From: Longispora fulva
GTDB lineage: Bacteria; Actinomycetota; Actinomycetes; Mycobacteriales; Micromonosporaceae
Direction of reading: 5' to 3'
Assembly (NCBI RefSeq): GCF_015751905.1
Contig: NZ_JADOUF010000001.1
Coordinates: 4,836,001 to 4,900,000, forward strand
DNA: 64,000 nucleotides
The notes beneath the pieces were generated by a model. It was not told where the DNA came from. It worked only from the letters and a program-made list of their open reading frames with translations, and searched no databases. Shown here piece after piece: positions 1 to 64,000 of this stretch. Within the stretch, counting starts at the first letter, position 1. Each line of letters starts with the position of its first letter. A program made the position numbers and the translations under genes.

Positions 1-835
1 AGGGGCCGGCTGTGCCGGCGAGGCCGGTGGCGGAGGGGTGTTCGGAGTCCGAGGCCGGGGGGCGGAAGTCGCCAGCGTCCTCCCAGCCTTTGTTCCAGGC
101 ATCCCGCGGGTCGCCGGGGGTGTGAGCAGACCCAAAGGCTCCAGGTTGATGCTCAGCAAAACCCTTCGATGGGTACGCACCACCAGCACCGAGGTCGGGT
201 CCACCAGAGACACCAGAGACACCTTCTCCAACTGTCAGCTCGGGTTCTCCAGCATTTCTCCGAACATCCGAGCCGACATGCACAGCATCCGGCATACGTT
301 GCCGCACACCCTCATACTCCCCAGACACCTTGTCGTACGTCTTGAGCGCCGGCCCTTCGATGTCGTGCAAGGCCTGCTCCAGCATGTCCTGGCTGCTGCC
401 GATGAACTTGAGCACAGGATTCTTGAGCAGCTCATTGGACAGCGTGATCTCACAAAATTTGGGCCCCAGGCTGTACTTCCCATTGCGAGCGGCCATCAAC
501 TCACCGAACATCCCATGCGGCACCGGCATCGCATTCTGCGCCTCGGCAAGCTTGGTGGCAGCCTCCTGTAAGGAGGGCACGACCCCCGTGCCTGAATTCA
601 CCTTGTCGATCGCATCGCCGATCTTTTTCGCGATGCCCATCATGTGTGTCTTGTAGGACTCGTATGCCGGCCCGGTCCAGACCTGGGCCAGGTCGGCGAC
701 ATCCCGTTCCAGCGTGGACTTGATATCGCCGGCCCGCTTCAACACCTCCTCCCACCCCAGCGCTGCGCTCTTCACGTCGCCGGGCCGGCCCTGGATCACG
801 ACCTGTTGCACCGCGGTGCTCCAGTCAACCTTCAC
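1..835 (-). CDS. WXG100-like type VII secretion target (C-terminus beyond window)
   Basis: Open for 278 codons from a GTG at 835 to base 1 with no stop, so the C-terminus lies outside. The GTG overlaps the stop of the upstream gene (GTGA), implying coupled translation. The first ~100 residues are helical and carry a W-T-G at about 53-55 between two predicted helices, the hallmark of WXG100/ESX substrates. The part past residue ~190 is rich in Gly, Pro and Ser. The mycosin two genes upstream supports a link to type VII secretion. The protein is much longer than a classic 100-residue EsxA, so it may be a PPE-like or polymorphic-toxin-type substrate whose effector end is not visible here. Confidence 0.75.
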   Translation of the reverse strand, partial: MKVDWSTAVQQVVIQGRPGDVKSAALGWEEVLKRAGDIKSTLERDVADLAQVWTGPAYESYKTHMMGIAKKIGDAIDKVNSGTGVVPSLQEAATKLAEAQNAMPVPHGMFGELMAARNGKYSLGPKFCEITLSNELLKNPVLKFIGSSQDMLEQALHDIEGPALKTYDKVSGEYEGVRQRMPDAVHVGSDVRRNAGEPELTVGEGVSGVSGGPDLGAGGAYPSKGFAEHQPGAFGSAHTPGDPRDAWNKGWEDAGDFRPPASDSEHPSATGLAGTAGP

Positions 836-1470
836 CGGCCCTCCATCGGGTGCTGGGTGGTCGCCTGCTCGGCGAGGATCTTCTGCATCTGCTCAGCAGT
901 CATCCGGTTGCGGTCCTCGACGGACACGTAGTTGCTCATCACCTCTCCCAACGCGTCATACGCGTCATACAGGTCCTCCGCAACTGTCGCGAGCATGCCC
1001 TCGAACCCGGTGTAGAGACCGTCGTGCCGCCCCTTGAGTTCGGCAGCCTTAGGAAAACCACCGAGACTGGTACCAGTGGTCGTCGGCCCGTCGATCAGCT
1101 TTCTGATATCCGCCATACCAGTCTGGAGCTTCCTGGCCACGTCCCCCATGTCCTGCAACCACCGTTGCGCGTCGCCCAGCGAGGCCAGGTCGTATGAAGT
1201 CTTGAGACCCTGTCCTTCCGAGAACGTCAACCCGTCAGGCACGTGGGCTGTCCGCATCCCGTTGTCATCCGCCGAGATATGGACAGACGCGCCCGGCGCC
1301 GCCAGCCACCAGGCGTCGAAGTCACCGTCGATCCGGTTGCCCTGCACCCGTGTGGTGATCACGCTGCCATCGACCAGGGTGATCTCCCACGTGTCGGGGC
1401 CGATCTGGCGCGAGCTGCTCACAAGCGGCGCGATCTGCGGATTGGTGAACGTCAGTTCCTGCTCACCCAT
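832..1470 (-). CDS. Helical ESX-cluster protein of unknown function
   Basis: 212 residues from an ATG at 1470. The N-terminal ~85 residues look beta-rich (alternating Val/Thr/Ile with a W-E-I-T-L stretch). Residues ~95-195 form long amphipathic helices, as in ESX-associated helical hairpins. No signal peptide or membrane segment is seen. It lies 38 bp after the mycosin gene and overlaps the WXG-like gene downstream by 4 bp, so it is probably made in the same transcript and may be a partner or chaperone of that protein. I do not recognise a named family; the secretion role is inferred from position only. Confidence 0.7.
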   Translation of the reverse strand: MGEQELTFTNPQIAPLVSSSRQIGPDTWEITLVDGSVITTRVQGNRIDGDFDAWWLAAPGASVHISADDNGMRTAHVPDGLTFSEGQGLKTSYDLASLGDAQRWLQDMGDVARKLQTGMADIRKLIDGPTTTGTSLGGFPKAAELKGRHDGLYTGFEGMLATVAEDLYDAYDALGEVMSNYVSVEDRNRMTAEQMQKILAEQATTQHPMEGR

Positions 1471-1508
1471 AGGTGAACCCTCCCCATGAAGTTGGATGAC
1501 GTGCTTTG

Positions 1509-2735
1509 TCAGCGCCCGGGCGGATACCCGGGTACGCGTTGGACCGCCCGCCGACGCCGCCGGTTGCTCGCCAGCACCAGCCAGGTGATGCCACCAGCCA
1601 GCACCGCCACGACCACCAGGAGCGGACCCATGATCTTCCAGTCGATGTGCGCCGAAACGAGAGGCTGGCCTGTCGGACCGGCGGACCCCGGACCGGTCGA
1701 ACTACCTTGCTGTGCACCAAGAAGCGGGTTGTCCTTGACCTCAGGCACATCCGCCGTCAGCGCAGCGACCGGATCAATCACTCCGAACCCATAGAGGTCG
1801 TCCCGCCCCGGCTTGCCTGCATCCTTGGCCGTGCGGATAATCCGGTTGATTACGTTAGCCGCGCTGAGTTGCTTAAACTGAGACCGAATGAGCGCAGCTT
1901 CACCAGAAACGAGGGCCGCAGCGTTGCTGCTCCCGTCACCGACGAGATATCCATTCTTCGAACGGTTTGCAGGAGCTGAGGTAATCACTTGGACCCCCGG
2001 AGCTCCGACTGAGACCTCGTGGCCATGGGACGAACCAGCCCATGCCCCTCCGCTTCTATCGACTGCGGCACTCGCAACTACACCAGGAATCGCTGCCGGC
2101 ACACCGACACCCAGGCCATTCGCATCCGTATTACCTGCACCAGCAACGACGACCACATCCTTCGACATCGCATAGGCAACTGATTGCCGAAGGTCTTCTG
2201 CCAGTTCCGACGCAGGAAAGGCGATCGAAATGTTGATCACCCTTGCGCCGTGATCTACAGCCCATCTCACTGCTTGACTTACTTCGCGCTCCTCTGATGC
2301 CTCGCCAAGCGCAATGGGCAGGATCTTGGACTTAGGGGCGATTCCCAGCAATCGATTGTCATTACCTCCCTTTCCGGCGATCAGGCTAGCCATACCTGTT
2401 CCGTGATCTCTGTTGTCGGTCCTGCCATCCGGCGCCGCATCCCCCCCAATCCCCCACCCAGGCAAAACCTGCCCCTGCAAATCCGGATGCCCCGCATCCA
2501 CCCCGGAATCGATCACAGCCACGACCACCCCCTCCCCCTGGCTGATCGCATGCGCCCGCTCCACCTTCAAGAAATCCAAATGCCAGGACAGCCCCCGCAC
2601 CGTATCGGCGTACGCCACCCCCGGCGCAGCGACCAGCACCGCCCCCACGGCAAGAGCCGCCACCCCGACCCGCAGCCTCCGCGACACCCCACCCCTCCGA
2701 GAGTCCCCAGCCCGGTGCGAAAGATTGCTCGTCAT
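1509..2735 (-). CDS. mycP: Mycosin-type membrane-anchored subtilisin (S8 peptidase)
   Basis: A 408-residue subtilase with the features of mycosins, the membrane-tethered proteases of type VII secretion systems. A signal segment (~20-43) ends in Ala-x-Ala. The triad is Asp76 (V-I-D-S-G), His111 (D-H-G-T-G) and Ser270 in G-S-S-N-A-A. A Pro/Gly linker, one membrane helix (~370-390) and a run of five Arg end the protein, placing the protease outside the membrane. The start at 2735 has an AGGGG ribosome site and its ATG overlaps the stop of the 111-residue DivIVA-like gene. The usual Pro after the Ser motif is Ala. No EccB-E core genes are in view. Confidence 0.9.
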   Translation of the reverse strand: MTSNLSHRAGDSRRGGVSRRLRVGVAALAVGAVLVAAPGVAYADTVRGLSWHLDFLKVERAHAISQGEGVVVAVIDSGVDAGHPDLQGQVLPGWGIGGDAAPDGRTDNRDHGTGMASLIAGKGGNDNRLLGIAPKSKILPIALGEASEEREVSQAVRWAVDHGARVINISIAFPASELAEDLRQSVAYAMSKDVVVVAGAGNTDANGLGVGVPAAIPGVVASAAVDRSGGAWAGSSHGHEVSVGAPGVQVITSAPANRSKNGYLVGDGSSNAAALVSGEAALIRSQFKQLSAANVINRIIRTAKDAGKPGRDDLYGFGVIDPVAALTADVPEVKDNPLLGAQQGSSTGPGSAGPTGQPLVSAHIDWKIMGPLLVVVAVLAGGITWLVLASNRRRRRAVQRVPGYPPGR

Positions 2736-3067
2736 GCCAAACCCCTGTCGGACTCGTGCGTGGTCGACTCTGGATCGAGGGAGAGACGCGACAGCCGTTT
2801 CCGGTCCCGCAACGTCGCAACCGCCGGCGGCCACAATCGTTCCGCGGCGGGACCGATGGCCCACACCGGAGGCCTCACCAGGGAGAACAGGTACTCGTTG
2901 ACCTGCGCGATGTCGTACCCGACGTCTCGGGTTCTCAGGCCGAAGCCGTTGCGAAACCGTTCCCAGCCCGCAGCACTGAAGCCGCTGGCCTCGTGCGTGC
3001 TGAGTGTCGCGCCGACGTCCCCCGGGTCGTAACCGTTCGGAACGATGTCGAACCGAGGCCGTGCCAT
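2732..3067 (-). CDS. Small protein with two DivIVA-type motifs
   Basis: 111 residues with two copies of the short motif typical of DivIVA/DivI1A repeats (hydrophobic-x-G-Y-D-x-x-x-V-x-x-x-L): residues ~5-22 (N-G-Y-D-P-G-D-V) and ~45-63 (V-G-Y-D-I-A-Q-V-N-E-Y-L). There is no signal peptide or membrane segment. The stop overlaps the mycosin start (ATGA), so translation is likely coupled. DivIVA motifs normally mark proteins that sense or bind curved membrane and help place the growth machinery; here the link is to the secretion cluster. The Arg/Leu-rich tail after residue 85 matches nothing I know. Confidence 0.65.
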   Translation of the reverse strand: MARPRFDIVPNGYDPGDVGATLSTHEASGFSAAGWERFRNGFGLRTRDVGYDIAQVNEYLFSLVRPPVWAIGPAAERLWPPAVATLRDRKRLSRLSLDPESTTHESDRGLA

Positions 3068-3169
3068 CCCGGATGCCCCCTCCAGCTACCTGTGCACCCC
3101 GTAGTCAAGTCGACACGATAGCGGGCATCCGCCACCCCCGAGACCCCCCCCAGACCGTCCGAATGCGTA

Positions 3170-3394
3170 CTACTGTCCCTCCACCAACCCGGCGAGGTAC
3201 GCGAGCACCTGGCCACAGTGGTACCCCCGGAGCACGATCGTCAGATTCGCGTTCTCCACCTCCTCTCGGGTCAGCCCACGCTCCTCGGCCCGGGCCAGCA
3301 ACACGTCCACCTGCCTGCGGTCGTACCCACGCAGGACCACATCGAACTTCTTCCCCGTCATGGGACACATCATGCCGTAGCCGCGCAAGTACAC
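3170..3394 (-). CDS. Mini-protein built of two DivIVA-type motifs
   Basis: At most 74 residues. Nearly the whole protein is two motif copies: residues ~17-33 (F-D-V-V-L-R-G-Y-D-R-R-Q-V-D-V-L-L) and ~50-68 (L-T-I-V-L-R-G-Y-H-C-G-Q-V). The start is uncertain: GTG at 3394 follows a GGGG run, but ATG at 3370 or 3361 would keep both repeats. It is probably first in the minus-strand run leading to the 111-residue protein and the mycosin, with a 102 bp gap before the next gene. Its 5' end abuts the divergent comB-like gene at 3403. Confidence 0.6.
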   Translation of the reverse strand: MYLRGYGMMCPMTGKKFDVVLRGYDRRQVDVLLARAEERGLTREEVENANLTIVLRGYHCGQVLAYLAGLVEGQ

Positions 3395-3405
3395 TGTGCC
3401 CCGTG
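3390..3405 (+). promoter_or_regulatory. Leaderless promoter of the comB-like gene
   Basis: TACACT at 3390-3395 lies 7 nt before the GTG at 3403, and no Shine-Dalgarno sequence is present. Transcription starting at or next to the GTG is the simplest reading. Confidence 0.5.
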
Positions 3406-4048
3406 AACCGCTTCGTGACCATCGAGGAACTGGACCGGCCGACCGGCGCCGTCGTGGTCGTCGACGTCTTCCGGGCGTTCAGTTTCGCCAGCTGGGCGGT
3501 GCACCTCGGCGCGGCCCGGATCGTGCTGGCCGCGCAAGGAGCACGCCCGGCGGCTACGCGCGACGTATCCGGACGCGGTGAGCTGCACCGACGGCCCCGC
3601 GCTGCCGGACTTCGCGCTGACGAACTCGCCCGGACAGTTGTCCACTGTCGACGTGCGGGGCGCGACGATCATCCAGGCGACAGTGAACGGCACCCGGGGC
3701 ACGGCGGCGGCGCGTACCGCCGACGAGCTCCTGGTGGCGAGTTTTCCCAACGCCCGGGCCACGGCATGGGCCCTCGGCGACCGGCCGGCGACGTTCGTGG
3801 TGACCGGCGGCGAGGAGGACCGGGAGTGCGCGGAGTTCATCGCGGCGCTGCGGGAGGACCCCGACACCGCGCCGGAACCCTATCTCGAGCGCTCCCGCCG
3901 GTCGAGGGCGGCTGTGAGGCTCGCCGAGGGCGTGGCCAGCGGGTACTCGGGAATCAACGCCCTCGACGTCGAGCGCTCACTCGCCCTTGACGTCCTGAAC
4001 CGCCCCCTCGTCGCGACCCCGACCGGGGACCACCTGATCCTGACCTGA
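3403..4048 (+). pseudogene. comB: 2-phosphosulfolactate phosphatase (ComB)-like gene, frameshifted
   Basis: Two overlapping frames together give one ComB-family protein. The first (GTG 3403 to about 3535) encodes the N-terminus with the acidic V-V-V-V-D-V-F-R-A-F-S motif. The second (from about 3536 to TGA 4048) continues with K-E-H-A-R-R-L, then the D-F-A-L-T-N-S-P motif and a C-terminal V-T-G-G-E-E-D. Between I-V-L-A-A and K-E-H the family normally has several more residues, so a short out-of-frame deletion of roughly 10-15 bases is more likely than one miscalled base. If intact, it would hydrolyse phosphosulfolactate or a similar 2-phospho acid. It may be a true pseudogene or a sequencing fault. 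Confidence 0.7.
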
Positions 4049-4061
4049 GGCCGCGCGACCG

Positions 4062-5594
4062 CTAGGACGCCGACGAGCGGATCTCGTGCCCCGCGCTGGT
4101 GATGCACTTGCCGGACCCGAGGTTCCACTTCCAGCCGTGCATCTGGCAGGTCAGCACGCCGTCCTCGACCTTGCCGAACCGGCCGAGGTCTGCCTTGAGG
4201 TGCGGGCACCGGCGCTGCACGGTCCAGCCGTCGAGCTCGATGTCCTCGGCGTCGGGCTTCTGTTCTGCGTACCAGCCCTCGGCGTAGTTGATCCGCTCCT
4301 CGGACAGGCACTTGAAGAACGCGTAGACGAACTCGTTGTACTGGCCGATCCGGGCCGCCGAGAACCGGCAGGACAGGAACAACGAGTTGACCCAGTCGCC
4401 CTCGTCGATGAAGATCAGGTGCTCGACCAGGCGGCGCTCCGTGCGGAACCGGTAGCGGACCTTCTCGTCGGCGGCGACCCGGATCTCCTTGTTCGGGAAG
4501 TCGAAGACGATGCTCTCGACGACCTCCTCGGAGTCGGTGGCCAGCAGGTCGAAGCGCACCGGGCCGCCGATGCCGCCCGCGATGTACTCCGACTCCCCCA
4601 TGATCGGCTCGACCCGGCGCTTCAGCTCGGCGAGCACGTCGATCTCGGGGTGCGACCAGGTGGCCTTCTCCGCCTCCAGCGCTGGCCGCTTGCGCTCGGC
4701 CATCTCCCGCAGGTAGACCGGCTTGTTCTCGAAGAACGCGCGCACGTCCGCGACCGGGTGCTCGACCTTGCCGGTGGCGGCATCAGCGACGGAACCGGGC
4801 AGCAGCAGCACCCCGTTGTCGTAACCGAGGCCCTCGATGTGGTCGAGGAACACCTGCTGGTCGGGGAAGATGTTGCCCTCGTCGCCGTGGATGTCGTTGA
4901 ACTGCCACAGCGCGTCGTCCAGGAAGCACGGCGGGCCGGCGATCGGGATGACGTAGCTCGCGTTCAGGTCGTCGATGTAGCGCACGGTGCGGTCGAACTG
5001 CCGGTCGCGCTTCTGCTTGCCGAAGGCCGTCTTGGCCGCCTGGGGCAGTTCGTACACCATCGGGTACCAGATCGCCCCGCTGAACTGCAGCAGGTGCGCG
5101 TGCACGTGCCCCAGTTCCGCGAAGGTCGACAGGTCCGTGGGGCGGGCGTCGTTCTGGTTGAGCAGCCGCACGCCGTCGTGCTCGACCCAGATGGCGGAGT
5201 CGCCGATCGGGCCGTCCGTCGGGGAGGTCAGCGCCTGGATCATGACCTTCAGGCCGTCGATCTCGTGCACCTCGTCGCTCTTCGTGCGGAAGAACGAGGT
5301 GAACCCGAGTTCGCGCAGCTCGTCCTCCAGCTGCGACGTCGGGTACTCCGGCAGCAGGACCGTCGCCTTCTTACTGATCCGCGACGCCAGGAACTCCGCG
5401 TCGAAGTGGTCGCGGTGCAGGTGGGAGACGTAGAGGAAGTCGGGGTTGCCGAGCCGGTCCCAGTCGAGGTCGACATTGTCCGGGAAGGGGAACCACGACC
5501 CGAAGTAGGCAGGATTTACCCACGGGTCGCACAGGATGCTCCCCGCGCCGGTCTCGATGAACATGCCCGCGTGACCGGTACCGGTGACCCGCAC
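4062..5594 (-). CDS. Metallo-beta-lactamase-fold / Rieske fusion protein
   Basis: 510 residues. The N-terminal half is a metallo-beta-lactamase fold with H-L-H-R-D-H (~60-65), the HxHxDH metal site. The last ~70 residues are a Rieske [2Fe-2S] domain with C-P-H and C-Q-M-H ligand pairs. The GTG at 5594 is preferred because GAGGAGG lies 6 nt upstream; a TTG two codons earlier is less likely. The two domains recall CMP-N-acetylneuraminate hydroxylases, where the Rieske domain comes first; here the order is reversed. An oxygen- or electron-transfer-linked hydrolase is plausible but the substrate is unknown. It is convergent with the comB-like gene, 13 bp apart. Confidence 0.85.
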   Translation of the reverse strand: MRVTGTGHAGMFIETGAGSILCDPWVNPAYFGSWFPFPDNVDLDWDRLGNPDFLYVSHLHRDHFDAEFLASRISKKATVLLPEYPTSQLEDELRELGFTSFFRTKSDEVHEIDGLKVMIQALTSPTDGPIGDSAIWVEHDGVRLLNQNDARPTDLSTFAELGHVHAHLLQFSGAIWYPMVYELPQAAKTAFGKQKRDRQFDRTVRYIDDLNASYVIPIAGPPCFLDDALWQFNDIHGDEGNIFPDQQVFLDHIEGLGYDNGVLLLPGSVADAATGKVEHPVADVRAFFENKPVYLREMAERKRPALEAEKATWSHPEIDVLAELKRRVEPIMGESEYIAGGIGGPVRFDLLATDSEEVVESIVFDFPNKEIRVAADEKVRYRFRTERRLVEHLIFIDEGDWVNSLFLSCRFSAARIGQYNEFVYAFFKCLSEERINYAEGWYAEQKPDAEDIELDGWTVQRRCPHLKADLGRFGKVEDGVLTCQMHGWKWNLGSGKCITSAGHEIRSSAS

Positions 5595-5705
5595 TCTCAA
5601 CCTCCTCAGAAAGACGCGCCCTAGACGCTACCCGAACCCTCCGACGGGCCCCCAACCCGTCATGCCAGACTGATCTCGACGTACACCGTAGGAAGGGACT
5701 CGACA

Positions 5706-5933
5706 GTGGCTGGCAGCTCCGAACCGGTGACCTCGCCGGACCAGCACAAGCCGACCAACATGAAGGTTGCTCGGATCGGCGGCATCGTCACGATCCTGGT
5801 CCTTCTGGTCATGACCATCGGCAACCACGAGGGCAACGTCGAGAACGTCTGGCTGATCGGCCTCGCCGCGCTGCTGGCCGCCACCCTCGTCGGTGACTGG
5901 CTCCTCCGCAAGAACGGCCTCAAATCGAACTAG
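5706..5933 (+). CDS. Small two-helix membrane protein (DUF2631-like)
   Basis: 75 residues from a GTG preceded by AGGAAGGG. A polar N-terminus of ~22 residues is followed by two hydrophobic segments (~24-40 and ~49-65) and a basic tail. Size, layout and location beside a DivIVA-repeat/rlmN block resemble the DUF2631 family of actinobacteria, but I assign this only tentatively. It probably sits in the cytoplasmic membrane. A strong bidirectional terminator follows directly. Confidence 0.7.
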   Translation: MAGSSEPVTSPDQHKPTNMKVARIGGIVTILVLLVMTIGNHEGNVENVWLIGLAALLAATLVGDWLLRKNGLKSN

Positions 5934-5938
5934 CTCGA

Positions 5939-5982
5939 CCAACGAAAAGAGCCCCGCAGCGATGCGGGGCTCTTTTCGTTGG
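5939..5982. terminator. Bidirectional terminator
   Basis: A perfect 20 bp stem closed by a GCGA tetraloop: arms 5939-5958 and 5963-5982. The arms carry A-runs on the left and T-runs on the right, so a U-tract forms in both directions. It separates the convergent small membrane gene and the DivIVA-repeat gene. Confidence 0.9.
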
Positions 5983-5984
5983 AT

Positions 5985-6908
5985 CTACTTGCGGAGCAGG
6001 GCCCGGATCTCCTTGAGCGCCGAGTCGACGTCCGCCTCGAAGTACCCGCCCTGAACCAGGCTGAACTGGCTCGGGTCGAGCTCCCCGTCGGCGACGGCCG
6101 CACCGGAGCGCCCCGTCATGTACGCCAGGACCGCGTCGAACAGCCGGTCCACCTGCGCCGGGTCGTACCCGCTGCCGAAGCGGCGCGGCTGGAACGTGCG
6201 TCGCAGCGCGTCCACCTTGCCGACCTCGTCGGGAGTGAAGGCGCCGGTCACGGCACCCATCTCGCCGGTCATGTCCATCCGACCGTGCCGGCCGGCCGCA
6301 TCGTAGCCGCCACTGTTGAAGCTCGTGGGGTCCGGACGCGGATACTCCCCCGACCGGCTCTGCGGCGGGGCCGCCACCGGGGGCAGGGGCGGCGGGACGA
6401 CGCTCGGGAAGTTCTGCGTCGGGTAGTCCTCGCGGACCGGCGGCGGGGCGAACCCGCGGTCGTCGCGCACCGGAGGCTGCTGCGAGGTGCGGTCGTCGAA
6501 CTGGGGCGGCATCCCGGGCTGCGGCGGCATCGGCGGGCGCTCGTCGAACGGCGCCTGGGGCCGCTCGTCGAAGGCCTGCACGGGCGGCGGGCCCTGGGGC
6601 TGCACGCGCGGCGGGACCTGCTGAGGCGCGAGCCGCTGCTCCACCCGCTGGTACAGGCCGCCACGCTCCTCGAGCTCGGTCAGCTGGCGCTCCACCCGGT
6701 CGAGGTGCAGGTCCACCTGCCACTCGTCGTAGCCGCCGAACCGGACCCGGAAGACCACGTCGTGGACCTCCTGCGCGGTCACGGGCGTGCCCGGAGCGTC
6801 ACCACCCAGCGTCGCCTCCACGCGGTCGAGGAAGATGTCCACCTCGTCGACCTTGTAGCCACGGCGCAGCGCCCGACGTCGGAACCGCTGACCACCTGAA
6901 CTCGTCAC
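5985..6908 (-). CDS. DivIVA-repeat (DivI1A) protein
   Basis: 307 residues with four DivIVA-type motifs: ~9-34 ([13 protein letters not shown]), ~47-76 ([10 protein letters not shown]), ~237-263 (S-G-Y-D-P-A-Q-V-D) and ~281-306 ([10 protein letters not shown]). A Pro-rich disordered linker (~85-230) separates the pairs. Actinobacterial DivIVA-repeat proteins are thought to act at poles or septa; no partner can be named here. The GTG start overlaps the stop of rlmN (GTGA), so it is the last gene of the pyrH-frr-cdsA-rlmN run. It shares its motif type with the two mini-proteins at 2732-3394. Confidence 0.85.
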
Positions 6909-8068
6909 TCATCCACCTCCGCAGCAGCGAGCTGCCCACATGCCCCGTCGATCTCCCGACCCCGCGTGTCCCGAACTGTAGTCGGCACTCCCGCGGCACG
7001 CAGTCGTCGGACGAACTCCCGCTCCACCGGCTTGGGGCTCGCATCCCACTTGCTGCCGGGTGTGGGGTTGAGCGGGATGAGGTTCACGTGTGCCAACCGA
7101 CCAGATAGTAGGCGTCCGAGCAGGTCGGCGCGCCACGGCTGATCGTTCATATCTCTGATCATCGCGTACTCGATGGAGACCCTACGTCCGGTCTTCGACG
7201 CATAGTGCCACGCCGCGTCAAGGACTTCGGAGACCTTCCACCGGGTGTTCACCGGGACCAGCTCGTCGCGCAGCTCGTCGTCCGGGGCGTGCAGGGACAG
7301 CGCCAACGTGACCGACAGACCCTCGTCGGCCAGTTTGCGCATCGCGGGCACCAGGCCCACGGTCGAGACTGTCACGTGCCGCTGGGACAGGCCCAGGCCC
7401 TCCGGGGCAGGATCGGTGATCCGTCGGACCGCCTCGATGACCCGGTTGTAGTTCGCCATCGGCTCGCCCATGCCCATGAACACGACGTTCGACAGCCGGG
7501 TCGGCATGCCCGCGAGCTGGCCACTGGCCGCGATCCGGGCGGCGTCGACGACCTGGTCGACGATCTCGCCGGTCGACAGGTTCCGGGTCAGGCCCGCCTG
7601 GCCGGTCGCGCAGAATGGACAAGCCATGCCACAGCCGGCCTGTGACGAAATACACACCGTGGCCCGACCGAACCTGGCCGGTTGATCCGAGTCATCCGAT
7701 TCGTCAGATCCCGACGGGTACCCCATCAGGACGCTCTCCACGAGCGAGCCGTCGTGCAGCTTCCACAGCGTCTTCTGGGTCAGCCCGTCGTCCGTCGCGA
7801 GCCTGCGGGCCGGGGTGAGCAGCTGGGGCAGCAGCTCTGCCGCCAGCTTCTCGCGCAGCCCGGCGGGCAGGTCCGTCATCGCCGCCGGGTCGCCCTCTAA
7901 GCGCCCGAAGTAGTGCGTCGAGAGCTGGGTGGCCCGGAACGGCTTCTCCCCCAGCTCCGCGACGGCGGCCCGACGCCCGGCCAGGTCGAGGTCGGCCAGG
8001 TGCCGGGGCGGCATGGAACGGCCGGCGCGGCGCGGCGGCGACATGTTGAGTACAGGCAGGGTCGTCAT
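6905..8068 (-). CDS. rlmN: Dual-specificity RNA methyltransferase RlmN
   Basis: 387 residues. This radical-SAM enzyme methylates C2 of A2503 in 23S rRNA and A37 of some tRNAs. The CxxxCxxC cluster motif is at Cys146, Cys150 and Cys153 (C-G-M-A-C-P-F-C). The family-typical G-M-G-E-P and the C-terminal P-T-T-V-R-D-T-R-G segment are present, the latter just before the conserved Cys in D-G-A-C-G-Q. A 65 bp gap separates it from cdsA upstream; the downstream DivIVA-repeat gene overlaps by 4 bp. Length is normal. Confidence 0.96.
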
Positions 8069-8133
8069 GACTCAGCCAGTGTCCCACGCCGACCCCCGAA
8101 CAACCGACCCCAGGGAGGTGAACGCGAGCCACT

Positions 8134-9210
8134 TCACCCGGTGGGGGCGGCCAACACGCTCAGCAACATGTACCCGAGCGGGGCGGCCACGAGCAGGGAG
8201 TCCAACCTGTCCATGACGCCGCCGTGGCCGGGCAGCAGCGTGCCCATGTCCTTGATCCCCAGATCACGTTTCAGTAACGACTCCGCCAGATCGCCCACGG
8301 TCGAGCCGATCGCCAGGGCCACGCCGAACACGGCGCCCGCCCACCACGGCGTGTCGAGCATGAACCGGAGCATCAGCGTGCCGCCGATCGCGCAGGCGAG
8401 CACGGATCCGCCGAAGCCCTCCCAGGACTTCTTCGGGCTCACGGTCGGCGCCATCGGGTGCTTGCCGAGGAACACGCCGGCGATGTAACCGCCCGTGTCG
8501 GAGAGCACCACGGCGGCCACGACGCACAGCACCCGCAGCGCGCCGTCCTCCGGCCGCAGGAGGAGGACGAAGAAGGAGGCCAGGAACGGGACGTACACGG
8601 CGACCATGGCCGCGGAGGTGACCGACCGCGCGTACGCCGGCGGGCCGTCCGCGAGCCGCCACACCATCACGGCCAACAGGGTGAGCAGCAGGCCGATCGT
8701 GAGCGCGCCGACGTCTCCGAACCAGGCGAGGCCGATCATCAGCACCCCGCCGGCCAGCAGCGGGCCCAGCGGGGGCCGTTCCGGACCATCGCCCAGCGCT
8801 CGGACGAGCTCCCAGATCCCGATGACGACGGCTGCCGCCAGGAGGAACAGCGCGCCCTCGCGCCGGATGAACAGGCTGGCCACGACGAGCGCGCCCAGCC
8901 CGGCGCCGACCCCGATCGCCGCCGGCAGGTTCCGGCCGGCCTTGGGGGGCGCGGGGGGTGCGTCGGGGACGGGAGCCGCGGGGGGTTCGGACTCCGGTAC
9001 CCCCGGATGGTCTTCCGGCGGCAACGGCGCGGGAGGTGCGAACGGGTCGAAATCGGACTCTGGGTGCGCGACGGGGCCGGACTCCGCCCACGACGGGGTG
9101 GTGGAGTCCCAGGCCTGGTCGAGCCAGTCCGGCTGCTCGTCGGCCGGTGGGTCGGCGCGCTCGCGGCGGGCGCGCCGACCTCCGTTCTCGAAGGGGTCGA
9201 AATCTGTCAT
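8134..9210 (-). CDS. cdsA: Phosphatidate cytidylyltransferase
   Basis: 358 residues. It makes CDP-diacylglycerol from phosphatidic acid and CTP in the inner membrane, the branch point for phosphatidylinositol, phosphatidylethanolamine and cardiolipin. The first ~100 residues are acidic and Pro-rich, as in actinobacterial members, followed by about eight membrane helices. The CDS signature is near the C-terminus (S-L-L-K-R ... K-D ... P-G-H-G-G-V-M-D-R, ~311-337). The ATG overlaps the stop of frr by one base. Confidence 0.95.
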   Translation of the reverse strand: MTDFDPFENGGRRARRERADPPADEQPDWLDQAWDSTTPSWAESGPVAHPESDFDPFAPPAPLPPEDHPGVPESEPPAAPVPDAPPAPPKAGRNLPAAIGVGAGLGALVVASLFIRREGALFLLAAAVVIGIWELVRALGDGPERPPLGPLLAGGVLMIGLAWFGDVGALTIGLLLTLLAVMVWRLADGPPAYARSVTSAAMVAVYVPFLASFFVLLLRPEDGALRVLCVVAAVVLSDTGGYIAGVFLGKHPMAPTVSPKKSWEGFGGSVLACAIGGTLMLRFMLDTPWWAGAVFGVALAIGSTVGDLAESLLKRDLGIKDMGTLLPGHGGVMDRLDSLLVAAPLGYMLLSVLAAPTG

Positions 9211-9767
9211 CAGACTTCGAGCAGCTCGGCTTCCTTGTGCTTGAGCAGCTCGTCGATCGTCGCCACGTACTTCGCGGTCAACGCGTCGAGCTCCTTCTCC
9301 GCCCGCTTCACCTCGTCCTCGCCGGCCTCGCCGTCCTTCTGGATCTTGGCGAGCTCGTCGTTGGCGCGGCGGCGGATGTTGCGGACGGCGACCTTGGCGT
9401 CCTCGCCCTTGCCCCGCGCGACCTTGATCATGTCGCGGCGGCGTTCCTCGGTCATCGGCGGGATGTTGATCCGGATCTGGGTGCCCTCGTTGTTCGGGTT
9501 CACGCCGAGGTCGGAGTCGCGGATCGCGCGCTCGATGTTGCCGAGCTGGCTCGCGTCGTAGGGCTTGATGATGACCATGCGGGCCTCGGGCACGCCGATG
9601 GACGCCATCTGCGGCAGCGCGGTGGGCGTGCCGTAGTAGTCGATCACGATCTTGGAGAACATGGCGGCGCTCGCCCGGCCCGTGCGGATCGCCGCGAACT
9701 CCGACTTGGCGTGCTCGACTGCCGAATCCATCTTCTCCTCGGCCTCGAGGAGTGTGTCGTCGATCAC
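9210..9767 (-). CDS. frr: Ribosome recycling factor
   Basis: 185 residues, the standard length. With EF-G it splits post-termination ribosomes. Family motifs seen are R-T-G-R-A-S near residue 31, [13 protein letters not shown] near the middle and the helical [10 protein letters not shown]. The start is GTG at 9767, 37 bp after pyrH, in the order pyrH-frr-cdsA that is usual in bacteria. Confidence 0.97.
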
Positions 9768-9804
9768 CTGGCTCGTCGCTCCTTCAGGAAGTCGGTGGTG
9801 CGCT

Positions 9805-10554
9805 CTACTTGCGGGGCCCGGCCTCAGCCGAGGTGATCAGGGTGCCGATCCGCTCGCCGCCGAGTGCCCGGACGAGGATGTCGTCGCCCTCGGCCCCGAA
9901 CACCAGCATCGGCAGGCGGTTCTCCATGCAGAGGCTGAACGCGGCCGCGTCGACCACCTTCAGTCCACGCCGGAGCGACTCCTCGAACGTGATGGTATCG
10001 AGCTTCTCGGCGTCCGGGTTGGTCCGCGGGTCCGAGGTGTACACGGCGTCCACGCCGTTCTTGCTCATCAGCACGGCGTCCGCGGCGATCTCCAGCGCGC
10101 GCTGGGCCGCCACGGTGTCGGTGGAGAAGAACGGCATGCCGGCGCCGGCGCCGAAGATGACGACCCGGCCCTTCTCCAGGTGCCGGATGGCCCGGCGCGG
10201 GATGTAGGGCTCGGCGACCTGGGCCATGTGGATGGCGGTCTGCACGCGGGTGTCGATGCCCTCCTTCTCCAGGAAGTCCTGGAGGGCCAGGCAGTTCATC
10301 ACGGTGCCGAGCATGCCGATGTAGTCGGCACGGGGGCGGTCCATGCCGCGCTTCTGCAGCTCGGCGCCCCGGAAGAAGTTTCCGCCGCCCATCACGACGG
10401 CGACCTGCACGCCCCGCTCGGTGACGGCCTTGGCGATCTGGCGGGCCACCTCGGAGACGACATCCGGATCGACGCCGACCGCTCCGCCGCCGAACATCTC
10501 GCCGGAGAGCTTCAGAACCACCCGACGGTAGCGGGTGGAGGCCGTGTCGGTCAT
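9805..10554 (-). CDS. pyrH: Uridylate kinase
   Basis: 249 residues from the ATG at 10554, chosen because GGAGG lies 6 nt upstream. The hexameric bacterial UMP kinase makes UDP from UMP and ATP. Seen motifs: V-V-L-K-L-S-G-E at the N-terminus (phosphate binding), [11 protein letters not shown] and the nucleotide-pocket [10 protein letters not shown] promoter hexamer (TAGACT, 10571-10576) and a terminator-like hairpin after tsf suggest that pyrH opens a new transcription unit. Confidence 0.97.
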
Positions 10555-10570
10555 GGAATCCTCCGAAGTC

Positions 10571-10576
10571 AGTCTA
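10571..10576 (-). promoter_or_regulatory. Likely -10 element of the pyrH operon
   Basis: TAGACT on the minus strand, 16 nt before the pyrH ATG, leaving a short leader that carries the GGAGG ribosome site. It lies just past the tsf hairpin. No clear -35 hexamer. Confidence 0.45.
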
Positions 10577-10585
10577 TTACGCGGC

Positions 10586-10628
10586 AAAAGGGCCGCAGCG
10601 GCGCGTCAACAACACACCACCGCGGCCC
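10586..10628 (-). terminator. Terminator after tsf
   Basis: Minus-strand GGGCCGC and GCGGCCC arms (10622-10628 and 10590-10596) with an internal GC-rich loop, followed by TTTT at 10586-10589. It lies 14 bp past the tsf stop and before pyrH. Confidence 0.6.
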
Positions 10629-10641
10629 CCTCTGGTCTTGC

Positions 10642-11457
10642 TTAGGCCTGGCCGACCTCGATGCGGGCGAACCGCGTCACGGTGATCCCGGCCTCGGTCA
10701 GGATCTGGGCGACCGACTTCTTCGAGTCGGTCACCGAGGCCTGCTCGGTCAGCACGACGTCCTTGAAGAAGCCGTTGACCCGGCCCTCGATGATCTTCGG
10801 CAGGGCCGCCTCGGGCTTGCCCTCCTCGCGGGAGGTCTGCTCAGCGATCCGACGCTCGGACTCGACGACCTCGGCCGGAACCTCGTCACGGGTGACGTAG
10901 CTCGGACGCATGGCGGCGATCTGCATCGCGATGCCGCGCGCGGCCTCAGTGTTCGCGCCCGTGAACTCGACCATGACGCCGACAGCCGGCGGCAGGTCGG
11001 CGCTCTTGCGGTGCATGTACACCGTGGTCTGACCCTCGAACAGCGCGATCCGGTTGAGGACCAGCTTCTCGCCGATCTTCGCCGACTCGTCCTGGATCAG
11101 GTCAGCGACCGACTGGCCGTTGATCTCGGTGGCCAGAGCCGCCTCGACCGACGCCGGCTTGACCGCCGCGACGTGCTCGACGAGGGCCTGGGCCAGCTCG
11201 ATGAACGCGCCGTTCTTCGCGACGAAGTCGGTCTCGCAGTTGAGCTCGAGCAGGGCGTTGCCCGACTGGGCGACGAGGCCGTTGGCCGCCGTGCGCCCAG
11301 CGCGCTTGCCGACATCCTTGGCGCCCTTGACGCGCAGGATCTCGACAGCCTTGTCGAAGTCGCCGTCCGACTCCTCGAGCGCCTTCTTACAGTCCATCAT
11401 GCCGGCAGCGGTGAGGTCGCGGAGCTTCTTGACGTCCGCTGCGCTGAAGTTCGCCAT
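10642..11457 (-). CDS. tsf: Elongation factor Ts
   Basis: 271 residues starting M-A-N-F-S-A-A-D-V. It is the nucleotide exchange factor for EF-Tu. The N-terminal UBA-like domain with [17 protein letters not shown] (~12-28) and the T-D-F-V core motif (N-C-E-T-D-F-V-A, ~77-84) are intact. The frame is open further upstream, but the ATG at 11457 matches the family start and follows an AGAGAGAG stretch. It is 40 bp behind rpsB in the usual rpsB-tsf pair. Confidence 0.97.
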
Positions 11458-11497
11458 GGTTCTCTCTCTGATTCGAAAGTTGGGCGGATCTGCAGGA

Positions 11498-12370
11498 CTA
11501 CTCGGCGGCCGGGGTGGCCTCGGCCTCGACTGCCGGGGCAGCCTCGGCGACCGGAGCGGTCTCGACGGCGGCCGGGGCCTCGTCGGTCTTCGGAGCGAGC
11601 AGCTCCTGCTCCCACTCGGCCAGCGGCTCGTCGCCGGCGACAACGCCCGGCTCCGGCTTGTCGTCGCCACGGCCCTTGCCGGCGCGGGCGACGAGCCCGG
11701 CGGCGACGGCGTCGGCGATCACGCGGGTCAGCAGCGCGGCGGACCGGATCGCGTCGTCGTTACCCGGGATCGGGAAGTCGACCTCGTCCGGGTCGCAGTT
11801 GGTGTCGAGGATCGCGATCACCGGGATGTGCAGCTTGCGCGCCTCATCGACGGCGATGTGCTCCTTCTTGGTGTCGACGATCCACACCGCGGCCGGGAGC
11901 TTCTGCATGTCCCGCAGACCACCGAGGGTGCGGGTGAGCTTGATCTTCTCGCGCGAGAGGGTCAGGAGCTCCTTCTTGGTCAGGCCGGTCGCGCCCTGAC
12001 CGGTCTGCTCCATGGCCTCGAGCTCCTTCATGCGCTGGAGCCGCTTGTAGATCGTCTGGAAGTTGGTGAGCATGCCACCAAGCCACCGGTGGTTCACGTA
12101 CGGCATGCCGACGCGCGCGGCCTGCTCGGCGATGGCCTCCTGGGCCTGCTTCTTCGTGCCGACGAACAGGATCGAACCGCCACCGGCGACAGTCGCCTTG
12201 ATGTGGTTGTACGCCTTCTCGATGTAGTCGAGGCTCTGGCGCAGGTCGATGATGTAGATGCCGTTGCGCTCGGTCATGATGTAGCGCTTCATCTTCGGGT
12301 TCCAGCGCCGGGTCTGGTGCCCGAAGTGCACGCCGCTCTCGAGAAGCTGGCGCATCGTGACGACTGCCAC
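11498..12370 (-). CDS. rpsB: 30S ribosomal protein S2
   Basis: 290 residues. The N-terminus ([15 protein letters not shown]) and the two S2 signatures ([18 protein letters not shown]) are clear. The C-terminal ~50 residues are an Ala/Glu/Pro-rich tail, longer than in E. coli and usual for actinobacteria. The GTG start has GAAGGAG 5 nt upstream. Its ~170 nt leader contains two stable hairpins. Confidence 0.97.
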
Positions 12371-12552
12371 GGTGTCTCCTTCAGTTGTCCCTGGTTGTTG
12401 CCGCGACGGGCGGTCGCGGCCCTAGCGCCGGGTCGTCGGCTCGTTGGCGTCCATCTCGGGGATGGGACCAGGGAGAGCCGCCGTCGCACCCGGTGGGGTG
12501 CGAAGGGCGCGCGAGGTCGACCGCACGGGGCGGTCGCCGGTTGACAAGTCTA
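12371..12552 (-). promoter_or_regulatory. rpsB promoter and structured leader
   Basis: TAGACT (12547-12552, minus strand) is a probable -10. The transcript from about 12540 would have ~170 untranslated bases with two perfect hairpins: 12518-12536 (7 bp stem, loop 12525-12529) and 12484-12503 (8 bp stem, loop 12492-12495). Ribosomal protein leaders often mediate feedback by the encoded protein; that S2 does so here is only an inference. Confidence 0.45.
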
Positions 12553-12566
12553 CGGTGTGCCGGTTG

Positions 12567-13484
12567 TCACCCGGCCGCCAGGGCCGCGCCGACCAGCAGC
12601 ACCAGGCCGATCACCAGGTACGACAGCGGCGGGCGGAGCAGGATCCTGGCCCCGTGCCGCTCGGAGGCGCGGCCGGCGCCGGTCACCATGCCGTACATCC
12701 CGGCGGCGAAAACGGGCAGACCCAGCAGGAGCAGGACACCGGCGACGACGCCGGACGCGGGGATCGGCTTGGCCATCAGTGACGAGCCGAGCAGGCCGAG
12801 GGTGACGAGCTCCAGCACGCCGACCACGGCGGCGAGGCCGATCGCGATCACGGGGCGGCGGGAGCGGTACACCCCGTCGCCGTCGGCCGAGGGCTCGGAC
12901 CGGCGGAGCTGGACCTGCTCGGTCGGGTGGCCGGGTCCGGGGCGGGCCGGGTCGGGGACGACGGTCGGGACCCGGGTGGTCGGCGGGTCGTACGCCGGCT
13001 GCTCCGTCGGGAAGCCGCCGCTGGTCGGCTGCTCGGGGCGGGGCTGGCCCTTGAGCAGCGGCACCCGCTCGGCCTGGTGCCGCTGGCCGCCGGTGGGGGC
13101 CTCGGCGGCGGGCCGCTCGGTCCACGCCGGCTCGGCCGGGCGCTGCTCAGGAGTCCACGCCTGCTCGCCGGCACGCTGCTCGGGGGTCCAGGCCGCCTGC
13201 TGCTCCGGGATCCGGGACTCAGCCGCGCGGGGCTGCGGGGTGTCCCAGACCGGCGGGGTGCCCTCGGCCGGCGGGGTCCAGGCCTGCTGCTCGCCGGACC
13301 GGTACTGCTCCGGGCGGGGCGTGGCCCAGGCCGGCTCGGCCGGGTGCTGCTGGTCGGCCGTGCGGGGCTCCGGTGGCCTGTAGTCACCGGCGGGGCGCTG
13401 GTCGGCGTACGGCGGCTCGGAGTAGCGGGAGTCGCGCTCCTCGCCGTACCACCGTTGGGGGTTGGATTGTTCGGGGTAGCTCAC
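12567..13484 (-). CDS. Pro/Glu-rich membrane protein of unknown function
   Basis: 305 residues from a GTG at 13484; a TTG three codons earlier is the alternative. Residues 1-~200 are disordered, rich in Pro, Glu, Gln and Arg, with repeated W-T-P and P-E-Q units. Four hydrophobic segments follow in the last ~95 residues, so a long cytoplasmic or extracellular tail is anchored by a small membrane domain. No enzyme motif is seen. It is transcribed towards rpsB with 196 bp between them. The low-complexity region will mislead similarity searches. Confidence 0.75.
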   Translation of the reverse strand: MSYPEQSNPQRWYGEERDSRYSEPPYADQRPAGDYRPPEPRTADQQHPAEPAWATPRPEQYRSGEQQAWTPPAEGTPPVWDTPQPRAAESRIPEQQAAWTPEQRAGEQAWTPEQRPAEPAWTERPAAEAPTGGQRHQAERVPLLKGQPRPEQPTSGGFPTEQPAYDPPTTRVPTVVPDPARPGPGHPTEQVQLRRSEPSADGDGVYRSRRPVIAIGLAAVVGVLELVTLGLLGSSLMAKPIPASGVVAGVLLLLGLPVFAAGMYGMVTGAGRASERHGARILLRPPLSYLVIGLVLLVGAALAAG

Positions 13485-13571
13485 GTGTATCAAAGTTAGG
13501 CGAACTCAGGGTGTTACCGCTATCGGCCCAGACGGTGAAAATTAGGCCCGGACGTTTGTCCGCGATCGACC

Positions 13572-13586
13572 TACTATTCCCCGGTG
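13572..13586 (+). promoter_or_regulatory. Leaderless promoter of the DUF2332 gene
   Basis: TACTAT at 13572-13577, then 6 nt, then GTG at 13584. No ribosome-binding sequence fits between them. Confidence 0.55.
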
Positions 13587-14690
13587 ACTGAAACCCCCAC
13601 GCTCGCAGCAGCGTTCACACGTGCCGCCGACGGCCGGTTCACGATGGCCGGCTCCCCCCGACTCGCCGCCCTCGCCCGGGCCGTCGCCGCCGACCCGGGG
13701 CTCGGCGCGCCGGTGGCCGCGCTCGGCGAGACCCTGCCCGGCCACCCGCCCCTGCTGTTCGCCGCCGTGCAGTGCGTGCTGCGCACCGTGCGGCACCCGC
13801 TGGCCGACTACTACCCCACCCTCGGCGGGCACCGCGAGCCCGGCCCGGGCATGGTCGAGGCGTTCGCGGACCTGGTCGCGACGCACGGGGGCCTGCTCGC
13901 CGAGCTGTGCGCCGCCCGGCCGGCGTCGCGCACCAACGACCCGGGGATCGCGGCGATCACCCGGCCGGCGCTGGGCCGGGCCGCTGCCGCCGCCGGTGGC
14001 CGACCGGTGGCCCTGCTGGAACTCGGCGCGGCGGCGGGCCTGGCCCTGCTGCCCGACCTGTACCGGTACAGCTATCGCGGGGCCGGCTCCGAGGTGGTGG
14101 CCGGCGCGGGAGCGGTCACCCTGGAGTGCGAGCTGCGCGGACCCGTCCCCGACCACCTCGACACCGACCTGGACGTCGCGCTGCGGATCGGCCTGGAACG
14201 CGACCCCGTCCTGCACGACGATCCCGACGCGGTGCGCTGGCTGCTGTCCGGTGTCTACCCCGAGCGGACCGCCGAGCTCGCCCGGCTCACCGCCGGCCTC
14301 GCCGGGCTCGATACCCACCCGGTCGACTGGCGGGTCGGCGACTTCCTCGACGAGCTGCCCAAGGCGCTGGCCGACGTGCCCGCCGACGTCCTGCCCGTCG
14401 TGTACGGCTCCAGCGTGCTGTGCTGCCTGGACCGGCGGGCCGAGTTCCCCGGCCTGCTGGCCGCCGCGGGGCGCGACCTGGTGTGGATCTCCAAGGAGCA
14501 GCCGGAGAACGCGCTGGCACTGGTCAGCGACGAGCCCAACCCCTTCAGTACCGAACACTGCTCGGTGCTGACCTCGGTGACCTACACCGCCGGAGAGGTC
14601 AGCGAGGTCGTGGCCCTCGCCGAGGTCGACCCGTGGGTCCGGTGGCTCGACTGGCGGCCGACCGTCATGCGCCCCCGGTCAGCCGGCTGA
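13584..14690 (+). CDS. DUF2332 family protein
   Basis: 368 residues, full length for the family, with the recurring L-L-E-L-G-A-A-A-G-L-A-L motif (~151-162), which resembles a nucleotide- or SAM-binding glycine loop, and the family-typical D-Y-Y-P-T-L-G-G early motif. Biochemical function is unknown. The GTG start is fixed by the adjacent -10-like hexamer. Its 3' end overlaps the convergent aminotransferase gene by 26 bp, so transcripts of the two may interfere. Confidence 0.85.
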   Translation: MTETPTLAAAFTRAADGRFTMAGSPRLAALARAVAADPGLGAPVAALGETLPGHPPLLFAAVQCVLRTVRHPLADYYPTLGGHREPGPGMVEAFADLVATHGGLLAELCAARPASRTNDPGIAAITRPALGRAAAAAGGRPVALLELGAAAGLALLPDLYRYSYRGAGSEVVAGAGAVTLECELRGPVPDHLDTDLDVALRIGLERDPVLHDDPDAVRWLLSGVYPERTAELARLTAGLAGLDTHPVDWRVGDFLDELPKALADVPADVLPVVYGSSVLCCLDRRAEFPGLLAAAGRDLVWISKEQPENALALVSDEPNPFSTEHCSVLTSVTYTAGEVSEVVALAEVDPWVRWLDWRPTVMRPRSAG

Positions 14691-15828
14691 CCGCCTCGGC
14701 GAGCACCTCCGGCCGCTTGCAGAACGCGAACCGGACCAGCCTGCGGCCGGCGTCGACGTCGTCGTAGAACACCTGGGTCGGCACTGCCACCACGCCGCTG
14801 CGCTCCGGCAGCGCCCGGCAGAACTCCACCCCGTCGACGCCGCCTAGCCCGGTGATGTCGGCCGTCACGAAGTACGTGCCCTCGGCCCGCCGGACGTCGA
14901 ACCCGGCCTTGCGGAGCCCGTCGGAGAGCGTGTCACGCTTGGCGCGCAGCTCCTCGCGGAAACCGTGGAAGTAGGCGTCCGGCAGGGCGAGGGCCACGGC
15001 GACGGCCGGCTGGAACGGGCCGGCGTTGACGAACGTGAGGAACTGCTTGACCCGCAGCGCCGCCGAGACCAGCCGGGCGGGGCCGCACACCCAGCCGACC
15101 TTCCAGCCGGTGCAGGAGAACGTCTTTCCGGCCGAGGAGATCTGCAGCGTGCGGTCCCGCATCCCCGGGAAGCCCGCGAGGGGCAGGTGTTCGCCGTCGA
15201 ACACCAGGTGCTCGTAGACCTCGTCGCAGACGGCGACGACGTCGTGCTCGACGCACAGCTGCGCGATCAGCGCCAACTCGGCTCGGGTGAAGACCTTCCC
15301 CGTCGGGTTGTGCGGGGAGTTCAACAACACCAGACGGGTACGCGGCGTGAAGGCGGCCCGCAGCTCCTCCGGGTCGAACGCGTACCCGCCGTCGGCGTCC
15401 GGGCGCAGCGTGACCGGCCGGCGGACGGCGGCGGCGAGCGCGACCGAGGCGGCGTAGGAGTCGTAGTACGGCTCGAAGCAGATCACCTCGTCGCCGGCCT
15501 CGCACAGCCCCAGGATCGTCGCGGCGATCGCCTCGGTCGCCCCCGCCGTGACCAGCACCTCCCCGTCGGGGTCGTACTCCAGTCCCCAGAACCGGCGCTG
15601 GTGATCGGCGATCGCACTCCGCAGCGCCGGGATCCCCGGCCCCGGCGGGTACTGGTTGTGTCCGCCGAGGATCGCCGCCCGCGCGGCCTCCAGCATCTCG
15701 GCAGGGCCGTCCGTGTCGGGGAAGCCCTGGCCCAGGTTGACGGCGCCGGTCCGGGCCGCCAACGCGGACATCTCGGCGAAGATCGTGGTGCCGAACGGGC
15801 GCATGCGCTCGACCAGAGGGTCAGTCAT
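14665..15828 (-). CDS. PLP-dependent aminotransferase, class I/II (DapC-like)
   Basis: 387 residues, fold-type I. Seen: N-S-P-H-N-P-T-G-K (cofactor-binding Asn), C-D-E-V-Y-E-H-L (Asp/Tyr pair), S-S-A-G-K-T-F-S-C-T-G-W-K-V-G-W (Schiff-base Lys) and the C-terminal R-F-A-F-C-K substrate Arg. The closest groups are the actinobacterial N-succinyldiaminopimelate aminotransferases (DapC) and the methionine/kynurenine aminotransferases; the sequence alone does not decide between them. It is preceded by a leaderless-type promoter (TAGGCT, 6 nt before ATG). Confidence 0.9.
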   Translation of the reverse strand: MTDPLVERMRPFGTTIFAEMSALAARTGAVNLGQGFPDTDGPAEMLEAARAAILGGHNQYPPGPGIPALRSAIADHQRRFWGLEYDPDGEVLVTAGATEAIAATILGLCEAGDEVICFEPYYDSYAASVALAAAVRRPVTLRPDADGGYAFDPEELRAAFTPRTRLVLLNSPHNPTGKVFTRAELALIAQLCVEHDVVAVCDEVYEHLVFDGEHLPLAGFPGMRDRTLQISSAGKTFSCTGWKVGWVCGPARLVSAALRVKQFLTFVNAGPFQPAVAVALALPDAYFHGFREELRAKRDTLSDGLRKAGFDVRRAEGTYFVTADITGLGGVDGVEFCRALPERSGVVAVPTQVFYDDVDAGRRLVRFAFCKRPEVLAEAVSRLTGGA

Positions 15829-15840
15829 GGTGGAAGCCTA
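15826..15840 (-). promoter_or_regulatory. Leaderless promoter of the aminotransferase gene
   Basis: TAGGCT (15835-15840, minus strand) followed by 6 nt and the ATG at 15828. Confidence 0.55.
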
Positions 15841-16125
15841 TGGCGTCGCGGACGGCCATGGCGAGCACACCGACCGGGTCCGGCGGGGCCGCGTCGCGGC
15901 GACGCGCCTGAGTTCGATGCCCGCCGGCGGTGTCCGGATCCGCCCCGTCGAGCCGAGAACCGTCGGGCTTGGCGGGTGCCCCGGAATACGTTCCGCGACC
16001 CGGCAGGGGGGTGCCGGATCGCGGAACCTGGATGCGCACCGCCGCCGACGGGGGGATTGCCGGCTGCGGGCGCCGCGCCCCGCCCGTGGCCGCCGCCCTC
16101 CCGGCACGGCCCCGAGCGGGGACGG
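15829..16125. other. Intergenic stretch with one long imperfect hairpin
   Basis: 297 bp without a credible gene; the Arg-rich frames here have no coding character. It holds an inverted repeat at 15990-16027: 9 bp outer arms, a 2 nt mismatch, 5 bp inner arms and a 5 nt loop. No T-run follows, so it may be a weak terminator for the HEPN gene upstream or an unrelated RNA structure. The aminotransferase promoter lies at the low-coordinate end. Confidence 0.5.
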
Positions 16126-16605
16126 TCAGGCCGCCCTGGGCAGGGCGACCGCGGAACGCAGCGGCCCGGTCGCCGCGGACCGCTGCTGCGGCGCGACGGT
16201 GGACCGGTGGGTCAGGGCGAGCGCGTCGGCGACGATGGCCACGAAGCGCTCGGCCTCGACCATCAGCCGCTCGGACTCCTGGTGGGTGACCGCGCCGGGC
16301 ACGCCGGCCTCGGCGATGGCCCGGCGGCGCGCCCCGGCCGCGAACTGGGCCGCCCAGTCGGACAGCTCGGGAGCGACCAGGGTGAGCAGACCCCAGACGC
16401 TGGTCGGACGGCCCCGGCCGCCGGGGGCCGGGCGGGCCCTGGCCGCGACGACGGCGGCCGCCGCGCGCAGGGCGGCGAGGTGGGCCGTGGCGTAGCGCTC
16501 CTCGTCGGTGGTGGCGGCGGCAGCCTCGGCCAGCCCCCGACGGGCCAGCGCGAACAGCTCCAGCGGGGTGCGCTGCGGGAAGGCGTGTGCCGGGATCGTC
16601 AGCAT
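16126..16605 (-). CDS. SAV_6107-type HEPN domain protein
   Basis: 159 residues from the ATG at 16605 (GGAGG 7 nt upstream). The pattern R-T-P-L-E-L-F-A-L-A-R-R-G-L, then T-D-E-E-R-Y-A-T-A-H-L-A-A-L-R-A-A-A-A, S-V-W-G-L-L and A-P-E-L-S-D-W-A-A-Q-F-A matches the SAV_6107 family of HEPN helical proteins. The classic R-x4-6-H ribonuclease motif of toxin HEPNs is not evident. A perfect LexA-type SOS box lies 35-52 bp upstream of the ATG, so DNA-damage induction is likely. Its neighbours are unrelated. The molecular role is unknown. Confidence 0.85.
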   Translation of the reverse strand: MLTIPAHAFPQRTPLELFALARRGLAEAAAATTDEERYATAHLAALRAAAAVVAARARPAPGGRGRPTSVWGLLTLVAPELSDWAAQFAAGARRRAIAEAGVPGAVTHQESERLMVEAERFVAIVADALALTHRSTVAPQQRSAATGPLRSAVALPRAA

Positions 16606-16639
16606 GCGAAATCCTCCAGCCGGTCGGAGCCGAGCCATT

Positions 16640-16657
16640 TTCGAACCTCTGTTCGAA
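16640..16657. promoter_or_regulatory. LexA (SOS) box
   Basis: TTCGAAC-CTCT-GTTCGAA, a perfect 7+4+7 palindrome. The actinobacterial LexA consensus is TCGAAC-N4-GTTCGA, so every consensus base is matched. It lies 35 bp before the HEPN gene start, where repressor would block its promoter. The divergent esterase-like gene starts 225 bp away. Confidence 0.88.
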
Positions 16658-16870
16658 TAGACGTAGAGTAGCGCTCTCCGCACAGTGGACGCAACACCCA
16701 TTCGTCATCCTCCTGTTTCCGGACAACCCGCCCTTGCCGACAGATCCAGCATCACCCCGGCGCCCGGCCCGCCGCACCCGCCAGAGTGCGCAGGTCCGCC
16801 GATGGATCCGGGGCGGCATGTGGAGGTGTCGGACAGATCACTCCGCTCGTCGTACCGGAAAACCGGTCTT

Positions 16871-16885
16871 TACAGTGGGGGCATG
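16871..16885 (+). promoter_or_regulatory. Promoter of the esterase-like pair
   Basis: TACAGT at 16871-16876, 6 nt before the ATG at 16883. The spacer is GGGGGC, so a leaderless start or a very short leader are both possible. Confidence 0.5.
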
Positions 16886-17998
16886 TCCCTGACCGCCACA
16901 TCGACCCTCGTCGGTGGGTTCGCCCTCGCGATCCTCGTGGTCGCCGGCACGGTCACACTGTGGCGGCGTTGGCCCCGCCGGGCGCGGCTGGTGCTGCGGA
17001 GCGGATCGCTGCTGTTGTCCCAGATCATGATCGTGATATGCGTCGGTCTCGTGGTGAACCGGTCGGAACAGCTCTACCCGTCCCTGGAGACGCTGATCGA
17101 CCCGCCGAAGGCCAAGGAGCCCGTCGCCGAGAGCGTCACGAGCGGCGGCCTCGACGAGTGGCTGCGAGCCCGGTCCCAGCAGGGCGCGAAGTCCGGGCTG
17201 GCGTTCCCCTGGCAGCCGGCCGGCGGCGGGCACTGGCCGGTCACCGAGCACCCGTCGATCAGCCTGCCGGCACAGTATTTCCTGCAGCCCAACAGCCGGT
17301 TCCCCGTGATCGTGGCGTTCGCGCCGCCCGGGACCCCCGGCTGGGCGGACGCCCGTGCCGCCGGCCGGGCCGGCGACCCGGCGATCGTGGTGTTCGTGCA
17401 CCCGCACAACAACGACGCCGGTTCCCTCAAACTGCTCGGCACCGACCTGCCGCAGGAGCTGGGCCGCGACCTGCGGACCACCCCGGACCGGTGGTCGGCG
17501 GTCGGGATCGGCAAGTACGGCGTCGCGGCGTTGGACCTGGCCCGCCGGCACCCGGAGCGCTACCGGTCGGCGGCCGCCGTCACCCCGCCGGTCCCCGCGG
17601 AGCTCACCGCGCCGGCCAAGGCGCTCACGGCGCTCAGCAGCCCGGTGGCCGTGTTCCTCGCCCCGGGCGTCGCGGTGCCCTCCGGGCTGCCGGTGCCGTC
17701 GCCGGTGCCGGTTGTGTCCCCGTCCGCGTCCCCTACCGCGAGCGCGCGGCCCACGCCCGGTACCCGGGGAACGACCGATCGTCTCGTGCCGAAGCCCGCC
17801 GATCCGTTGACGGCGGCGTTGCGTTGGGCCGCCGCGCAGCTCCCGGCCGCGCTCGACCCGGCGCAGACCGCCGGCCAGGTCAGCACGTCGGCCACCCTGC
17901 CGCCCTCCGCGCCGCCGCTGGCCCCGTCGACGCCGGCGGCCACGACCCCGCCGGCCCACGCGCCGACCCGGCCGAACGCCCCGGGGGCCGGACGATGA
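16883..17998 (+). CDS. Membrane-anchored esterase-like protein lacking the nucleophile
   Basis: 371 residues with two N-terminal membrane segments (~8-26 and ~37-54), an esterase D/antigen 85-like alpha/beta-hydrolase region (~75-265) and a Pro/Ser/Thr-rich tail of ~100 residues. The nucleophile elbow, which should read G-x-S-x-G, is G-I-G-K-Y-G, so no catalytic Ser is present. The next gene, overlapping by 4 bp, encodes a paralogue with an intact elbow and the same topology. This copy looks like a non-catalytic partner or regulator. The ATG at 16883 is preferred over the longer open frame because of the promoter hexamer and the membrane segment. Confidence 0.8.
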   Translation: MSLTATSTLVGGFALAILVVAGTVTLWRRWPRRARLVLRSGSLLLSQIMIVICVGLVVNRSEQLYPSLETLIDPPKAKEPVAESVTSGGLDEWLRARSQQGAKSGLAFPWQPAGGGHWPVTEHPSISLPAQYFLQPNSRFPVIVAFAPPGTPGWADARAAGRAGDPAIVVFVHPHNNDAGSLKLLGTDLPQELGRDLRTTPDRWSAVGIGKYGVAALDLARRHPERYRSAAAVTPPVPAELTAPAKALTALSSPVAVFLAPGVAVPSGLPVPSPVPVVSPSASPTASARPTPGTRGTTDRLVPKPADPLTAALRWAAAQLPAALDPAQTAGQVSTSATLPPSAPPLAPSTPAATTPPAHAPTRPNAPGAGR

Positions 17999-19071
17999 CG
18001 CCCACGAGCCTCGACCTGCAGTTCCTCACCATCGGGGTCGCCGTCGCCACGACGGTGTTCGTCGCCTGGGCCTGGCCCAGGGTCCGCTGGGGGCGCTGGC
18101 TGATCCGTCCGGTGCTGCTGACGCTGTGCGCGCTGACAGCGTTCTCCGTGGTCGGCGTCGCCGTCAACCGGATCATGTTCCTCGCGCCCACCTGGGGGCA
18201 CGTGTTCGGCGACCGCAACGCCGCCGCCGTGCCGATCGGGGACGACGACGGCGGAACGGTGCCGACCGCCGCGCCCGGACAGAGCCGGATGGAGCAGTTC
18301 ACGCCGGCCCTGGGCAAGTCCGGCATCGCGCTGCCCGTGATCGCCTACCTGCCGCCGGGCTACGACCAGTCCGACACCGTCCGGTACCCGGTGATCACGG
18401 CGTACGCCGGCTTCCCCGGCACGCCGAACACCTGGGTGTCCGGGACCGGGGCGCAGCGGATGCTCGACGCCGAGATCGCCGCGCACCGGATGGCCCCGAC
18501 GATCGTCATCTATCCGACGATCCACCCCGACCCCAAGTGGGACAGCGAGTGCGTGAACGCCGAGGGCGGGCCGCAGTTCGAGACCTACCTGACCGAGGAC
18601 GTGCCGCAGGCCGTGAAGAGCCGTTTCCGGGTACGCGGGGACCGCGCCGCCTGGGGCGTCATCGGCTTCTCCACCGGCGGGTACTGCGCGGTGAACCACG
18701 TCCTGCGGCACCCCGGGACGTACGCCGCCGCCGCCAGCCTGTCGGGCTACTTCAAGCCGCTGCCCGGCGGCGAGGGCGGCACGCAGGACCTGTTCAAGGG
18801 CAACGAGAAGGCCCGCCAGGAGAACGCCCCGCTGTGGCGGGTCCAGAACCTGCCGGTCCCCGACGTGGACATCTGGTACGGGGCCGCCAACGACGACAAG
18901 GTCGCGATGGCCGGGATCAAGGAGTTCGCGCCGCAGGTGCGGGCCCCGATCCGGTTCACGACGGCCTTCATTCCGACCGGCGGACACACCCTCGCCGCGT
19001 GGATGGTCCTCATCCCCTCGGCACTCGACTGGCTCTCCGCCCGGCTTGCCGCGCCACAGAGCTTGTCTTAA
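17995..19071 (+). CDS. Membrane-anchored esterase (antigen 85 / esterase D type)
   Basis: 358 residues. Two N-terminal membrane segments (~9-26, ~37-56) precede an extracytoplasmic alpha/beta-hydrolase. The nucleophile elbow is I-G-F-S-T-G-G-Y; the acid is probably in W-Y-G-A-A-N-D-D; the base His is in P-T-G-G-H-T-L (near 332). Y-L-P-P-G-Y-D near ~118 is the usual esterase D start motif. Related actinobacterial proteins act on cell-envelope esters, but the substrate is unknown. The ATG overlaps the stop of the degenerate copy upstream. Confidence 0.85.
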   Translation: MTPTSLDLQFLTIGVAVATTVFVAWAWPRVRWGRWLIRPVLLTLCALTAFSVVGVAVNRIMFLAPTWGHVFGDRNAAAVPIGDDDGGTVPTAAPGQSRMEQFTPALGKSGIALPVIAYLPPGYDQSDTVRYPVITAYAGFPGTPNTWVSGTGAQRMLDAEIAAHRMAPTIVIYPTIHPDPKWDSECVNAEGGPQFETYLTEDVPQAVKSRFRVRGDRAAWGVIGFSTGGYCAVNHVLRHPGTYAAAASLSGYFKPLPGGEGGTQDLFKGNEKARQENAPLWRVQNLPVPDVDIWYGAANDDKVAMAGIKEFAPQVRAPIRFTTAFIPTGGHTLAAWMVLIPSALDWLSARLAAPQSLS

Positions 19072-19090
19072 TACGCCAAGATACGTACCT

Positions 19091-19657
19091 ATGCCACTCA
19101 TCCACTGGGGACCCGACGACCTCCTGCGCCGCCTCGACGACGTCCTGGCCGTGTACGGGGCGGCGATGGCGTACCCGAGGGACCTGATCTTCTCCCGGCG
19201 CAGCTTCGTCGCCAGCCACGCCGCGCGGCCCGGCTTCCGCGCCGTGGCCACCCTCGCCGACGACGGCACCCTGCTCGGCTTCGGCTACGGCTACACGTCC
19301 AGCCCCGGCCAGTGGTGGCACGAGCAGGTGCGCGCGGCGCTGCCCCGGCCCGTCTACCACAGCTGGATGGACGACTGCTTCGAGCTGGTGGAGCTGCACG
19401 TCTCCCCGGAGGCCCAGGGGCACGGCACCGGGCAGGGTCAGCTCACGGCGCTGCTCACCGGGGTGCCGCGCAGTACGGTGCTGCTGTCCACGCCGGAGGT
19501 GCCGCGGGAGGCGTCCCGGGCCTGGCGGCTGTACCGGCGGCTGGGGTTCCTCGACGTCCTGCGGCACTTCCACTTCCCCGGCGACGAACGCCCGTTCGCG
19601 GTGCTCGGCCGGTCACTGCCGCTCGACCCGCCGGCACCGGGCAAGCGCCGGAGCTGA
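19091..19657 (+). CDS. GNAT-family N-acetyltransferase
   Basis: 188 residues. The acetyl-CoA loop is Q-G-H-G-T-G (Q/R-x-x-G-x-G/A) following the beta-strand V-E-L-H-V-S-P-E. The C-terminal R-A-W-R-L-Y-R-R-L-G-F is the usual motif B of small-molecule acetyltransferases. The acceptor is unknown. The ATG at 19091 is 19 bp past the esterase stop, without a ribosome site. It may be co-transcribed with the esterase pair. Confidence 0.85.
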   Translation: MPLIHWGPDDLLRRLDDVLAVYGAAMAYPRDLIFSRRSFVASHAARPGFRAVATLADDGTLLGFGYGYTSSPGQWWHEQVRAALPRPVYHSWMDDCFELVELHVSPEAQGHGTGQGQLTALLTGVPRSTVLLSTPEVPREASRAWRLYRRLGFLDVLRHFHFPGDERPFAVLGRSLPLDPPAPGKRRS

Positions 19658-19660
19658 ACC

Positions 19661-19740
19661 GGGCCGGTGCGGGACGGGGCCTGAACGGCCTCGGGCCGGT
19701 ATGGGACGGGGACCGATCAGACCCGGCCGGTGCGGGACCG
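19661..19740 (+). repeat. Three degenerate 17-19 bp direct repeats
   Basis: GGGCCGGTGCGGGACGGGG at 19661-19679 recurs with changes at 19693-19711 (TA for GC after GGT) and, shortened, at 19724-19740. The copies are about 31-32 bp apart in the gap between the acetyltransferase and the convergent membrane gene. Function unknown; simple duplication is likely. Confidence 0.5.
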
Positions 19741-19820
19741 ACTGGACCCGGGCCGGGACCGGGACCCGCCGCTGGAGACCGGGGCAGGTGTCGCCGTATC
19801 CGTCGAAGGTTGTGGCTTTT

Positions 19821-20507
19821 TCAGCCGATAGCTCGGCGGACCGCCGTGAACACGTGCGTCAGGCCCAGCACCGCGACCAGCAGCCAGACGGCGGCGACGA
19901 ACGCCGCAGCGCCCCGGGCGAGGGTGTCGGAGGCCGCCCCGGCCAGGCCACACAGGACGAACCCGAGCACCGCCACGGCGACCCTCGGGCTGCGCTCCCC
20001 GAGCACCGAGCCGTCGACCAGCACGGCCCCGGTCTCCGCCGTCCGGGTCCGCAGGTACTCCTGGAACCAGGTCGCCGCCCCGCACGCGACGATCACAGGC
20101 CCCGGCGCACCGAGCAGCCACAACGCGCCCAGCCAGGCCGCCTCGGACAGCCGCTCGACCAGGGCCGCGTACACGTAGCCGAGGCGGGTGATCTGCTCGG
20201 TGAGCACGGCGACGGCGCGGCTGACCGCGTCGGCGACGACCGCGAGCAGGACGGCGACGGCCCCGCCCAGCGTCCACCAACCGCCGAAGACCGCGAAGAC
20301 GGGTACGACGACGCTCAGGGCAAGGCTCGCGGCGAGCAGAATGCCAGGGGTCGCGCCGAGCCGGGCGAACGGGCGGGCCAGGCCGTAGGACAACCGGAGC
20401 CAGCCACGGAAGGGCTGCGGGGTCGTCCGCGGATCCACCCCGTGCAGCGACGCCCAGCGCGCCGCGTAGCCGTCCCAGCCCAGCGTCGTCAGCTCAACAA
20501 CCCCCAT
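19821..20507 (-). CDS. CDP-alcohol phosphatidyltransferase-like protein with altered active site
   Basis: 228 residues, about six membrane helices. The family motif is D-G-x2-A-R-x8-G-x3-D-x3-D. The aligned stretch (~93-122) keeps the first Asp and the Gly (A-D-A-V-S-R ... R-L-G-Y-V-Y-A-A-L-V-E-R), but the third Asp is Ala and the fourth is Glu. Metal binding and transferase activity are therefore doubtful. It overlaps the SIMPL gene upstream by 19 bp. It may have taken a structural or lipid-binding role, or it may use an unusual site. Confidence 0.75.
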   Translation of the reverse strand: MGVVELTTLGWDGYAARWASLHGVDPRTTPQPFRGWLRLSYGLARPFARLGATPGILLAASLALSVVVPVFAVFGGWWTLGGAVAVLLAVVADAVSRAVAVLTEQITRLGYVYAALVERLSEAAWLGALWLLGAPGPVIVACGAATWFQEYLRTRTAETGAVLVDGSVLGERSPRVAVAVLGFVLCGLAGAASDTLARGAAAFVAAVWLLVAVLGLTHVFTAVRRAIG

Positions 20508-21109
20508 CGCACCTCGACGGCCGCCGAGATCTCCAGTTCACCGGCCTCCACGGACGGTCCGCCCCCGAAGGCCATGGCGCGCATGGCGTGACCGGGGCCG
20601 GGCGACCCGCTCTGGCCACCCTCGGATACCGCCTCGACCACGCCGAGTCGCCGCTCGGCCAGCTCAGCGTAACGCCGGGCCTTGGTTTTCGCGTCCTCAA
20701 AGGCCAGGTCACGGGCGCGTGTCTGCGCCTCGGCCGGGTTGTCCACGGCGAAGCTCAGGTCGTGCAGCCGGGCGGCGTCACCGGCCGCGCCGATCGCCGC
20801 GCCCACGATGTCGCCTGCGGTGCCGAGGTCGCGCAGACGGGCCGTCAACTGCTGGCTGGCCGTCCAGCCCTGCGGCGTGCCGTTCGGGCCGAAGGCCTGG
20901 AACACCCGGGCGCCGGCCGTCTGCCGGTCGCGGTCGGACACCCCCGCGCGCTTGAGCACGTCGTTGATGCTGACCAGCGCGGCCGAGCACCGGTCGAGGG
21001 CGGACTGCACCGACGGCGCGGTCACCTCGGCCCCCAGGTTGGCCACCAACACGTCGGGGGTGACCGGAACCCGGCCGACCCCGGTGACCGTGACGCCGTC
21101 ATGCCGCAT
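20489..21109 (-). CDS. SIMPL (DUF541) domain protein
   Basis: 206 residues from the ATG at 21109; GTG at 21115 is an alternative. Features are the opening V-T-V-T-G-V-G-R-V-P-V-T-P-D and the mid-protein A-F-E-D-A-K-T-K-A-R-R-Y-A-E-L-A helix, typical of SIMPL/DUF541 proteins. These form oligomers and are often periplasmic, but no signal peptide is seen here, so this one is probably cytoplasmic. Function unknown. It overlaps the 3' end of metF by 11 bp and the next gene by 19 bp, so the three form one compact operon. Confidence 0.8.
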   Translation of the reverse strand: MRHDGVTVTGVGRVPVTPDVLVANLGAEVTAPSVQSALDRCSAALVSINDVLKRAGVSDRDRQTAGARVFQAFGPNGTPQGWTASQQLTARLRDLGTAGDIVGAAIGAAGDAARLHDLSFAVDNPAEAQTRARDLAFEDAKTKARRYAELAERRLGVVEAVSEGGQSGSPGPGHAMRAMAFGGGPSVEAGELEISAAVEVRWGLLS

Positions 21110-22022
21110 GCGCACGAACCCCCGTGATGTTCTGCCACACCTCGCGGGTCGCGGTGGACCGGTTGAAGGTGATGAAGTGGATCCCCGGCGCGCCCTCGCG
21201 CAGCAGCTTCTGGCACAGCTCGCCGGCCTGGTCGATCCCGAGTCTACGGACGGCGGCCGGATCCGCGGCCACCTTCTCGAACTCCGCGGCCAGCGCCGGC
21301 GGGAACGGCGCGCCGGACAGCTCGGCCGAGCGGGCGATCGTGCCCATCGCGACGACCGGCATGATGCACGGCACGATCGGCGCCTCGCAGCCGGCGGCGG
21401 CCACCCGGTCGCGCAGCCGCAGGTAGTCGTCGGCGTCGAAGAACATCTGGGTGATGGCGAAGTCCGCGCCGGCCTTCATCTTGCGGACGAAGAACTTGGT
21501 GTCCTCCTCGACGTCGCGCGAGCGCGGGTGCTTGTACGGGAACGCCGCCACCCCCACGCTGAAGTCCCCGGACTCCTTGACGAGGCGGACCAGGTCCTCC
21601 GCGTACAGCACGCCCTCGGGGTGCTTGATCCACTCGCCGTTGACGCCGGACTTCGGGTCGCCGCGGACCGCGAGGATGTTGCGGACGCCGGCGCTGGCCA
21701 GCCGGCCGACGACGTGCCGCAGCTCGCGCACCGAGTGGTCGACGGCCGTCAGGTGCGCCATCGGCAGCATCGTGGTCTCCGTGGCGAGCCGCTCGGTCAC
21801 CTCCACGGTCAGGTCGCGGGTCGTGCCGCCGGCGCCGTAGGTCACCGAGACGAACGACGGGCGCAGCTGCTCCAACTCGCGGATCGTCTGCCACAGGACC
21901 TGCTCGCCCTCGGCGTTCCTCGGCGGGAAGAACTCGAAGGAGAACGTCGGGTCGGGGTGCCGGATCAGGTCACCGATCGACGCCGGTCGAGCCGGACGGA
22001 AGGACGCGTTGTTGACTGCCAC
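21099..22022 (-). CDS. metF: 5,10-methylenetetrahydrofolate reductase
   Basis: 307 residues. This flavin enzyme reduces 5,10-methylene-THF to 5-methyl-THF for methionine synthesis. Seen: F-S-F-E-F-F-P-P-R (with the catalytic Glu), V-S-V-T-Y-G-A-G-G-T-T-R, H-L-T-A-V and the N-I-L-A-V-R-G-D-P FAD-binding segment. Length is standard. The GTG at 22022 sits 6 nt after TACTCT, so the message is probably leaderless. The metF/idsA/Rv2175c/pknL neighbourhood resembles M. tuberculosis Rv2172c-Rv2176. Confidence 0.95.
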   Translation of the reverse strand: MAVNNASFRPARPASIGDLIRHPDPTFSFEFFPPRNAEGEQVLWQTIRELEQLRPSFVSVTYGAGGTTRDLTVEVTERLATETTMLPMAHLTAVDHSVRELRHVVGRLASAGVRNILAVRGDPKSGVNGEWIKHPEGVLYAEDLVRLVKESGDFSVGVAAFPYKHPRSRDVEEDTKFFVRKMKAGADFAITQMFFDADDYLRLRDRVAAAGCEAPIVPCIMPVVAMGTIARSAELSGAPFPPALAAEFEKVAADPAAVRRLGIDQAGELCQKLLREGAPGIHFITFNRSTATREVWQNITGVRAHAA

Positions 22023-22034
22023 GGTCTGAGAGTA
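22020..22034 (-). promoter_or_regulatory. Leaderless promoter of metF
   Basis: TACTCT (22029-22034, minus strand), 6 nt before the GTG at 22022. No room for a SAM- or cobalamin-responsive riboswitch. Confidence 0.5.
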
Positions 22035-22067
22035 CTGGTGGGCGCCCGGGGAGCAGAAGAACCACCA

Positions 22068-22259
22068 TCATTCGGGACGGTCGGCGCTCGCCGCCCAGCC
22101 GCGCTCCCCCAACCGGCGGCCGAGACACGGCCAGGACTCCCCGCACGCCCGGCACCTGCGGGGTTGGCAGGTGGGCATGGCCGGTTCGTGCTGTCGGATC
22201 AGGTGCGCGGCGAGGCGGCGGAGGAGTTCGGCCGTGGGCGCGTTCTCGGGATCTGGCAT
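22068..22259 (-). CDS. Small cysteine-motif protein
   Basis: 63 residues with C-x5-C-x2-C-x5-C (C-Q-P-R-R-C-R-A-C-G-E-S-W-P-C, ~31-45), a likely small zinc-binding site, after an amphipathic helix (T-A-E-L-L-R-R-L-A-A-H-L-I-R-Q-H). It occupies the gap between the polyprenyl synthase and metF on the same strand. I know similar short actinobacterial proteins but no function. Without a strong ribosome site the call rests on the motif and the gap. Confidence 0.55.
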   Translation of the reverse strand: MPDPENAPTAELLRRLAAHLIRQHEPAMPTCQPRRCRACGESWPCLGRRLGERGWAASADRPE

Positions 22260-22340
22260 GGGTCGATCAGATCGGGGGGCGGGGCGGGTGGGAGGGGCCG
22301 CAGTGAGGCCTGGCCCACACTTTTCCGGGGCGGGGGCGGG

Positions 22341-23402
22341 TCAGCCGGCGCGGCGGGTCGCCGCCGTGATCAGGTCGGTCAGCACAGCGTGCGCCCCCGG
22401 CTCGACCGGCGCCCCGTCGAGGGCGTCGTGCGCGGCGGCGGTCAGCTCGGAGATCCGGGCCTCCACGGTCGCCAGCGCCCCGGTGGACACGATCACCTCG
22501 CGCAGCGCCGCCACGCCCCGGTCGTCGAGGTCCGGGTCGCCGAGCAGGGTCGACACCACCTCGCGCTGGGCCGGGCTGCCGGCGGCCATGGCCGCGGCGA
22601 CCAGGTACGTCCGCTTGCCCTCGCGCAGGTCGTCCCCCGCCGGCTTGCCCGTGACGGCCGGGTCGCCGAACACGCCCAGCTCGTCGTCGCGGAGCTGGAA
22701 CGCTTCGCCGAGCGGCAGGCCGTAGGCGGAGTAGCACTTGAGCAGGGCGTCGTCGGCCCCGGCCAGGGCGCCGCCCATCAGGATCGGGCGTTCGATGGTG
22801 TATTTAGCGGACTTGTACACCGCGATCTTGCTGGCCCGCTCGACGCTGGTGTCCCGGGTGGCCACGGCGAGCACGTCCAGGTACTGGCCGGCCATCACCT
22901 CGGTGCGCATCTCGTCGAACACCGGCCGGGCCCGCGCCACGGCGACGGTGTCGACCCCCGCGCCGTCGAACAGCTCGTCCGACCAGGCCAGGCACAGGTC
23001 GCCGAGCAGGATCGCCGCGGCCCGGCCGAACGCCTCGGAGTCGCCGGCCCAGCCCTCGGCGGCGTGCCGGTCGGCGAACCGGCGGTGGATCGCCGGCAGG
23101 CCGCGCCGGGTGTCGGAGGCATCCATCACGTCGTCGTGGATCAACGCGCTGGCCTGCACGAGCTCCAGGCTCGACAGGCACGCGACCACCGCGTCGGTGT
23201 CCTGGCCGCCCGCGCCGACAAAGCCCCAGTACGCGAAGGCCGGGCGCATCCGCTTGCCCCCGCCGAGCACGAACTCCGTCAGCGCGTCGGCGACCGGCAG
23301 CAGGGCGGAGTCGATCGCGGAGAGTCGCTCGCGCTGGGCGGTCAGGAACGACTCCAACGCGGCGGTCACCCGGCGCTGTAAGGGCGCATGATCGTGGTTC
23401 AC
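22341..23402 (-). CDS. Polyprenyl (geranylgeranyl-type) diphosphate synthase
   Basis: 353 residues. First Asp-rich motif D-D-V-M-D (L-I-H-D-D-V-M-D-A-S-D), G-G-K-R-M-R-P near the N-terminus, and second Asp-rich motif F-Q-L-R-D-D-E-L-G. It condenses isopentenyl diphosphate units; chain length cannot be read here. The position matches idsA2 (Rv2173) of mycobacteria, and the nearby lycopene cyclase pair suggests a C20 product for carotenoids. The GTG at 23402 is 7 nt after TAGCGT (leaderless). Confidence 0.92.
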   Translation of the reverse strand: MNHDHAPLQRRVTAALESFLTAQRERLSAIDSALLPVADALTEFVLGGGKRMRPAFAYWGFVGAGGQDTDAVVACLSSLELVQASALIHDDVMDASDTRRGLPAIHRRFADRHAAEGWAGDSEAFGRAAAILLGDLCLAWSDELFDGAGVDTVAVARARPVFDEMRTEVMAGQYLDVLAVATRDTSVERASKIAVYKSAKYTIERPILMGGALAGADDALLKCYSAYGLPLGEAFQLRDDELGVFGDPAVTGKPAGDDLREGKRTYLVAAAMAAGSPAQREVVSTLLGDPDLDDRGVAALREVIVSTGALATVEARISELTAAAHDALDGAPVEPGAHAVLTDLITAATRRAG

Positions 23403-23415
23403 GGCCCAGACGCTA
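23400..23415 (-). promoter_or_regulatory. Leaderless promoter of the polyprenyl synthase gene
   Basis: TAGCGT (23410-23415, minus strand), 7 nt before the GTG at 23402. Confidence 0.5.
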
Positions 23416-23522
23416 GTCGATCCGGGGGTGCCCGGAGTGTTCGGGTGCGATCATGCCGTGGAGGTCACGTTACGCCGCGTGTCGGATGGGTCCGTCGACC
23501 CGGCGGAATCCGGACCATCAGG

Positions 23523-23786
23523 TCATCCGGGTCCGGTGCGGGCCCGCCGGCGCCGAGCCGCGGCCGACGCCGAGCGCAGCTCGTCCTCCGGCACCCCGAG
23601 CAGTGCGGCCAGCCCGCCCCGCCAGAAGGGTCCGGGCAGCCGGCGGGACCGTTCCCACCGCGAGACCTCGTGCCGGGTCAGGGTGGGCCGGCCGGTCAGC
23701 GTGTTGAGCTCGCGGGCGAGCCGGTGCTGGCTCCAGCCCCGGGCCCGGCGTCGGCGGTGCAGGAACTCCCCCACGGTTTCGTACAT
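23523..23786 (-). CDS. Small XRE-type helix-turn-helix protein
   Basis: 87 residues. The helix-turn-helix is recognisable (V-G-E-F-L-H-R-R-R-R-A-R-G-W-S-Q-H-R-L-A, then T-R-H-E-V-S-R-W-E-R), with the usual Ser-Gln and S-R-W-E contact helix. The tail is Arg-rich. The ATG at 23786 is 5 bp past the HdeD stop, yet it has its own TATATA hexamer 6 nt upstream, so it can be expressed alone. Targets unknown. Confidence 0.75.
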   Translation of the reverse strand: MYETVGEFLHRRRRARGWSQHRLARELNTLTGRPTLTRHEVSRWERSRRLPGPFWRGGLAALLGVPEDELRSASAAARRRRARTGPG

Positions 23787-23798
23787 GCGTTCTATATA
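23784..23798 (-). promoter_or_regulatory. Leaderless promoter of the HTH gene
   Basis: TATATA (23793-23798, minus strand), 6 nt before the ATG, overlapping the last codons and TAG stop of the HdeD gene. AT-rich hexamers are rare in this GC context. Confidence 0.6.
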
Positions 23799-24343
23799 CG
23801 GGAGGGGTGCGACGTCCCCGCCAGGCCGCGCAGCCGGAAGCCGTAGAGGACCAGGGACACGCCCCAGACGATCGACCAGATCCCCAGGGTGACGGCGAGC
23901 GCGACCAGACCTTGTCCGGGGCGGACCAGCAGCACGATGCCGAGGAGGACGAAGAGGGCCCCGGAGACGTACAGCAGCCACTCGCCGGTCACCTCCTTGC
24001 GGATCTGCCAGGCGGCGTACAGGTAGAGCAGGCCGATGATGATGGACCAGACCGCGACGAACACCAGCAGCACGAGCGCGGTGACGCCCGGCCAGGCGAA
24101 GGTGCCGATCCCGGCGACGATCCCGGCGACGCCCATCAGGACGAGCAGCCAGCGGTGCTCGCCTCGGCCGGTGACGCCCAGCCAGCCGGCCGTGACCCCG
24201 TCGATGAGGGCGTAGACGCCCCAGACCAGCACGAGGGCGAGGACGGTCACGCCCGGCCAGGCGACGGCCATGATGCCGAAGACGACGGCGAGCACGCCGC
24301 GCAGGACGACGAGCCACCAGTTCCTTGCGAGGAGTTCCAGCAT
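23792..24343 (-). CDS. HdeD family membrane protein (DUF308)
   Basis: 183 residues starting M-L-E-L-L-A-R-N-W-W-L-V-V-L-R-G, the common HdeD opening. There are six hydrophobic segments in three repeats, each beginning near W-P-G-V-T or a similar turn. The family is linked to acid and envelope stress in enterobacteria; the actinobacterial role is unknown. The frame is open 26 codons upstream, but the ATG at 24343 matches the family start. Confidence 0.85.
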   Translation of the reverse strand: MLELLARNWWLVVLRGVLAVVFGIMAVAWPGVTVLALVLVWGVYALIDGVTAGWLGVTGRGEHRWLLVLMGVAGIVAGIGTFAWPGVTALVLLVFVAVWSIIIGLLYLYAAWQIRKEVTGEWLLYVSGALFVLLGIVLLVRPGQGLVALAVTLGIWSIVWGVSLVLYGFRLRGLAGTSHPSRI

Positions 24344-24392
24344 GTACCGATGATCAAACGGTCGCCGGGCACGTGTCCGGCGATTCCCGAAA

Positions 24393-24899
24393 TCAGCGCA
24401 GAACCTGCTGGAAAGTGTCATAATGGTCGGCCGTGTAGTACAGGTCGCCGTCGTCGCCCGTGATCAGCCGGCGCGCGCCGCGGTCGCTCTCGCCGGGCGT
24501 CACCACGGTGTACTCGTGGTAGTAGCCGCCAGCCTTCTGCGGCAGCCGCTGGTCGCGGTTCTCGAAGATCACGCCGTCCTGCTTGTACGGGAACGGCCCG
24601 CCCTGGTCGATCAGGGTGAGCGTCTTGCGCCCCTCGGCCGGCAGGTCGGCGACCTTGATCGTCTTCAGCCCCGAGCGGGGCGTGGGGGGCGCGGTGGTCG
24701 GGCTGGGCCGGGGCTTCGTGCTCGGCGACTTTCCGGTCACCGGTGCGGTCGTGCCGTCGGGGACAGTGGCGGTGACCTGCGCGTTGTCCTTGGCGGGCGC
24801 CGTGGGGCCCGATGCCAACCTGCCGATCAGGAGGACGGCGAGGACCGCCACCACCAGGACCGCCGCCGAGGCGAGCAGGCCCTTCTGCTTAGTGTTCAC
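24393..24899 (-). CDS. Secreted guanyl-specific ribonuclease (RNase Sa/barnase type)
   Basis: 168 residues: a signal/anchor helix (~8-27), a Pro/Thr-rich linker (~30-75) and a ribonuclease domain. The active-site triad of this fold is visible: Glu in G-Y-Y-H-E-Y-T-V, Arg in G-A-R-R-L-I-T-G and His in Y-Y-T-A-D-H-Y-D-T-F. It cleaves RNA after guanosine. The long linker suggests it stays at, or is slowly released from, the cell surface. It overlaps crtYd by 11 bp, so it is probably in that operon. No barstar-like inhibitor gene is nearby. Confidence 0.88.
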   Translation of the reverse strand: MNTKQKGLLASAAVLVVAVLAVLLIGRLASGPTAPAKDNAQVTATVPDGTTAPVTGKSPSTKPRPSPTTAPPTPRSGLKTIKVADLPAEGRKTLTLIDQGGPFPYKQDGVIFENRDQRLPQKAGGYYHEYTVVTPGESDRGARRLITGDDGDLYYTADHYDTFQQVLR

Positions 24900-25185
24900 G
24901 CTTCTCCAGCCAGATCCACACCGACAGCGTCGTCAGCACGAGGGCGAAACCGAACCCCAGGTCCTCGACCGGGGCGTGCGCGATCCGCCAGCCGGTGATC
25001 GCACCGGGATCATATTGGACGATGCCCCGACCGGTGAGAATCCCGTTGGACAGGAGCTGGAAGAACACGATGATCGGGTACGTCGCCCAGAAGACGCGCC
25101 CCAGCAGCAGCCTGGTCCGCAGTACCCCCAGGTCGAGCAGGACCGCGCACAGCAGCCCGGTGCCGACGGCGGCCGTGTAGGTCAT
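24889..25185 (-). CDS. crtYd: Lycopene beta-cyclase subunit CrtYd
   Basis: 98 residues, three hydrophobic segments, with the motif G-R-I/R-V-F-W-A-T-Y-P-I-I-V-F-F-Q and Y-D-P-G-A-I-T-G-W-R-I. This is one half of the heterodimeric (CarR-like) lycopene cyclase of actinobacteria. P-V-E-D-L-G-F-G-F holds the conserved acidic pair. The ATG overlaps the crtYc stop (ATGA), giving equal synthesis. The longer open frame upstream is out of register with the family start. Confidence 0.9.
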   Translation of the reverse strand: MTYTAAVGTGLLCAVLLDLGVLRTRLLLGRVFWATYPIIVFFQLLSNGILTGRGIVQYDPGAITGWRIAHAPVEDLGFGFALVLTTLSVWIWLEKREH

Positions 25186-25493
25186 CTGGCCAGCACTTTC
25201 CTGACCGCCTCGTAGCCGAGGACCGCGCACAGCGGCACGACCAGGAAGAACAGGATCTCCTCCAGCGGCAGCCGGCCCGGCAGGGTGACGCCGAGCAGCT
25301 GGCCCGGGTCGTAGTGCCAGTGCCCGGCGGCGACGGCCGCGGCGTCCCAGCAGACGAAGACGGCCGCGACCGGCAGGACCGTGAGCGCGAGTCGCCGCCA
25401 GCGCCGGAGCACCCCGGTCCGCAGCACCGGCTCGAGCCAGATCGCCGCGGTCAGGCAGCCGGCGAGCACCAGCAGGTAGGACAGATGCCTCAA
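25182..25493 (-). CDS. crtYc: Lycopene beta-cyclase subunit CrtYc
   Basis: 103 residues, three membrane segments. It carries the partner motif W-D-A-A-A-V-A-A-G-H-W-H-Y-D-P and L-P-L-E-E-I-L-F-F-L-V-V-P of the split lycopene cyclase. Start is a TTG at 25493 overlapping the stop of the Rv2175c-like gene (TTGA); it gives the family N-terminus M-R-H-L-S-Y-L. The other carotenoid genes (crtB, crtI) are not in the window; the polyprenyl synthase at 22341 could supply precursor. Confidence 0.9.
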   Translation of the reverse strand: MRHLSYLLVLAGCLTAAIWLEPVLRTGVLRRWRRLALTVLPVAAVFVCWDAAAVAAGHWHYDPGQLLGVTLPGRLPLEEILFFLVVPLCAVLGYEAVRKVLAR

Positions 25494-25831
25494 AAGCCTG
25501 CGGCCTGTGCCCGGCGCTTGACCTCGGTGGACCGGTGGCTGAGCGCGGCGGCCGGCGTGCCCTCCAGGTACTCGTCAGGGGTATAGAGCCACCTGAGTGC
25601 TTCTTCGTCGTTGTACCCAGCATCACGCAAGAGGTTCAAAACACCCGGGAGGTGCTTGATCGCGAGCGGGGTCGCGAGCAGCTCGCTCGGCACCCGCAGC
25701 ACCCCGTCGCGGCGCACCGCGAGGATCTGCCCCTCCCGCAGCAACTGCCGCACCTTGAGGATCGGCAGGTCGAGCCGCTCGGACACGTCCGGCAGGGTCA
25801 GCCACTCGGCTGGCGAAATTTCCGTAGTCAC
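25490..25831 (-). CDS. Rv2175c-family DNA-binding protein
   Basis: 113 residues with a winged helix-turn-helix (~10-60; W-L-T-L-P-D-V-S-E-R-L ... V-R-Q-L-L-R-E-G-Q-I) and the family C-terminal helices (W-L-Y-T-P-D-E-Y-L-E-G-T-P). In M. tuberculosis the homologue is phosphorylated by the adjacent kinase PknL, which abolishes DNA binding. Here a PASTA kinase lies 630 bp away, divergent, with one small gene between, so the pairing is conserved. The first four codons contain two Thr. Confidence 0.88.
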   Translation of the reverse strand: MTTEISPAEWLTLPDVSERLDLPILKVRQLLREGQILAVRRDGVLRVPSELLATPLAIKHLPGVLNLLRDAGYNDEEALRWLYTPDEYLEGTPAAALSHRSTEVKRRAQAAGF

Positions 25832-25843
25832 CCCACAAGACTA
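25829..25843 (-). promoter_or_regulatory. Leaderless promoter of the Rv2175c-crtYcd-RNase operon
   Basis: TAGTCT (25838-25843, minus strand), 6 nt before the GTG at 25831. The overlaps downstream make this the likely promoter for four genes. Confidence 0.5.
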
Positions 25844-25895
25844 GGGCCTCCCCCAACTCCGCCTCTCGGGTTGGCCACTGGAAGGGATATTCGCC

Positions 25896-26408
25896 ATGAA
25901 CCTCCGTCGGGAAATCCGCGGAGTACTGCGCTCCGTCCGCTACGACCTGTTTCGCCGGGGCGCGCAGCCGGAGCACCCCACGCATCGAGGCATTGTGCTG
26001 CTGGGCCTGTCGTTGCTGGTCCTGACGGTGGCCGCCGCGTCGTACCTCACGGTGCTGGGCGTCGCGCACGCCGTCCGGGACGACTCCGCCGGCACCTCGG
26101 CGGCCGGCCGGCGGGACGGCGCCGAGATCCAGACCGACTCGGCGCTCGGCGGCCCGGCCGGGGCGGCACCTCGGGTCACGACGAGCCCGCGGCACCTGGT
26201 CACCCGTACCCCGGCGGCGCGGGCGACGACCGTCGTGCGGCCCGAGGAGCCGGTGCCGACGCCGGCCCGGACGTCCGCGGCGCCGACCCCGACGCCGGAG
26301 GGCAGCCCCACCCCGTCCCCCGCCCACAGCCCCTCGGCGAGCCCCAGCGCGAGCCCGACGCCCACCGCCACGGCGTCCCCCACGCCCACCGGCAGCGCGC
26401 ACCCGTGA
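25896..26408 (+). CDS. Single-pass membrane protein with Pro/Ser/Thr tail
   Basis: 170 residues from an ATG with GGAAGGG 8 nt upstream. The basic N-terminus (~1-30) is probably cytoplasmic, followed by one membrane helix (~32-55) and a ~110-residue tail rich in Pro, Ser, Thr and Ala. This layout suits an extracellular, possibly O-mannosylated region. It lies 55 bp before the PASTA kinase, so a link to envelope signalling is possible but unproven. No known domain. Confidence 0.7.
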   Translation: MNLRREIRGVLRSVRYDLFRRGAQPEHPTHRGIVLLGLSLLVLTVAAASYLTVLGVAHAVRDDSAGTSAAGRRDGAEIQTDSALGGPAGAAPRVTTSPRHLVTRTPAARATTVVRPEEPVPTPARTSAAPTPTPEGSPTPSPAHSPSASPSASPTPTATASPTPTGSAHP

Positions 26409-26450
26409 AGTCGACGGGCCGGGTGAGCCGACGGGCGTGCGCCCGGCCCG

Positions 26451-26466
26451 TACACTCGCGTGCGTG
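26451..26466 (+). promoter_or_regulatory. Leaderless promoter of pknL
   Basis: TACACT at 26451-26456, 7 nt before the GTG at 26464. It fixes the start 9 codons inside the longest open frame. Confidence 0.55.
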
Positions 26467-28302
26467 GACACGACTGTCGCCGACCCCCTGATCGGGGCAC
26501 TGCTGGACGAGCGGTACCGCATTCGCGGCCGGGTCGCCCGGGGCGGCATGGCGACCGTGTACCACGCGGTCGACGAACGCCTCGAGCGCACGATCGCAAT
26601 CAAGATCATCCATCCGACGCACGCGGGCAAGCGACAGTTCACCGACCGGTTCGAGCGCGAGGCGAAGATGATCGCCCGGCTCACCCACCCCAACATCGTC
26701 GCGGTGTACGACGAGGGCAGCCACGACGGCCTGCCCTACCTGGTGATGGAGTACGTGAAGGGCCGCACCCTGCGCGACGTGCTCAACGACAGGGTCCGGC
26801 TGGCGGCCGACGAGGCGCTGGGCATCATGGCCTCGGTGCTCGCCGCCCTGGCCGCCGCGCACCGCGCCGGGCTGGTGCACCGTGACGTCAAGCCGGAGAA
26901 CGTGCTGTTGTCCGACGACGGCCAGGTCAAGGTCGCCGACTTCGGGCTCGCCCGCGCCGTCGAGGCCAGCGGCGAGGAGAACACCGCGAGCGGCCAACTG
27001 CTCGCCACCGTCGCCTACGTGGCCCCGGAGCTGGTCTCCGAGGGGTACGCGGACCCGCGCGCCGACGTATACTCCGCCGGCATCATGCTCTACGAACTCC
27101 TCACCGGCCACGTCCCCTACGAGGGCGCGCAGGCCGTCGACGTCGCCTGGCAGCACGTGGAGCGCGACGTGCCGGCCCCGTCGCGGACCGTGCCGGAGAT
27201 CTCCGCCGGCCTCGACGAGCTCGTCGCCCGGGCCACCCGCCGCGACCCCGGCGCGCGGCCCACCGACGCCGGGGCGCTGCTCGCCGAGCTCAGCGCGGCC
27301 CGCGAGGACCTCGGGGCCCCGCGCCCGGCGGTCGCCCGGCACCACCCGGTCCCGCCGCCGACCGCGCCCCCGCTGGCGAATACGGCCTTCACGGCGCTGA
27401 TCCCGATGGCCCGGCGGGTGGCGCGCCGGCCACCGTTCGCGGTCATCGCGGCCGTGGTCGTGATCGGGCTGCTTGTGGCTCTGGGCGGCTGGTGGTTCGG
27501 CGCCGGCCGTTACACCGAGACCCCGGCGCTGATCAACCTGGTGCAGGCCGACGCGCAGGCCCGGGCGGCGAAGGCCGGGTTCTCCCTGAAGGCCGTGGAG
27601 GGCTTCAGCGAGACCGCGCCGGTCGGCACCGTCGTCGCCCAGCGGCCGAAGGCCACGGAGTCGATCCTGCGGGGCGGCACGATCGTGGTCACGGTCTCCA
27701 AGGGGCCCGAGCGTCACACCGTCCCGGCCGACATCATCGGCATGGACGCCGACGAGGCGATGAAGGCGCTGGCGGGGCAGACGTTCAAGGTGACCCGGAG
27801 CCAGGGGTACAGCGCCACGGTCGCGGCCGGGAAGGTCACGGCCGTCGATCCGCCGGCCGGCGCCGTGCTGCCCGCCGGCGCGTCCGTCGGTGTCGTGGTC
27901 AGCAAGGGTCCGCCGCCGATCACGGTGCCCAGCGTGGTGGGCAAGAAGGTCGAGGACGCCAAGCGCGAGCTGGAGAAGCTCGGGCTGGTCGTGCGGACCA
28001 CTGTCGTGAACAACGACCAGGTGGCCAAGGACAAGGTGGTCGGCCAGGACCCGGTCAGCGGCACGGGCGTGGAGGCCAACGCGACGGTGACCCTGAGCGT
28101 GAGCGCCGGGCCGCCGGTGGTGGCGGTGCCCGACGTGGGCGGGATGACGTTCGACGAGGCGAAGAAGACGCTGGAGTCGGTGGGGTTGGTCGCGGTCAAG
28201 GCGTTCAACTGGCCGGGTGGGCGCAACACGGTCTACACCCAGTCGCCGGGTGCCAATCAGCAGGTGATGAAGGGGTCGACGGTCTCACTCTGGCTCTACT
28301 GA
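26464..28302 (+). CDS. pknL: Ser/Thr protein kinase with four PASTA domains (PknL-like)
   Basis: 612 residues. Kinase domain ~18-275 with glycine loop V-A-R-G-G-M-A-T-V, Lys47, catalytic H-R-D (139-141) with K-P-E-N, and D-F-G (159-161). A juxtamembrane Pro-rich linker leads to one membrane helix (~324-343) and four extracellular PASTA repeats (~350-612), which in related kinases bind muropeptides or lipid II. Its likely substrate is the Rv2175c-like protein encoded divergently nearby. A hairpin terminator follows the stop by 0 bp. Confidence 0.94.
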   Translation: MDTTVADPLIGALLDERYRIRGRVARGGMATVYHAVDERLERTIAIKIIHPTHAGKRQFTDRFEREAKMIARLTHPNIVAVYDEGSHDGLPYLVMEYVKGRTLRDVLNDRVRLAADEALGIMASVLAALAAAHRAGLVHRDVKPENVLLSDDGQVKVADFGLARAVEASGEENTASGQLLATVAYVAPELVSEGYADPRADVYSAGIMLYELLTGHVPYEGAQAVDVAWQHVERDVPAPSRTVPEISAGLDELVARATRRDPGARPTDAGALLAELSAAREDLGAPRPAVARHHPVPPPTAPPLANTAFTALIPMARRVARRPPFAVIAAVVVIGLLVALGGWWFGAGRYTETPALINLVQADAQARAAKAGFSLKAVEGFSETAPVGTVVAQRPKATESILRGGTIVVTVSKGPERHTVPADIIGMDADEAMKALAGQTFKVTRSQGYSATVAAGKVTAVDPPAGAVLPAGASVGVVVSKGPPPITVPSVVGKKVEDAKRELEKLGLVVRTTVVNNDQVAKDKVVGQDPVSGTGVEANATVTLSVSAGPPVVAVPDVGGMTFDEAKKTLESVGLVAVKAFNWPGGRNTVYTQSPGANQQVMKGSTVSLWLY

Positions 28303-28342
28303 CCCGGGAGGGCCACCGAGGAGGGCGGCCTTCCCGGGCTTT
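28303..28342 (+). terminator. Terminator after pknL
   Basis: 12 bp stem with one G-U pair: arms 28303-28314 and 28327-28338, then CTTT. It lies against the stop codon. Confidence 0.75.
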
Positions 28343-28354
28343 GATGCTCGGCGG

Positions 28355-28840
28355 TCAGCAGCCGCAGGTGTAGTAGAGGATGTCCCAGTGGGTGCCCTCG
28401 TCGGTGTACAGGTTCCCCGACGGCGCCTTCCACTGGTCGCCCCAGCCGGGGATCACGCCGACGTGCGAGTAGTGCCCCTTGATGTAGTTGGTCACGCAGG
28501 TCGTCTTGCTGACGTCGACCTTGTAGCCGTTCCAGTGGCTGTAGGTGCCGGAGGAGTGGCCGGTCTCGGTGCCGCCGGTGATGTTGATGGCGCAGCCGCT
28601 GATCCGCTTGAACGTGATGATCCCGCTGACGGTGGACTGGTTGATCTGCTCGTACGAGGTGCAGGTGGAGTTGTTGCGGTCGGTGCAGCCCCCGCTGGAG
28701 GAGTGCGTGATGCCGGCGGCCGACAGCTGGCTGGCGGCCTGGGCCTGGGTGAGTTTGGTGGCGGCGAAGGCCGGGCTGGCGAACCCGACGGTGGCGGCGA
28801 CCGCGACGGCGACAATCGTCAGTGCTCTATGTATCCGCAT
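28355..28840 (-). CDS. Secreted M15-like (D,D-peptidase-type) protein
   Basis: 161 residues from the ATG at 28840. A clear signal peptide ends A-F-A-A near residue 27. The mature part has six Cys. S-H-W-N-G-Y-K-V-D fits the His-x6-Asp part of the M15/VanY zinc site, and D-E-G-T-H-W-D fits the second part (Glu-x2-His). It belongs to a widespread family of small secreted actinobacterial proteins usually left unannotated. A cell-wall peptidase or lytic role is my inference from the residue pattern, not a demonstrated function. Confidence 0.75.
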   Translation of the reverse strand: MRIHRALTIVAVAVAATVGFASPAFAATKLTQAQAASQLSAAGITHSSSGGCTDRNNSTCTSYEQINQSTVSGIITFKRISGCAINITGGTETGHSSGTYSHWNGYKVDVSKTTCVTNYIKGHYSHVGVIPGWGDQWKAPSGNLYTDEGTHWDILYYTCGC

Positions 28841-28989
28841 GCGCCCGACCGTAGGGCCGGGCGGGTAAAGGCCGAATGGGGCGAAGGGTAAACATCTGAA
28901 CAGGACGCGGTAATACATCGAGGGACGAATGCGGCCAGCCGAACGGATGATGCCCTCTGACCTGCGCGAACCCTTGACGAGACTCCACC

Positions 28990-29024
28990 CTTAGGGCATC
29001 CTTGCTTAGGCCAGGCTAAGCGAA
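28990..29024 (+). promoter_or_regulatory. DtxR/IdeR-type iron box upstream of bfd
   Basis: TTAGGCCAGGCTAAGCGAA at 29006-29024 matches 15 of 19 bases of the mycobacterial IdeR consensus. A second partial element, CCTTAGGG, lies at 28990-28997. The main site ends 11 bp before the bfd start, overlapping the promoter, so iron-dependent control by a DtxR-family protein is expected. Confidence 0.72.
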
Positions 29025-29035
29025 GGGGTGATTCC

Positions 29036-29221
29036 GTGTTCGTCTGCATCTGCGCGCGGGTGCGCGAGTGCGAGGTCCGCGACGCGATCCGCTTCGGTGC
29101 CCGCTGCGAGGAGAGCGTCGGGGACGCGTGCGGCGCGGGTACCGGCTGCGGCTCCTGCCTCGACCGGATCGCGGACCTGATCAGCGAGGAACAGCCAGCT
29201 TTGGCTACCCTTAGCGCGTAA
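29036..29221 (+). CDS. bfd: Bacterioferritin-associated ferredoxin
   Basis: 61 residues with the Bfd [2Fe-2S] pattern: C-I-C near the N-terminus (Cys4, Cys6) and C-G-x-G-T-G-C-G-S-C in the second half. It delivers electrons to the haem of bacterioferritin to release stored iron. The GTG start follows AAGGGG. The bfr gene begins 52 bp downstream, so the release and storage functions sit side by side. Confidence 0.9.
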   Translation: MFVCICARVRECEVRDAIRFGARCEESVGDACGAGTGCGSCLDRIADLISEEQPALATLSA

Positions 29222-29237
29222 TTGCCTACCCTTAGCG
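29201..29237 (+). promoter_or_regulatory. Two identical half-sites 21 bp apart before bfr
   Basis: CTACCCTTAGCG occurs at 29205-29216 and again at 29226-29237, exactly two helical turns apart. Each resembles the right half of an iron box (GGCTAACCTAA). They span the bfd stop and lie 24 bp before the bfr -10 hexamer, a suitable place for an activator or repressor. Confidence 0.55.
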
Positions 29238-29260
29238 ACGGAGTCGGACACCGGGGGCCT

Positions 29261-29276
29261 TATCCTGCTGATCATG
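29261..29276 (+). promoter_or_regulatory. Leaderless promoter of bfr
   Basis: TATCCT at 29261-29266, 7 nt before the ATG at 29274; gives bfr its own promoter behind the tandem half-sites. Confidence 0.55.
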
Positions 29277-29753
29277 CAGGGAGATCCCACAGTCATCGAG
29301 TTCCTCAACGAGCAGCTCACCGCCGAACTGACGGCCATCAACCAGTACTTCCTCCACTCGAAGATGCAGGAGAACTGGGGCTACACCAAGCTGGCCGCGT
29401 TCACCCGGCACGAGTCCATCGACGAGATGAAGCACGCCGACAAGATCACGGACCGGATCCTGTTCCTCGACGGGCTGCCGAACTACCAGCGGCTGTTCCC
29501 GCTGCGGATCGGCGAGAGCGTCCCGGAGATGTTCCAGTGCGACATGCTCGTCGAGCAGGAGGCCATCACCCGGCTCCGCAAGGGCATCGAGTACATGCGC
29601 AAGGTCGGTGACGTCACGTCCGCGACCCTGTTCGAGGCGATCCTCGCCGACGAGGAGCACCACATCGACTACCTGGAGACCCAGCTCGCGCTGATCGAGT
29701 CGCTGGGGCTGCCGCTGTATCTGCAGAACGTGACCGAGCACCCGGAGGCGTAA
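29274..29753 (+). CDS. bfr: Bacterioferritin
   Basis: 159 residues, normal length. All di-iron ferroxidase ligands are in place (Glu18, Glu51, His54, Glu94, Glu127, His130) and Met52, the axial haem ligand, is present, so this is a haem-containing bacterioferritin rather than a ferritin. It forms 24-subunit shells that oxidise and store iron in the cytoplasm. Pairing with bfd and iron-box sequences points to iron-regulated expression. Confidence 0.97.
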   Translation: MQGDPTVIEFLNEQLTAELTAINQYFLHSKMQENWGYTKLAAFTRHESIDEMKHADKITDRILFLDGLPNYQRLFPLRIGESVPEMFQCDMLVEQEAITRLRKGIEYMRKVGDVTSATLFEAILADEEHHIDYLETQLALIESLGLPLYLQNVTEHPEA

Positions 29754-29764
29754 CCGGGTCCGTG

Positions 29765-29796
29765 CGTGGGCGACGACCGGTTGGTCGTCGCCCACG
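29765..29796. terminator. Hairpin between bfr and the ABC ATPase gene
   Basis: Perfect 14 bp stem (29765-29778 and 29783-29796) with a GGTT loop. No T-run; a strong pause or terminator between convergent genes. Confidence 0.75.
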
Positions 29797-29840
29797 ACGC
29801 GTTTCCGGGTACCGCGCGGGGCCGGCCAGCAGCGCCGGGC

Positions 29841-30788
29841 TCAGGAGCCGCCGTACAGCCGGGCGATCACGTCCTCGATCTCCGGCTCCACCACCGACAG
29901 GTCGCGCAACGCCACCACCGCCGCCAGCCGGCCCACCACCTCGCCGACCGTCGCCCCGTCCACCTCGAGCCGGACCCGGGCCCCGTCGACCTCCACCACC
30001 CGCGCCCCCGGGATCTCCAACCCCGCCGGCCAGGGCGACTCCAGATCGGCGACGATGCCGCGCCGGGAGTCGTACCGGGCGTGCAGCGCCTCCAGGGATC
30101 CGTCGTGCACCACCCGGCCGTGGTCGATCACGACGAGGCGTTCGCAGAGTTTCTCGATGTCGGCCAGGTCGTGGGTGGTGAGCACGATCGTGGTGTCGCC
30201 GGTCGCGCCCAGCTCCGCCAGGAAGCCGCGGACGGCCTGCTTGCTCATCACGTCCAGCCCGATGGTCGGCTCGTCGAGGAACAGCACCTCGGGGCCGTGC
30301 AGCAGGGCCGCGGTGATCTCCCCGCGCATCCGCTGGCCGAGGGACAGCTGGCGGACCGGGGTGTCGAGGAACTCGTCGAGGTCGAGCAGCACCCGGCAGT
30401 TCTTCAGCCGGGCGGCGTGTTCGGCCGGTGGCACGCGGTACACGTGGCGGAGCAGGTCGAAGGAGTCGCGCAGCGGCAGGTCCCACCACAGCTGGGACCG
30501 CTGGCCGAACACCGAGCCGATCCGCCGGGCCAGGGTGGTGCGCTGCGGGACCGGGTTCAGGCCGCAGACGCTGACCTGGCCGGCCGAGGGGGTCATGATG
30601 CCGGTGAGGATCTTCAGGGTGGTGGACTTGCCGGCCCCGTTCGGGCCGATGTAGCCGAGCAGTTCGCCCCGGTCGATGGCCAGGTCGACGCCGTCAACGG
30701 CGGGCACGGTGACCGCCTCACGGCGGAACCGGCCGACCTTCTTGCGAACCGTGAAGTCCTTCCGCAGTCCTCGGGTCTCAATGATCAT
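29841..30788 (-). CDS. ABC transporter ATP-binding protein
   Basis: 315 residues. Walker A G-P-N-G-A-G-K-S-T (~45-53), signature L-S-L-G-Q-R-M-R-G-E, Walker B V-L-F-L-D-E-P-T and the switch His in L-T-T-H-D. The extra C-terminal ~80 residues are typical of ABC-2 exporter ATPases. The ATG at 30788 overlaps the stop of the permease gene. With the two permeases it forms one exporter; the substrate is unknown. Confidence 0.92.
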   Translation of the reverse strand: MIIETRGLRKDFTVRKKVGRFRREAVTVPAVDGVDLAIDRGELLGYIGPNGAGKSTTLKILTGIMTPSAGQVSVCGLNPVPQRTTLARRIGSVFGQRSQLWWDLPLRDSFDLLRHVYRVPPAEHAARLKNCRVLLDLDEFLDTPVRQLSLGQRMRGEITAALLHGPEVLFLDEPTIGLDVMSKQAVRGFLAELGATGDTTIVLTTHDLADIEKLCERLVVIDHGRVVHDGSLEALHARYDSRRGIVADLESPWPAGLEIPGARVVEVDGARVRLEVDGATVGEVVGRLAAVVALRDLSVVEPEIEDVIARLYGGS

Positions 30789-31582
30789 GATCCGGTACTC
30801 CCGTAGTGACGGAGCCCGGCCCGCCAGACCGTCCGGGCGAGCAGGAAGGCGAGCAGCGCGACGGCGGGCGAGGCCCACCGCAGCGGGTCCGGTACGCCGA
30901 GCGGGTCCGAGCGGCCCAGCAGCGCGAGCGCCGGCAGGTACGCGACTGTGGCGAAGCCCAGCCCGTAGGCGAACACGCCCCGGAACCAGCCGCCGAACAT
31001 GCTGGTCGGGTAGTTGGTGAAGTCCCTGCCACCGTACGTGAACGCGCTGCCCACGTCGCCGGAGTCCACCCACCAGAAGGCCAGCGCCGCGAAGACGACG
31101 AACACCGACCCGAAGAAGACGGCCCCGGCGATCGGCGCGACGACGGCCAGCACCACAGCGCCCGGGGTCCAGACCACCGGGGCCACGGTCAGCGCGACCC
31201 CGTAGAAGACCAGGGCCTGGACGATCCGGCCGAGGCGGCGGCTGGCGAAGTCGAGCACCAGGAGCTGGAGCAGGGCGGACATCGGGCGGAGCAGGACGGT
31301 GTCGAGGAGGCCGGTGCGGACGTACACCTTGAGGCGTTCGATCTCGCCGACGAGGCCGTCGGCCAGGCTGAACGCGACCACGGACAGGGCCGTGATCAGG
31401 ATGACCTCCGTCCAGGCGAAGCCGCCGAGGGACCGGGTGACCCGGAACAGCATGAAGATCGCCCCGATGTCCACGGCCGCCAGGATCGTGGCGGTGACCA
31501 GGTCGAGGGCGAAGGAGGCGCGGTACTGGGCCTGGCCGCGCACCGTGGCCGCCAGTACCCGCAGATAGGGGTTGTCAGCCAC
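30785..31582 (-). CDS. ABC-2 type permease subunit
   Basis: 265 residues, six predicted membrane helices. It has the L-x-T-G-x-L-D-T-V-L-L-R-P stretch near residue 95 and the S-x-x-F-Y/P-G motif region late in the protein, as in the COG3694 group of two-component ABC-2 permeases. The GTG start overlaps the other permease gene by 8 bp, and its stop overlaps the ATPase start. Confidence 0.88.
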   Translation of the reverse strand: MADNPYLRVLAATVRGQAQYRASFALDLVTATILAAVDIGAIFMLFRVTRSLGGFAWTEVILITALSVVAFSLADGLVGEIERLKVYVRTGLLDTVLLRPMSALLQLLVLDFASRRLGRIVQALVFYGVALTVAPVVWTPGAVVLAVVAPIAGAVFFGSVFVVFAALAFWWVDSGDVGSAFTYGGRDFTNYPTSMFGGWFRGVFAYGLGFATVAYLPALALLGRSDPLGVPDPLRWASPAVALLAFLLARTVWRAGLRHYGSTGS

Positions 31583-32393
31583 CCTGCACCACCAGCCTGC
31601 GCAGCGCCCGGGCCTGCACCAGCCTGCACACCCCGAACAGCACCACCAGCCAGCCGGCCTGCATCCCGAGCACCTCCCAGGACCGCTTCTCCACGATCAC
31701 GTCCAGCGGCCCCTGGAACAGCAGCGGGAACGGCGTGAGGTGCAGGAACGCCGCCACGCCGTCCGGCCAGAGTTCGACGGGGAACTGCAGCCCGCCGAAC
31801 AGCCCCGACATCAGCACCCAGGCCGTCCACACGCCCCGGATGTCCAGGAGCCAGAAACACACGAGCGCGATGAGGTACCGCAGGCAGAAGCACAGTGCCG
31901 TCGACAGCACCAGCGCCACCGCGAACAACGCGTAGGTCCACGGATGACGCGGCAGGTACAGGGTGAAGAACGTCGCGCCGACCGCGATCGGGAACGCGAA
32001 CCGGATCAGCATCGAGTAAAGGAATCGTCCGGACTCCGTGGCCGCCGCGCCCAGCATCAGGTCCACCGGCCGGACCAGGTCGGAGACCACGTTGCCGGTC
32101 CGTATCTGCTGCACCAGGTCCGGCTGGCCCCACACGTTGATGACGCCGATGATGCCCTGCGAGACCCACATGTACGTCGCGAGCTGCGACCGGTCGTAGC
32201 CCAGCACGGTCCCCCCGACCCCGGCCGCGACTGTGAGGAACACGTAACACTTGAGGAACCCGAAGACCGAGTTGGTGAACGCCATGGCGAACGTGGCCTG
32301 CGTATAGGTAGAAAATCGTCTATAACCTGCCCCTGCGAGGGCCAGAAAGGCTCGTAACGAACCGGCCGGAATACTGGCGGCGGGTGCGGTCAC
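31575..32393 (-). CDS. ABC-2 type permease subunit (partner)
   Basis: 272 residues, about six membrane helices. It has the matching R-T-G-N-V-V-S-D-L-V-R-P-V-D motif and belongs to the COG4587-like partner group. The GTG at 32393 has AGGAGGG upstream, so it is first in the three-gene exporter operon. The 88 bp gap to the divergent WG-repeat gene should carry both promoters. Confidence 0.88.
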   Translation of the reverse strand: MTAPAASIPAGSLRAFLALAGAGYRRFSTYTQATFAMAFTNSVFGFLKCYVFLTVAAGVGGTVLGYDRSQLATYMWVSQGIIGVINVWGQPDLVQQIRTGNVVSDLVRPVDLMLGAAATESGRFLYSMLIRFAFPIAVGATFFTLYLPRHPWTYALFAVALVLSTALCFCLRYLIALVCFWLLDIRGVWTAWVLMSGLFGGLQFPVELWPDGVAAFLHLTPFPLLFQGPLDVIVEKRSWEVLGMQAGWLVVLFGVCRLVQARALRRLVVQGG

Positions 32394-32481
32394 GCTTTAC
32401 CCTCCTATCGACACACAAGCGGCCGAGCCTACGCCGCGCGGTGTCTCCCCGTCAGGCTAATTTTCGCAGGGTGCGTGCGGC

Positions 32482-34188
32482 ATGAGTGACGCGAGTGTGG
32501 CCGGTGGCTGGTTCGCCACCCGTCCCTCGCTGCCCGAACCGGTCCGGGTGGAAGACGAAGTTTCGCCCGGTCCGGTGGAAGCGGTGCGAATCGCACCCGT
32601 CTCCGCGCCGCCGGCTCCGGCTTCCGTGCCCGTCCCGGCCCCGACTCCCGCACCCGTCCCGGCACCGGTTTCTCCGCCTGTCCCGGCTTCCGCACCCGTC
32701 TCCGTCGCGCCACCGGTTGCGGCCGCCCCACCGGTCGATGCCGTGGCACCCGTGGCTCCGCCCGCAGCTCAGGGCCGTGCAGTGGTCTCCGTGACACCTC
32801 CGGCGACCCTGCCCACCGCGGCCCCGGCACCCCGGGTCGAGCCGACGCCTCGCGCCCTGCCATCCCATAGCCCTGCCCCCGTCCCCGCGGCGACTCCCGC
32901 GGTCCAGGCCGCCGCTCCGGAGCCAACTCCGGCCGTCGAGGCCGTCGCGCGGCCGGTCGAGGTGCCCGCTCGGCCCCCTGTCGAGGTCGCCCCGGCGCCG
33001 GCCGTCACCGAGGTGCCCGAGGTGCCCGCGTATGTCCCGACCGACGACGCCGTCCCCTGCGACGGCGATCCCGAGCGGGCCCTCGCCGAGGCGCGCTTCC
33101 CGCTCGACCCGGTGACCCTGCGCGAGACGGTGTCCGATCCGGGCCAGCTGCGCTCGATTCGGGCGGCGCTCACCAGTCGGATTTCCGACACTTCCGATCC
33201 GGGTACCCGCGCGCGGCTCCTCGGCCTGCGCGCCGTGACCCACCGGCTGCTCGGTGAGTACGACCCGGCGCTCAGCGACGCCCGGCTCGCCGTCGAGCAC
33301 GCGGAGTCCACCGACCAGCTCCGCCGGATCTCGCTGTCGCGGGCCCGGCTCGCCCGGGTGCACCAGTGGCGCGGCGAGCACCGGGCGGCCGACGAGCTGT
33401 ACTTCCAGGCGAACTCCACGGAGCTGCCCGGCCCGCTGCGCGCGAGCCTGTTCACGCACGCGTCGCGGTCGGCGTACGACCAGGGCCGGCTGATCGAGGC
33501 CGCCACCTACCTCGAGCGCGCCTTGGAACTGCGCCGGCTCACCTACGACGCCGAGCTGATCGGCGAGGTCGAGCTGGTCCTCGACGCGATCGCCGAGCGC
33601 GCGACGGCCGTCGGGTTCGGGCCGATGCCCCGGCAGCGGATCTCCCCCGAGCAGCGGGTGCCGGACGGCGACTACGCCGACGCGCAGCCGTATCGCGACG
33701 GGCTGGCCTGGGTGCGCCGGGCCGAGGACGACGACTGGATGGCCGTGGACCCGGACGGCCGGGTGGTGATCTCCGCCGGGTACGACGACGTGCGCCCGTT
33801 CCGGTACGGCGTCGCGGCCGTGCGCCGGGCCAGCGGCTGGGGCGCCGTGGACACCCGGGGCAAGGTGATGCTGTCGTTCTCCTACGACCAGTTCTGCACG
33901 GCCCTGGCCGACGGGCGCTATGTCGAGGGGTTCACCGAGGAGGGCCTCGCCGTCGTGGAGCGGGGCGGGCGCAAGGGCGTGGTGGACCGGACCGGCCGGG
34001 TGCTGATCCAGCCCGCGTACCGGGGGCTGGTGATCCACCCGGTGGCGTACCTGATCGTGTCCGCCGAGCACCGGTGGGGCGCGCTGGACCGGCGCGGGGA
34101 CGAGATCATCGAGCCGGTGTTCGCGTCCCGCGCAGAGGTGATCGAGCACGTGGAACGCATGATGTCCACGGCCCGCCCGGTGCTCTAG
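32482..34188 (+). CDS. WG-repeat protein with Pro-rich N-terminus
   Basis: 568 residues in three parts. Residues ~25-190 are low-complexity Pro/Ala/Val. ~190-370 is helical with TPR-like spacing (R-L-L-G-L-R-A-V-T-H-R-L-L-G-E-Y-D-P-A-L). ~395-560 contains at least four WG-type repeats (G-L-A-W-V-R-R, G-V-A-A-V-R-R-A-S-G-W-G-A-V-D, G-L-A-V-V-E-R-G-G-R-K-G-V-V-D-R, R-W-G-A-L-D-R-R-G). WG repeats form beta-propeller-like interaction surfaces; no catalytic site is visible. Role unknown. Confidence 0.85.
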   Translation: MSDASVAGGWFATRPSLPEPVRVEDEVSPGPVEAVRIAPVSAPPAPASVPVPAPTPAPVPAPVSPPVPASAPVSVAPPVAAAPPVDAVAPVAPPAAQGRAVVSVTPPATLPTAAPAPRVEPTPRALPSHSPAPVPAATPAVQAAAPEPTPAVEAVARPVEVPARPPVEVAPAPAVTEVPEVPAYVPTDDAVPCDGDPERALAEARFPLDPVTLRETVSDPGQLRSIRAALTSRISDTSDPGTRARLLGLRAVTHRLLGEYDPALSDARLAVEHAESTDQLRRISLSRARLARVHQWRGEHRAADELYFQANSTELPGPLRASLFTHASRSAYDQGRLIEAATYLERALELRRLTYDAELIGEVELVLDAIAERATAVGFGPMPRQRISPEQRVPDGDYADAQPYRDGLAWVRRAEDDDWMAVDPDGRVVISAGYDDVRPFRYGVAAVRRASGWGAVDTRGKVMLSFSYDQFCTALADGRYVEGFTEEGLAVVERGGRKGVVDRTGRVLIQPAYRGLVIHPVAYLIVSAEHRWGALDRRGDEIIEPVFASRAEVIEHVERMMSTARPVL

Positions 34189-34212
34189 CGGCCACCGGGC
34201 GGACCGGTCGGA

Positions 34213-35214
34213 CTACGGCCGGGAGGCCGGCGACGCCGTCTTCGCCGGGTCGCGCTCGATCACCGGGTCGAGCACCTCGTCGATCCGCTTCATCAGCTCG
34301 ACGTCGAGCTTCACGCCGGCGGCCTTGACGTTGTCGCGGACCTGCTCCGGCCGGGACGCGCCGACGATCGCGGAGGCCACGTTCGGGTTCTGCAGCACCC
34401 AGGCGACCGCGAGCTGGGCCATGGTCAGGCCGGCCGCGTCGGCGAGCGGCTTGAGCTGCTGGACCCGGGTGAGGGTCTCCTCGTCGCTGACCAGGTTGCT
34501 CATGAAGTGCGCGCCGGACTTCTCATCCGTTGCCCGCGAGCCGGCCGGCGGCGGCTGACCCGGCAGGTACTTGCCGGTCAGGATGCCCTGCCGGATCGGC
34601 GACCAGACGATCTGGGACAGGCCCAGCTCCTCCGACGTCGGAATCACCTCGGCTTCGATGACCCGCCACAGCATGTTGTACTGCGGCTGGCTCGACACCA
34701 GCTGGATGTTCAGCTCCTTGGCCAGGGCCGCGGCCTCGCGGATCTCGGAGGCGCGCCACTCGGAGACCCCGATGTAGAGGGCCTTGCCCTGCCGGACGAT
34801 GTCGGCGAACGCCGTCATCGTCTCCTCCAGCGGCGTCGCGTAGTCGTAGCGGTGCGCCTGGTAGAGGTCCACGTAGTCGGTGCCGAGGCGCTGGAGCGAC
34901 CCGTTGATCGACTCCATGATGTGCTTGCGGGACAGGCCACGGTCGTTGCGGCCGTCGCCGGTGGGCCAGTACACCTTGGTGAAGATCTCCAGGCCCGCGC
35001 GGCGCTCGTCCTTCAGCGCGCGGCCGAGCACCGCCTCCGCGCGGGTGCCGGCGTAGACATCGGCGGTGTCGAAGGTGGTGATGCCCTCTTCCAGGGCGGC
35101 GCGGACGCAGGCCAGGGCCGCGTCCTCCTCGACCTGGGAACCGTGGGTGATCCAGTTGCCGTAGGAGATCTCACTGACGAGAAGGCCGGACCGGCCGAGA
35201 TGACGAAATTCCAT
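34213..35214 (-). CDS. Aldo/keto reductase (K+ channel beta-subunit group)
   Basis: 333 residues. NADPH-dependent oxidoreductase fold with catalytic Asp and Tyr (F-D-T-A-D-V-Y-A-G), Lys in E-I-F-T-K-V-Y-W and His in Q-A-H-R-Y-D-Y. The C-terminal S-A-I-V-G-A-S-R-P-E-Q is the cofactor-binding end. It fits the YghZ/Kv-beta group that reduces small aldehydes. The start at 35214 is supported by TAGGGT 7 nt upstream. Confidence 0.92.
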   Translation of the reverse strand: MEFRHLGRSGLLVSEISYGNWITHGSQVEEDAALACVRAALEEGITTFDTADVYAGTRAEAVLGRALKDERRAGLEIFTKVYWPTGDGRNDRGLSRKHIMESINGSLQRLGTDYVDLYQAHRYDYATPLEETMTAFADIVRQGKALYIGVSEWRASEIREAAALAKELNIQLVSSQPQYNMLWRVIEAEVIPTSEELGLSQIVWSPIRQGILTGKYLPGQPPPAGSRATDEKSGAHFMSNLVSDEETLTRVQQLKPLADAAGLTMAQLAVAWVLQNPNVASAIVGASRPEQVRDNVKAAGVKLDVELMKRIDEVLDPVIERDPAKTASPASRP

Positions 35215-35227
35215 AGGCCCGACCCTA
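35212..35227 (-). promoter_or_regulatory. Leaderless promoter of the aldo/keto reductase gene
   Basis: TAGGGT (35222-35227, minus strand), 7 nt before the ATG at 35214. Confidence 0.5.
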
Positions 35228-35237
35228 GCTCGTCGAC

Positions 35238-36008
35238 CTACAGCCAGAACCGGATCAGCCCACTGCCTCCGCGCACGAAGTCCCAGGGCAGTCCGACCTT
35301 GTCCGTCATGAAGTGCACCACGCCGAAGAAGACCGAGTTGGCCGGCGGCCACCACAGCAGCGCGAACACGAACAGCATGCCCCAGGGCTGGGCCTTGTCC
35401 AGGGCGCTGCGCCAGTCGTTGGGCAGATACTCCTGGATGATGCCGTAGCCGTCGAGGCCCGGGATCGGCAGCAGGTTGAGCAGGCCCGCCGTGAACTGGA
35501 GGAACCCGAGGAACGCCAGCCCGGCCCAGAACTCCTGGTGCTCCTGCGGGTACGGGTCAGACCAGAACGGCACGGCCAGCGCCAACCCGAACACGATGTT
35601 CACCGCCGGGCCCATCGCGCTGATCAGGCTGCGCCGGAACCTGCCGCGCACCGCGCCCCGGTCGATCCACACCGCGCCGCCCGGCAGGCCGATGCCGCCG
35701 AGCAGCACGAACAGAAGCGGAAGAACGATGGACAACAGCACATGGGTGTACTTGAGGGGATTGAGCGTCAGATACCCCCGGGCGGCGACCGAATGGTCCC
35801 CGCCGCGGTAGGCGGTCAGTGCGTGCGCGAACTCGTGCAGACACAGCGACACGAGCCAGCCGCCGATGACCAGCAGGAACACGTCGAACCGGACGTTGCC
35901 GTAGCCGAGGTAGGCCATCGCGCCGCCGGCCAGGGTGAGCGCGACCAGGGCGGCGAAGATCGGACTGGGCCGGAAGTGCTCCCGCCGGGCACCGAGCTGG
36001 TAGCTCAC
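35238..36008 (-). CDS. Site-2 protease family membrane metallopeptidase (M50)
   Basis: 256 residues with about six membrane segments. The zinc motif is H-E-F-A-H (in L-C-L-H-E-F-A-H-A-L-T) and the second ligand region is N-L-L-P-I-P-G-L-D-G-Y-G. No PDZ domain is present, which places it with the compact rhomboid-neighbour type M50 enzymes of unknown substrate. The GTG at 36008 overlaps the stop of the 63-residue gene upstream (GTGA), so the two are coupled. Confidence 0.9.
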   Translation of the reverse strand: MSYQLGARREHFRPSPIFAALVALTLAGGAMAYLGYGNVRFDVFLLVIGGWLVSLCLHEFAHALTAYRGGDHSVAARGYLTLNPLKYTHVLLSIVLPLLFVLLGGIGLPGGAVWIDRGAVRGRFRRSLISAMGPAVNIVFGLALAVPFWSDPYPQEHQEFWAGLAFLGFLQFTAGLLNLLPIPGLDGYGIIQEYLPNDWRSALDKAQPWGMLFVFALLWWPPANSVFFGVVHFMTDKVGLPWDFVRGGSGLIRFWL

Positions 36009-36196
36009 GAAAGGAGGCTCATCCGGTACTCCTCGCGGTCGTCCTCGAGCAGGACCACGCTCGTCGCACCGGTGGCCGCGAGGTCGCGCCACTGCTGGCC
36101 CAGCCAGGACTCGGCGTCGCCCTGGTTCGGGAACGTCTCGCTCGGACCGTCCACGGGCTGCCCGTCAGCGTCCTCGTACCGCCAGATCCACGCCAT
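36005..36196 (-). CDS. Conserved small acidic protein
   Basis: 63 residues starting M-A-W-I-W-R-Y-E-D-A-D-G with a central W-L-G-Q-Q-W-R-D-L-A. It is short, acidic and without a membrane segment. AAGGGG precedes the ATG. Similar proteins occur across actinobacteria but have no known function. Coupling to the M50 protease gene (4 bp overlap) is the only clue. Confidence 0.75.
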   Translation of the reverse strand: MAWIWRYEDADGQPVDGPSETFPNQGDAESWLGQQWRDLAATGATSVVLLEDDREEYRMSLLS

Positions 36197-36292
36197 TGCG
36201 TACCCCTTCGCTCCCGGTGACCGTAGGTCGCCAGCCTAGCCGGCCCCGCCCCTCGCCCCGTAGTCGTAAAACAGGTGGCAGGATGCGAAGTT

Positions 36293-37864
36293 ATGACTGA
36301 GGCATTCGGACGGGTACTCGTGCTCGGCGGCATCCGCTCGGGCAAGTCGGAGTACGCCGAGGCGCTGCTGACCGGCGCCCCCCGCGTGACGTACCTGGCC
36401 ACCGGCCCGAGCCGCGACGACGACGCGTGGGCGGAGCGCGTCAAGGCGCACCTGGCCCGCCGCCCCGAACACTGGACCACCGAGGAGGTCGGCGGCGCGC
36501 TCACCGACCGGCTGACGGACGAGTCCGCGCTGCTCGTGGACGACCTGGGCGGCTGGCTGACCGCCGCCTACGACGCCGTCGGCTGGGAGGGCCAGGTCGA
36601 CCCCGACCCGCTCGTCGCCGCCGTGGCGGCCCGCCGGGGCCCGCTGGTCCTGGTCTCCCCCGAGGTGGGGCTCACGGTCGTGCAGGCCACCGAGTCCGGC
36701 CGCCGGTTCACCGACTCCCTCGGCGTCCTCAACCGCCGGCTGGCCGAGGTGTGCGACGGCGTCGTGCTCGTCGTCGCCGGCACGCCGGTGTGGCTGAAGG
36801 GCACCCCGCCCGACCGGGCCACCCTGCACCGGCGCAGCCGCACCGCGCCGGTGCGGACCCGGTCCACCCCCGGCGTCGTCGTGTCCGGCGTCGAACTGAC
36901 CGAGCTGCCCGACCCGTTCGACCCGACCATGATGGGCATGCCCGACGAGGACGCCCGCGAGGCCGCCCGGGAGCGGCTGGCCACCCTGGACGTGGCCGGG
37001 CCAGGGCTCGGCGGGCTCGCCGACACCGTGGCCGTCGCCGGCGGGCAGCAGGGCACGACGGCGCCCGTGGAGTACACGGACGTGCGGCTCGTGCTGCTCA
37101 ACTCCGTCGGCGACGCGCGGCCCGCGGCCGGCGAGGGCGTGTACCCGCTGCTCGCCGACCGGGCCGGGGTGCACCTGGAGATCGTGGAGCTCGCGGCCGA
37201 CGACGCGGATCCGGTGCACGGCGACGTGCTCACCGCCGAGGAGGTCTCCGCCGCGATCGACCGGGGCCGGGCCCTCGCCGAGCGGGCCGTGGACGGCGGC
37301 GCCGACCTGCTGGTCCTCGGCACCCTCTCCGACGCCGGCACCCCGGCCGCCGCGATCGTCTCCCTGCTCACCGGGGCCGAGCCGCCGGCGCTGCTCGCCC
37401 GGATCGCCACCGCCGACGGCCACGTCGACGACAACGCGTGGATGGCGCGGGCGGCCACGGCGCGCGACGCGCTCCGCCGGATCCGGGCCGCCGCCCGCGA
37501 CCCGCGTAGCCTGCTCGGGGCCCTCGGCGGCACGGAACTGGCCGTCGCGACCGGCGTGATCCTGGCCGCCGCCACCCGGCAGACGCCCGTGGTCATCGAC
37601 GGCCCGCTGGGCGTCACTGCCGGGCTGTTGGCCCGCGACATCGCCGGCCAGACCCGGCACTGGCTGCTGCTCCTCGACCACGGCGGGCACCCGACGGTGA
37701 AGCTGGGCGCCGACGTCCTGGGCCTCTACCCGGTCCTCGACCTCAAGCTCGGCCTCGGCGAGGGCGCCAACGCCCTGGCCGCGCTGCCGCTGGCCCAGAC
37801 GGCCCTCGCCCTCGGCGCGGCCCTGACCAGCGACGTCGAACCCGCCGACGGAGACTCCGACTAG
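36293..37864 (+). CDS. cobUT: CobU-CobT fusion (cobinamide kinase / DMB phosphoribosyltransferase)
   Basis: 523 residues. N-terminal ~175 residues are CobU: P-loop G-G-I-R-S-G-K-S, guanylylated His in R-R-P-E-H-W, D-D-L-G-G-W-L and V-V-A-G-T-P-V-W-L-K. The C-terminal ~320 residues are CobT-like: G-L-G-L-Y-P-V-L-D-L-K-L-G-L-G-E-G keeps the catalytic Glu, but the D-H-G-V loop and the G-E-M-G-I-G-N-T-T motif are altered (N-S-V-G-D; G-T-L-S-D-A-G-T-P). CobU activity is likely; CobT activity is less certain. GTG at 36275 is an alternative start. Followed by cobS with a 1 bp overlap. Confidence 0.85.
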   Translation: MTEAFGRVLVLGGIRSGKSEYAEALLTGAPRVTYLATGPSRDDDAWAERVKAHLARRPEHWTTEEVGGALTDRLTDESALLVDDLGGWLTAAYDAVGWEGQVDPDPLVAAVAARRGPLVLVSPEVGLTVVQATESGRRFTDSLGVLNRRLAEVCDGVVLVVAGTPVWLKGTPPDRATLHRRSRTAPVRTRSTPGVVVSGVELTELPDPFDPTMMGMPDEDAREAARERLATLDVAGPGLGGLADTVAVAGGQQGTTAPVEYTDVRLVLLNSVGDARPAAGEGVYPLLADRAGVHLEIVELAADDADPVHGDVLTAEEVSAAIDRGRALAERAVDGGADLLVLGTLSDAGTPAAAIVSLLTGAEPPALLARIATADGHVDDNAWMARAATARDALRRIRAAARDPRSLLGALGGTELAVATGVILAAATRQTPVVIDGPLGVTAGLLARDIAGQTRHWLLLLDHGGHPTVKLGADVLGLYPVLDLKLGLGEGANALAALPLAQTALALGAALTSDVEPADGDSD

Positions 37865-38613
37865 TGCTCGACGGGCTCCGGTTGGCGGTCACCACGTTCA
37901 CCGTGGCCCCGGTACGCGGCGGCCGGGTCGACCGGGCCACCGCCGGGGCCGCGATGCTGTGGGCCCCGGTGGTCGGCGCAGCCCTCGGGGCGGTGCTCGG
38001 CGCCGTCGCGCTCGGACTCCGCTGGGCACACGCCCCGGCGCTGCTGGGGGCCGTGGTCGTCGTCGCGCTCGGGGCGCTCGGCACGCGTGGCCTGCACCTC
38101 GACGGGTTGGCGGACACAGTGGACGGGCTCGGCTCCTACGCCGGGCCCGAGCGCGCGCTGGAGATCATGAAGAAGCCCGACGTGGGGCCGTTCGGGGTCG
38201 CCGCGATCGTGCTCACCCTGCTCGGTCAGGTGGCGGCGATCGGGGCCCTGCCCACGGCCACCGTGCTCCCGGGGCTGGTCGTGGCGACGGCTACCGGGCG
38301 GCTCGCCGTGACCTGGGCGTGCCGGGGCGGGGTGCCTGCGGCGCGGCCGTCGGGGCTGGGGGCGCTGGTCGCCGGTACCACCTCGTGGGTGCCCGCCGCA
38401 GGCCTCACCCTCCTGGTCGCGGCGGCGGCGGTCTGGGCCACCCACCGCCACTGGCCGGGGCCGGTGGCGGTCGCGGTCGCGCTGGCGTCGTCGGCGGGGC
38501 TGGTCCGGCACGCGGTGCAAAGGTTCGGCGGGGTCACCGGGGACGTGTTCGGCGCGTGCGTCGAGGTCGCCGCCACCGTGACCCTCGCGGGCCTGGCCTG
38601 GGCGTCCGCCTAA
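37864..38613 (+). CDS. cobS: Adenosylcobinamide-GDP ribazoletransferase
   Basis: 249 residues, about six membrane helices. The CobS signature G-L-H-L-D-G-L-A-D-T-V-D-G-L and K-K-P-D-V-G-P-F-G are present. It joins adenosylcobinamide-GDP with alpha-ribazole(-phosphate) in the last steps of cobalamin assembly at the membrane. The GTG shares one base with the stop of the CobU-CobT gene, so the whole lower-ligand assembly module is one unit. Confidence 0.93.
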   Translation: MLDGLRLAVTTFTVAPVRGGRVDRATAGAAMLWAPVVGAALGAVLGAVALGLRWAHAPALLGAVVVVALGALGTRGLHLDGLADTVDGLGSYAGPERALEIMKKPDVGPFGVAAIVLTLLGQVAAIGALPTATVLPGLVVATATGRLAVTWACRGGVPAARPSGLGALVAGTTSWVPAAGLTLLVAAAAVWATHRHWPGPVAVAVALASSAGLVRHAVQRFGGVTGDVFGACVEVAATVTLAGLAWASA

Positions 38614-38649
38614 CCACCGGCAACGAGCCGGCACCGGACGCGACACGGC

Positions 38650-38685
38650 ATCGGGGAGGCCGCCGTCCCCGGCGACCTCCCCGAT
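38650..38685. terminator. Bidirectional hairpin after cobS
   Basis: 10 bp arms 38650-38659 and 38676-38685 with additional inner pairing. It lies between convergent cobS and the YjbR gene; no T-run. Confidence 0.7.
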
Positions 38686-38698
38686 CCGGACGCTGCGG

Positions 38699-39037
38699 CT
38701 ACGCCGCGTCGAACTCCTTGACCAGCTTCTTCGGCGCCGTCCGCCGCCACGCCTCCGTCAGCAGGTCCCGCAGCTCGTCGGCCTCGACGCCGGCCAGCTG
38801 GACGAGCACCCAGCCGAACCGGCCGACGTACGGCGCGAACGAGTACGTCTCCGGGTCCGACGCGATCAGCTCCGCCTGGTCCTCCTTGGAGGCCTTCACG
38901 GACACGTGCCGCGACTCGGTACCCGTGATGGCGAAGATCTTGCCGTTGACCCGGAACGTCACGTCCCCCCAGGTCGGCTCCTCCACCGCCGAGGGCAGCG
39001 CGAGCGCCAGCGCCTGGACCTGCTTGAACGTGACCAC
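38699..39037 (-). CDS. MmcQ/YjbR family protein
   Basis: 112 residues. The opening A-L-A-L-P-S-A-V-E-E-P-T-W-G-D-V-T-F-R-V-N-G-K-I-F-A and V-S-V-K-A-S match the YjbR fold, a double-wing DNA-binding-like domain of unknown role. The GTG at 39037 lies 2 bp past the gcvT stop, so it is in the same transcript. Confidence 0.85.
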   Translation of the reverse strand: MVTFKQVQALALALPSAVEEPTWGDVTFRVNGKIFAITGTESRHVSVKASKEDQAELIASDPETYSFAPYVGRFGWVLVQLAGVEADELRDLLTEAWRRTAPKKLVKEFDAA

Positions 39038-39039
39038 GG

Positions 39040-40143
39040 CTACTTGACCGACGGGTCCACGAACGGCGGCTTGACGATCGTGACCACGGACCGGCGGCCG
39101 CGCACGTCCAGCTCGACCTGGTCGCCCTCGCCCAGCCCGGAGGCCGTCGAGATCAGGGCCAGCCCGATGCCGATCTTCTTCGTCGGGGAGAACGTGCCGC
39201 TGGTGACCTCGCCGACGACCTCGTCGGTGCCGGGGCGCAGCACGGTCATGTGCGCGCGCGGGATGCCCCGGTCGGTGGCCAGGACGCCCCACAGGGTGCG
39301 CTGCGGCGCGGCCTTCTCGGCGAGCAGCGCGTCGCGGCCCCAGAACTCGGGCTTCTTCCAGCCGACGGCCCAGCCGGCCCGGGCCTGCACCGGGGAGATC
39401 TCCAGGGACAGGTCCTGGCCGTGCAGCGGGTAGCCCATCTCGGTGCGCAGCGTGTCGCGGGCGGCGAGGCCTGCGGCGCGGACCTCGATGTCGGTGCCGA
39501 ACAGCGCGTCCCACACCTCGCCGGCCTGGGCGGCCGGCACGACCAGCTCGTAGCCGTGCTCGCCGGTGTAGCCGGTGCGGCAGACGGTCAGCTCGGCGTT
39601 GCCGAGCTTGGCGGACTCGAAGGACATGTAGCCGTGCTCGGTCGGCAGACCCAGCTTCTCCAGCAGCTCCGCGGAGCGCGGGCCCTGGACGGCGAGCACC
39701 GCGTAGTCGGGGTGCTGGTTGACGACCGTGATCCCGTCCGGGGCCGCGGCGACGAGGCGGCGGACGACCTCGGTGGTGTTGGAGGCGTTCGGGATCAGGA
39801 AGACGTGGTCGGGGCCGTACACGTAGGCGATCAGGTCGTCGACGACGCCGCCGGTGGCCTCGTCGCAGCACAGCGTGTACTGCGCCTTGCCGGGCGCGAT
39901 CCGGTTCAGGTCGTTGGTCAGGCACCGGTTGACGAAGTCCGCGGCACCCGGGCCGGACACAGTCGCCTTGCCCAGGTGGGAGACGTCGAACACACCCACG
40001 GAATCCCGGACGGCGGCGTGCTCCTTGAGGACACCCCCTCCGGCGTACTCCAGCGGCATCTCCCAGCCACCAAACGGTGCGAACTTCGCACCAAGGGCGA
40101 CATGCCGGTCGTGCAGGGGCGAGCGGAGGAGCTGTTCTGTCAT
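39040..40143 (-). CDS. gcvT: Glycine cleavage system T protein (aminomethyltransferase)
   Basis: 367 residues. It transfers the methylene group from the lipoyl arm of GcvH to tetrahydrofolate. Typical elements: [10 protein letters not shown] near 50, [13 protein letters not shown] (catalytic Asp region nearby) and [13 protein letters not shown] near the C-terminus. gcvH and gcvP are elsewhere. The lipoylation genes lipB and lipA lie 10-14 kb away. A short TAAGTT promoter allows no glycine riboswitch. Confidence 0.95.
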
Positions 40144-40155
40144 GGTTGCAACTTA
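40141..40155 (-). promoter_or_regulatory. Leaderless promoter of gcvT
   Basis: TAAGTT (40150-40155, minus strand), 6 nt before the ATG at 40143. The 79 bp divergent gap with pepA is too short for a tandem glycine riboswitch. Confidence 0.5.
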
Positions 40156-40222
40156 TCGCGAGACCAGACCTGGTTAGCATCGGCAGAGAAATCGTTACCC
40201 ACCGACCGCAACGGAGCATCGT

Positions 40223-41734
40223 GTGACCACGCTCGCCCTCGCCGACACCGACCCGGCAGAACTTCCCGTCGACGCGATCGTCGTCGGTGTGTACAGCGAC
40301 GCGGATCCCGCGGCTGCTCCCCTCCTGGCCCAGGGCGCCGAGGGCGTCGACGCCGCCTTCGACGGCAAGCTGGCCGCCACCCTCGCCCTGCTGGGCGCGA
40401 CCGGCGCGGTCGGCGAGGTCACCAAGCTCGCCTCGCTCGGCGCGACCACCGCGCCCGTCGTCGCCGCCGTCGGCCTCGGCACCGCCGGCCCGGCCCCGGC
40501 CGAGACCCTGCGGCGGGCCGCCGGCTCGGCCGTGCGGGCCCTGACGGGTACCGCGAAGGTCGCGCTCGCCCTGCCCGGCCTGTCCGGGGAGGACGGCGGG
40601 CTGCGCGCGGTCGCGGAGGGCGCGCTGCTCGGCGCGTACCGGTTCGCCGGGTACAAGTCGAAGCCGGCCCCCAAGGCTCCGGTGTCGACGGTCACGGTGC
40701 TGGTCACCGACGCCGCCGACAAGGAGGCCAAGGCCGAGATCAAGCGGGCCGCGGTCATCGCCGACGCCGTCACGCTGTGCCGTGACTTCGTGAACACCGC
40801 CCCGAACGAGCTGCGCCCGCCGTCGTTCGCCGACCTGGCGTCCGCCGCGGCGAAGAAGGCCGGCCTCGAGGTCGAGGTCCTCGACGAGAAGGCACTGCGC
40901 AAGGGCGGCTACGGCGGCATCCTCGCGGTCGGCGACGGCTCGGAGGCCAAGCCCCGCCTGGTCCGGATCACCTACAAGCACAAGTCGGCCAAGAAGAAGG
41001 TCGCCCTCGTCGGCAAGGGCATCACCTTCGACACCGGCGGCGTGTCCATCAAGCCGGCCGCCGGCATGTGGGAGATGAAGAGCGACATGGGCGGGGCGGC
41101 CGCCGTGATCGCCGCGATGATCGCGATCGCCGCGCTCAAGCCCAAGGTCGACGTCGTGGCGTACGCGCCGATGGCGGAGAACATGCCGTCGGGAACCGCG
41201 TACCGGCCGGGCGACATCGTCACCATGTACGGCGGCACGAAGGTCGAGGTGCTCAACACCGACGCCGAGGGCCGGATGATCCTGGGCGACGCCATCGCGC
41301 GGGCCTGCGAGGACGAGCCCAACTACCTGCTGGAGACCTCCACCCTCACCGGTGGCCAGGTCGTGTCGCTCGGCAAGCGGGTGCACGGGCTGATGGGTGA
41401 CGCCGAGCTGTGCGCGCGGGTCCAGGCGGCCGGTGACCGGGTCGGCGAGCAGGGCTGGACGATGCCGCTGCCGGACGACATCAAGAAGAACATGGAGTCC
41501 GACATCGCCGACATCCTCCAGGTTTCGGCGGGTATGGACCGGGGCGGCCACATGCTGCAGGGCGGGATCTTCCTGTCGGCGTTCGTCACCGAGGGCGTCG
41601 AGTTCGCGCACATCGACGTGGCGGGCCCGTCCTACCACTCGGGTGAGCCGTACGGCTACATCGCCAAGGGCGGCACCGGCGTGCCGGTCCGCACCCTGAT
41701 CGAGGCCGTCGAGGACATCGCGCGTAACGGGTAG
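40223..41734 (+). CDS. pepA: Leucyl aminopeptidase (M17)
   Basis: 503 residues. The dinuclear-metal signature N-T-D-A-E-G-R-M-I-L is intact, along with V-G-K-G-I-T-F-D-T-G-G-V-S-I-K (ligand Lys and Asp) and M-K-S-D-M-G-G-A-A. It is a hexameric cytoplasmic enzyme that removes N-terminal residues, linked to peptide and glutathione turnover. The order gcvT-pepA divergent matches M. tuberculosis gcvT-pepB. GTG start at 40223. Confidence 0.95.
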   Translation: MTTLALADTDPAELPVDAIVVGVYSDADPAAAPLLAQGAEGVDAAFDGKLAATLALLGATGAVGEVTKLASLGATTAPVVAAVGLGTAGPAPAETLRRAAGSAVRALTGTAKVALALPGLSGEDGGLRAVAEGALLGAYRFAGYKSKPAPKAPVSTVTVLVTDAADKEAKAEIKRAAVIADAVTLCRDFVNTAPNELRPPSFADLASAAAKKAGLEVEVLDEKALRKGGYGGILAVGDGSEAKPRLVRITYKHKSAKKKVALVGKGITFDTGGVSIKPAAGMWEMKSDMGGAAAVIAAMIAIAALKPKVDVVAYAPMAENMPSGTAYRPGDIVTMYGGTKVEVLNTDAEGRMILGDAIARACEDEPNYLLETSTLTGGQVVSLGKRVHGLMGDAELCARVQAAGDRVGEQGWTMPLPDDIKKNMESDIADILQVSAGMDRGGHMLQGGIFLSAFVTEGVEFAHIDVAGPSYHSGEPYGYIAKGGTGVPVRTLIEAVEDIARNG

Positions 41735-41742
41735 TCACGATC

Positions 41743-41782
41743 GTCGGGGGTGCCGTGGCCGCGGGCCGCGGCACCTTCCGAC
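41743..41782. terminator. Bidirectional hairpin after pepA
   Basis: Arms around GTGCCGTGGC and GCCGCGGCAC (one G-U pair) extended by GTCGG/CCGAC. It lies between pepA and the convergent 108-residue gene. Confidence 0.7.
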
Positions 41783-41796
41783 CGTCGGGCGGTTGG

Positions 41797-42123
41797 CTAC
41801 AGGCCCTGGGCCTTGCGCCGCGCGTTGTACTCGCGCATCCGGCCCGGGTAGCCGACCTTCGTCACCTCGTACAGCGGGATGGCCAGCTCCGTGGCGAGCC
41901 TGCCGGCCGCGTCGGGGCCGGTCACCCGGCGACGGGTCCACTCGCCGTCGTGGGCGATCAGCATGACCGTGGTCTCGGTGACAGTGGTCCTCGGCTCCAG
42001 GTACGCCTCGACGCCCTGCCGCGACCGGGCCCACTGCCGCAGGTGCTGCAGATCGGCGTTGACGGCGGCCTTGTCGGCCGTCCGGTCACCCTCGGGCTTG
42101 CGGTTCCGCCGAAACCAACCCAC
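41797..42123 (-). CDS. Conserved protein of unknown function
   Basis: 108 residues from a GTG with GGGAGGA upstream. It begins G-W-F-R-R-N-R-K-P (a basic cap), then a helix and a compact beta region (T-V-T-E-T-T-V-M-L-I-A-H-D-G-E-W-T-R-R-R-V), ending in the helical R-M-R-E-Y-N-A-R-R-K. It has no membrane segment or catalytic motif. The longer open frame upstream lacks a ribosome site. Function unknown. Confidence 0.75.
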   Translation of the reverse strand: MGWFRRNRKPEGDRTADKAAVNADLQHLRQWARSRQGVEAYLEPRTTVTETTVMLIAHDGEWTRRRVTGPDAAGRLATELAIPLYEVTKVGYPGRMREYNARRKAQGL

Positions 42124-42330
42124 CGCTGATTCCTCCCTCGTCCGTCCCGGAAGCCTACCGCCGATCGACCGCGCACCATATATCGTCCAGCGCTCCCCGA
42201 CCGCTGGCAACCGCGCGGGCTACTCCCGGGAAACGTGTGCTTGGGCACAGCAACCCACGGGTCGCTATGCGGGGACGCACCCTGAAGTGACAAGATGACC
42301 ACGGAACTGCTGAGTCTTCTAGGAGATCAC

Positions 42331-43707
42331 GTGAGCGACGGTTACGACGTAGTAATCCTCGGCGGCGGCAGCGGGGGCTACGCGTGTGCGTTGCGTTCCG
42401 CTCAGCTCGGCCTGACCGTGGCCCTGATCGAGAAGGACAAGGTCGGCGGCACGTGTCTGCACCGTGGCTGCATCCCGACCAAGGCCCTTCTGCACGCCGG
42501 TGAGGTCGCCGACTCCGCGCGGCACTCCGAGGACTTCGGCATCAAGGCCACGTTCGAGGGCGTCGACATGCCGGGCGTCAACAAGTACAAGGACGACGTC
42601 GTCGCCAAGCTGTACAAGGGCCTGCAGGGTCTGATCAAGTCCGCGAAGATCGACTACATCGAGGGCGCCGGCACGCTGGTCGCCCCGAACACCGTCGAGG
42701 TCGCCGGGCGCCGGATCACCGGCAAGAACGTGGTGCTGGCCACCGGGTCGTACTCGAAGACGATCCCGGGTCTCGACCTCGACGGCGAGAAGGTCCTGGC
42801 CTCCGAGCACGCGCTGAACCTGCAGAAGGTCCCCACCTCCGCGATCGTGCTGGGCGGCGGCGTCATCGGCGTCGAGTTCGCCTCCGCGTGGAAGTCGCTC
42901 GGCGCCGACGTCACCATCGTCGAGGCGCTGCCCCGGCTCGTGGCCGCCGAGGACCCGGACATCTCCAAGCAGGTCGAGCGGACGTTCCGCAAGCGCGGCA
43001 TCGGCTTCAAGGTCGGCAAGCCGTTCGAGAAGCTCGAGAAGACCGCCACCGGCGTGAAGGTGACGATCGCCGGCGGCGAGACCCTCGAGGCCGAGATCCT
43101 GCTCGTCGCCGTCGGCCGTGGCCCGTCCACCGCCAACATCGGCTACGAGGCGCAGGGCATCACGATGGACCGCGGCTTCGTCCTCACCGACGAGCGCCTG
43201 AAGACCAACGTCGCGGGCGTCTACGCGGTCGGCGACATCGTCCCCGGCCTCCAGCTCGCGCACCGCGGCTTCCAGCAGGGCATCTTCGTCGCCGAGGACA
43301 TCGCGGGCCTCAACCCGCCGGTGATCGACGAGTCGGGCATCCCCCGCGTCACGTACTCGGACCCCGAGGTCGCCTCCATGGGCCTCAACGAGGACAAGGC
43401 CAAGGAGCAGTACGGCTCGGACAAGATCGAGACGTACAACTACAACCTCGGCGGCAACGGCAAGAGCCAGATCCTCAAGACCCAGGGCTTCATCAAGCTG
43501 GTCCGGGTCACCGACGGCCCCGTCGTCGGCATCCACATGGTGGGCGCCCGGGTCGGCGAGCTGATCGGCGAGGCCCAGTTGATCTACAACTGGGAGGCGT
43601 ACCCGGCCGAGGTCGCCCAGCTGGTGCACGGCCACCCGACCCAGAACGAGGCGCTCGGCGAGGCCTTCCTGGCCCTGGCCGGCAAGCCCCTGCACGCGCA
43701 CGCCTAA
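42331..43707 (+). CDS. lpdA: Dihydrolipoyl dehydrogenase (E3)
   Basis: 458 residues from a GTG preceded by AGGAGATCAC, 12 codons inside the longest frame. FAD site G-G-G-S-G-G-Y, redox pair G-G-T-C-L-H-R-G-C-I-P-T-K, NAD site G-G-G-V-I-G-V-E-F, and the C-terminal catalytic H-P-T-Q-N-E. It re-oxidises dihydrolipoamide for the 2-oxoacid dehydrogenase and glycine cleavage complexes. The E2 gene follows by 30 bp. Confidence 0.96.
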   Translation: MSDGYDVVILGGGSGGYACALRSAQLGLTVALIEKDKVGGTCLHRGCIPTKALLHAGEVADSARHSEDFGIKATFEGVDMPGVNKYKDDVVAKLYKGLQGLIKSAKIDYIEGAGTLVAPNTVEVAGRRITGKNVVLATGSYSKTIPGLDLDGEKVLASEHALNLQKVPTSAIVLGGGVIGVEFASAWKSLGADVTIVEALPRLVAAEDPDISKQVERTFRKRGIGFKVGKPFEKLEKTATGVKVTIAGGETLEAEILLVAVGRGPSTANIGYEAQGITMDRGFVLTDERLKTNVAGVYAVGDIVPGLQLAHRGFQQGIFVAEDIAGLNPPVIDESGIPRVTYSDPEVASMGLNEDKAKEQYGSDKIETYNYNLGGNGKSQILKTQGFIKLVRVTDGPVVGIHMVGARVGELIGEAQLIYNWEAYPAEVAQLVHGHPTQNEALGEAFLALAGKPLHAHA

Positions 43708-43737
43708 GAGAAGAACCTTACGAGGGAGTCGAACGAG

Positions 43738-45531
43738 ATGCCGGTCTCGGTAACCATGCCCGCTCTCGGTGAGAGTGTCACCGAGGGCACCATCACCCGC
43801 TGGTTGAAGCAGGAGGGGGAGCGGGTAGAGGCCGACGAGCCGCTGCTCGAGGTGTCGACCGACAAGGTCGACACCGAGATTCCCTCCCCGGTCGCCGGGG
43901 TTGTCGCCCGTATCGTCGTCGCCGAGGACGAGACCGTCCCGGTCGGCGCCGAGCTCGCTGTGATCGCCGGGGACGGCGAGACGGTCGCCGCCGCTCCGGC
44001 GGTTGCCGCTCCCGCCCCGGCCCCCGTGGTCGAGGCCCCCGCGCCGGTCCAGGCCACCGCTCCGGTGGCCGCGCCGGCTCCGGCCGCGCCGGCCGCACCC
44101 GCCGCTGCGGCGCAGGGCACCGACGTCACCATGCCGCTGCTCGGCGAGTCCGTCACCGAGGGCACGGTCACCCGGTGGCTGAAGCTCGTCGGCGAGACCG
44201 TCGAGGCCGACGAGCCGCTGCTCGAGGTGTCCACCGACAAGGTCGACACCGAGATCCCGTCGCCGGTCGCCGGCACGGTGCTGGAGATCCGCGTCGAGGA
44301 GGACGAGACGGTGCCGGTCGGCTCCGTGCTCGCCGTCATCGGCGCGGCGGGTGCCGCTCCGGCCGCCCCCGCTCCGGCGGCTCCCGCGCCCGCCCCGGTC
44401 GCCCCGGTCGCCCCGGCCCCGCCGGTCGCCGCGCCGGCTCCGGTCGCGCCCGCCCCGGTGGCCCCGGCCCCCGTGGCCCCCGCTCCGGTCCAGCCGGCCC
44501 CGGTCGCCCCGGCGCCGGTCGCGGCCACCCCGGCTCCGGCCGCTCCGGCCCGGCCCGCGCCCGTCGCGCAGACCGGTGCCGACGAGAGCAACAACGGCTA
44601 CGTCACCCCGCTGGTCCGCAAGCTGGCCGGCGAGCACGGCATCGACCTGGCGTCCCTCACGGGCACCGGCGTCGGCGGCCGGATCCGCAAGCAGGACGTC
44701 CAGGACGCGATCGAGAAGGCCAAGGCCAACGTCCCGGCCGCTGTCGTCGCCGCTCCGGCTGCCGCCACGACGGCCACCGCCGCCAAGGTCGCCGCCACCC
44801 CCAGCCCGCTGCGGGGCAGCACGGTGAAGATGTCGCGCCTGCGCGCCCTCGTCGCCAAGCGGATGGTCGAGTCGCTGCAGGTCGCCGCGCAGCTCACCAC
44901 CGTGGTCGAGGTGGACGTCACCCGGATCGCCAAGCTGCGCCAGCAGGCCAAGGCCGAGTTCCAGGCCCGGCACGGCGTGAAGCTGTCGTTCCTGCCGTTC
45001 TTCTCCCTGGCCGCGGTCGAGGCGCTGCAGATCCACCCGGTGGTCAACGCCAAGATCGACGAGGTGGCCGGCACGATCACGTACCCGGAGGCCGAGCACC
45101 TCGGCATGGCCGTGGACACCGAGAAGGGCCTCATGGTCCCGGTGATCAAGAACGCCGGTGACCTGAACCTCGCCGGGTTCGCCCGCCGGATCGCCGACAT
45201 CGCCGAGCGCACCCGGTCCAACAAGGTCACCCCGGACGAGCTGTCGGGCGGCACCTTCACGCTGACCAACACCGGCAGCCGGGGCGCCCTGTTCGACACC
45301 CCGATCATCAACCAGCCGCAGTCGGCGATCCTCGGCACCGGGGCCGTCGTCAAGCGCGCCGTCGTCGTGACCGACCCGGACCTGGGCGAGATCATCGTGC
45401 CCCGGTCGATGGTGTACCTGGCCCTGTCCTACGACCACCGCCTGGTGGACGGCGCGGACGCGGCCCGGTTCCTGGTCACCATGAAGGAGCGGCTGGAGGC
45501 CGGCAACTTCGAGGCCGACCTCGGCCTGTAG
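43738..45531 (+). CDS. sucB: 2-oxoacid dehydrogenase E2 with two lipoyl domains
   Basis: 597 residues. Two lipoyl domains with T-D-K-V-D-T-E-I (lipoyl Lys43 and Lys168) are joined by Ala/Pro-rich linkers. A subunit-binding domain (~285-325; [11 protein letters not shown] ... G-R-I-R-K-Q-D-V) and an acyltransferase core ending in S-Y-D-H-R-L-V-D-G (His567, Asp571) follow. The layout matches actinobacterial DlaT/SucB, shared by the pyruvate and 2-oxoglutarate complexes. It needs LipB/LipA, encoded ~5-8 kb downstream. Confidence 0.94.
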
Positions 45532-45546
45532 CACCTGAGTCACTAG

Positions 45547-45574
45547 AGCGGCGGGCCCCATGGGGCCCGCCGCT
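45547..45574 (+). terminator. Terminator after the E2 gene
   Basis: Perfect 13 bp stem (45547-45559 and 45562-45574) with a 2 nt apex, so the top pairs must open. It starts 15 bp after the stop. Confidence 0.8.
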
Positions 45575-45710
45575 TGCTCGTGCTCTGGCAATTGATCTAA
45601 CGCCTTGGCCCGGTGAGGGCGGGGAGGCGAAGGCGGAAGGGTTCTCGCATACCGGGGTTGTATGCGAGGTTCCTGACAACGCACGCATCGTCGTCCTCAC
45701 CGGGCCCCAC

Positions 45711-45725
45711 TATGCTGCTCTGATG
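45711..45725 (+). promoter_or_regulatory. Leaderless promoter of the 111-residue gene
   Basis: TATGCT at 45711-45716, 6 nt before the ATG at 45723. Confidence 0.55.
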
Positions 45726-46058
45726 GATCTTGATGGACGGGTGTTCCGGGCCGTGGCGGACGTGGTCGGCGGCGACGTCGGCACGGACACGCTCTTCGCG
45801 TACCACCAGGACGGCGACCTGGTCTGGGCCAGCTACTCCGGCGGCTCGATCCGCCTCGGTCACCTGGTCGGCATCCGGTCCGGCGACACCCTCGACTTCC
45901 GCTACAGCCAGCTGACCACGGACGGCCGGACGGACGCCGGGCACTGCGTGGCCACGGTGGAGGCCCTCCCCGACGGCCGGCTGCGGCTGCACGAACGTTG
46001 GGAGTGGGAGTCGCGCGACGGCGCGGGCACGAGTGTCGTGGAAGAGGTCCGACCCTAG
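45723..46058 (+). CDS. Small beta-rich protein of unknown function
   Basis: 111 residues. Alternating hydrophobic strands (L-F-A-Y-H-Q-D-G-D-L-V-W-A-S-Y-S-G-G-S-I-R), G-H-L-V-G and a C-terminal R-W-E-W-E-S-R-D-G-x-G. This family is often labelled N-acetylglutamate synthase in databases, but the fold has no acetyltransferase motif, so I leave the function open. The next gene starts 10 bp later. Confidence 0.7.
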   Translation: MDLDGRVFRAVADVVGGDVGTDTLFAYHQDGDLVWASYSGGSIRLGHLVGIRSGDTLDFRYSQLTTDGRTDAGHCVATVEALPDGRLRLHERWEWESRDGAGTSVVEEVRP

Positions 46059-46071
46059 ACTGGAGCCCATG
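46056..46071 (+). promoter_or_regulatory. Promoter of the TIGR01777 gene
   Basis: TAGACT at 46056-46061 overlaps the stop region of the previous gene and lies 7 nt before the ATG. The spacer GGAGCCC could also act as a ribosome site. Confidence 0.45.
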
Positions 46072-46953
46072 CGGGTACTCATGTCCGGAGCGTCGGGTTT
46101 CCTCGGCACGGCCCTGTCCCACCACCTCGCGGCGCACGGCCACGAGGTGACCCGGCTGGTCCGCCGGCCGGTGCAGGCCCCCGACGAGTCGCGCTGGGAC
46201 CCGTACGCGGACGTGGTCGACCTCGGCGCGCCGGACGCGGTGGTGAACCTGTCCGGGGCCGGGGTGGGCGACCGGCGGTGGACCCGCGCGTACAAGCACA
46301 CGATCCGCGACAGCCGGGTCGAGCCGACGGCCGTGCTGTCCCGGGCGATCGCGGCTGCCCCGGTCAAGCCGAGGGTGATGCTCAGCGCCTCCGGGATCGG
46401 CTTCTACGGCGACACCGGCGATGTCGTGGTCACCGAGGACTCCCCGCTCGGTGAGGGCTTCCTGCAGGAGGTGTGCCGGGCGTGGGAGTCGGCGACCCGG
46501 CCGGCCGAGGACGCCGGGGTGCGGGTCGCGCATCTGCGTACCGGGCTGGTCCTGTCGGGTGCCGGTGGGCTGCTGCCCCGGATGCTGCCGCTGTTCCGGG
46601 CCGGGGTGGGGGGCCGGTTGGGGTCCGGGCGGCAGTACATGCCGTGGATCACGCTCGCCGACTGGCTCGGCGCGGCCACGTTCCTGCTGGACGCTGCGGT
46701 GCACGGGCCGGTGAACATGGTCGGGCCGGATCCGGTGACCAACGCGGAGTTCACGAAGGAGTTGGCGTCGGCCCTGCGCCGGCCGGCCGTGCTTCCGGCG
46801 CCGTCGGTGGGGTTGCGCGTGGTGCTGGGCGAGTTCAGCTCGGAGGTCCTGGCGGGGCAGCGGGCGATGCCGGCGGCGTTGACGGACGCGGGTTACCGGT
46901 TCGAGCACACCACGCTGCCGGCGGCCCTGCACTGGGCCCTGGGCGACTCCTGA
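46069..46953 (+). CDS. TIGR01777-family SDR epimerase/oxidoreductase
   Basis: 294 residues. Rossmann loop G-A-S-G-F-L-G at ~7-13, V-N-L-S-G-A-G-V near 60, S-A-S-G-I-G-F-Y-G with the catalytic Tyr and the C-terminal L-x-A-G-Q-R-A-x-P-A-x-L segment. The homologue in M. tuberculosis is Rv2216, also between the E2 gene and lipB. The substrate is unknown. The 3' end is 1 bp from a convergent gene. Confidence 0.9.
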   Translation: MRVLMSGASGFLGTALSHHLAAHGHEVTRLVRRPVQAPDESRWDPYADVVDLGAPDAVVNLSGAGVGDRRWTRAYKHTIRDSRVEPTAVLSRAIAAAPVKPRVMLSASGIGFYGDTGDVVVTEDSPLGEGFLQEVCRAWESATRPAEDAGVRVAHLRTGLVLSGAGGLLPRMLPLFRAGVGGRLGSGRQYMPWITLADWLGAATFLLDAAVHGPVNMVGPDPVTNAEFTKELASALRRPAVLPAPSVGLRVVLGEFSSEVLAGQRAMPAALTDAGYRFEHTTLPAALHWALGDS

Positions 46954-46954
46954 C

Positions 46955-47506
46955 CTACTGGAGCTTCACCTTGACCCCGCCGGAGAACAGCGAGTCGTGC
47001 AGCTCCAGGCTGAGCAGTTGGCCGTCCTTGGGAATGTCGAAGACGATGAGCCCGGTGACCTCATTGCCAGGATTGATTTCCGTGTACCACACCTGGGCGC
47101 TGTCTGGGTTGGCGTAGAGACTGGCGGTGGAGTCAGGGGAATAGCGCGCGTTGTTCGCCCCGAATCCCTTCTGGTTGCTGTCGGACATCGTCTGGGGTTT
47201 GTTTCCGATGTTCTTGACGGACAGGGTCACGAGGCAGAACTGTCCCTGAGCACTCTTGTTGAGATAGTCGCCGCCGACCTGGTCCACTCCGCACTCGACC
47301 TTCTTGACCACGAACTCGAACTTGCCGTCTCTGACCGGGGTGCCGATGCTGGGTGGCGGTGGTGCCGGCGCCTTGGTCGCGGCCGGCGCGGCCACAGCGC
47401 TGCCCTCATGCGGTGTTTCCGCGGTGGCGACCGTCGCGACAAAGCCCGTGCCGAGGGCCGCGATACAACAGAGCACAGCCAGGTGCCCCATTCTGGGTGC
47501 GGTCAT
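46955..47506 (-). CDS. Secreted DUF4352-type protein
   Basis: 183 residues. A signal peptide (~8-29, ending A-T-A-E) is followed by an Ala/Pro linker and a beta-sandwich domain of the DUF4352 kind (F-E-F-V-V-K-K-V-E-C-G-V-D, F-C-L-V-T-L-S-V-K-N-I-G-N-K-P-Q-T, N-P-G-N-E-V-T-G-L-I-V-F-D). One Cys pair (~72 and ~91) probably forms a disulfide. The role is unknown; such domains are common on actinobacterial surfaces. Confidence 0.82.
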   Translation of the reverse strand: MTAPRMGHLAVLCCIAALGTGFVATVATAETPHEGSAVAAPAATKAPAPPPPSIGTPVRDGKFEFVVKKVECGVDQVGGDYLNKSAQGQFCLVTLSVKNIGNKPQTMSDSNQKGFGANNARYSPDSTASLYANPDSAQVWYTEINPGNEVTGLIVFDIPKDGQLLSLELHDSLFSGGVKVKLQ

Positions 47507-47566
47507 CGTCGTCTCGATTCATGCGAACGAGAAATGACCTGACATGGCGATTCTACAACTCGACCA

Positions 47567-48655
47567 TTACCCAGGTATCGCATCGAGTGAAAGGGCGGAC
47601 CCGAGGGAAGCGATGATCGCCAATACCGCCGCTGGATCCCCGGCGCCTTCCACGAGGAGTAATTGCCTTCGCACTCCGGTCGCCGCGGCGCTCGCCCGCA
47701 GTCGGGCCACGCACTCCTCGACCGTCCCCACCGGACTGATCGCCAACAGGTGTTCCAGATACGCCGCCGGATCACGGCCGGCTCCCGGCACCAGCCGGAC
47801 GTAGTCGGCCGTGGTCGCCAGCCAGCCGGGCATGGACCTCCGCAGCGCGTCCGGGTCCCCGACGAGGTGCGCCGACGCGTGCGGGGCGTCCGCCGGCCCC
47901 CCGGCCGCCCGATAGCGCTCCAACAACGCGATCTTGGAAACATCGTCATCGTGTACGCCGAGCAGCAGCGGCAACCCGCGCGCCGCCGCGAGTTCCACGG
48001 TCCCGGGCGAGGTGGCCGCGACCCACACGGTCGAGCTGCCGGCACCGGTCGCACCGACGACCCCGGCCGCGCCCACCGGCCCCGCCCCGCGCGTTGACAG
48101 TCCCAGGTCGACGGGCCGGAAGTCGAAGAACTCCCCCGCCGCCGACACCGACCCGTCCAGCGCGGACAGCAGCACGTCCATCGCCTCGGGGAACCCGTGC
48201 TCGTAGCGGGGCAGGCCGGTGCCGAACACCTCCAGGTCCACCCACGGCCCACCCCGGGCCACCCCGAGCCGGAACCGCCCGCCGGACACGGCGTCGAGCA
48301 GTAGCGCGTCCTCGGCGAGCGCGACCGGGTGCCGGTTGGACAGGATCGCCGCGGCGGTGCCGACCGTGAGGGTGGAGGTGCGGCCGAGCAGGTAGCCGGC
48401 GAGGGTCGGGGCGGAGGCGCAGCGGCCGTACCGGATGAAGTGGTGTTCGGCCAGCCACACGCCGCCGAAACCGGCCCGCTCGGCGGCGAGGGCATAGTCG
48501 ACGCAGTGGTCGAGGGCCTCTCGGGCGCTCTGCCCGGGAAACTGCCCGGCCAGCAGGAACACGTCCACGGCGGCAGCGACTCCGGCAGGGACGCCGGGTG
48601 ACGAGGTGTCCACCCCGGGGACGTGCCCCGGGGTGGACGGTCGATCAGCAGTCAC
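47567..48655 (-). CDS. LLM-class flavin-dependent oxidoreductase
   Basis: 362 residues, TIM-barrel fold of the luciferase-like monooxygenases: G-F-G-G-V-W-L-A-E-H-H-F near residue 45-60, G-T-A-A-A-I-L-S-N-R-H-P and G-R-F-R-L-G-V-A-R-G-G. It uses FMN or F420; the cofactor cannot be told. The GTG at 48655 overlaps the end of the SCO5389 gene by 11 bp, so it is the third gene of a likely operon with the CooC-like ATPase. Confidence 0.85.
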   Translation of the reverse strand: MTADRPSTPGHVPGVDTSSPGVPAGVAAAVDVFLLAGQFPGQSAREALDHCVDYALAAERAGFGGVWLAEHHFIRYGRCASAPTLAGYLLGRTSTLTVGTAAAILSNRHPVALAEDALLLDAVSGGRFRLGVARGGPWVDLEVFGTGLPRYEHGFPEAMDVLLSALDGSVSAAGEFFDFRPVDLGLSTRGAGPVGAAGVVGATGAGSSTVWVAATSPGTVELAAARGLPLLLGVHDDDVSKIALLERYRAAGGPADAPHASAHLVGDPDALRRSMPGWLATTADYVRLVPGAGRDPAAYLEHLLAISPVGTVEECVARLRASAAATGVRRQLLLVEGAGDPAAVLAIIASLGSALSLDAIPG

Positions 48656-49037
48656 GGAGCTCCGGCGACTGGTTGAGCAGCTGGCCGCGCGGCGAGATGA
48701 AAGCCTGGTACCGCGCACCGTCCACGGCGGACGGCCGGAACGCCGCCACCCGGTGGCAGTTCTGGAAGGCGAGCTTCACGCCGAAGTGCCGCTCGAGGCC
48801 ACCCCGGATCGCGTCGGAGGCCAGGGCGCGCAGCAGCTGGCCGCGCTCCGCCTCGCTCGGCGGCGGGATCTCGTGGTCGGCCATCTCGGCCTCGCTGAGC
48901 CCGAGGTCGGCGACGACGCCGCTGACGATCTCCCAGGCGTACGGGAGGGACAGCCGGACGCAGTCGACGAACTCCGCGTCGGTGACCGTGCCGGACTCGG
49001 CGCGCTCGAGCAGGGCGGTGGGGACATCAAGGGACAT
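48645..49037 (-). CDS. SCO5389 family protein
   Basis: 130 residues with the family hallmarks: M-S-L-D-V-P at the start, F-V-D-C-V-R-L-S-L-P-Y-A-W, G-Q-L-L-R-A-L-A-S-D-A-I-R-G, H-F-G-V-K-L-A-F-Q-N-C-H-R and the C-terminal R-G-Q-L-L-N-Q-S-P-E-L-R-D-C. Function unknown. In Streptomyces it sits next to a similar P-loop ATPase gene; here the ATPase is 12 bp upstream, so the pair is conserved. Confidence 0.9.
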   Translation of the reverse strand: MSLDVPTALLERAESGTVTDAEFVDCVRLSLPYAWEIVSGVVADLGLSEAEMADHEIPPPSEAERGQLLRALASDAIRGGLERHFGVKLAFQNCHRVAAFRPSAVDGARYQAFISPRGQLLNQSPELRDC

Positions 49038-49049
49038 GTGCTTCTCCTG

Positions 49050-50006
49050 TCAGTTGGAAACGGGCAGACCCAGGACGAAGTCCGGGTCGATCTGGTGCGC
49101 GAGGTCCTCGCCGGTCTTGGCGTTGGCCCAGGCCGACGCGTTGCGCAGGTGGAACTCCGCGGCCTGGGCGCTGTAGGTGGCCCAGTCCTTCCGGGTCATG
49201 TCGACGGCTCCCTTGAGCCGGGCGAGGACGGCCCGGTTGACCTCCTCCAGCGCCTCGATGGGCTGGGGGTGGCCGCGCTCGGCGGACTTGACGTAGCTGG
49301 ACCGGCCGAGCCAGCCGATCAGGTCCCCGCCGACGTTCTCGCGGAGGAACTCGACGTCGGAGGCGTCCTCGACCTTGTTGCCGACGACGTCGACCCGCAC
49401 GCCGTACTCGCTGGCGTAGCCGGCGTACTGCCGGTACACGCCCACGCTGCGCAGGGTCGGCTCGCAGACCAGGAAGGTCCGGTCGAACCGGGTGAACAGC
49501 CCCGAGGCGAAGGAGTCGGCCCCGGCGGTCATGTCCACGACGACGTACTCGCCGGGGCCGTCGACGAGGTGGTTGAGCACCAGTTCGACGGCGCCGACCT
49601 TGGAGTGGTAGCAGGCCACGCCCAGGTCTTCGGTGGCGAATGGCCCGGTGACCATGAGCCGCACGCCCCCGACAGCGCGGGCGAGTGAGTCATAGACCGG
49701 GTTGTCCTCGGAGATCCGCAGCAGTCGGGAGCCACGCCCGGGCGGGGTGGTCTTGACCATCGCGGCGGCGGAGCTGATCCGCGGGTTGTCCCCCCGCAGG
49801 TACTCCTTGATGTCGGGCAGCGCGTCGCCCATCGCCGGGAGCATCACGGCCTCCTCCTCCGTGGCCCCGAGGGCCGCGGCGAGGTGCTGGTTGATGTCGG
49901 CGTCGATGGCGAGCGTCGGGGCTCCGGCGTGGGCGAGGTAGCGGGAAAAGAGCGCGGCCAGGGTGGTCTTGCCGCTGCCGCCCTTCCCCACGAAGGCGAT
50001 CTTCAT
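49050..50006 (-). CDS. CooC/MinD-like P-loop ATPase
   Basis: 318 residues with a deviant Walker A G-K-G-G-S-G-K-T-T at ~7-15, switch I I-D-A-D-I-N-Q-H and D-M-T-A-G-A-D (switch II), as in CooC-type ATPases that load metal ions into enzymes. It has no membrane segment. With SCO5389 it forms a conserved actinobacterial pair. An 11-of-15 match to a Zur box lies directly upstream, so a link to zinc or another metal is my inference. Confidence 0.88.
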   Translation of the reverse strand: MKIAFVGKGGSGKTTLAALFSRYLAHAGAPTLAIDADINQHLAAALGATEEEAVMLPAMGDALPDIKEYLRGDNPRISSAAAMVKTTPPGRGSRLLRISEDNPVYDSLARAVGGVRLMVTGPFATEDLGVACYHSKVGAVELVLNHLVDGPGEYVVVDMTAGADSFASGLFTRFDRTFLVCEPTLRSVGVYRQYAGYASEYGVRVDVVGNKVEDASDVEFLRENVGGDLIGWLGRSSYVKSAERGHPQPIEALEEVNRAVLARLKGAVDMTRKDWATYSAQAAEFHLRNASAWANAKTGEDLAHQIDPDFVLGLPVSN

Positions 50007-50021
50007 TGTGTACTCCGGTAG

Positions 50022-50036
50022 TGATACCCATTTTCA
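50022..50036 (-). promoter_or_regulatory. Possible Zur-type operator
   Basis: TGATACCCATTTTCA (read on the plus strand) matches 11 of 15 positions of the actinobacterial Zur consensus TGAAAATGATTTTCA. It lies 16-30 bp before the CooC-like ATPase start in one of the few AT-rich patches of the window. The right half is exact, the left half poor. Confidence 0.4.
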
Positions 50037-50245
50037 ATAAGGAACGTACCAGCCGGACAAAAGTTACGGACGCCCCTCTCCGGATCACGTCGACGGCACC
50101 TGTGTGCCACCACCCGCCGACGCTTCCCCTGAATCCCCGGTCCGGTTCAGGTAGTTAGGCCAGTAAATGTACAAGCCAGACGGCGGGGACGGAACGGTTG
50201 AGACGTGCCGAGTTAGACAGGAAGTGGACGCGCGGTGGCGCGCGA

Positions 50246-50260
50246 TAGGCTTCCCTGGTG
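50246..50260 (+). promoter_or_regulatory. Leaderless promoter of lipB
   Basis: TAGGCT at 50246-50251, 6 nt before the GTG at 50258. The same hexamer precedes lipA. Confidence 0.55.
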
Positions 50261-50905
50261 ACACAGACAGCGCCGATAGAGGTCGTCCGCGCCGGGGTCG
50301 TCGACTACATGGCCGCGTGGGACGAACAGCGCCGGATCCATGAGGCCGTCGCCTCGGGGGCGGCCACCGACACGATCCTGCTGCTGGAGCACCCGAGCGT
50401 GTACACGGCGGGCAAGCGCACCGAGCCGTGGGACCGCCCGGTGGACGGCACCCCAGTGATCGACGTCGACCGGGGCGGCAAGATCACGTGGCACGGGCCG
50501 GGCCAGCTCGTGGGGTACCCGATCATGAAGCTCGACTCCAAGCTCGACGTGATCGCCTACGTGCACCGGGTCGAGGCGATGTTGGTCACGGTGTTCGCCG
50601 AGTTCGGCGTCGCCACCGCGACCATCTCCGAGCGCAAGGAACGCCGGGGCGCGGTCTGGGTGCTCGAGGACGAGCGCGGCCCGGACCGCAAGCTGGCCGC
50701 GATCGGGATCCGGGTCGCCTCGGGCGTCACCCAGCACGGGTTCTCCATCAACTGCGACCCGGACATGACGGCGTTCGACAAGATCGTGCCGTGCGGGATC
50801 CGAGACGCCGGCGTCACCTCGCTGACCCAGGAACTCGGCCGCGATGTGCCAGTCTCCGAGGTTCTCCCCGTGGTGGAACGCCATCTTGGCATGCTGCTGC
50901 CCTAG
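50258..50905 (+). CDS. lipB: Octanoyltransferase LipB
   Basis: 215 residues. It moves octanoyl from acyl carrier protein to the lipoyl domains. The catalytic Lys145 (R-K-L-A-A-I-G-I-R) and Cys179 ([10 protein letters not shown]) are present, with [10 protein letters not shown] (~79-88). The insertion [13 protein letters not shown] before the Lys is common in actinobacterial LipB. A membrane-protein gene follows at 12 bp; lipA is 3 kb on. Confidence 0.96.
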
Positions 50906-50916
50906 ATTCTGAGGAC

Positions 50917-52251
50917 ATGCGGCGCGCACGGATCCTGGCGGTCACCGAGACGGTCCTCATCGTCCTCGGACTGGTCGGCTTCCTCGTCCTACTCCCGCAC
51001 GACATCGGCGGGGACGCCTCGAAACGGTTCGAGGCGCTCAGCGCGCTGATCTGGCACGGCCGGCTGATCGGCAACGAGTACTCGCTGGTCGGGCCGCTGT
51101 TCGCCACCCCGCTGCTGCTGCTCGGGCACTGGGTGGGGCATGAGGCGGCGTGGACCCAGGAGTTCAACACCCTGGTGTTCGCCCTCGGGGTGTACGTGTC
51201 GTGGCGGCTGTTGCGCGGTCACCTGCCCGGGGCGCTGCTGCGCAGATTCTTCCTGGTACTGATCGCCGGCTCGATGTTCGCCGCCCACGTGACCGGCTTC
51301 AACGCCGAGGTGTTCACGGCCATGGGCGTCGGCGTCGGGCTGACAGCGGTGGCCGTGCGGGTCGGGATCGCCCTGGGCTGGACGGCGGCCGTGCTCGGCG
51401 TGGTCAACACCCCGGCCGTCGCGCTCGGCCTCGGCCTGGTCGTGGTGCGGCGCGGCCTGGAGACCAAGCGGTTGCGGTACGGCCTGGTCGTCCTCGCCAC
51501 CGCCGCACTGATCCTCGGCGAGAGCTGGCTGCGGCGCGGCTCCCCGTTCGCCAGCGGCTACGAGGGCAACGCCGGCTACCGGACGATCATGCCGTACTCG
51601 GGGCTGGAGGGGTTCAGCTATCCGTTCCTGCTCGGGCTGCTGTCCCTGCTGCTGTCCTTCGGCAAGGGCCTGGTCTTCTACGCCCCCGGCCTGCTGCTGC
51701 CGGTCCGGGCGACCATGCGCCGGTTCCCGCTGTCCCCCGACGCGGACCTGCGCCGGCTGTACTCCTGGTGGCTGCTCTTCCTCGCCGGCCTGATCCTGAT
51801 CTACTCCCCCTGGTGGGCCTGGTACGGCGGCTTCACCTGGGGACCGAGGTTCCTGCTGTTCGCCTCGCTGCCCGCGTCGCTGGCGCTGGCCGTCCGGCTG
51901 TGGGATCTGGCGGCCCCGCTGTGGGCCCGGCTGCTCACCCTCGGGGCGTGGACGCTGTCGTGCTGGGTGGCGGTGTGCGCGGCGGCGTTCACATCGGCGG
52001 CGTTCCCGGACCAGTGCTCCCGCGACACGATGGCCTACGAGGCGTTCTGCCACTACACGCCCGAGTTCAGCGCGCTGTGGTATCCGCTGGTGTTCCATCA
52101 GGGGCCGTCGTGGCGCGGCTGGGTCGCGATCGGGTACATCGCGGTGGTGTTCGTCTACCTGGCGGCGCCGCTGGTGCGGTCGATCGCGGTGGACGTGGCG
52201 GGTCCGGTGCGCGCCGCGCTGCGCGGGGTGTCGCGCGGCTGGCGCTTCTGA
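50917..52251 (+). CDS. Polytopic membrane protein, GT-C glycosyltransferase-like
   Basis: 444 residues with about ten membrane helices. The loop motif W-W-A-W-Y-G-G-F-T-W-G-P-R-F-L is typical of a large group of GT-C/mannosyltransferase-like proteins. The early D-I-G-G-D-A-S-K-R-F-E loop contains the acidic residues expected near the first helix. The donor is probably a polyprenyl-phosphate sugar, but this is family-level inference. It starts 11 bp after lipB; TAGATT 8 nt upstream and GAGGAC are both present. Confidence 0.8.
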   Translation: MRRARILAVTETVLIVLGLVGFLVLLPHDIGGDASKRFEALSALIWHGRLIGNEYSLVGPLFATPLLLLGHWVGHEAAWTQEFNTLVFALGVYVSWRLLRGHLPGALLRRFFLVLIAGSMFAAHVTGFNAEVFTAMGVGVGLTAVAVRVGIALGWTAAVLGVVNTPAVALGLGLVVVRRGLETKRLRYGLVVLATAALILGESWLRRGSPFASGYEGNAGYRTIMPYSGLEGFSYPFLLGLLSLLLSFGKGLVFYAPGLLLPVRATMRRFPLSPDADLRRLYSWWLLFLAGLILIYSPWWAWYGGFTWGPRFLLFASLPASLALAVRLWDLAAPLWARLLTLGAWTLSCWVAVCAAAFTSAAFPDQCSRDTMAYEAFCHYTPEFSALWYPLVFHQGPSWRGWVAIGYIAVVFVYLAAPLVRSIAVDVAGPVRAALRGVSRGWRF

Positions 52252-52257
52252 GCAGAG

Positions 52258-52287
52258 GTGGCCCGACACCGTCCGGTGCCGAGCCAC
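52258..52287. terminator. Hairpin between the GT-C-like gene and aspS
   Basis: Outer arms GTGGC/GCCAC (52258-52262, 52283-52287) and an inner 7 bp stem with one mismatch. It separates convergent genes. Confidence 0.55.
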
Positions 52288-52294
52288 GCTCCCG

Positions 52295-53548
52295 CTACGG
52301 GGTAACTCTGTGCAGGTCTCTCGGGAACAGGGTGACCTCGCGGATGTTGGTCGCGCCGATCAGCTGCATCACGAACCGTTCGAGCCCGATCGCGAAGCCG
52401 CCGTGCGGGGGCATCCCGAGCCGGAACACCTCCAGGTAGCTCTCGTACGGGGCCACGTCCTCGCCGCGCTCGGCGAGGGTGGCGACGTAGTCGGCGTACT
52501 TGTGCAGTCGCTGCGCCCCGCTGACCAGCTCCAGGCCCCGGAAGAGCAGGTCGAAGCCCCTCGAGTAGGGGGCCTGGCCCGGTTCCGGGTGGGTGTAGAA
52601 GGCGCGCTTGAGGGTCGGGTACCCCTCGACGAACACGAAGTCGGAGCCGTGCTCGCGCAGCCCCCACTCCCCGATCGCCCGCTCGTGCGCGGGGGCCAGG
52701 TCCAGCTCGCCCGGGTCGGCCCCGGCGATCTTCAGCGCCTCGGCGAAGTGCAAGACCGGAATCTCGACGGGTACGACCGGCAGCTCGAAGCCCAGCCCGG
52801 CGGCCTCCTCGATCATCCCGGCGACGACGTCGCGCAGGACGGCCATCACCTCGCGGTGGTCCTGGATGAAGCCCAGCTCGACGTCGAGCGAGACGTACTC
52901 GGCCAGGTGTCGGGACGTGTCGTGCGGCTCGGCCCTAAACACCGGCCCGATCTCGTAGACGCGCTCGAACACGCCGACCATCGTCTGCTTGTAGAACTGG
53001 GGCGACTGGGCGAGGTAGGCCGTGCCCCCGAAGTAGTCGACCTTGAAGACGCTCGCGCCCGACTCCGTCGCCGAGCCGACGATCTTGGGCGTGCACACCT
53101 CCGTGTACCCCTGGGCGTCGAGCACCCGGCGGAAACCCCGGATCGCCGCCGCCGACAACTCGAAGACCCGTTGACGGCTGGGATGACGCAGGGTGACGGC
53201 GGCGTGGTCCAGGAGCGTCGGCAGGGTGACGCCCAACTCGGGGCGGAACAGCTCCACCGGCAGCTCGCGGACCGGCTCCGACAGCAGCTCGATGACCGGT
53301 TCGGTGAGCTCCACCCCGCCGGGCGCGGCCGGGTTCGCGATGACCGTGCCGACGACGCCGACGACGGTCTCCTCGCCGAACCCGTCGAGCGCGCCGGGGG
53401 TGGACACGACCACCTGGGCGAGGCCCGCACGGTCGCGAACGATGAGGAAGGACACCGATTTGAGGACTCGGCGGCGGTGGGTCCAGCCGGCGATCCTGAC
53501 CCGCTGGCCCACGTGGGCGGCGAGTTGGGACGAGAGAACGCGTTGCAT
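52295..53548 (-). CDS. aspS: Aspartate--tRNA(Asp/Asn) ligase, archaeal type
   Basis: 417 residues, far shorter than bacterial AspRS (~590) because the bacterial insertion domain is absent. N-terminal OB-fold (G-W-T-H-R-R-R-V-L-K-S-V-S-F-L), motif 2 F-R-A-E-P-H-D-T-S-R-H-L-A-E-Y and motif 3 G-G-F-A-I-G-L-E-R-F-V-M-Q-L. Archaeal-type enzymes of this sort are often non-discriminating and charge tRNA-Asn as well. The ATG has a perfect AGGAGGT site that the upstream T-box can hide. Acquisition from an archaeal-type source is likely. Confidence 0.92.
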   Translation of the reverse strand: MQRVLSSQLAAHVGQRVRIAGWTHRRRVLKSVSFLIVRDRAGLAQVVVSTPGALDGFGEETVVGVVGTVIANPAAPGGVELTEPVIELLSEPVRELPVELFRPELGVTLPTLLDHAAVTLRHPSRQRVFELSAAAIRGFRRVLDAQGYTEVCTPKIVGSATESGASVFKVDYFGGTAYLAQSPQFYKQTMVGVFERVYEIGPVFRAEPHDTSRHLAEYVSLDVELGFIQDHREVMAVLRDVVAGMIEEAAGLGFELPVVPVEIPVLHFAEALKIAGADPGELDLAPAHERAIGEWGLREHGSDFVFVEGYPTLKRAFYTHPEPGQAPYSRGFDLLFRGLELVSGAQRLHKYADYVATLAERGEDVAPYESYLEVFRLGMPPHGGFAIGLERFVMQLIGATNIREVTLFPRDLHRVTP

Positions 53549-53700
53549 GACACCTCCTGTGGGAACTACTCCCCGGAGGTGTGGGCGATGGGGCGCTTCG
53601 CGGTACCACCACACCTTCGCCGCCTCGTGGCGGCCTCAGTCGGTCCGTACGGGGACCATTCGGCAGAGCCAGTGGCGGTTGTCAGTCGCTGGCACCCTGC
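53549..53700 (-). promoter_or_regulatory. Translational T-box riboswitch of aspS
   Basis: Minus-strand RNA. Stem I 53700-53663 (GCAG/CTGC and GCCAG/CTGGC pairs) has a loop with GAC (53683-53681) directly followed by AAC (53680-53678). Stem II lies at 53657-53642 and stem III at 53633-53620. The T-box core UGGUACCGCG (53608-53599) contains the UGGN bulge that pairs with tRNA NCCA. GGUGUGG (53615-53609) can pair with CCACACC (53585-53579). The latter overlaps a segment that otherwise pairs with the ribosome site AGGAGGTGTC (53558-53549). Uncharged tRNA would therefore free the ribosome site. Confidence 0.85.
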
Positions 53701-53707
53701 GACACAG

Positions 53708-53738
53708 AGAGTAGCGAACGGACGCGGAGTGTTGTCAA
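53708..53738 (-). promoter_or_regulatory. Promoter of the aspS T-box transcript
   Basis: TTGACA (53733-53738) and TACTCT (53708-53713) on the minus strand, 19 bp apart. Predicted start near 53701, just before T-box stem I. It is one of the few consensus -35 hexamers in the window. Confidence 0.65.
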
Positions 53739-53801
53739 GGACATAAGACACGCGGTGGTGAGCCCGGTAACACGCGAGTTCAGGTGGGGGTTTGGCGGGC
53801 G

Positions 53802-53817
53802 TAGGCTGACCGACGTG
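53802..53817 (+). promoter_or_regulatory. Leaderless promoter of lipA
   Basis: TAGGCT at 53802-53807, 7 nt before the GTG at 53815; same hexamer as lipB. Confidence 0.55.
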
Positions 53818-54747
53818 ACTGTGGTGAGCCCTGAAGGACGACGCCTTTTGAGGGTCGAGGCCCGTAACGCCGAGACCCCGATCGAGCGCAAGCCTCCGTG
53901 GATCAAGATCAAGGCGAAGATGGGTCCCGAGTACACCCAGATTCGCAATCTTGTCACGCGCGAGGGCCTGCACACAGTCTGCCAGGAGGCCGGCTGTCCC
54001 AACATCTACGAGTGCTGGGAGGACCGGGAGGCGACGTTCCTCATCGGTGGCGACCAGTGCACCCGGCGGTGTGACTTCTGCCAGATCGACACCGGCAAGC
54101 CGGCCGACTTCGACGCGGACGAGCCCCGGCGGGTGGCCGAGTCGGTCGCCCAGATGGAGCTGAAGTACGCGACGATCACCGGCGTGGCCCGCGACGACCT
54201 GCCCGACGGCGGCGCGTGGCTGTACGCGGAGACGGTCCGCCAGATCCACCAGCTCATGCCCGGCTGCGGTGTCGAGCTGCTGATCCCCGACTTCAACGCG
54301 AAGCCCGACCAGCTGGCCGAGGTGTTCGACAGCCGGCCGGAGGTGCTCGCGCACAACCTGGAGACCGTGCCCCGGATCTTCAAGCGGATCCGCCCGGCGT
54401 TTAGGTACGACCGGTCGTTGAGCGTGATCACCGAGGCGCGCAAGGCCGGCCTGGTCACCAAGTCGAACCTGATCCTCGGCATGGGCGAGGAGCGCGAGGA
54501 GATCACCCAGGCGCTCCGCGACCTCGTGGACGCCGGGTGCGAGCTGATCACGATCACGCAGTACCTGCGGCCGTCGCCGAAGCACCACCCGGTCAGCCGG
54601 TGGGTGAAGCCGGAGGAGTTCGTCGAGCTCCAGGAGGAGGCCCTGCAGATGGGCTTCGCCGGGGTCATGTCCGGGCCCCTGGTCCGGTCGAGCTACCGGG
54701 CCGGTCGGCTCTACCAGCAGGCGTTGGACGCGCGCGTCGCGTCCTGA
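53815..54747 (+). CDS. lipA: Lipoyl synthase
   Basis: 310 residues from the GTG at 53815, well inside a longer open frame that overlaps the T-box region. Two [4Fe-4S] sites: auxiliary cluster C-x4-C-x5-C (Cys56, 61, 67) and radical-SAM C-T-R-R-C-D-F-C (Cys82, 86, 89). The C-terminal R-S-S-Y motif that ligates the auxiliary cluster is present. It inserts two sulfurs into the octanoyl group placed by LipB. It is followed by hairpins and a convergent gene. Confidence 0.96.
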
Positions 54748-54766
54748 GGTACCTCTCGGGGACCTC

Positions 54767-54782
54767 GCGGCAGACGTGCCGC
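54767..54782 (+). terminator. Small hairpin after lipA
   Basis: GCGGCA-GACG-TGCCGC, a perfect 6 bp stem 19 bp past the lipA stop. Weak alone; a second, stronger hairpin follows at 54837. Confidence 0.4.
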
Positions 54783-54836
54783 CGCGCGTCGGGTCAGAGA
54801 CGCGGCGTCACCGTATGACGGTTTTGATTGTGTGTG

Positions 54837-54864
54837 GGGCGGGTGTCCGGGAGGACGCCCGCCC
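54837..54864. terminator. Hairpin between lipA and the convergent membrane gene
   Basis: 12 bp stem with one G-U pair (54837-54848 and 54853-54864) and a GGGA tetraloop, immediately beyond the stop of the minus-strand gene. Confidence 0.75.
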
Positions 54865-54866
54865 TC

Positions 54867-55550
54867 TCACGCGTAGTAGTACTTCGGGCCGCTGAACGCG
54901 CCGATCGCGCACAATAGCCAGCCCAGCGCCGGCAGGAACGCCCACGGGTACGGGTCGGTCGAGCCCGCGTACAGGTCCGTGATCGCCAGGGCCGCCACCA
55001 GCGCGTAGCCCAGCAGCATCAGGCCGCCGATGATCCGCAGCGCCAGGCCCCGGATGAACGCGAACCCGAGCAGCAGCAGGAACCAGACGATCGTGACCCC
55101 GGCGATGATCCCGGTGACCGCTCCGCCCGTCTTGTACTCGCTCCCGCTCGACTCGATCATCGCCTCGCCGACGCCCGACACGAACATGGACAGCCCGCCG
55201 GCGGTGCACACGATGAGCGCGCCGATGCCGAAGTTCAGCCAGCGCAGCACCGCCGAGTCGAGGTTGGCGGCGAAGGCGAGCATCGAGCCGAAGAACAGCG
55301 ACGGGATGGCGAACACGACGGCGTAGACCAGGCCGAAGCCCGGGTGCCGGGTGTCGCCGATCTCGCGCATGATGTCGTAGATCCAGGTGTTCTCGCTCCA
55401 GGGCAGGGCGAGGAGGCCGAGAGCGACGAGGCTGACGCCGATGATGGGCAGCAGGACGCTGCCGCTGGCGCGGGCCCGACGACGCGGCGGCCGAGCCGGA
55501 TAAACCGGGTACGGCGGCGGATATCCGTGAGGCGGTGGCGGGGGATACAC
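54867..55550 (-). CDS. Multi-pass membrane protein with Pro/Tyr-rich N-terminus
   Basis: 227 residues from a GTG at 55550, chosen because TACAGT lies 7 nt upstream; a GTG 11 codons earlier is possible. The first ~20 residues repeat P-P-P and P-Y/V-Y-P, then six hydrophobic segments follow. No catalytic motif. The end G-P-K-Y-Y-Y-A is unusual. It is encoded between lipA and the DUF4191 gene; function unknown. Confidence 0.72.
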   Translation of the reverse strand: MYPPPPPHGYPPPYPVYPARPPRRRARASGSVLLPIIGVSLVALGLLALPWSENTWIYDIMREIGDTRHPGFGLVYAVVFAIPSLFFGSMLAFAANLDSAVLRWLNFGIGALIVCTAGGLSMFVSGVGEAMIESSGSEYKTGGAVTGIIAGVTIVWFLLLLGFAFIRGLALRIIGGLMLLGYALVAALAITDLYAGSTDPYPWAFLPALGWLLCAIGAFSGPKYYYA

Positions 55551-55563
55551 GCCCGAGACTGTA
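55548..55563 (-). promoter_or_regulatory. Leaderless promoter of the 227-residue membrane gene
   Basis: TACAGT (55558-55563, minus strand), 7 nt before the GTG at 55550. Confidence 0.5.
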
Positions 55564-55602
55564 GCGACCCCGGGCCACCTCACCAGCTCCGTGATCGGGA
55601 AC

Positions 55603-55617
55603 TAGACTCTCGGCATG
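55603..55617 (+). promoter_or_regulatory. Leaderless promoter of the DUF4191 gene
   Basis: TAGACT at 55603-55608, 6 nt before the ATG at 55615. Confidence 0.55.
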
Positions 55618-56307
55618 GCGAAGGCGCAGCAACCAGAAAAAGTTTCCCTCCGCGACCGCCTGAAGCAGATCGGGATGGTCTTCGCGTTCACCGCGAAGCG
55701 CGACAAGCTCTTCGTGCCGCTGGTCGTCGTCGCGGTGCTCGTGCCCGTCGTCATAGCGGGTCTGCTCGTGTGGCTGCTGGGTTCGTGGCTGTGGGCCCCG
55801 ACCGGCGTGCTGCTCGCGGTGCTGGGCGTCATGATCGTGCTGAACCTGCGGTCGAACACGGCGATGATGTCCGAGGCGGAGGGTCAGCCCGGCGCGGCGG
55901 CCCAGATCCTGGAGATGATGCGCGGCGACTGGCGGGTCACCCCGGCCGTGCAGCTGACGACCCAGAATGACTTCGTGCACCGGGTGATCGGCCGTCCGGG
56001 CGTGATCCTGGTCGCCGAGGGCGCCCCGGGCCGGCTGAAGAGCATGCTCGCCCAGGAGAAGAAGAAGCTCAACCGGGTGGTCGGCGACACCCCGGTGTAC
56101 GACTTCATCGTGGGGAACGACGGCGACGAGGTGCCGCTGCGCAAGCTGCGGATGTCGATGATGAAGCTGCCCCGCAACATCACGGGCAAGCAGGTCAACG
56201 CCCTGGAGACCCGGCTGACGGCGCTCAGCGCTGGCCGGCCGGCGATGCCGAAGGGTCCGATCCCGAAGAACATGAAGCCGCCGCGCGGGGCGTCCCGGGG
56301 CCGCTAG
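55615..56307 (+). CDS. DUF4191 membrane protein (Rv2219-like)
   Basis: 230 residues: a basic N-terminus, two membrane helices (~40-58, ~62-78), then a soluble domain with E-M-M-R-G-D-W-R-V-T-P-A-V-Q, H-R-V-I-G-R-P-G-V-I-L-V-A-E-G and L-A-Q-E-K-K-K-L-N-R-V-V. The order lipA-DUF4191-RDD-glnA is the same as in M. tuberculosis. Function unknown; it is a core actinobacterial gene. Confidence 0.9.
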   Translation: MAKAQQPEKVSLRDRLKQIGMVFAFTAKRDKLFVPLVVVAVLVPVVIAGLLVWLLGSWLWAPTGVLLAVLGVMIVLNLRSNTAMMSEAEGQPGAAAQILEMMRGDWRVTPAVQLTTQNDFVHRVIGRPGVILVAEGAPGRLKSMLAQEKKKLNRVVGDTPVYDFIVGNDGDEVPLRKLRMSMMKLPRNITGKQVNALETRLTALSAGRPAMPKGPIPKNMKPPRGASRGR

Positions 56308-56321
56308 CTCCGATTGCTCAC

Positions 56322-56361
56322 CAAGGCCTGGGAACTCCGGTTCTCAGGCCTTGATCATTTT
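56322..56361. terminator. Terminator between the DUF4191 and RDD genes
   Basis: CAAGGCCTG (56322-56330) pairs with CAGGCCTTG (56345-56353), followed by ATCATTTT. The convergent RDD gene ends 2 bp later. A CTTGATCAT repeat follows. Confidence 0.75.
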
Positions 56362-56362
56362 C

Positions 56363-56725
56363 TCAAGCCTTGATCATGATGGAGCCGACCCAGCGGTCGT
56401 GCAGGCCGCGACCGTAGTCGTCCATGATCACGGCGGGGATCACGACGGCGAGCAGCAGGCCGCGCAGGAACGCCCGGGGCACGCCGATCGGCCCGCCGTC
56501 GGGCACCAACGCGCATGCGATGTGCAGCACCCGCATTCCGGGGGTCTGACCGAACAGACCCGCGAAGAAGGTGTACTCCACCACTAGGGCGACCAGCGCC
56601 CACGCGCCCATCCAGCCGGCCTGGCTGAACGGCGCGACGATGAGCATGCACAGCAGCCAGTCGATGAGCAACGCACCGAACCGTTGGTTCATCGAGGCGA
56701 GCTCGACGGGGGTATCCTCGGCCAT
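56363..56725 (-). CDS. RDD family membrane protein
   Basis: 120 residues from the ATG at 56725. RDD domain signature: [13 protein letters not shown] in the first helix, [11 protein letters not shown] after the second, and [10 protein letters not shown] in the last third. Three hydrophobic segments. Small RDD proteins may act in ion transport; the actinobacterial role is unclear. It is divergent from glnA, sharing a 150 bp control region. Confidence 0.88.
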
Positions 56726-56779
56726 GATTCCGCAGCGTACCCGGCGGGTGCGCGGCCGCCCCAGGCGCAGGTCTCCGGC

Positions 56780-56817
56780 GTAACACGCCAGAAACATTTG
56801 GGACATGGCGGGGCAAC
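56780..56817 (+). promoter_or_regulatory. GlnR box upstream of glnA
   Basis: Four pentamers with exact 6 bp spacing: GTAAC (56780), GAAAC (56791), GACAT (56802) and GCAAC (56813). The actinobacterial GlnR consensus is gTnAC-n6-GaAAC repeated twice. The first pair is a full match, the second partial. It ends 58 bp before the glnA start, suiting nitrogen-limitation activation. Confidence 0.78.
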
Positions 56818-56875
56818 GAGCAGGCCATACTGTCACAGGCAGTCAAGCCCCCTTGCTCGTAGACGGAGGACTGTT

Positions 56876-58300
56876 GTGTTCGCCAACCCGGAAGAACTGC
56901 TGAGTTACCTCAAGGACGAGGACGTAAAGTTTGTCGATGTCCGGTTCTGTGACCTTCCGGGCACGATGCAGCACTTCAACGTGCCCACGGAGTCCTTCGA
57001 CGCCGCGGTGTTCACCGACGGGCTCGCGTTCGACGGTTCGTCCGTCCGCGGCTTCCAGTCGATCCACGAGTCGGACATGCTCCTGCTCCCGGACGTCACA
57101 ACGGCCTTCATCGACCCGTTCCGGGCCCAGAAGACCCTCGCGCTGAACTTCTTCGTGCACGACCCGTTCACCCGCGAGGCGTACAGCCGCGACCCGCGCA
57201 ACGTGGCGAAGAAGGCCGAGGCGTACCTGGCCTCCTCCGGCATCGCCGACACCGCGTTCTTCGGGGCGGAGGCCGAGTTCTACATCTTCGACTCGATCCG
57301 CCACGACACCAACGCGCACTCCGGCTACTACTTCATCGACGCCGAAGAGGGCGCGTGGAACTCCGGCCGCGAGGAAGAGGGCGGCAACAAGGGCTACAAG
57401 ACCAAGTACAAGGGCGGCTACTTCCCGGTGCCGCCGGTCGACCACCAGGCCGACCTGCGTGACGCGATGTCGACGAACCTGATCGACGCGGGCTTCACCA
57501 TCGAGCGGGCGCACCACGAGGTCGGCACCGGCGGCCAGGCCGAGATCAACTACCGGTTCTCCACGCTGCTCAACGCCGGCGACCAGGTGCAGCTGTTCAA
57601 GTACATCATCAAGAACACCGCGTGGCAGGCCAACAAGTCCGTCACGTTCATGCCGAAGCCGCTGTTCGGCGACAACGGCTCGGGCATGCATACCCACCAG
57701 AGCCTGTGGATGGGCGGCGAGCCCCTGTTCTACGACGAGGCCGGCTACGGCGGCCTGTCGGACCTGGCCCGCTGGTACATCGGCGGCCTGCTGCACCACG
57801 CGCCGTCGCTGCTGGCGTTCACCAACCCGACCATCAACTCGTTCCGCCGGCTCGTCCCCGGCTACGAGGCCCCGGTCAACCTGGTCTACTCGCAGCGCAA
57901 CCGCTCCGCGTGCACCCGGATCCCGGTCACGGGCACCAACCCGAAGGCCAAGCGCGTCGAGTTCCGGGTGCCGGACCCGTCGGCGAACCCGTACCTGGCG
58001 TTCGCGGCCATGATGATGGCCGGCCTCGACGGCATCAAGAACAAGATCGAGCCCCCGGCCCCGATCGACAAGGACCTCTACGAGCTGCCGCCGGAGGAGC
58101 ACGCGCAGGTCAAGCAGGTCCCGGGTTCGCTCGAGGAGGTGCTCGAGGCGCTCGAGGCCGACCACGACTACCTGCTCGAGGGCGGCGTGTTCACGCCGGA
58201 CCTGATCGAGACGTGGATCGAGTACAAGAAGGCCAACGAGATCGACCCGGTCCGCCTGCGGCCGACCCCGCACGAGTTCGCGATGTACTACGACTGCTAG
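56876..58300 (+). CDS. glnA: Glutamine synthetase type I (GlnA1)
   Basis: 474 residues from the GTG with GGAGGA 5 nt upstream; the frame is open much further back, but the upstream part contains the GlnR box. Seen: D-G-S-S-V-R-G-F (first metal loop), [13 protein letters not shown] and R-V-P. The adenylylation site is D-L-Y-E-L-P-P-E-E with Tyr at about 402, so activity should be controlled by GlnE. The main ammonium-assimilating enzyme. Terminator at 58313. Confidence 0.97.
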
Positions 58301-58312
58301 AAGTCGCCCCGA

Positions 58313-58350
58313 GGGTGCCCCTGCCGTGCGCGTCGCGGCGGGGGCACTCC
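58313..58350 (+). terminator. Terminator after glnA
   Basis: Long imperfect stem: GGGTGCCCCTGCCG (58313-58326) pairs with the arm ending at 58350, with one bulge. It starts 13 bp after the stop. GTTT follows. Confidence 0.75.
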
Positions 58351-58468
58351 CGTTTCCAGGGCCAGATCACACCCATCATTCGGGTACGGAGGAGCCCGAC
58401 CCGGCTTCCGCCGGTCTGCGGGGCACTCCTGCCAGGTGGCTGTTGCGTGGTCGTGGCAGGCTGTCGCG

Positions 58469-59197
58469 GTGGCGGACATGATCGTGACCCTGGTGATCGC
58501 GTCGGTGGCGGCGTTCGTCCTGGCGGTGCTGTCCGCAGTGGCCGGATTCGGCGGCGGGGTCCTGCTGTTGCCGGTGTTCACGGGCCTGTTCGGCCTGCGC
58601 GTGGCGGTGCCGGTGTTGACGATCGCGCAGGTGGCCAGCAACGGCGGGCGGGTGTGGTTCAACCGCGCGGACCTGTCCTGGCGGCTGATCGGCCGGTTCG
58701 CGCTCGGTGCCGTGCCGCTGGCCGCAGCCGGTGGACTCCTGCTGGCCCACGCCCCGTTGTCGCCGCTCAAACGGCTACTGGGCGGGTTCCTGATCGCCGT
58801 GGTGGTGTGGCGGCGGATCAACCCGCACCCGAAGGCCCCGACGGACGGCGCGTTCGTCGCGGTCGGTGCGGCTTCGGGCCTCGGGTCGGCACTGCTGGGC
58901 TCGGTGGGGCCGTTGACCGCGCCGTTCTTCCTCGCCAAGGGCCTGCGCCGGGCCACGTACATCGGCACCGAAGCCGCCTGCGCCCTGGCGATGCACGGCA
59001 CGAAGATCGCCGCCTACGGGGCCGGTGACCTGCTCACCGGGCGGGTCCTGCTCCTCGGGGCCGCGTTGACCCCGGCGACCCTGGCGGGCGCGTGGGCGGG
59101 GAGGAGGATCGTCGGACGGATCAGCGACCAGGTCTTCGTCCGGCTCATCGAGGCAGGCCTCGTCGTCGCGGGGCTGCTGTTCCTCGCCGGACTCTGA
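58469..59197 (+). CDS. TauE/SafE (TSUP) family membrane protein
   Basis: About 242 residues, seven or eight membrane helices in two halves. The first half carries V-A-G-F-G-G-G-V-L-L-L-P and the second G-S-V-G-P-L-T-A-P-F-F-L, the repeated TSUP motifs. These transport sulfite, sulfonates or other small anions; the substrate is unknown. The start is uncertain: GTG at 58469 has a CAGGCT hexamer 6 nt upstream; ATG at 58478 or a site 11 codons earlier are alternatives. Confidence 0.85.
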   Translation: MADMIVTLVIASVAAFVLAVLSAVAGFGGGVLLLPVFTGLFGLRVAVPVLTIAQVASNGGRVWFNRADLSWRLIGRFALGAVPLAAAGGLLLAHAPLSPLKRLLGGFLIAVVVWRRINPHPKAPTDGAFVAVGAASGLGSALLGSVGPLTAPFFLAKGLRRATYIGTEAACALAMHGTKIAAYGAGDLLTGRVLLLGAALTPATLAGAWAGRRIVGRISDQVFVRLIEAGLVVAGLLFLAGL

Positions 59198-59250
59198 GCC
59201 ACGGCAAGGCGGATCACACCACTCCAAGATCAAAGAGATACTGATCGTGA

Positions 59251-59301
59251 CGTATGTGGCACACTATGTGTCTAGCGAGTGCCGGACAACCGCCGTACAC
59301 T
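59251..59301 (+). promoter_or_regulatory. Toxin-antitoxin promoter with short repeats
   Basis: TACACT (59296-59301) is a likely -10. Upstream, TATGTG occurs twice (59253, 59265), with TGTGGCACA forming a small palindrome at 59256. DUF1778 antitoxins usually repress their own promoter, so these may be operator half-sites. Confidence 0.35.
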
Positions 59302-59319
59302 CCAATCCAGGGGGTGGAG

Positions 59320-59589
59320 ATGACGACTAAATCTGACCGCATCGAAATGCGAACCGATCCGGAAACTGGGGAACGAATCGCTCAGGCTGCTGAAGCTACC
59401 CAGCAGTCTGTATCGGCGTTTGTCCGTGAGGCGGCCACGTACGCCGCCGACAAGATCCTCGCGCGTTTCGAGCACGTCCTCATGCCCGCTGAACAGTTCG
59501 ACAGACTTTATGAATCGCTCGACACCCCGGACGACGCGCCCAAGATCGCCGAGGTTGCACGCCGCCCTAGGCGGTTCACCCGCAGATGA
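59320..59589 (+). CDS. DUF1778-type antitoxin
   Basis: 89 residues from the ATG at 59320 with GGTGGAG 1 nt upstream. The N-terminal ribbon-helix-helix is M-T-T-K-S-D-R-I-E-M-R ... Q-A-A-E-A-T-Q-Q-S-V-S-A-F-V-R-E-A-A. The C-terminal part (P-A-E-Q-F-D-R-L-Y-E-S-L-D) is the toxin-binding region, usual for TacA/AtaR-like antitoxins. It overlaps the toxin gene by 4 bp. Codon use is less GC-rich than in the neighbours, which suggests transfer. Confidence 0.88.
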   Translation: MTTKSDRIEMRTDPETGERIAQAAEATQQSVSAFVREAATYAADKILARFEHVLMPAEQFDRLYESLDTPDDAPKIAEVARRPRRFTRR

Positions 59590-60305
59590 CGAATTGGCAG
59601 TCAACCGTCCTGGGCCAAGAGCATGACCTCACCAAGTTCGATTGCGGCAATGCACTCCTCACCACCTGGCTGCACCGGGACGCTCTGCGCTCTCAAGCCG
59701 CAGGAGCGGCGCGAACCTTCGTGTGGACTGACGGCGATGACCCGGCGGTTGTTGCCTTCTACTCGCTAGCCCCGACCCGGATCATGCGCGACGAAGTCAC
59801 GGGCGGGTTGGCAGGCGGCTACTCCCAAATCCCCGGATACCTGATCGCCCGACTTGCGCTCGACAGGTCCCTTCACGGGCAAGGGCTGGGTAGCGAACTG
59901 CTCTTCGATGCGATCGGCAGCATCGTGCGCGCAGCCGAAACTGGCGGCGGGCGTCTGATCGTTGTCGACGCGATCGACGATGCGGCGTTCGAGTTCTACC
60001 GTCACCACAACTTCAAGGCGGTCGACGGAGGCGTGGCCAGGCGGCTGTACATGAAGATCGCCACAGCCCGCAAGGAAATGCGGATCTCCAGCCTCGACAT
60101 GGTCCGAGATCCTGAGACTGGGCTGGTCGCAACCACCATCCGCAGGCCAGATGGTTCCGTGTCGCCGCTCGTCATCGACCCTCAGGAAGCCAAAGCCCTC
60201 GGCGAGGCCTTCCTGAACCGCGCGGCTCAGGCCGTTCCAGGCGCCCGCGTCAGTTTTGACGACATCATCCTTGAGGTATTGGGGCGAGACCCGCGGCACG
60301 ACTAG
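59586..60305 (+). CDS. GNAT toxin (TacT/AtaT-like) with a C-terminal extension
   Basis: 239 residues. The GNAT part (~1-160) has the toxin hallmarks: F-D-C-G-N-A-L-L-T-T-W-L, L-A-R/I-A-R-L-A-L-D-R-S-L-H-G-Q-G-L-G-S-E-L-L and F-Y-R-H-H-N-F. Such toxins acetylate the amino acid on charged tRNA. The typical protein ends near residue 165-175. Here ~75 further residues begin R-I-S-S-L-D-M-V-R-D-P-E-T-G and contain a second predicted domain. It may be a fused module. Lower-GC codon use, as in the antitoxin. Confidence 0.88.
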   Translation: MTNWQSTVLGQEHDLTKFDCGNALLTTWLHRDALRSQAAGAARTFVWTDGDDPAVVAFYSLAPTRIMRDEVTGGLAGGYSQIPGYLIARLALDRSLHGQGLGSELLFDAIGSIVRAAETGGGRLIVVDAIDDAAFEFYRHHNFKAVDGGVARRLYMKIATARKEMRISSLDMVRDPETGLVATTIRRPDGSVSPLVIDPQEAKALGEAFLNRAAQAVPGARVSFDDIILEVLGRDPRHD

Positions 60306-60403
60306 AAGGGCCGGGCCCGCCGGATTGTGCCCGGCGCCCGGCACCACGGCGCAAGGTGCCGCTGCCGACGATCCACGTCCTCGCCCCGCAGATCAACGAA
60401 CCA

Positions 60404-60427
60404 GGCGGGGGCCGTCCGGCCCCCGCC
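60404..60427 (-). terminator. Terminator of the 236-residue gene
   Basis: Perfect 10 bp stem (60404-60413 and 60418-60427) with a GTCC loop, 7 bp beyond the stop on the minus strand. Confidence 0.75.
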
Positions 60428-60433
60428 CGGCCT

Positions 60434-61144
60434 TCACCTACCGGACTTGTCCACTACTTCCCACGGCCCGCGCGCCAGGCGTTCCAGCACGATCCGGCGG
60501 TCCTCCGGGTCGGCCAGTTCGGCCGCCAGCTTGTCCGCCTCGGCCCGCAGCCGGCCAGCGTCCAGGTCACCTGCCCGGGCGGCGACCCTGGCCAGGCCCT
60601 CGGCGGCGAACGCCCGGTCCCAGTCCGCGAAGGCCGCCGGGTGGGCGTCGATCAGTTCGGCGTAGCGCGACGCGTGCCGGGCGGCCACGTCGAGGAGGCC
60701 GATCGCGACGGCGACGCTGGCGATCATGTACTCGCCCCGGCCCTGGTTGGCGACCGTGCCGACCTGCATCCAGTGGTAGGTGGAGGCGTAGGCGGCGTAG
60801 AGGGCCTGTTCGCGGTCGCCGATCGGGCTGTGCTCGGACAGTCCGCCGTCGAGCACGTCCCAGGTGCCGTTGTTCAGTTCGACGCCGAACCAGCGGTGCA
60901 GGTCCTTGCCGCCGCTCTGCTGGGCGACCACGGCGGCGGCGAGTTCACGCCAGCCGGGCTGGCCGTACTCGCGGGCGACCGTCAGTTGGGCGTCGCGCAG
61001 GGACAGGTCCACGCCGGCGTCGGGGAGCACGGCGCGGACCCGGGCGAGGGCCGCCGGGTTGCCGTTGGCCGCCGCCCTGCGCAGCTCCTTCGCCTGGGCG
61101 CGGAGCTGTCCGAGGTCGGCGTTGTCGGGGATGGTCCTGGTCAT
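60434..61144 (-). CDS. Helical protein with an N-terminal ankyrin-associated module
   Basis: 236 residues, ATG with GGAGG 6 nt upstream. The first ~75 residues (L-G-Q-L-R-A-Q-A-K-E-L-R-R-A-A-A-N-G-N-P-A-A-L and D-A-Q-L-T-V-A-R-E-Y-G-Q-P-G-W) match a module found at the N-terminus of many ankyrin-repeat proteins. The rest is helical, with a TPR-like look and no enzyme motif. It is divergent from the EspR-like regulator, with a 230 bp gap. Confidence 0.75.
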   Translation of the reverse strand: MTRTIPDNADLGQLRAQAKELRRAAANGNPAALARVRAVLPDAGVDLSLRDAQLTVAREYGQPGWRELAAAVVAQQSGGKDLHRWFGVELNNGTWDVLDGGLSEHSPIGDREQALYAAYASTYHWMQVGTVANQGRGEYMIASVAVAIGLLDVAARHASRYAELIDAHPAAFADWDRAFAAEGLARVAARAGDLDAGRLRAEADKLAAELADPEDRRIVLERLARGPWEVVDKSGR

Positions 61145-61282
61145 GGTGTCCTCCGGTCGTCACCCGGGCCCGCTGCCACCGGGCGCGACGGGACGGCGCG
61201 CATGGCTACGCAGAGTGTTGGGGGAATCCAGGGGCACTCGGTGCTTGCCGCGGGCGGGTGGCGTCCTGGTACGCGCTGGGAT

Positions 61283-61299
61283 CACCATAACTCATGGTG
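61283..61299. promoter_or_regulatory. Perfect inverted repeat upstream of the EspR-like gene
   Basis: CACCAT-AACTC-ATGGTG at 61283-61299, 76 bp before the GTG at 61375. It could be an operator for the neighbouring HTH protein. TAGCAT near 61337 may be the -10. Confidence 0.35.
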
Positions 61300-61374
61300 C
61301 CTGAACAGGGGAGATGACCGGGCATGGGAAGTCCACTAGCATGAATCCCCACGACGGGCAGGGGAGGTTGGGCG

Positions 61375-61794
61375 GTGACAGATTCGTCGACGCTGGCTGA
61401 GAAGATCGATCGTCTCTTTGACATCGTCCGGAGGCCGAATCGCGAGCAGTACAGCCACGAGGAGGTCGCTCGGGCGTGCCGGGAGGCGACCGGGGAGACG
61501 TTCTCCGCGACGTACCTGTGGCAGCTGCGCACCGGCCGGAGGGACAATCCGACGAAGCGGCACCTCGAGGCGTTGGCGCAGTTCTTCCAGGTCCCCCCGG
61601 CGTACTTCTTCGACGACCAGCAGGGCGCCCGGATCGCCGAGGAGCTGGCCCTGCTGGGCGCGCTCCGCGACGCTGCGGTGCGTGAGGTCGCGTTACGCGC
61701 CGTCACCCTGTCCCCCGAAGGGCTCGGCACGATCAGCGACATGATCGAGGCCATCGGGCGACGCGAGGCCAGCCGGCACTCCGGTGCCGCGTAA
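61375..61794 (+). CDS. EspR-like helix-turn-helix regulator
   Basis: 139 residues. The whole length resembles the mycobacterial nucleoid protein EspR: L-A-E-K-I-D-R-L-F-D at the start, S-A-T-Y-L-W-Q-L-R-T-G-R-R-D-N-P as recognition helix, L-A-Q-F-F-Q-V-P-P-A-Y-F-F-D and a C-terminal dimerisation helix. EspR binds DNA as a dimer of dimers and controls ESX-1 genes. The GTG start has GGGAGG upstream. The ImmA/IrrE gene overlaps by 11 bp. Confidence 0.85.
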   Translation: MTDSSTLAEKIDRLFDIVRRPNREQYSHEEVARACREATGETFSATYLWQLRTGRRDNPTKRHLEALAQFFQVPPAYFFDDQQGARIAEELALLGALRDAAVREVALRAVTLSPEGLGTISDMIEAIGRREASRHSGAA

Positions 61795-62308
61795 CCGCGC
61801 CCTGTGGCGCAGCTGCCGGGACACGGTCTCCCACCTGGCGATCCCCGACCCGTTCGACGTCGGGGAGTTCATCACGGCACTCGCCGGGCAGCGCGGCCGG
61901 CCGATCGAGCTGGTGCCGGTGAGCGCGCCCACGGGCTCGGCCTGCGGGCTGCTGGTGAGCACCGACCACGCCGACTACATCTGTTTCCCCGAGGACACCA
62001 CTCCCCTGCACCGGGAGCACATCCTGCTGCACGAGGTGGGGCACCTGGTGCGCGGCCATGTCGGGACCACGGTCCTCGACGGGGCCGCGGCCGGCGCGCT
62101 GATGCCCAACCTATCGGCTGAGCTGGTCCGGCGGGTGCTCGGCCGTGGCGGGTACACGGAGACCCAGGAGCAGGAGGCCGAGCTGATCGCGTCGCTGATC
62201 GCCCGGCGGGCCACCCGGCGCAGGACCGACGGCCCGCCGTTGGACCTGAACCTCGCCGACGGGTTCGAACGGCTGCGCTCGGTGTTCGACGGCCGGGACC
62301 ACCGATGA
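61784..62308 (+). CDS. ImmA/IrrE family metallopeptidase
   Basis: 174 residues. The zinc motif is H-E-V-G-H at 83-87 (I-L-L-H-E-V-G-H-L-V-R-G-H), with a likely third ligand Glu in the helix E-T-Q-E-Q-E-A-E-L-I-A (~125-135). ImmA/IrrE peptidases cleave cognate XRE repressors; its partner here should be the overlapping EspR-like protein. The GTG at 61784 overlaps the regulator gene, and its stop overlaps the next gene (ATGA). Confidence 0.85.
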   Translation: MPRNRALWRSCRDTVSHLAIPDPFDVGEFITALAGQRGRPIELVPVSAPTGSACGLLVSTDHADYICFPEDTTPLHREHILLHEVGHLVRGHVGTTVLDGAAAGALMPNLSAELVRRVLGRGGYTETQEQEAELIASLIARRATRRRTDGPPLDLNLADGFERLRSVFDGRDHR

Positions 62309-63465
62309 TCACGGCCGTGCCGTACGTGGCGTTCGTGGTCGCGTTGCTGGCCTCCGGGTACAAGTTGATCCGGGGTGGCGGGGCGGCCGGGCTGCGGTAC
62401 CTGTGCGGGGCGATCGTCTGCTTCGGGGCCGCGGCGGCCGTGCTGGCCCCGGGCACCGTGGTGCTGGCGATCCGCTACGAGGTCTTCCCGCACACGAGCC
62501 TGCTCGTCGGCAACGGGCTGATCATGGGCGGGAGCCTGTGCCTGGCACTGCTGTCGCGCACCGTGCACAGCTCCGGCCGGCCCGTGGTGCCGCTGACGGC
62601 GTTCGTGATCTGCTACGTCACCATGCTCGTGCTGGTGTTCTCGGAGACTACCGAGTCCACGACCCATTTCAACGACACGTACGGCGACCGGCCGGCGATC
62701 GCGCTGGCGACCCTGATCTGCCTGAGCTACATCGGCTGGGGCATGTGCACGTTCTTCCGGCTCCTCGGGCACTACGTCCGGCACGCCGACGAGCCGGTGC
62801 TGCGGTTCGGCCTGCGGGTCGTGGCCACAGGTACCGTTTTCGGCCTGTCCTGGGTGGCCTGGACGTCCGTGCGGGCCGTGGGCCGGGTCGTGCACTTCCA
62901 CCCGCACCTCGACCACCCGCCGCCGGTGTCGACGCTGCTGGGTGCGGTGGCCGTGCTGCTGTGGGCGCTGGGCGCGACCCTGAGCGCGTGGGGCACCCAC
63001 CTGGTCCGGCCGTACCGCTGGCTGCGGGCGATGCACGGCTACCTGGCACTGGCACCACTGTGGTCGGAGCTGCACGAGGCGTTCCCGGAGATCGCGTTGG
63101 AACGGTCCACGTCCCGGCTGCCCTGGGACGCCGGCTTCGCGCTGTACCGCAGGGTGATCGAGATCCGCGACGCGCACCTGGCCCTGCGCGGCTACTTCCA
63201 TCCCGAGGTGTCCGCCTGGGTCAGGGGCCAGGACCCGACCGTCGCAGAGGCCGCCCGGGTCACCGCGGCGCTCGTCGCGCACGGGGCCGGGCACCGCTAT
63301 CTGACCTCCCCCGCGCCGCCGCACGATGTCGGGCCCACCGTCGAGTCCGAGGCCGCGTGGCTGATCGGCGTGACCCGGGCGTTCACCGGTTCCCGGACCG
63401 TCGCCGAGATCCGCCGACGGGTTCAGGCGGAACTGGGTGTGCCGACCGCATCGGTCACCCGATAG
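62305..63465 (+). CDS. MAB_1171c family membrane protein
   Basis: 386 residues. Seven hydrophobic segments in the first ~245 residues are followed by a soluble helical region with L-W-S-E-L-H-E-A-F-P-E-I, Y-R-R-V-I-E-I-R-D and the late E-A-A-W-L. This matches the family listed as MAB_1171c putative transporter, whose role is not established. It is coupled (4 bp overlap) to the ImmA/IrrE gene. A role as sensor or target in a proteolytic signalling pathway is conceivable. Confidence 0.82.
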   Translation: MITAVPYVAFVVALLASGYKLIRGGGAAGLRYLCGAIVCFGAAAAVLAPGTVVLAIRYEVFPHTSLLVGNGLIMGGSLCLALLSRTVHSSGRPVVPLTAFVICYVTMLVLVFSETTESTTHFNDTYGDRPAIALATLICLSYIGWGMCTFFRLLGHYVRHADEPVLRFGLRVVATGTVFGLSWVAWTSVRAVGRVVHFHPHLDHPPPVSTLLGAVAVLLWALGATLSAWGTHLVRPYRWLRAMHGYLALAPLWSELHEAFPEIALERSTSRLPWDAGFALYRRVIEIRDAHLALRGYFHPEVSAWVRGQDPTVAEAARVTAALVAHGAGHRYLTSPAPPHDVGPTVESEAAWLIGVTRAFTGSRTVAEIRRRVQAELGVPTASVTR

Positions 63466-63505
63466 TGTTTCGGCGGCGCGCCCGCCCTCTTTCTAGGAGA
63501 AGTCC

Positions 63506-63847
63506 GTGGCTCTCGAGTTCGTCCAGGTGTCGACCACGGTCGCGTCCCAGCAGGCCGCCGCCGAGCTGGCCCGCAGCGCCGTCGAGGCCCGGCTCGCGGC
63601 GTGCGCCCAGATCGCCGGCCCCATCACGAGCATCTACTGGTGGCTCGACAGCGTGGAGTCCGCGCCGGAGTACGTGATCTGGTTCAAGACCACTGTCGAG
63701 CGTTACCAGGACCTGGAGGACCACATCCGCTCCGGGCACACCTACGACGTGCCGGAGGTGGTGTGCGTGCCCATCGTCGCTGGCAACCCCGATTACCTGT
63801 CCTGGGTCCGCGACGAGTCCACGGCCGTCGAAACCCCACAGGACTGA
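63506..63847 (+). CDS. cutA: CutA-type divalent-ion tolerance protein
   Basis: 113 residues from a GTG with AGGAGAAG upstream. CutA trimer motifs: V-E-A-R-L-A-A-C-A-Q-I (with the conserved Cys), I-Y-W-W and H-x-Y-D-V-P-E-V-V-C-V-P-I. It is a small signal-protein-like fold linked to copper tolerance in E. coli, though its biochemical role is debated. It ends 1 bp before a convergent gene. Confidence 0.93.
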   Translation: MALEFVQVSTTVASQQAAAELARSAVEARLAACAQIAGPITSIYWWLDSVESAPEYVIWFKTTVERYQDLEDHIRSGHTYDVPEVVCVPIVAGNPDYLSWVRDESTAVETPQD

Positions 63848-63848
63848 T

Positions 63849-64000
63849 TCACCGGTTACGGAGGAGCCCGACCCGGGTTCCGACGGCCGTCCTCAGCACC
63901 CGCCACAGCAGGACACCTGCCAGGGCCGCCATCAGCAGCGCCCCCGGGAGTTTGGTGACCCTGGCCAGGTTGAAGCCGTCGGGCAGGATGAGGAACGCCA
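63849..64000 (-). CDS. C-terminal end of an unidentified, probably membrane protein
   Basis: Only the last ~50 codons are in the window, ending at TGA 63849-63851. The visible part has one hydrophobic segment (A-L-L-M-A-A-L-A-G-V-L-L-W) and a basic tail (R-T-A-V-G-T-R-V-G-L-L-R-N-R). No family can be named from this piece. Confidence 0.55.
   Translation of the reverse strand, partial: AFLILPDGFNLARVTKLPGALLMAALAGVLLWRVLRTAVGTRVGLLRNR

Follow-up and report, generated by a model that had tools for sequence, protein, structure and literature searches.

A T-box leader with a GAC specifier and a truncated architecture precedes a second, archaeal-type aspartyl-tRNA synthetase gene in Longispora fulva

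The window, a stretch of 64,000 nucleotides of Longispora fulva DNA, carries on its minus strand a T-box element ahead of aspS2, the gene of an archaeal-type aspartyl-tRNA synthetase (AspRS2). The presence of this element is real. Judged from sequence comparison, the leader is most likely functional as a translational T-box for tRNA-Asp and very probably controls this second AspRS of the organism.

In the proposed mechanism, when uncharged tRNA-Asp is absent ACACCTCC would pair with the Shine-Dalgarno sequence and translation would stay low. The GUC anticodon of uncharged tRNA-Asp would pair with the GAC in the loop of stem I, and the 3' end of this tRNA with the UGGU bulge; this pairing is predicted to stabilise the A1/A2 antisequestrator, which would then withdraw the anti-Shine-Dalgarno strand and allow aspS2 to be translated.

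Anatomy of the leader and the gene behind it

The elements of the leader are listed in Table 1. The sequence-only reading of this DNA had described a short stem I with GAC directly followed by AAC, a stem III, the T-box core and the GGTGTGG/CCACACC helix, and all of them were located on the minus strand, stem I being read at 53700-53663. The terminal loop of stem I is ACTGACAAC, flanked by G-C-G and C-G-C. The two exclusive helices of the same reading were also recovered: ACACCTCC is the exact 8-bp complement of GGAGGTGT at the ribosome site, perfect over 8 bp in the sibling leader L091 of the same genus too, and it overlaps the 3' strand of A1, so that the antisequestrator and the anti-Shine-Dalgarno helix are mutually exclusive.

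Table 1. Features of the aspS2 leader, in window coordinates
Feature	Position	Strand	Remarks
Promoter-like pair	53708..53738	-	TTGACA 53738-53733 and TACTCT 53713-53708; 19-nt spacer
Short stem I	53663..53700	-	same plan in sibling L091
Specifier GAC (Asp)	53681..53683	-	placed in 72/72 leaders
AAC directly 3' of specifier	53678..53680	-	at that place in 1/72 leaders (window)
IIA/B-like element	53642..53662	-	GGTCC 53657-53653 / GGACC 53646-53642
Stem III	53619..53634	-	GCCGCC-ACGA-GGCGGC, between GAG and GAA
Antisequestrator (A1, T-box bulge, A2)	53578..53615	-	R1 match and covariation
Helix A1		-	GGTGTGG 53615-53609 paired with CCACACC 53584-53578
T-box core		-	TGGTACCGCG, starts at 53608
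T-box bulge (7 nt, UGGN-ACC type)	53608-53602	-	TGGTACC, between A1 and A2
Helix A2		-	53601-53598 / 53588-53585
Sequestrator	53550..53582	-	ACACCTCC 53582-53575 with Shine-Dalgarno GGAGGTGT 53557-53550
Inner hairpin of sequestrator	53574-53561	-	by eye
aspS2 (archaeal-type AspRS)	52295..53548	-	ATG at 53548

The leader had been called complete, stem II included. That description does not hold: stems I and III are separated by 28 nt, which contain only the IIA/B-like element, and there is no full Stem II. No S-turn pattern was found between these stems, the pattern used being a crude one that also misses leader L092, where Stem II is recognised by eye. As for the promoter proposed earlier, the corresponding region of L091 is nearly identical by eye, but a strict promoter scan of the window leader (16-18 nt spacer) returned no match.

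The AspRS2 protein scores 505.4 bits against NF003483 (cut-off 353) and 336.6 against the related TIGR00458, below the cut-off of 368.4. Among solved structures the closest in sequence is the T. thermophilus AspRS2, deposited as a non-discriminating enzyme of archaeal type (E 1.7e-111), and the AspRS2 of L. fulva is itself probably non-discriminating to judge by its sequence. PMC4206432 describes an additional archaeal AspRS serving as non-discriminating enzyme, and calls such an acquisition rare. The genome, of 8.68 Mb in one contig, also encodes a bacterial-type AspRS1, with no T-box core within the 1.5 kb searched upstream of it. No AsnRS above the family cut-off was identified in the genome (best 122.4 bits against 342.6) and GatB is present; charging of tRNA-Asn therefore probably takes the indirect pathway.

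An AsnRS-like frame of 370 aa is found at C1:242137-243069 (L165); its match to the AsnRS profile is confined to positions 128-450. At C1:2098878-2100125, 823913-824524 and 4286778-4287089 there are clusters of tRNA genes, most of them with lower scores, which include one tRNA-Asp gene and one tRNA-Asn gene out of the two present for each. The neighbourhood of aspS2 (window 43738-54747) looks lipoate-related, with genes that resemble lipB (50258) and an acyltransferase E2, and a divergent gene resembling lipA. Several loci of relatives also end beside a lipB-like frame, by eye.

Identity and conservation of the T-box

The model R1 is a covariance model of the antisequestrator from 46 relatives, with the window leader and its sibling, that is, the whole genus, excluded. 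In the R1 search the window leader obtained 50.9 bits (E 1.2e-12 within the window); on the whole genome, where 150 of 19,872 first-look candidates were scored, its E value was 1.6e-10 and that of the next match 0.078. A partial R1 match downstream of aspS2 (52126-52146, minus strand, 18.1 bits, E 0.0067) is probably due to chance. The covariance-model search suggested with the sequence-only reading thus finds the leader with R1; RF00230 itself does not, having no match in the window at the gathering score nor at E 10. Two low-threshold Rfam matches in the window were dismissed as chance-like.

RF00230 performs poorly on T-boxes of Actinobacteria. Its score for the ileS T-box of this same genome is 34 bits, where 93 is the cut-off, and its 56 matches in 61 related genomes all stay under that value. 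Seven out of nine aspS leaders match at E <= 0.1, one of them above the cut-off; this one is L046 (Herpetosiphonaceae), with 99.9 bits against 93, and the Kribbella leader L011 has E 1.8e-12. No match was obtained in the two short aspS leaders tried, L025 and L049. Two other approaches gave no signal: a search with TGGTACCGCG as an exact string does not discriminate (23 matches in the genome, 28 for the reversed control), and the whole-leader fold is not distinguished from shuffles (z -1.01, 28 of 200 shuffles as good).

The comparative set comprises 80 loci kept of 271, of which 48 were examined closely, 46 with the core. Among the other 32, 29 were checked for the core only and the partial L053, L060 and L076 were excluded. 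A further 25 loci came from 61 related genomes, where the gene is present in 27 (own genome counted). The gene fragment L116 was excluded, and L030 and L112 were parsed by hand. The T-box core precedes the aspS gene in 71 of the 73 relatives examined, the exceptions being L044 and L054, lacking the core upstream of the gene.

Covariation was evaluated in an alignment of 48 distinct sequences from 72 leaders. In the antisequestrator 97.0% of the cells are paired and 9 of 12 pairs present changes on both sides, the compensatory changes that had been named earlier as a check; shuffles gave 4.0 pairs (0/500 as high as 9) and slid versions 1-3. The anti-Shine-Dalgarno helix has at least 6 bp in 49 of 67 leaders and under 6 bp in the remaining 18, five Chloroflexota leaders being omitted from this count, and its mean length is 6.7, whereas shuffling gives no more than 4.7. 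This helix and the covariation of the antisequestrator support the idea that a T-box of the translational type precedes an archaeal-type AspRS.

Pairing between a loop CCC and a GGG located after the antisequestrator was also considered and discarded; the match is better than with shuffled loops, yet no better than with re-dealt partners (5.24 vs 5.19), hence no covariation. The heptamer GCGTTGC was identified between the antisequestrator and the start in 18 of the 24 leaders whose gene starts with ATGC[A/G]ACGC, and before other starts in 2 more; 46 leaders have neither. Leaders with GCGTTGC include L028, L036, L092, L096 and L106. This complement of the gene start is possibly a second, start-codon sequestrator. 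In the window the ATGCAACGC start is present and the GCGTTGC complement is absent.

In a phylum-wide sample, AspRS2 was identified in 2 of 396 genomes and R1 finds the leader in both; R1 matches occur in 12 of the 396 overall. Four other R1 loci were inspected: one is before ileS, one before a PheRS-like gene and one before a bacterial-type aspS, while the fourth is ambiguous. In genome G364 a short aspS-type leader (L172, R1 41.9 bits) precedes a bacterial-type AspRS with 66% identity, over 470 aligned positions, to the AspRS1 of the window's own genome. This case supports the module being an Asp sensor rather than part of the history of one gene. By eye, L172, whose core lies near position 1500 of its locus in reversed orientation, presents a seemingly different sequestering hairpin, CTTTCGGGT/ACCCGAAAG.

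Outside this set, the core was found within 450 nt upstream in 24 of 29 further archaeal-type aspS loci, mostly clostridial, a count in which the core alone was sought. The link between gene and T-box is therefore old or often transferred, and not peculiar to the window. aspS as a T-box target is not new in general: PMC2494555 reports that one of three aspS genes of C. acetobutylicum is T-box regulated, and the clostridial loci share with the window a core before the same gene type. The target gene, presented as new in the sequence-only reading, is new at most for translational T-boxes. For Chloroflexi, PMC2494555 reports T-boxes of ile and trp genes. Among the open-licence literature matches listed, none was recognised by title or abstract opening as dealing with an aspS T-box of Actinobacteria. 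According to PMC7778990 the TBDB authors applied a class II model to every actinobacterial reference genome; TBDB may therefore list these leaders already.

The specifier and the competing readings

GAC can be placed as specifier in every one of the 72 leaders, window included; GAC was itself part of the search patterns, and in 16 short leaders it was positioned with hand-set motifs. In a triplet-free context search the last match was GAC in 51 of 56 long leaders; in three (L048, L051 and L104) GAC was one base off or at another match, and the two without a match (L041 and L105) have GAC by eye. Placement is unsure in L038, where the specifier is 125 nt from stem III. Some automatic picks were replaced or rejected: TTGACAAC, in the promoter of the window and L091, gave way to the GAC of the stem I loop, and the GAC picked in L033 and L051 was at the wrong site.

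In 54 of the 72 leaders ACT or CCT comes next; AAC follows in the window alone, and the leader of the same genus reads GAC-GAA. All 16 short leaders have a purine after GAC, which agrees with the preference for purines that PMC7583486 describes at the position after the specifier. The AAC of the window is best read as such a purine context, not a second codon, and is probably incidental. Of the triplets whose conservation was in question, then, GAC is kept throughout and the adjacent AAC is not conserved.

This distribution bears directly on the two-codon specifier suggested by the sequence-only reading, in which GAC would read tRNA-Asp and the adjacent AAC tRNA-Asn. GAC-AAC is literally present in the window leader, and an AspRS probably charges tRNA-Asn, given GatB and no AsnRS above the family cut-off. 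There is also a precedent in C. acetobutylicum (Saad 2013), where PMC4052509 describes overlapping codons binding two tRNAs in vitro and in vivo, likewise in connection with tRNA-dependent transamidation and tRNA-Asn. Unlike that T-box, the second triplet is not conserved here, and in the window it lies at the 3' edge of the stem I loop, against the C-G-C helix strand, which makes two codons very improbable. A variant, in which the single GAC is read by both tRNAs, tRNA-Asn (GUU) using one first-position G-U pair, agrees with the similarity of the enzyme to the non-discriminating T. thermophilus AspRS2 and with the tRNA genes: both tRNA-Asn genes carry a GTT anticodon and, by eye, share G73 with both tRNA-Asp genes, so that the acceptor end cannot distinguish them. 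Specifier mispairing usually costs T-boxes much affinity, however, and no comparative signal requires sensing of tRNA-Asn; dual reading appears quite unlikely.

The remaining readings concern what the leader does. In Chloroflexota L042, L045 and L051, three out of five leaders, a hairpin and a T-run lie 3' of the core by eye, as in a transcriptional T-box acting by a terminator. For the window leader this would be exceedingly improbable, as the scan found no terminator-like site in it and it has an anti-Shine-Dalgarno complement instead. A T-box in decay would be unresponsive, with weak or constitutive translation, the genus having lost Stem II and the genome the Watson-Crick match to G73. The truncated Stem I without a full Stem II, the absence of an Rfam match for the window leader and its UGGU bulge, where U opposite G73 makes a G-U wobble, are what decay would leave. 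Against it, all core helices are intact in the window and in L091; the sibling has GGCTC/GAGCC where the window has GGTCC/GGACC, that is, paired changes in the IIB-like helix; and it keeps UGGC, as do 63 of the 72 leaders, while the 8-bp anti-Shine-Dalgarno helix is perfect in both. Decay is thus unlikely, and a responsive translational T-box for tRNA-Asp remains the preferred reading.

Departures from known T-boxes and their meaning

The closest known systems are the actinobacterial translational T-boxes, described for ileS in PMC1262725; a short stem I, the bulge, the antisequestrator and Shine-Dalgarno sequestration are common to them (PMC1262725, PMC7583486) and to the window leader. One of these T-boxes precedes ileS in the own genome (L089). 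The differences are the specifier, GAC here and ATC in L089 (by eye), the lack of a full Stem II, the regulated gene, here a second AspRS, and the pair at the foot of helix A2. In related genomes (30 of 56 matches fetched, one ileS locus unparsed) this pair is G-U in 19 of 19 parsed ileS leaders; all 10 aspS leaders that were parsed have G-C instead.

Among the 48 distinct aspS sequences the foot pair is G-C in 43 and A-U in 5. Section 12 of PMC7583486 presents a conserved G-U at this place as the main barrier to the 3'-aminoacyl group. The aspS leaders do not carry it, and the rule is not strict elsewhere: in five other genomes, reached via clostridial and Chloroflexota loci (30 of 55 matches fetched), the 23 parsed T-boxes, 2 of them aspS leaders, comprise 7 with G-U, 10 with A-U, 4 with G-C and 2 with non-standard pairs. 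Over both sets, 8 of 60 fetched matches had no parsable core, and L221, L227 and L241 were poor parses. The non-G-U foot pair of the aspS leaders is a consistent, not unprecedented, deviation.

In the author's reading, three leader plans precede archaeal-type aspS: one with both a long Stem I and a Stem II, one with the long Stem I only, and one with a short Stem I. The second plan is that of the Kribbella leaders and resembles the glycyl T-boxes, which have a long Stem I but lack Stem II; for L011, the alignment to RF00230 omits the Stem II region. Unlike glycyl T-boxes, the window leader has no long Stem I either. On a tree of 65 of the 72 AspRS2 proteins, with plan labels assigned by the author, the distribution of the short plan requires 6 changes, which may be gains or losses; branches with good support force 5 of these. 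The window leader and its sibling combine the truncated Stem I with no full Stem II, while L092, their next relative, has a short Stem I and by eye keeps Stem II. Section 7 of PMC7583486 describes Stem II as essential where Stem I is truncated; the window leader shows no such Stem II with an S-turn.

It is conceivable, at somewhat short of an even chance, that this leader is a working minimal T-box that has neither the elbow-binding long Stem I nor a full Stem II and would read tRNA-Asp only through a codon in the terminal loop, the IIA/B-like element and the 3' discriminator domain, with the G-C foot gating charging. Once the two-codon reading fails, the reduced architecture and the changed foot pair of A2 are what stays of interest. 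The window leader and its sibling depart from the rule that Stem II is essential, and offer natural sequences for testing which T-box parts are needed; the aspS leaders as a group depart from the G-U foot rule, another natural test of T-box requirements. In L. fulva the T-box would control a second, probably non-discriminating AspRS, the type of enzyme that feeds tRNA-dependent asparagine synthesis.
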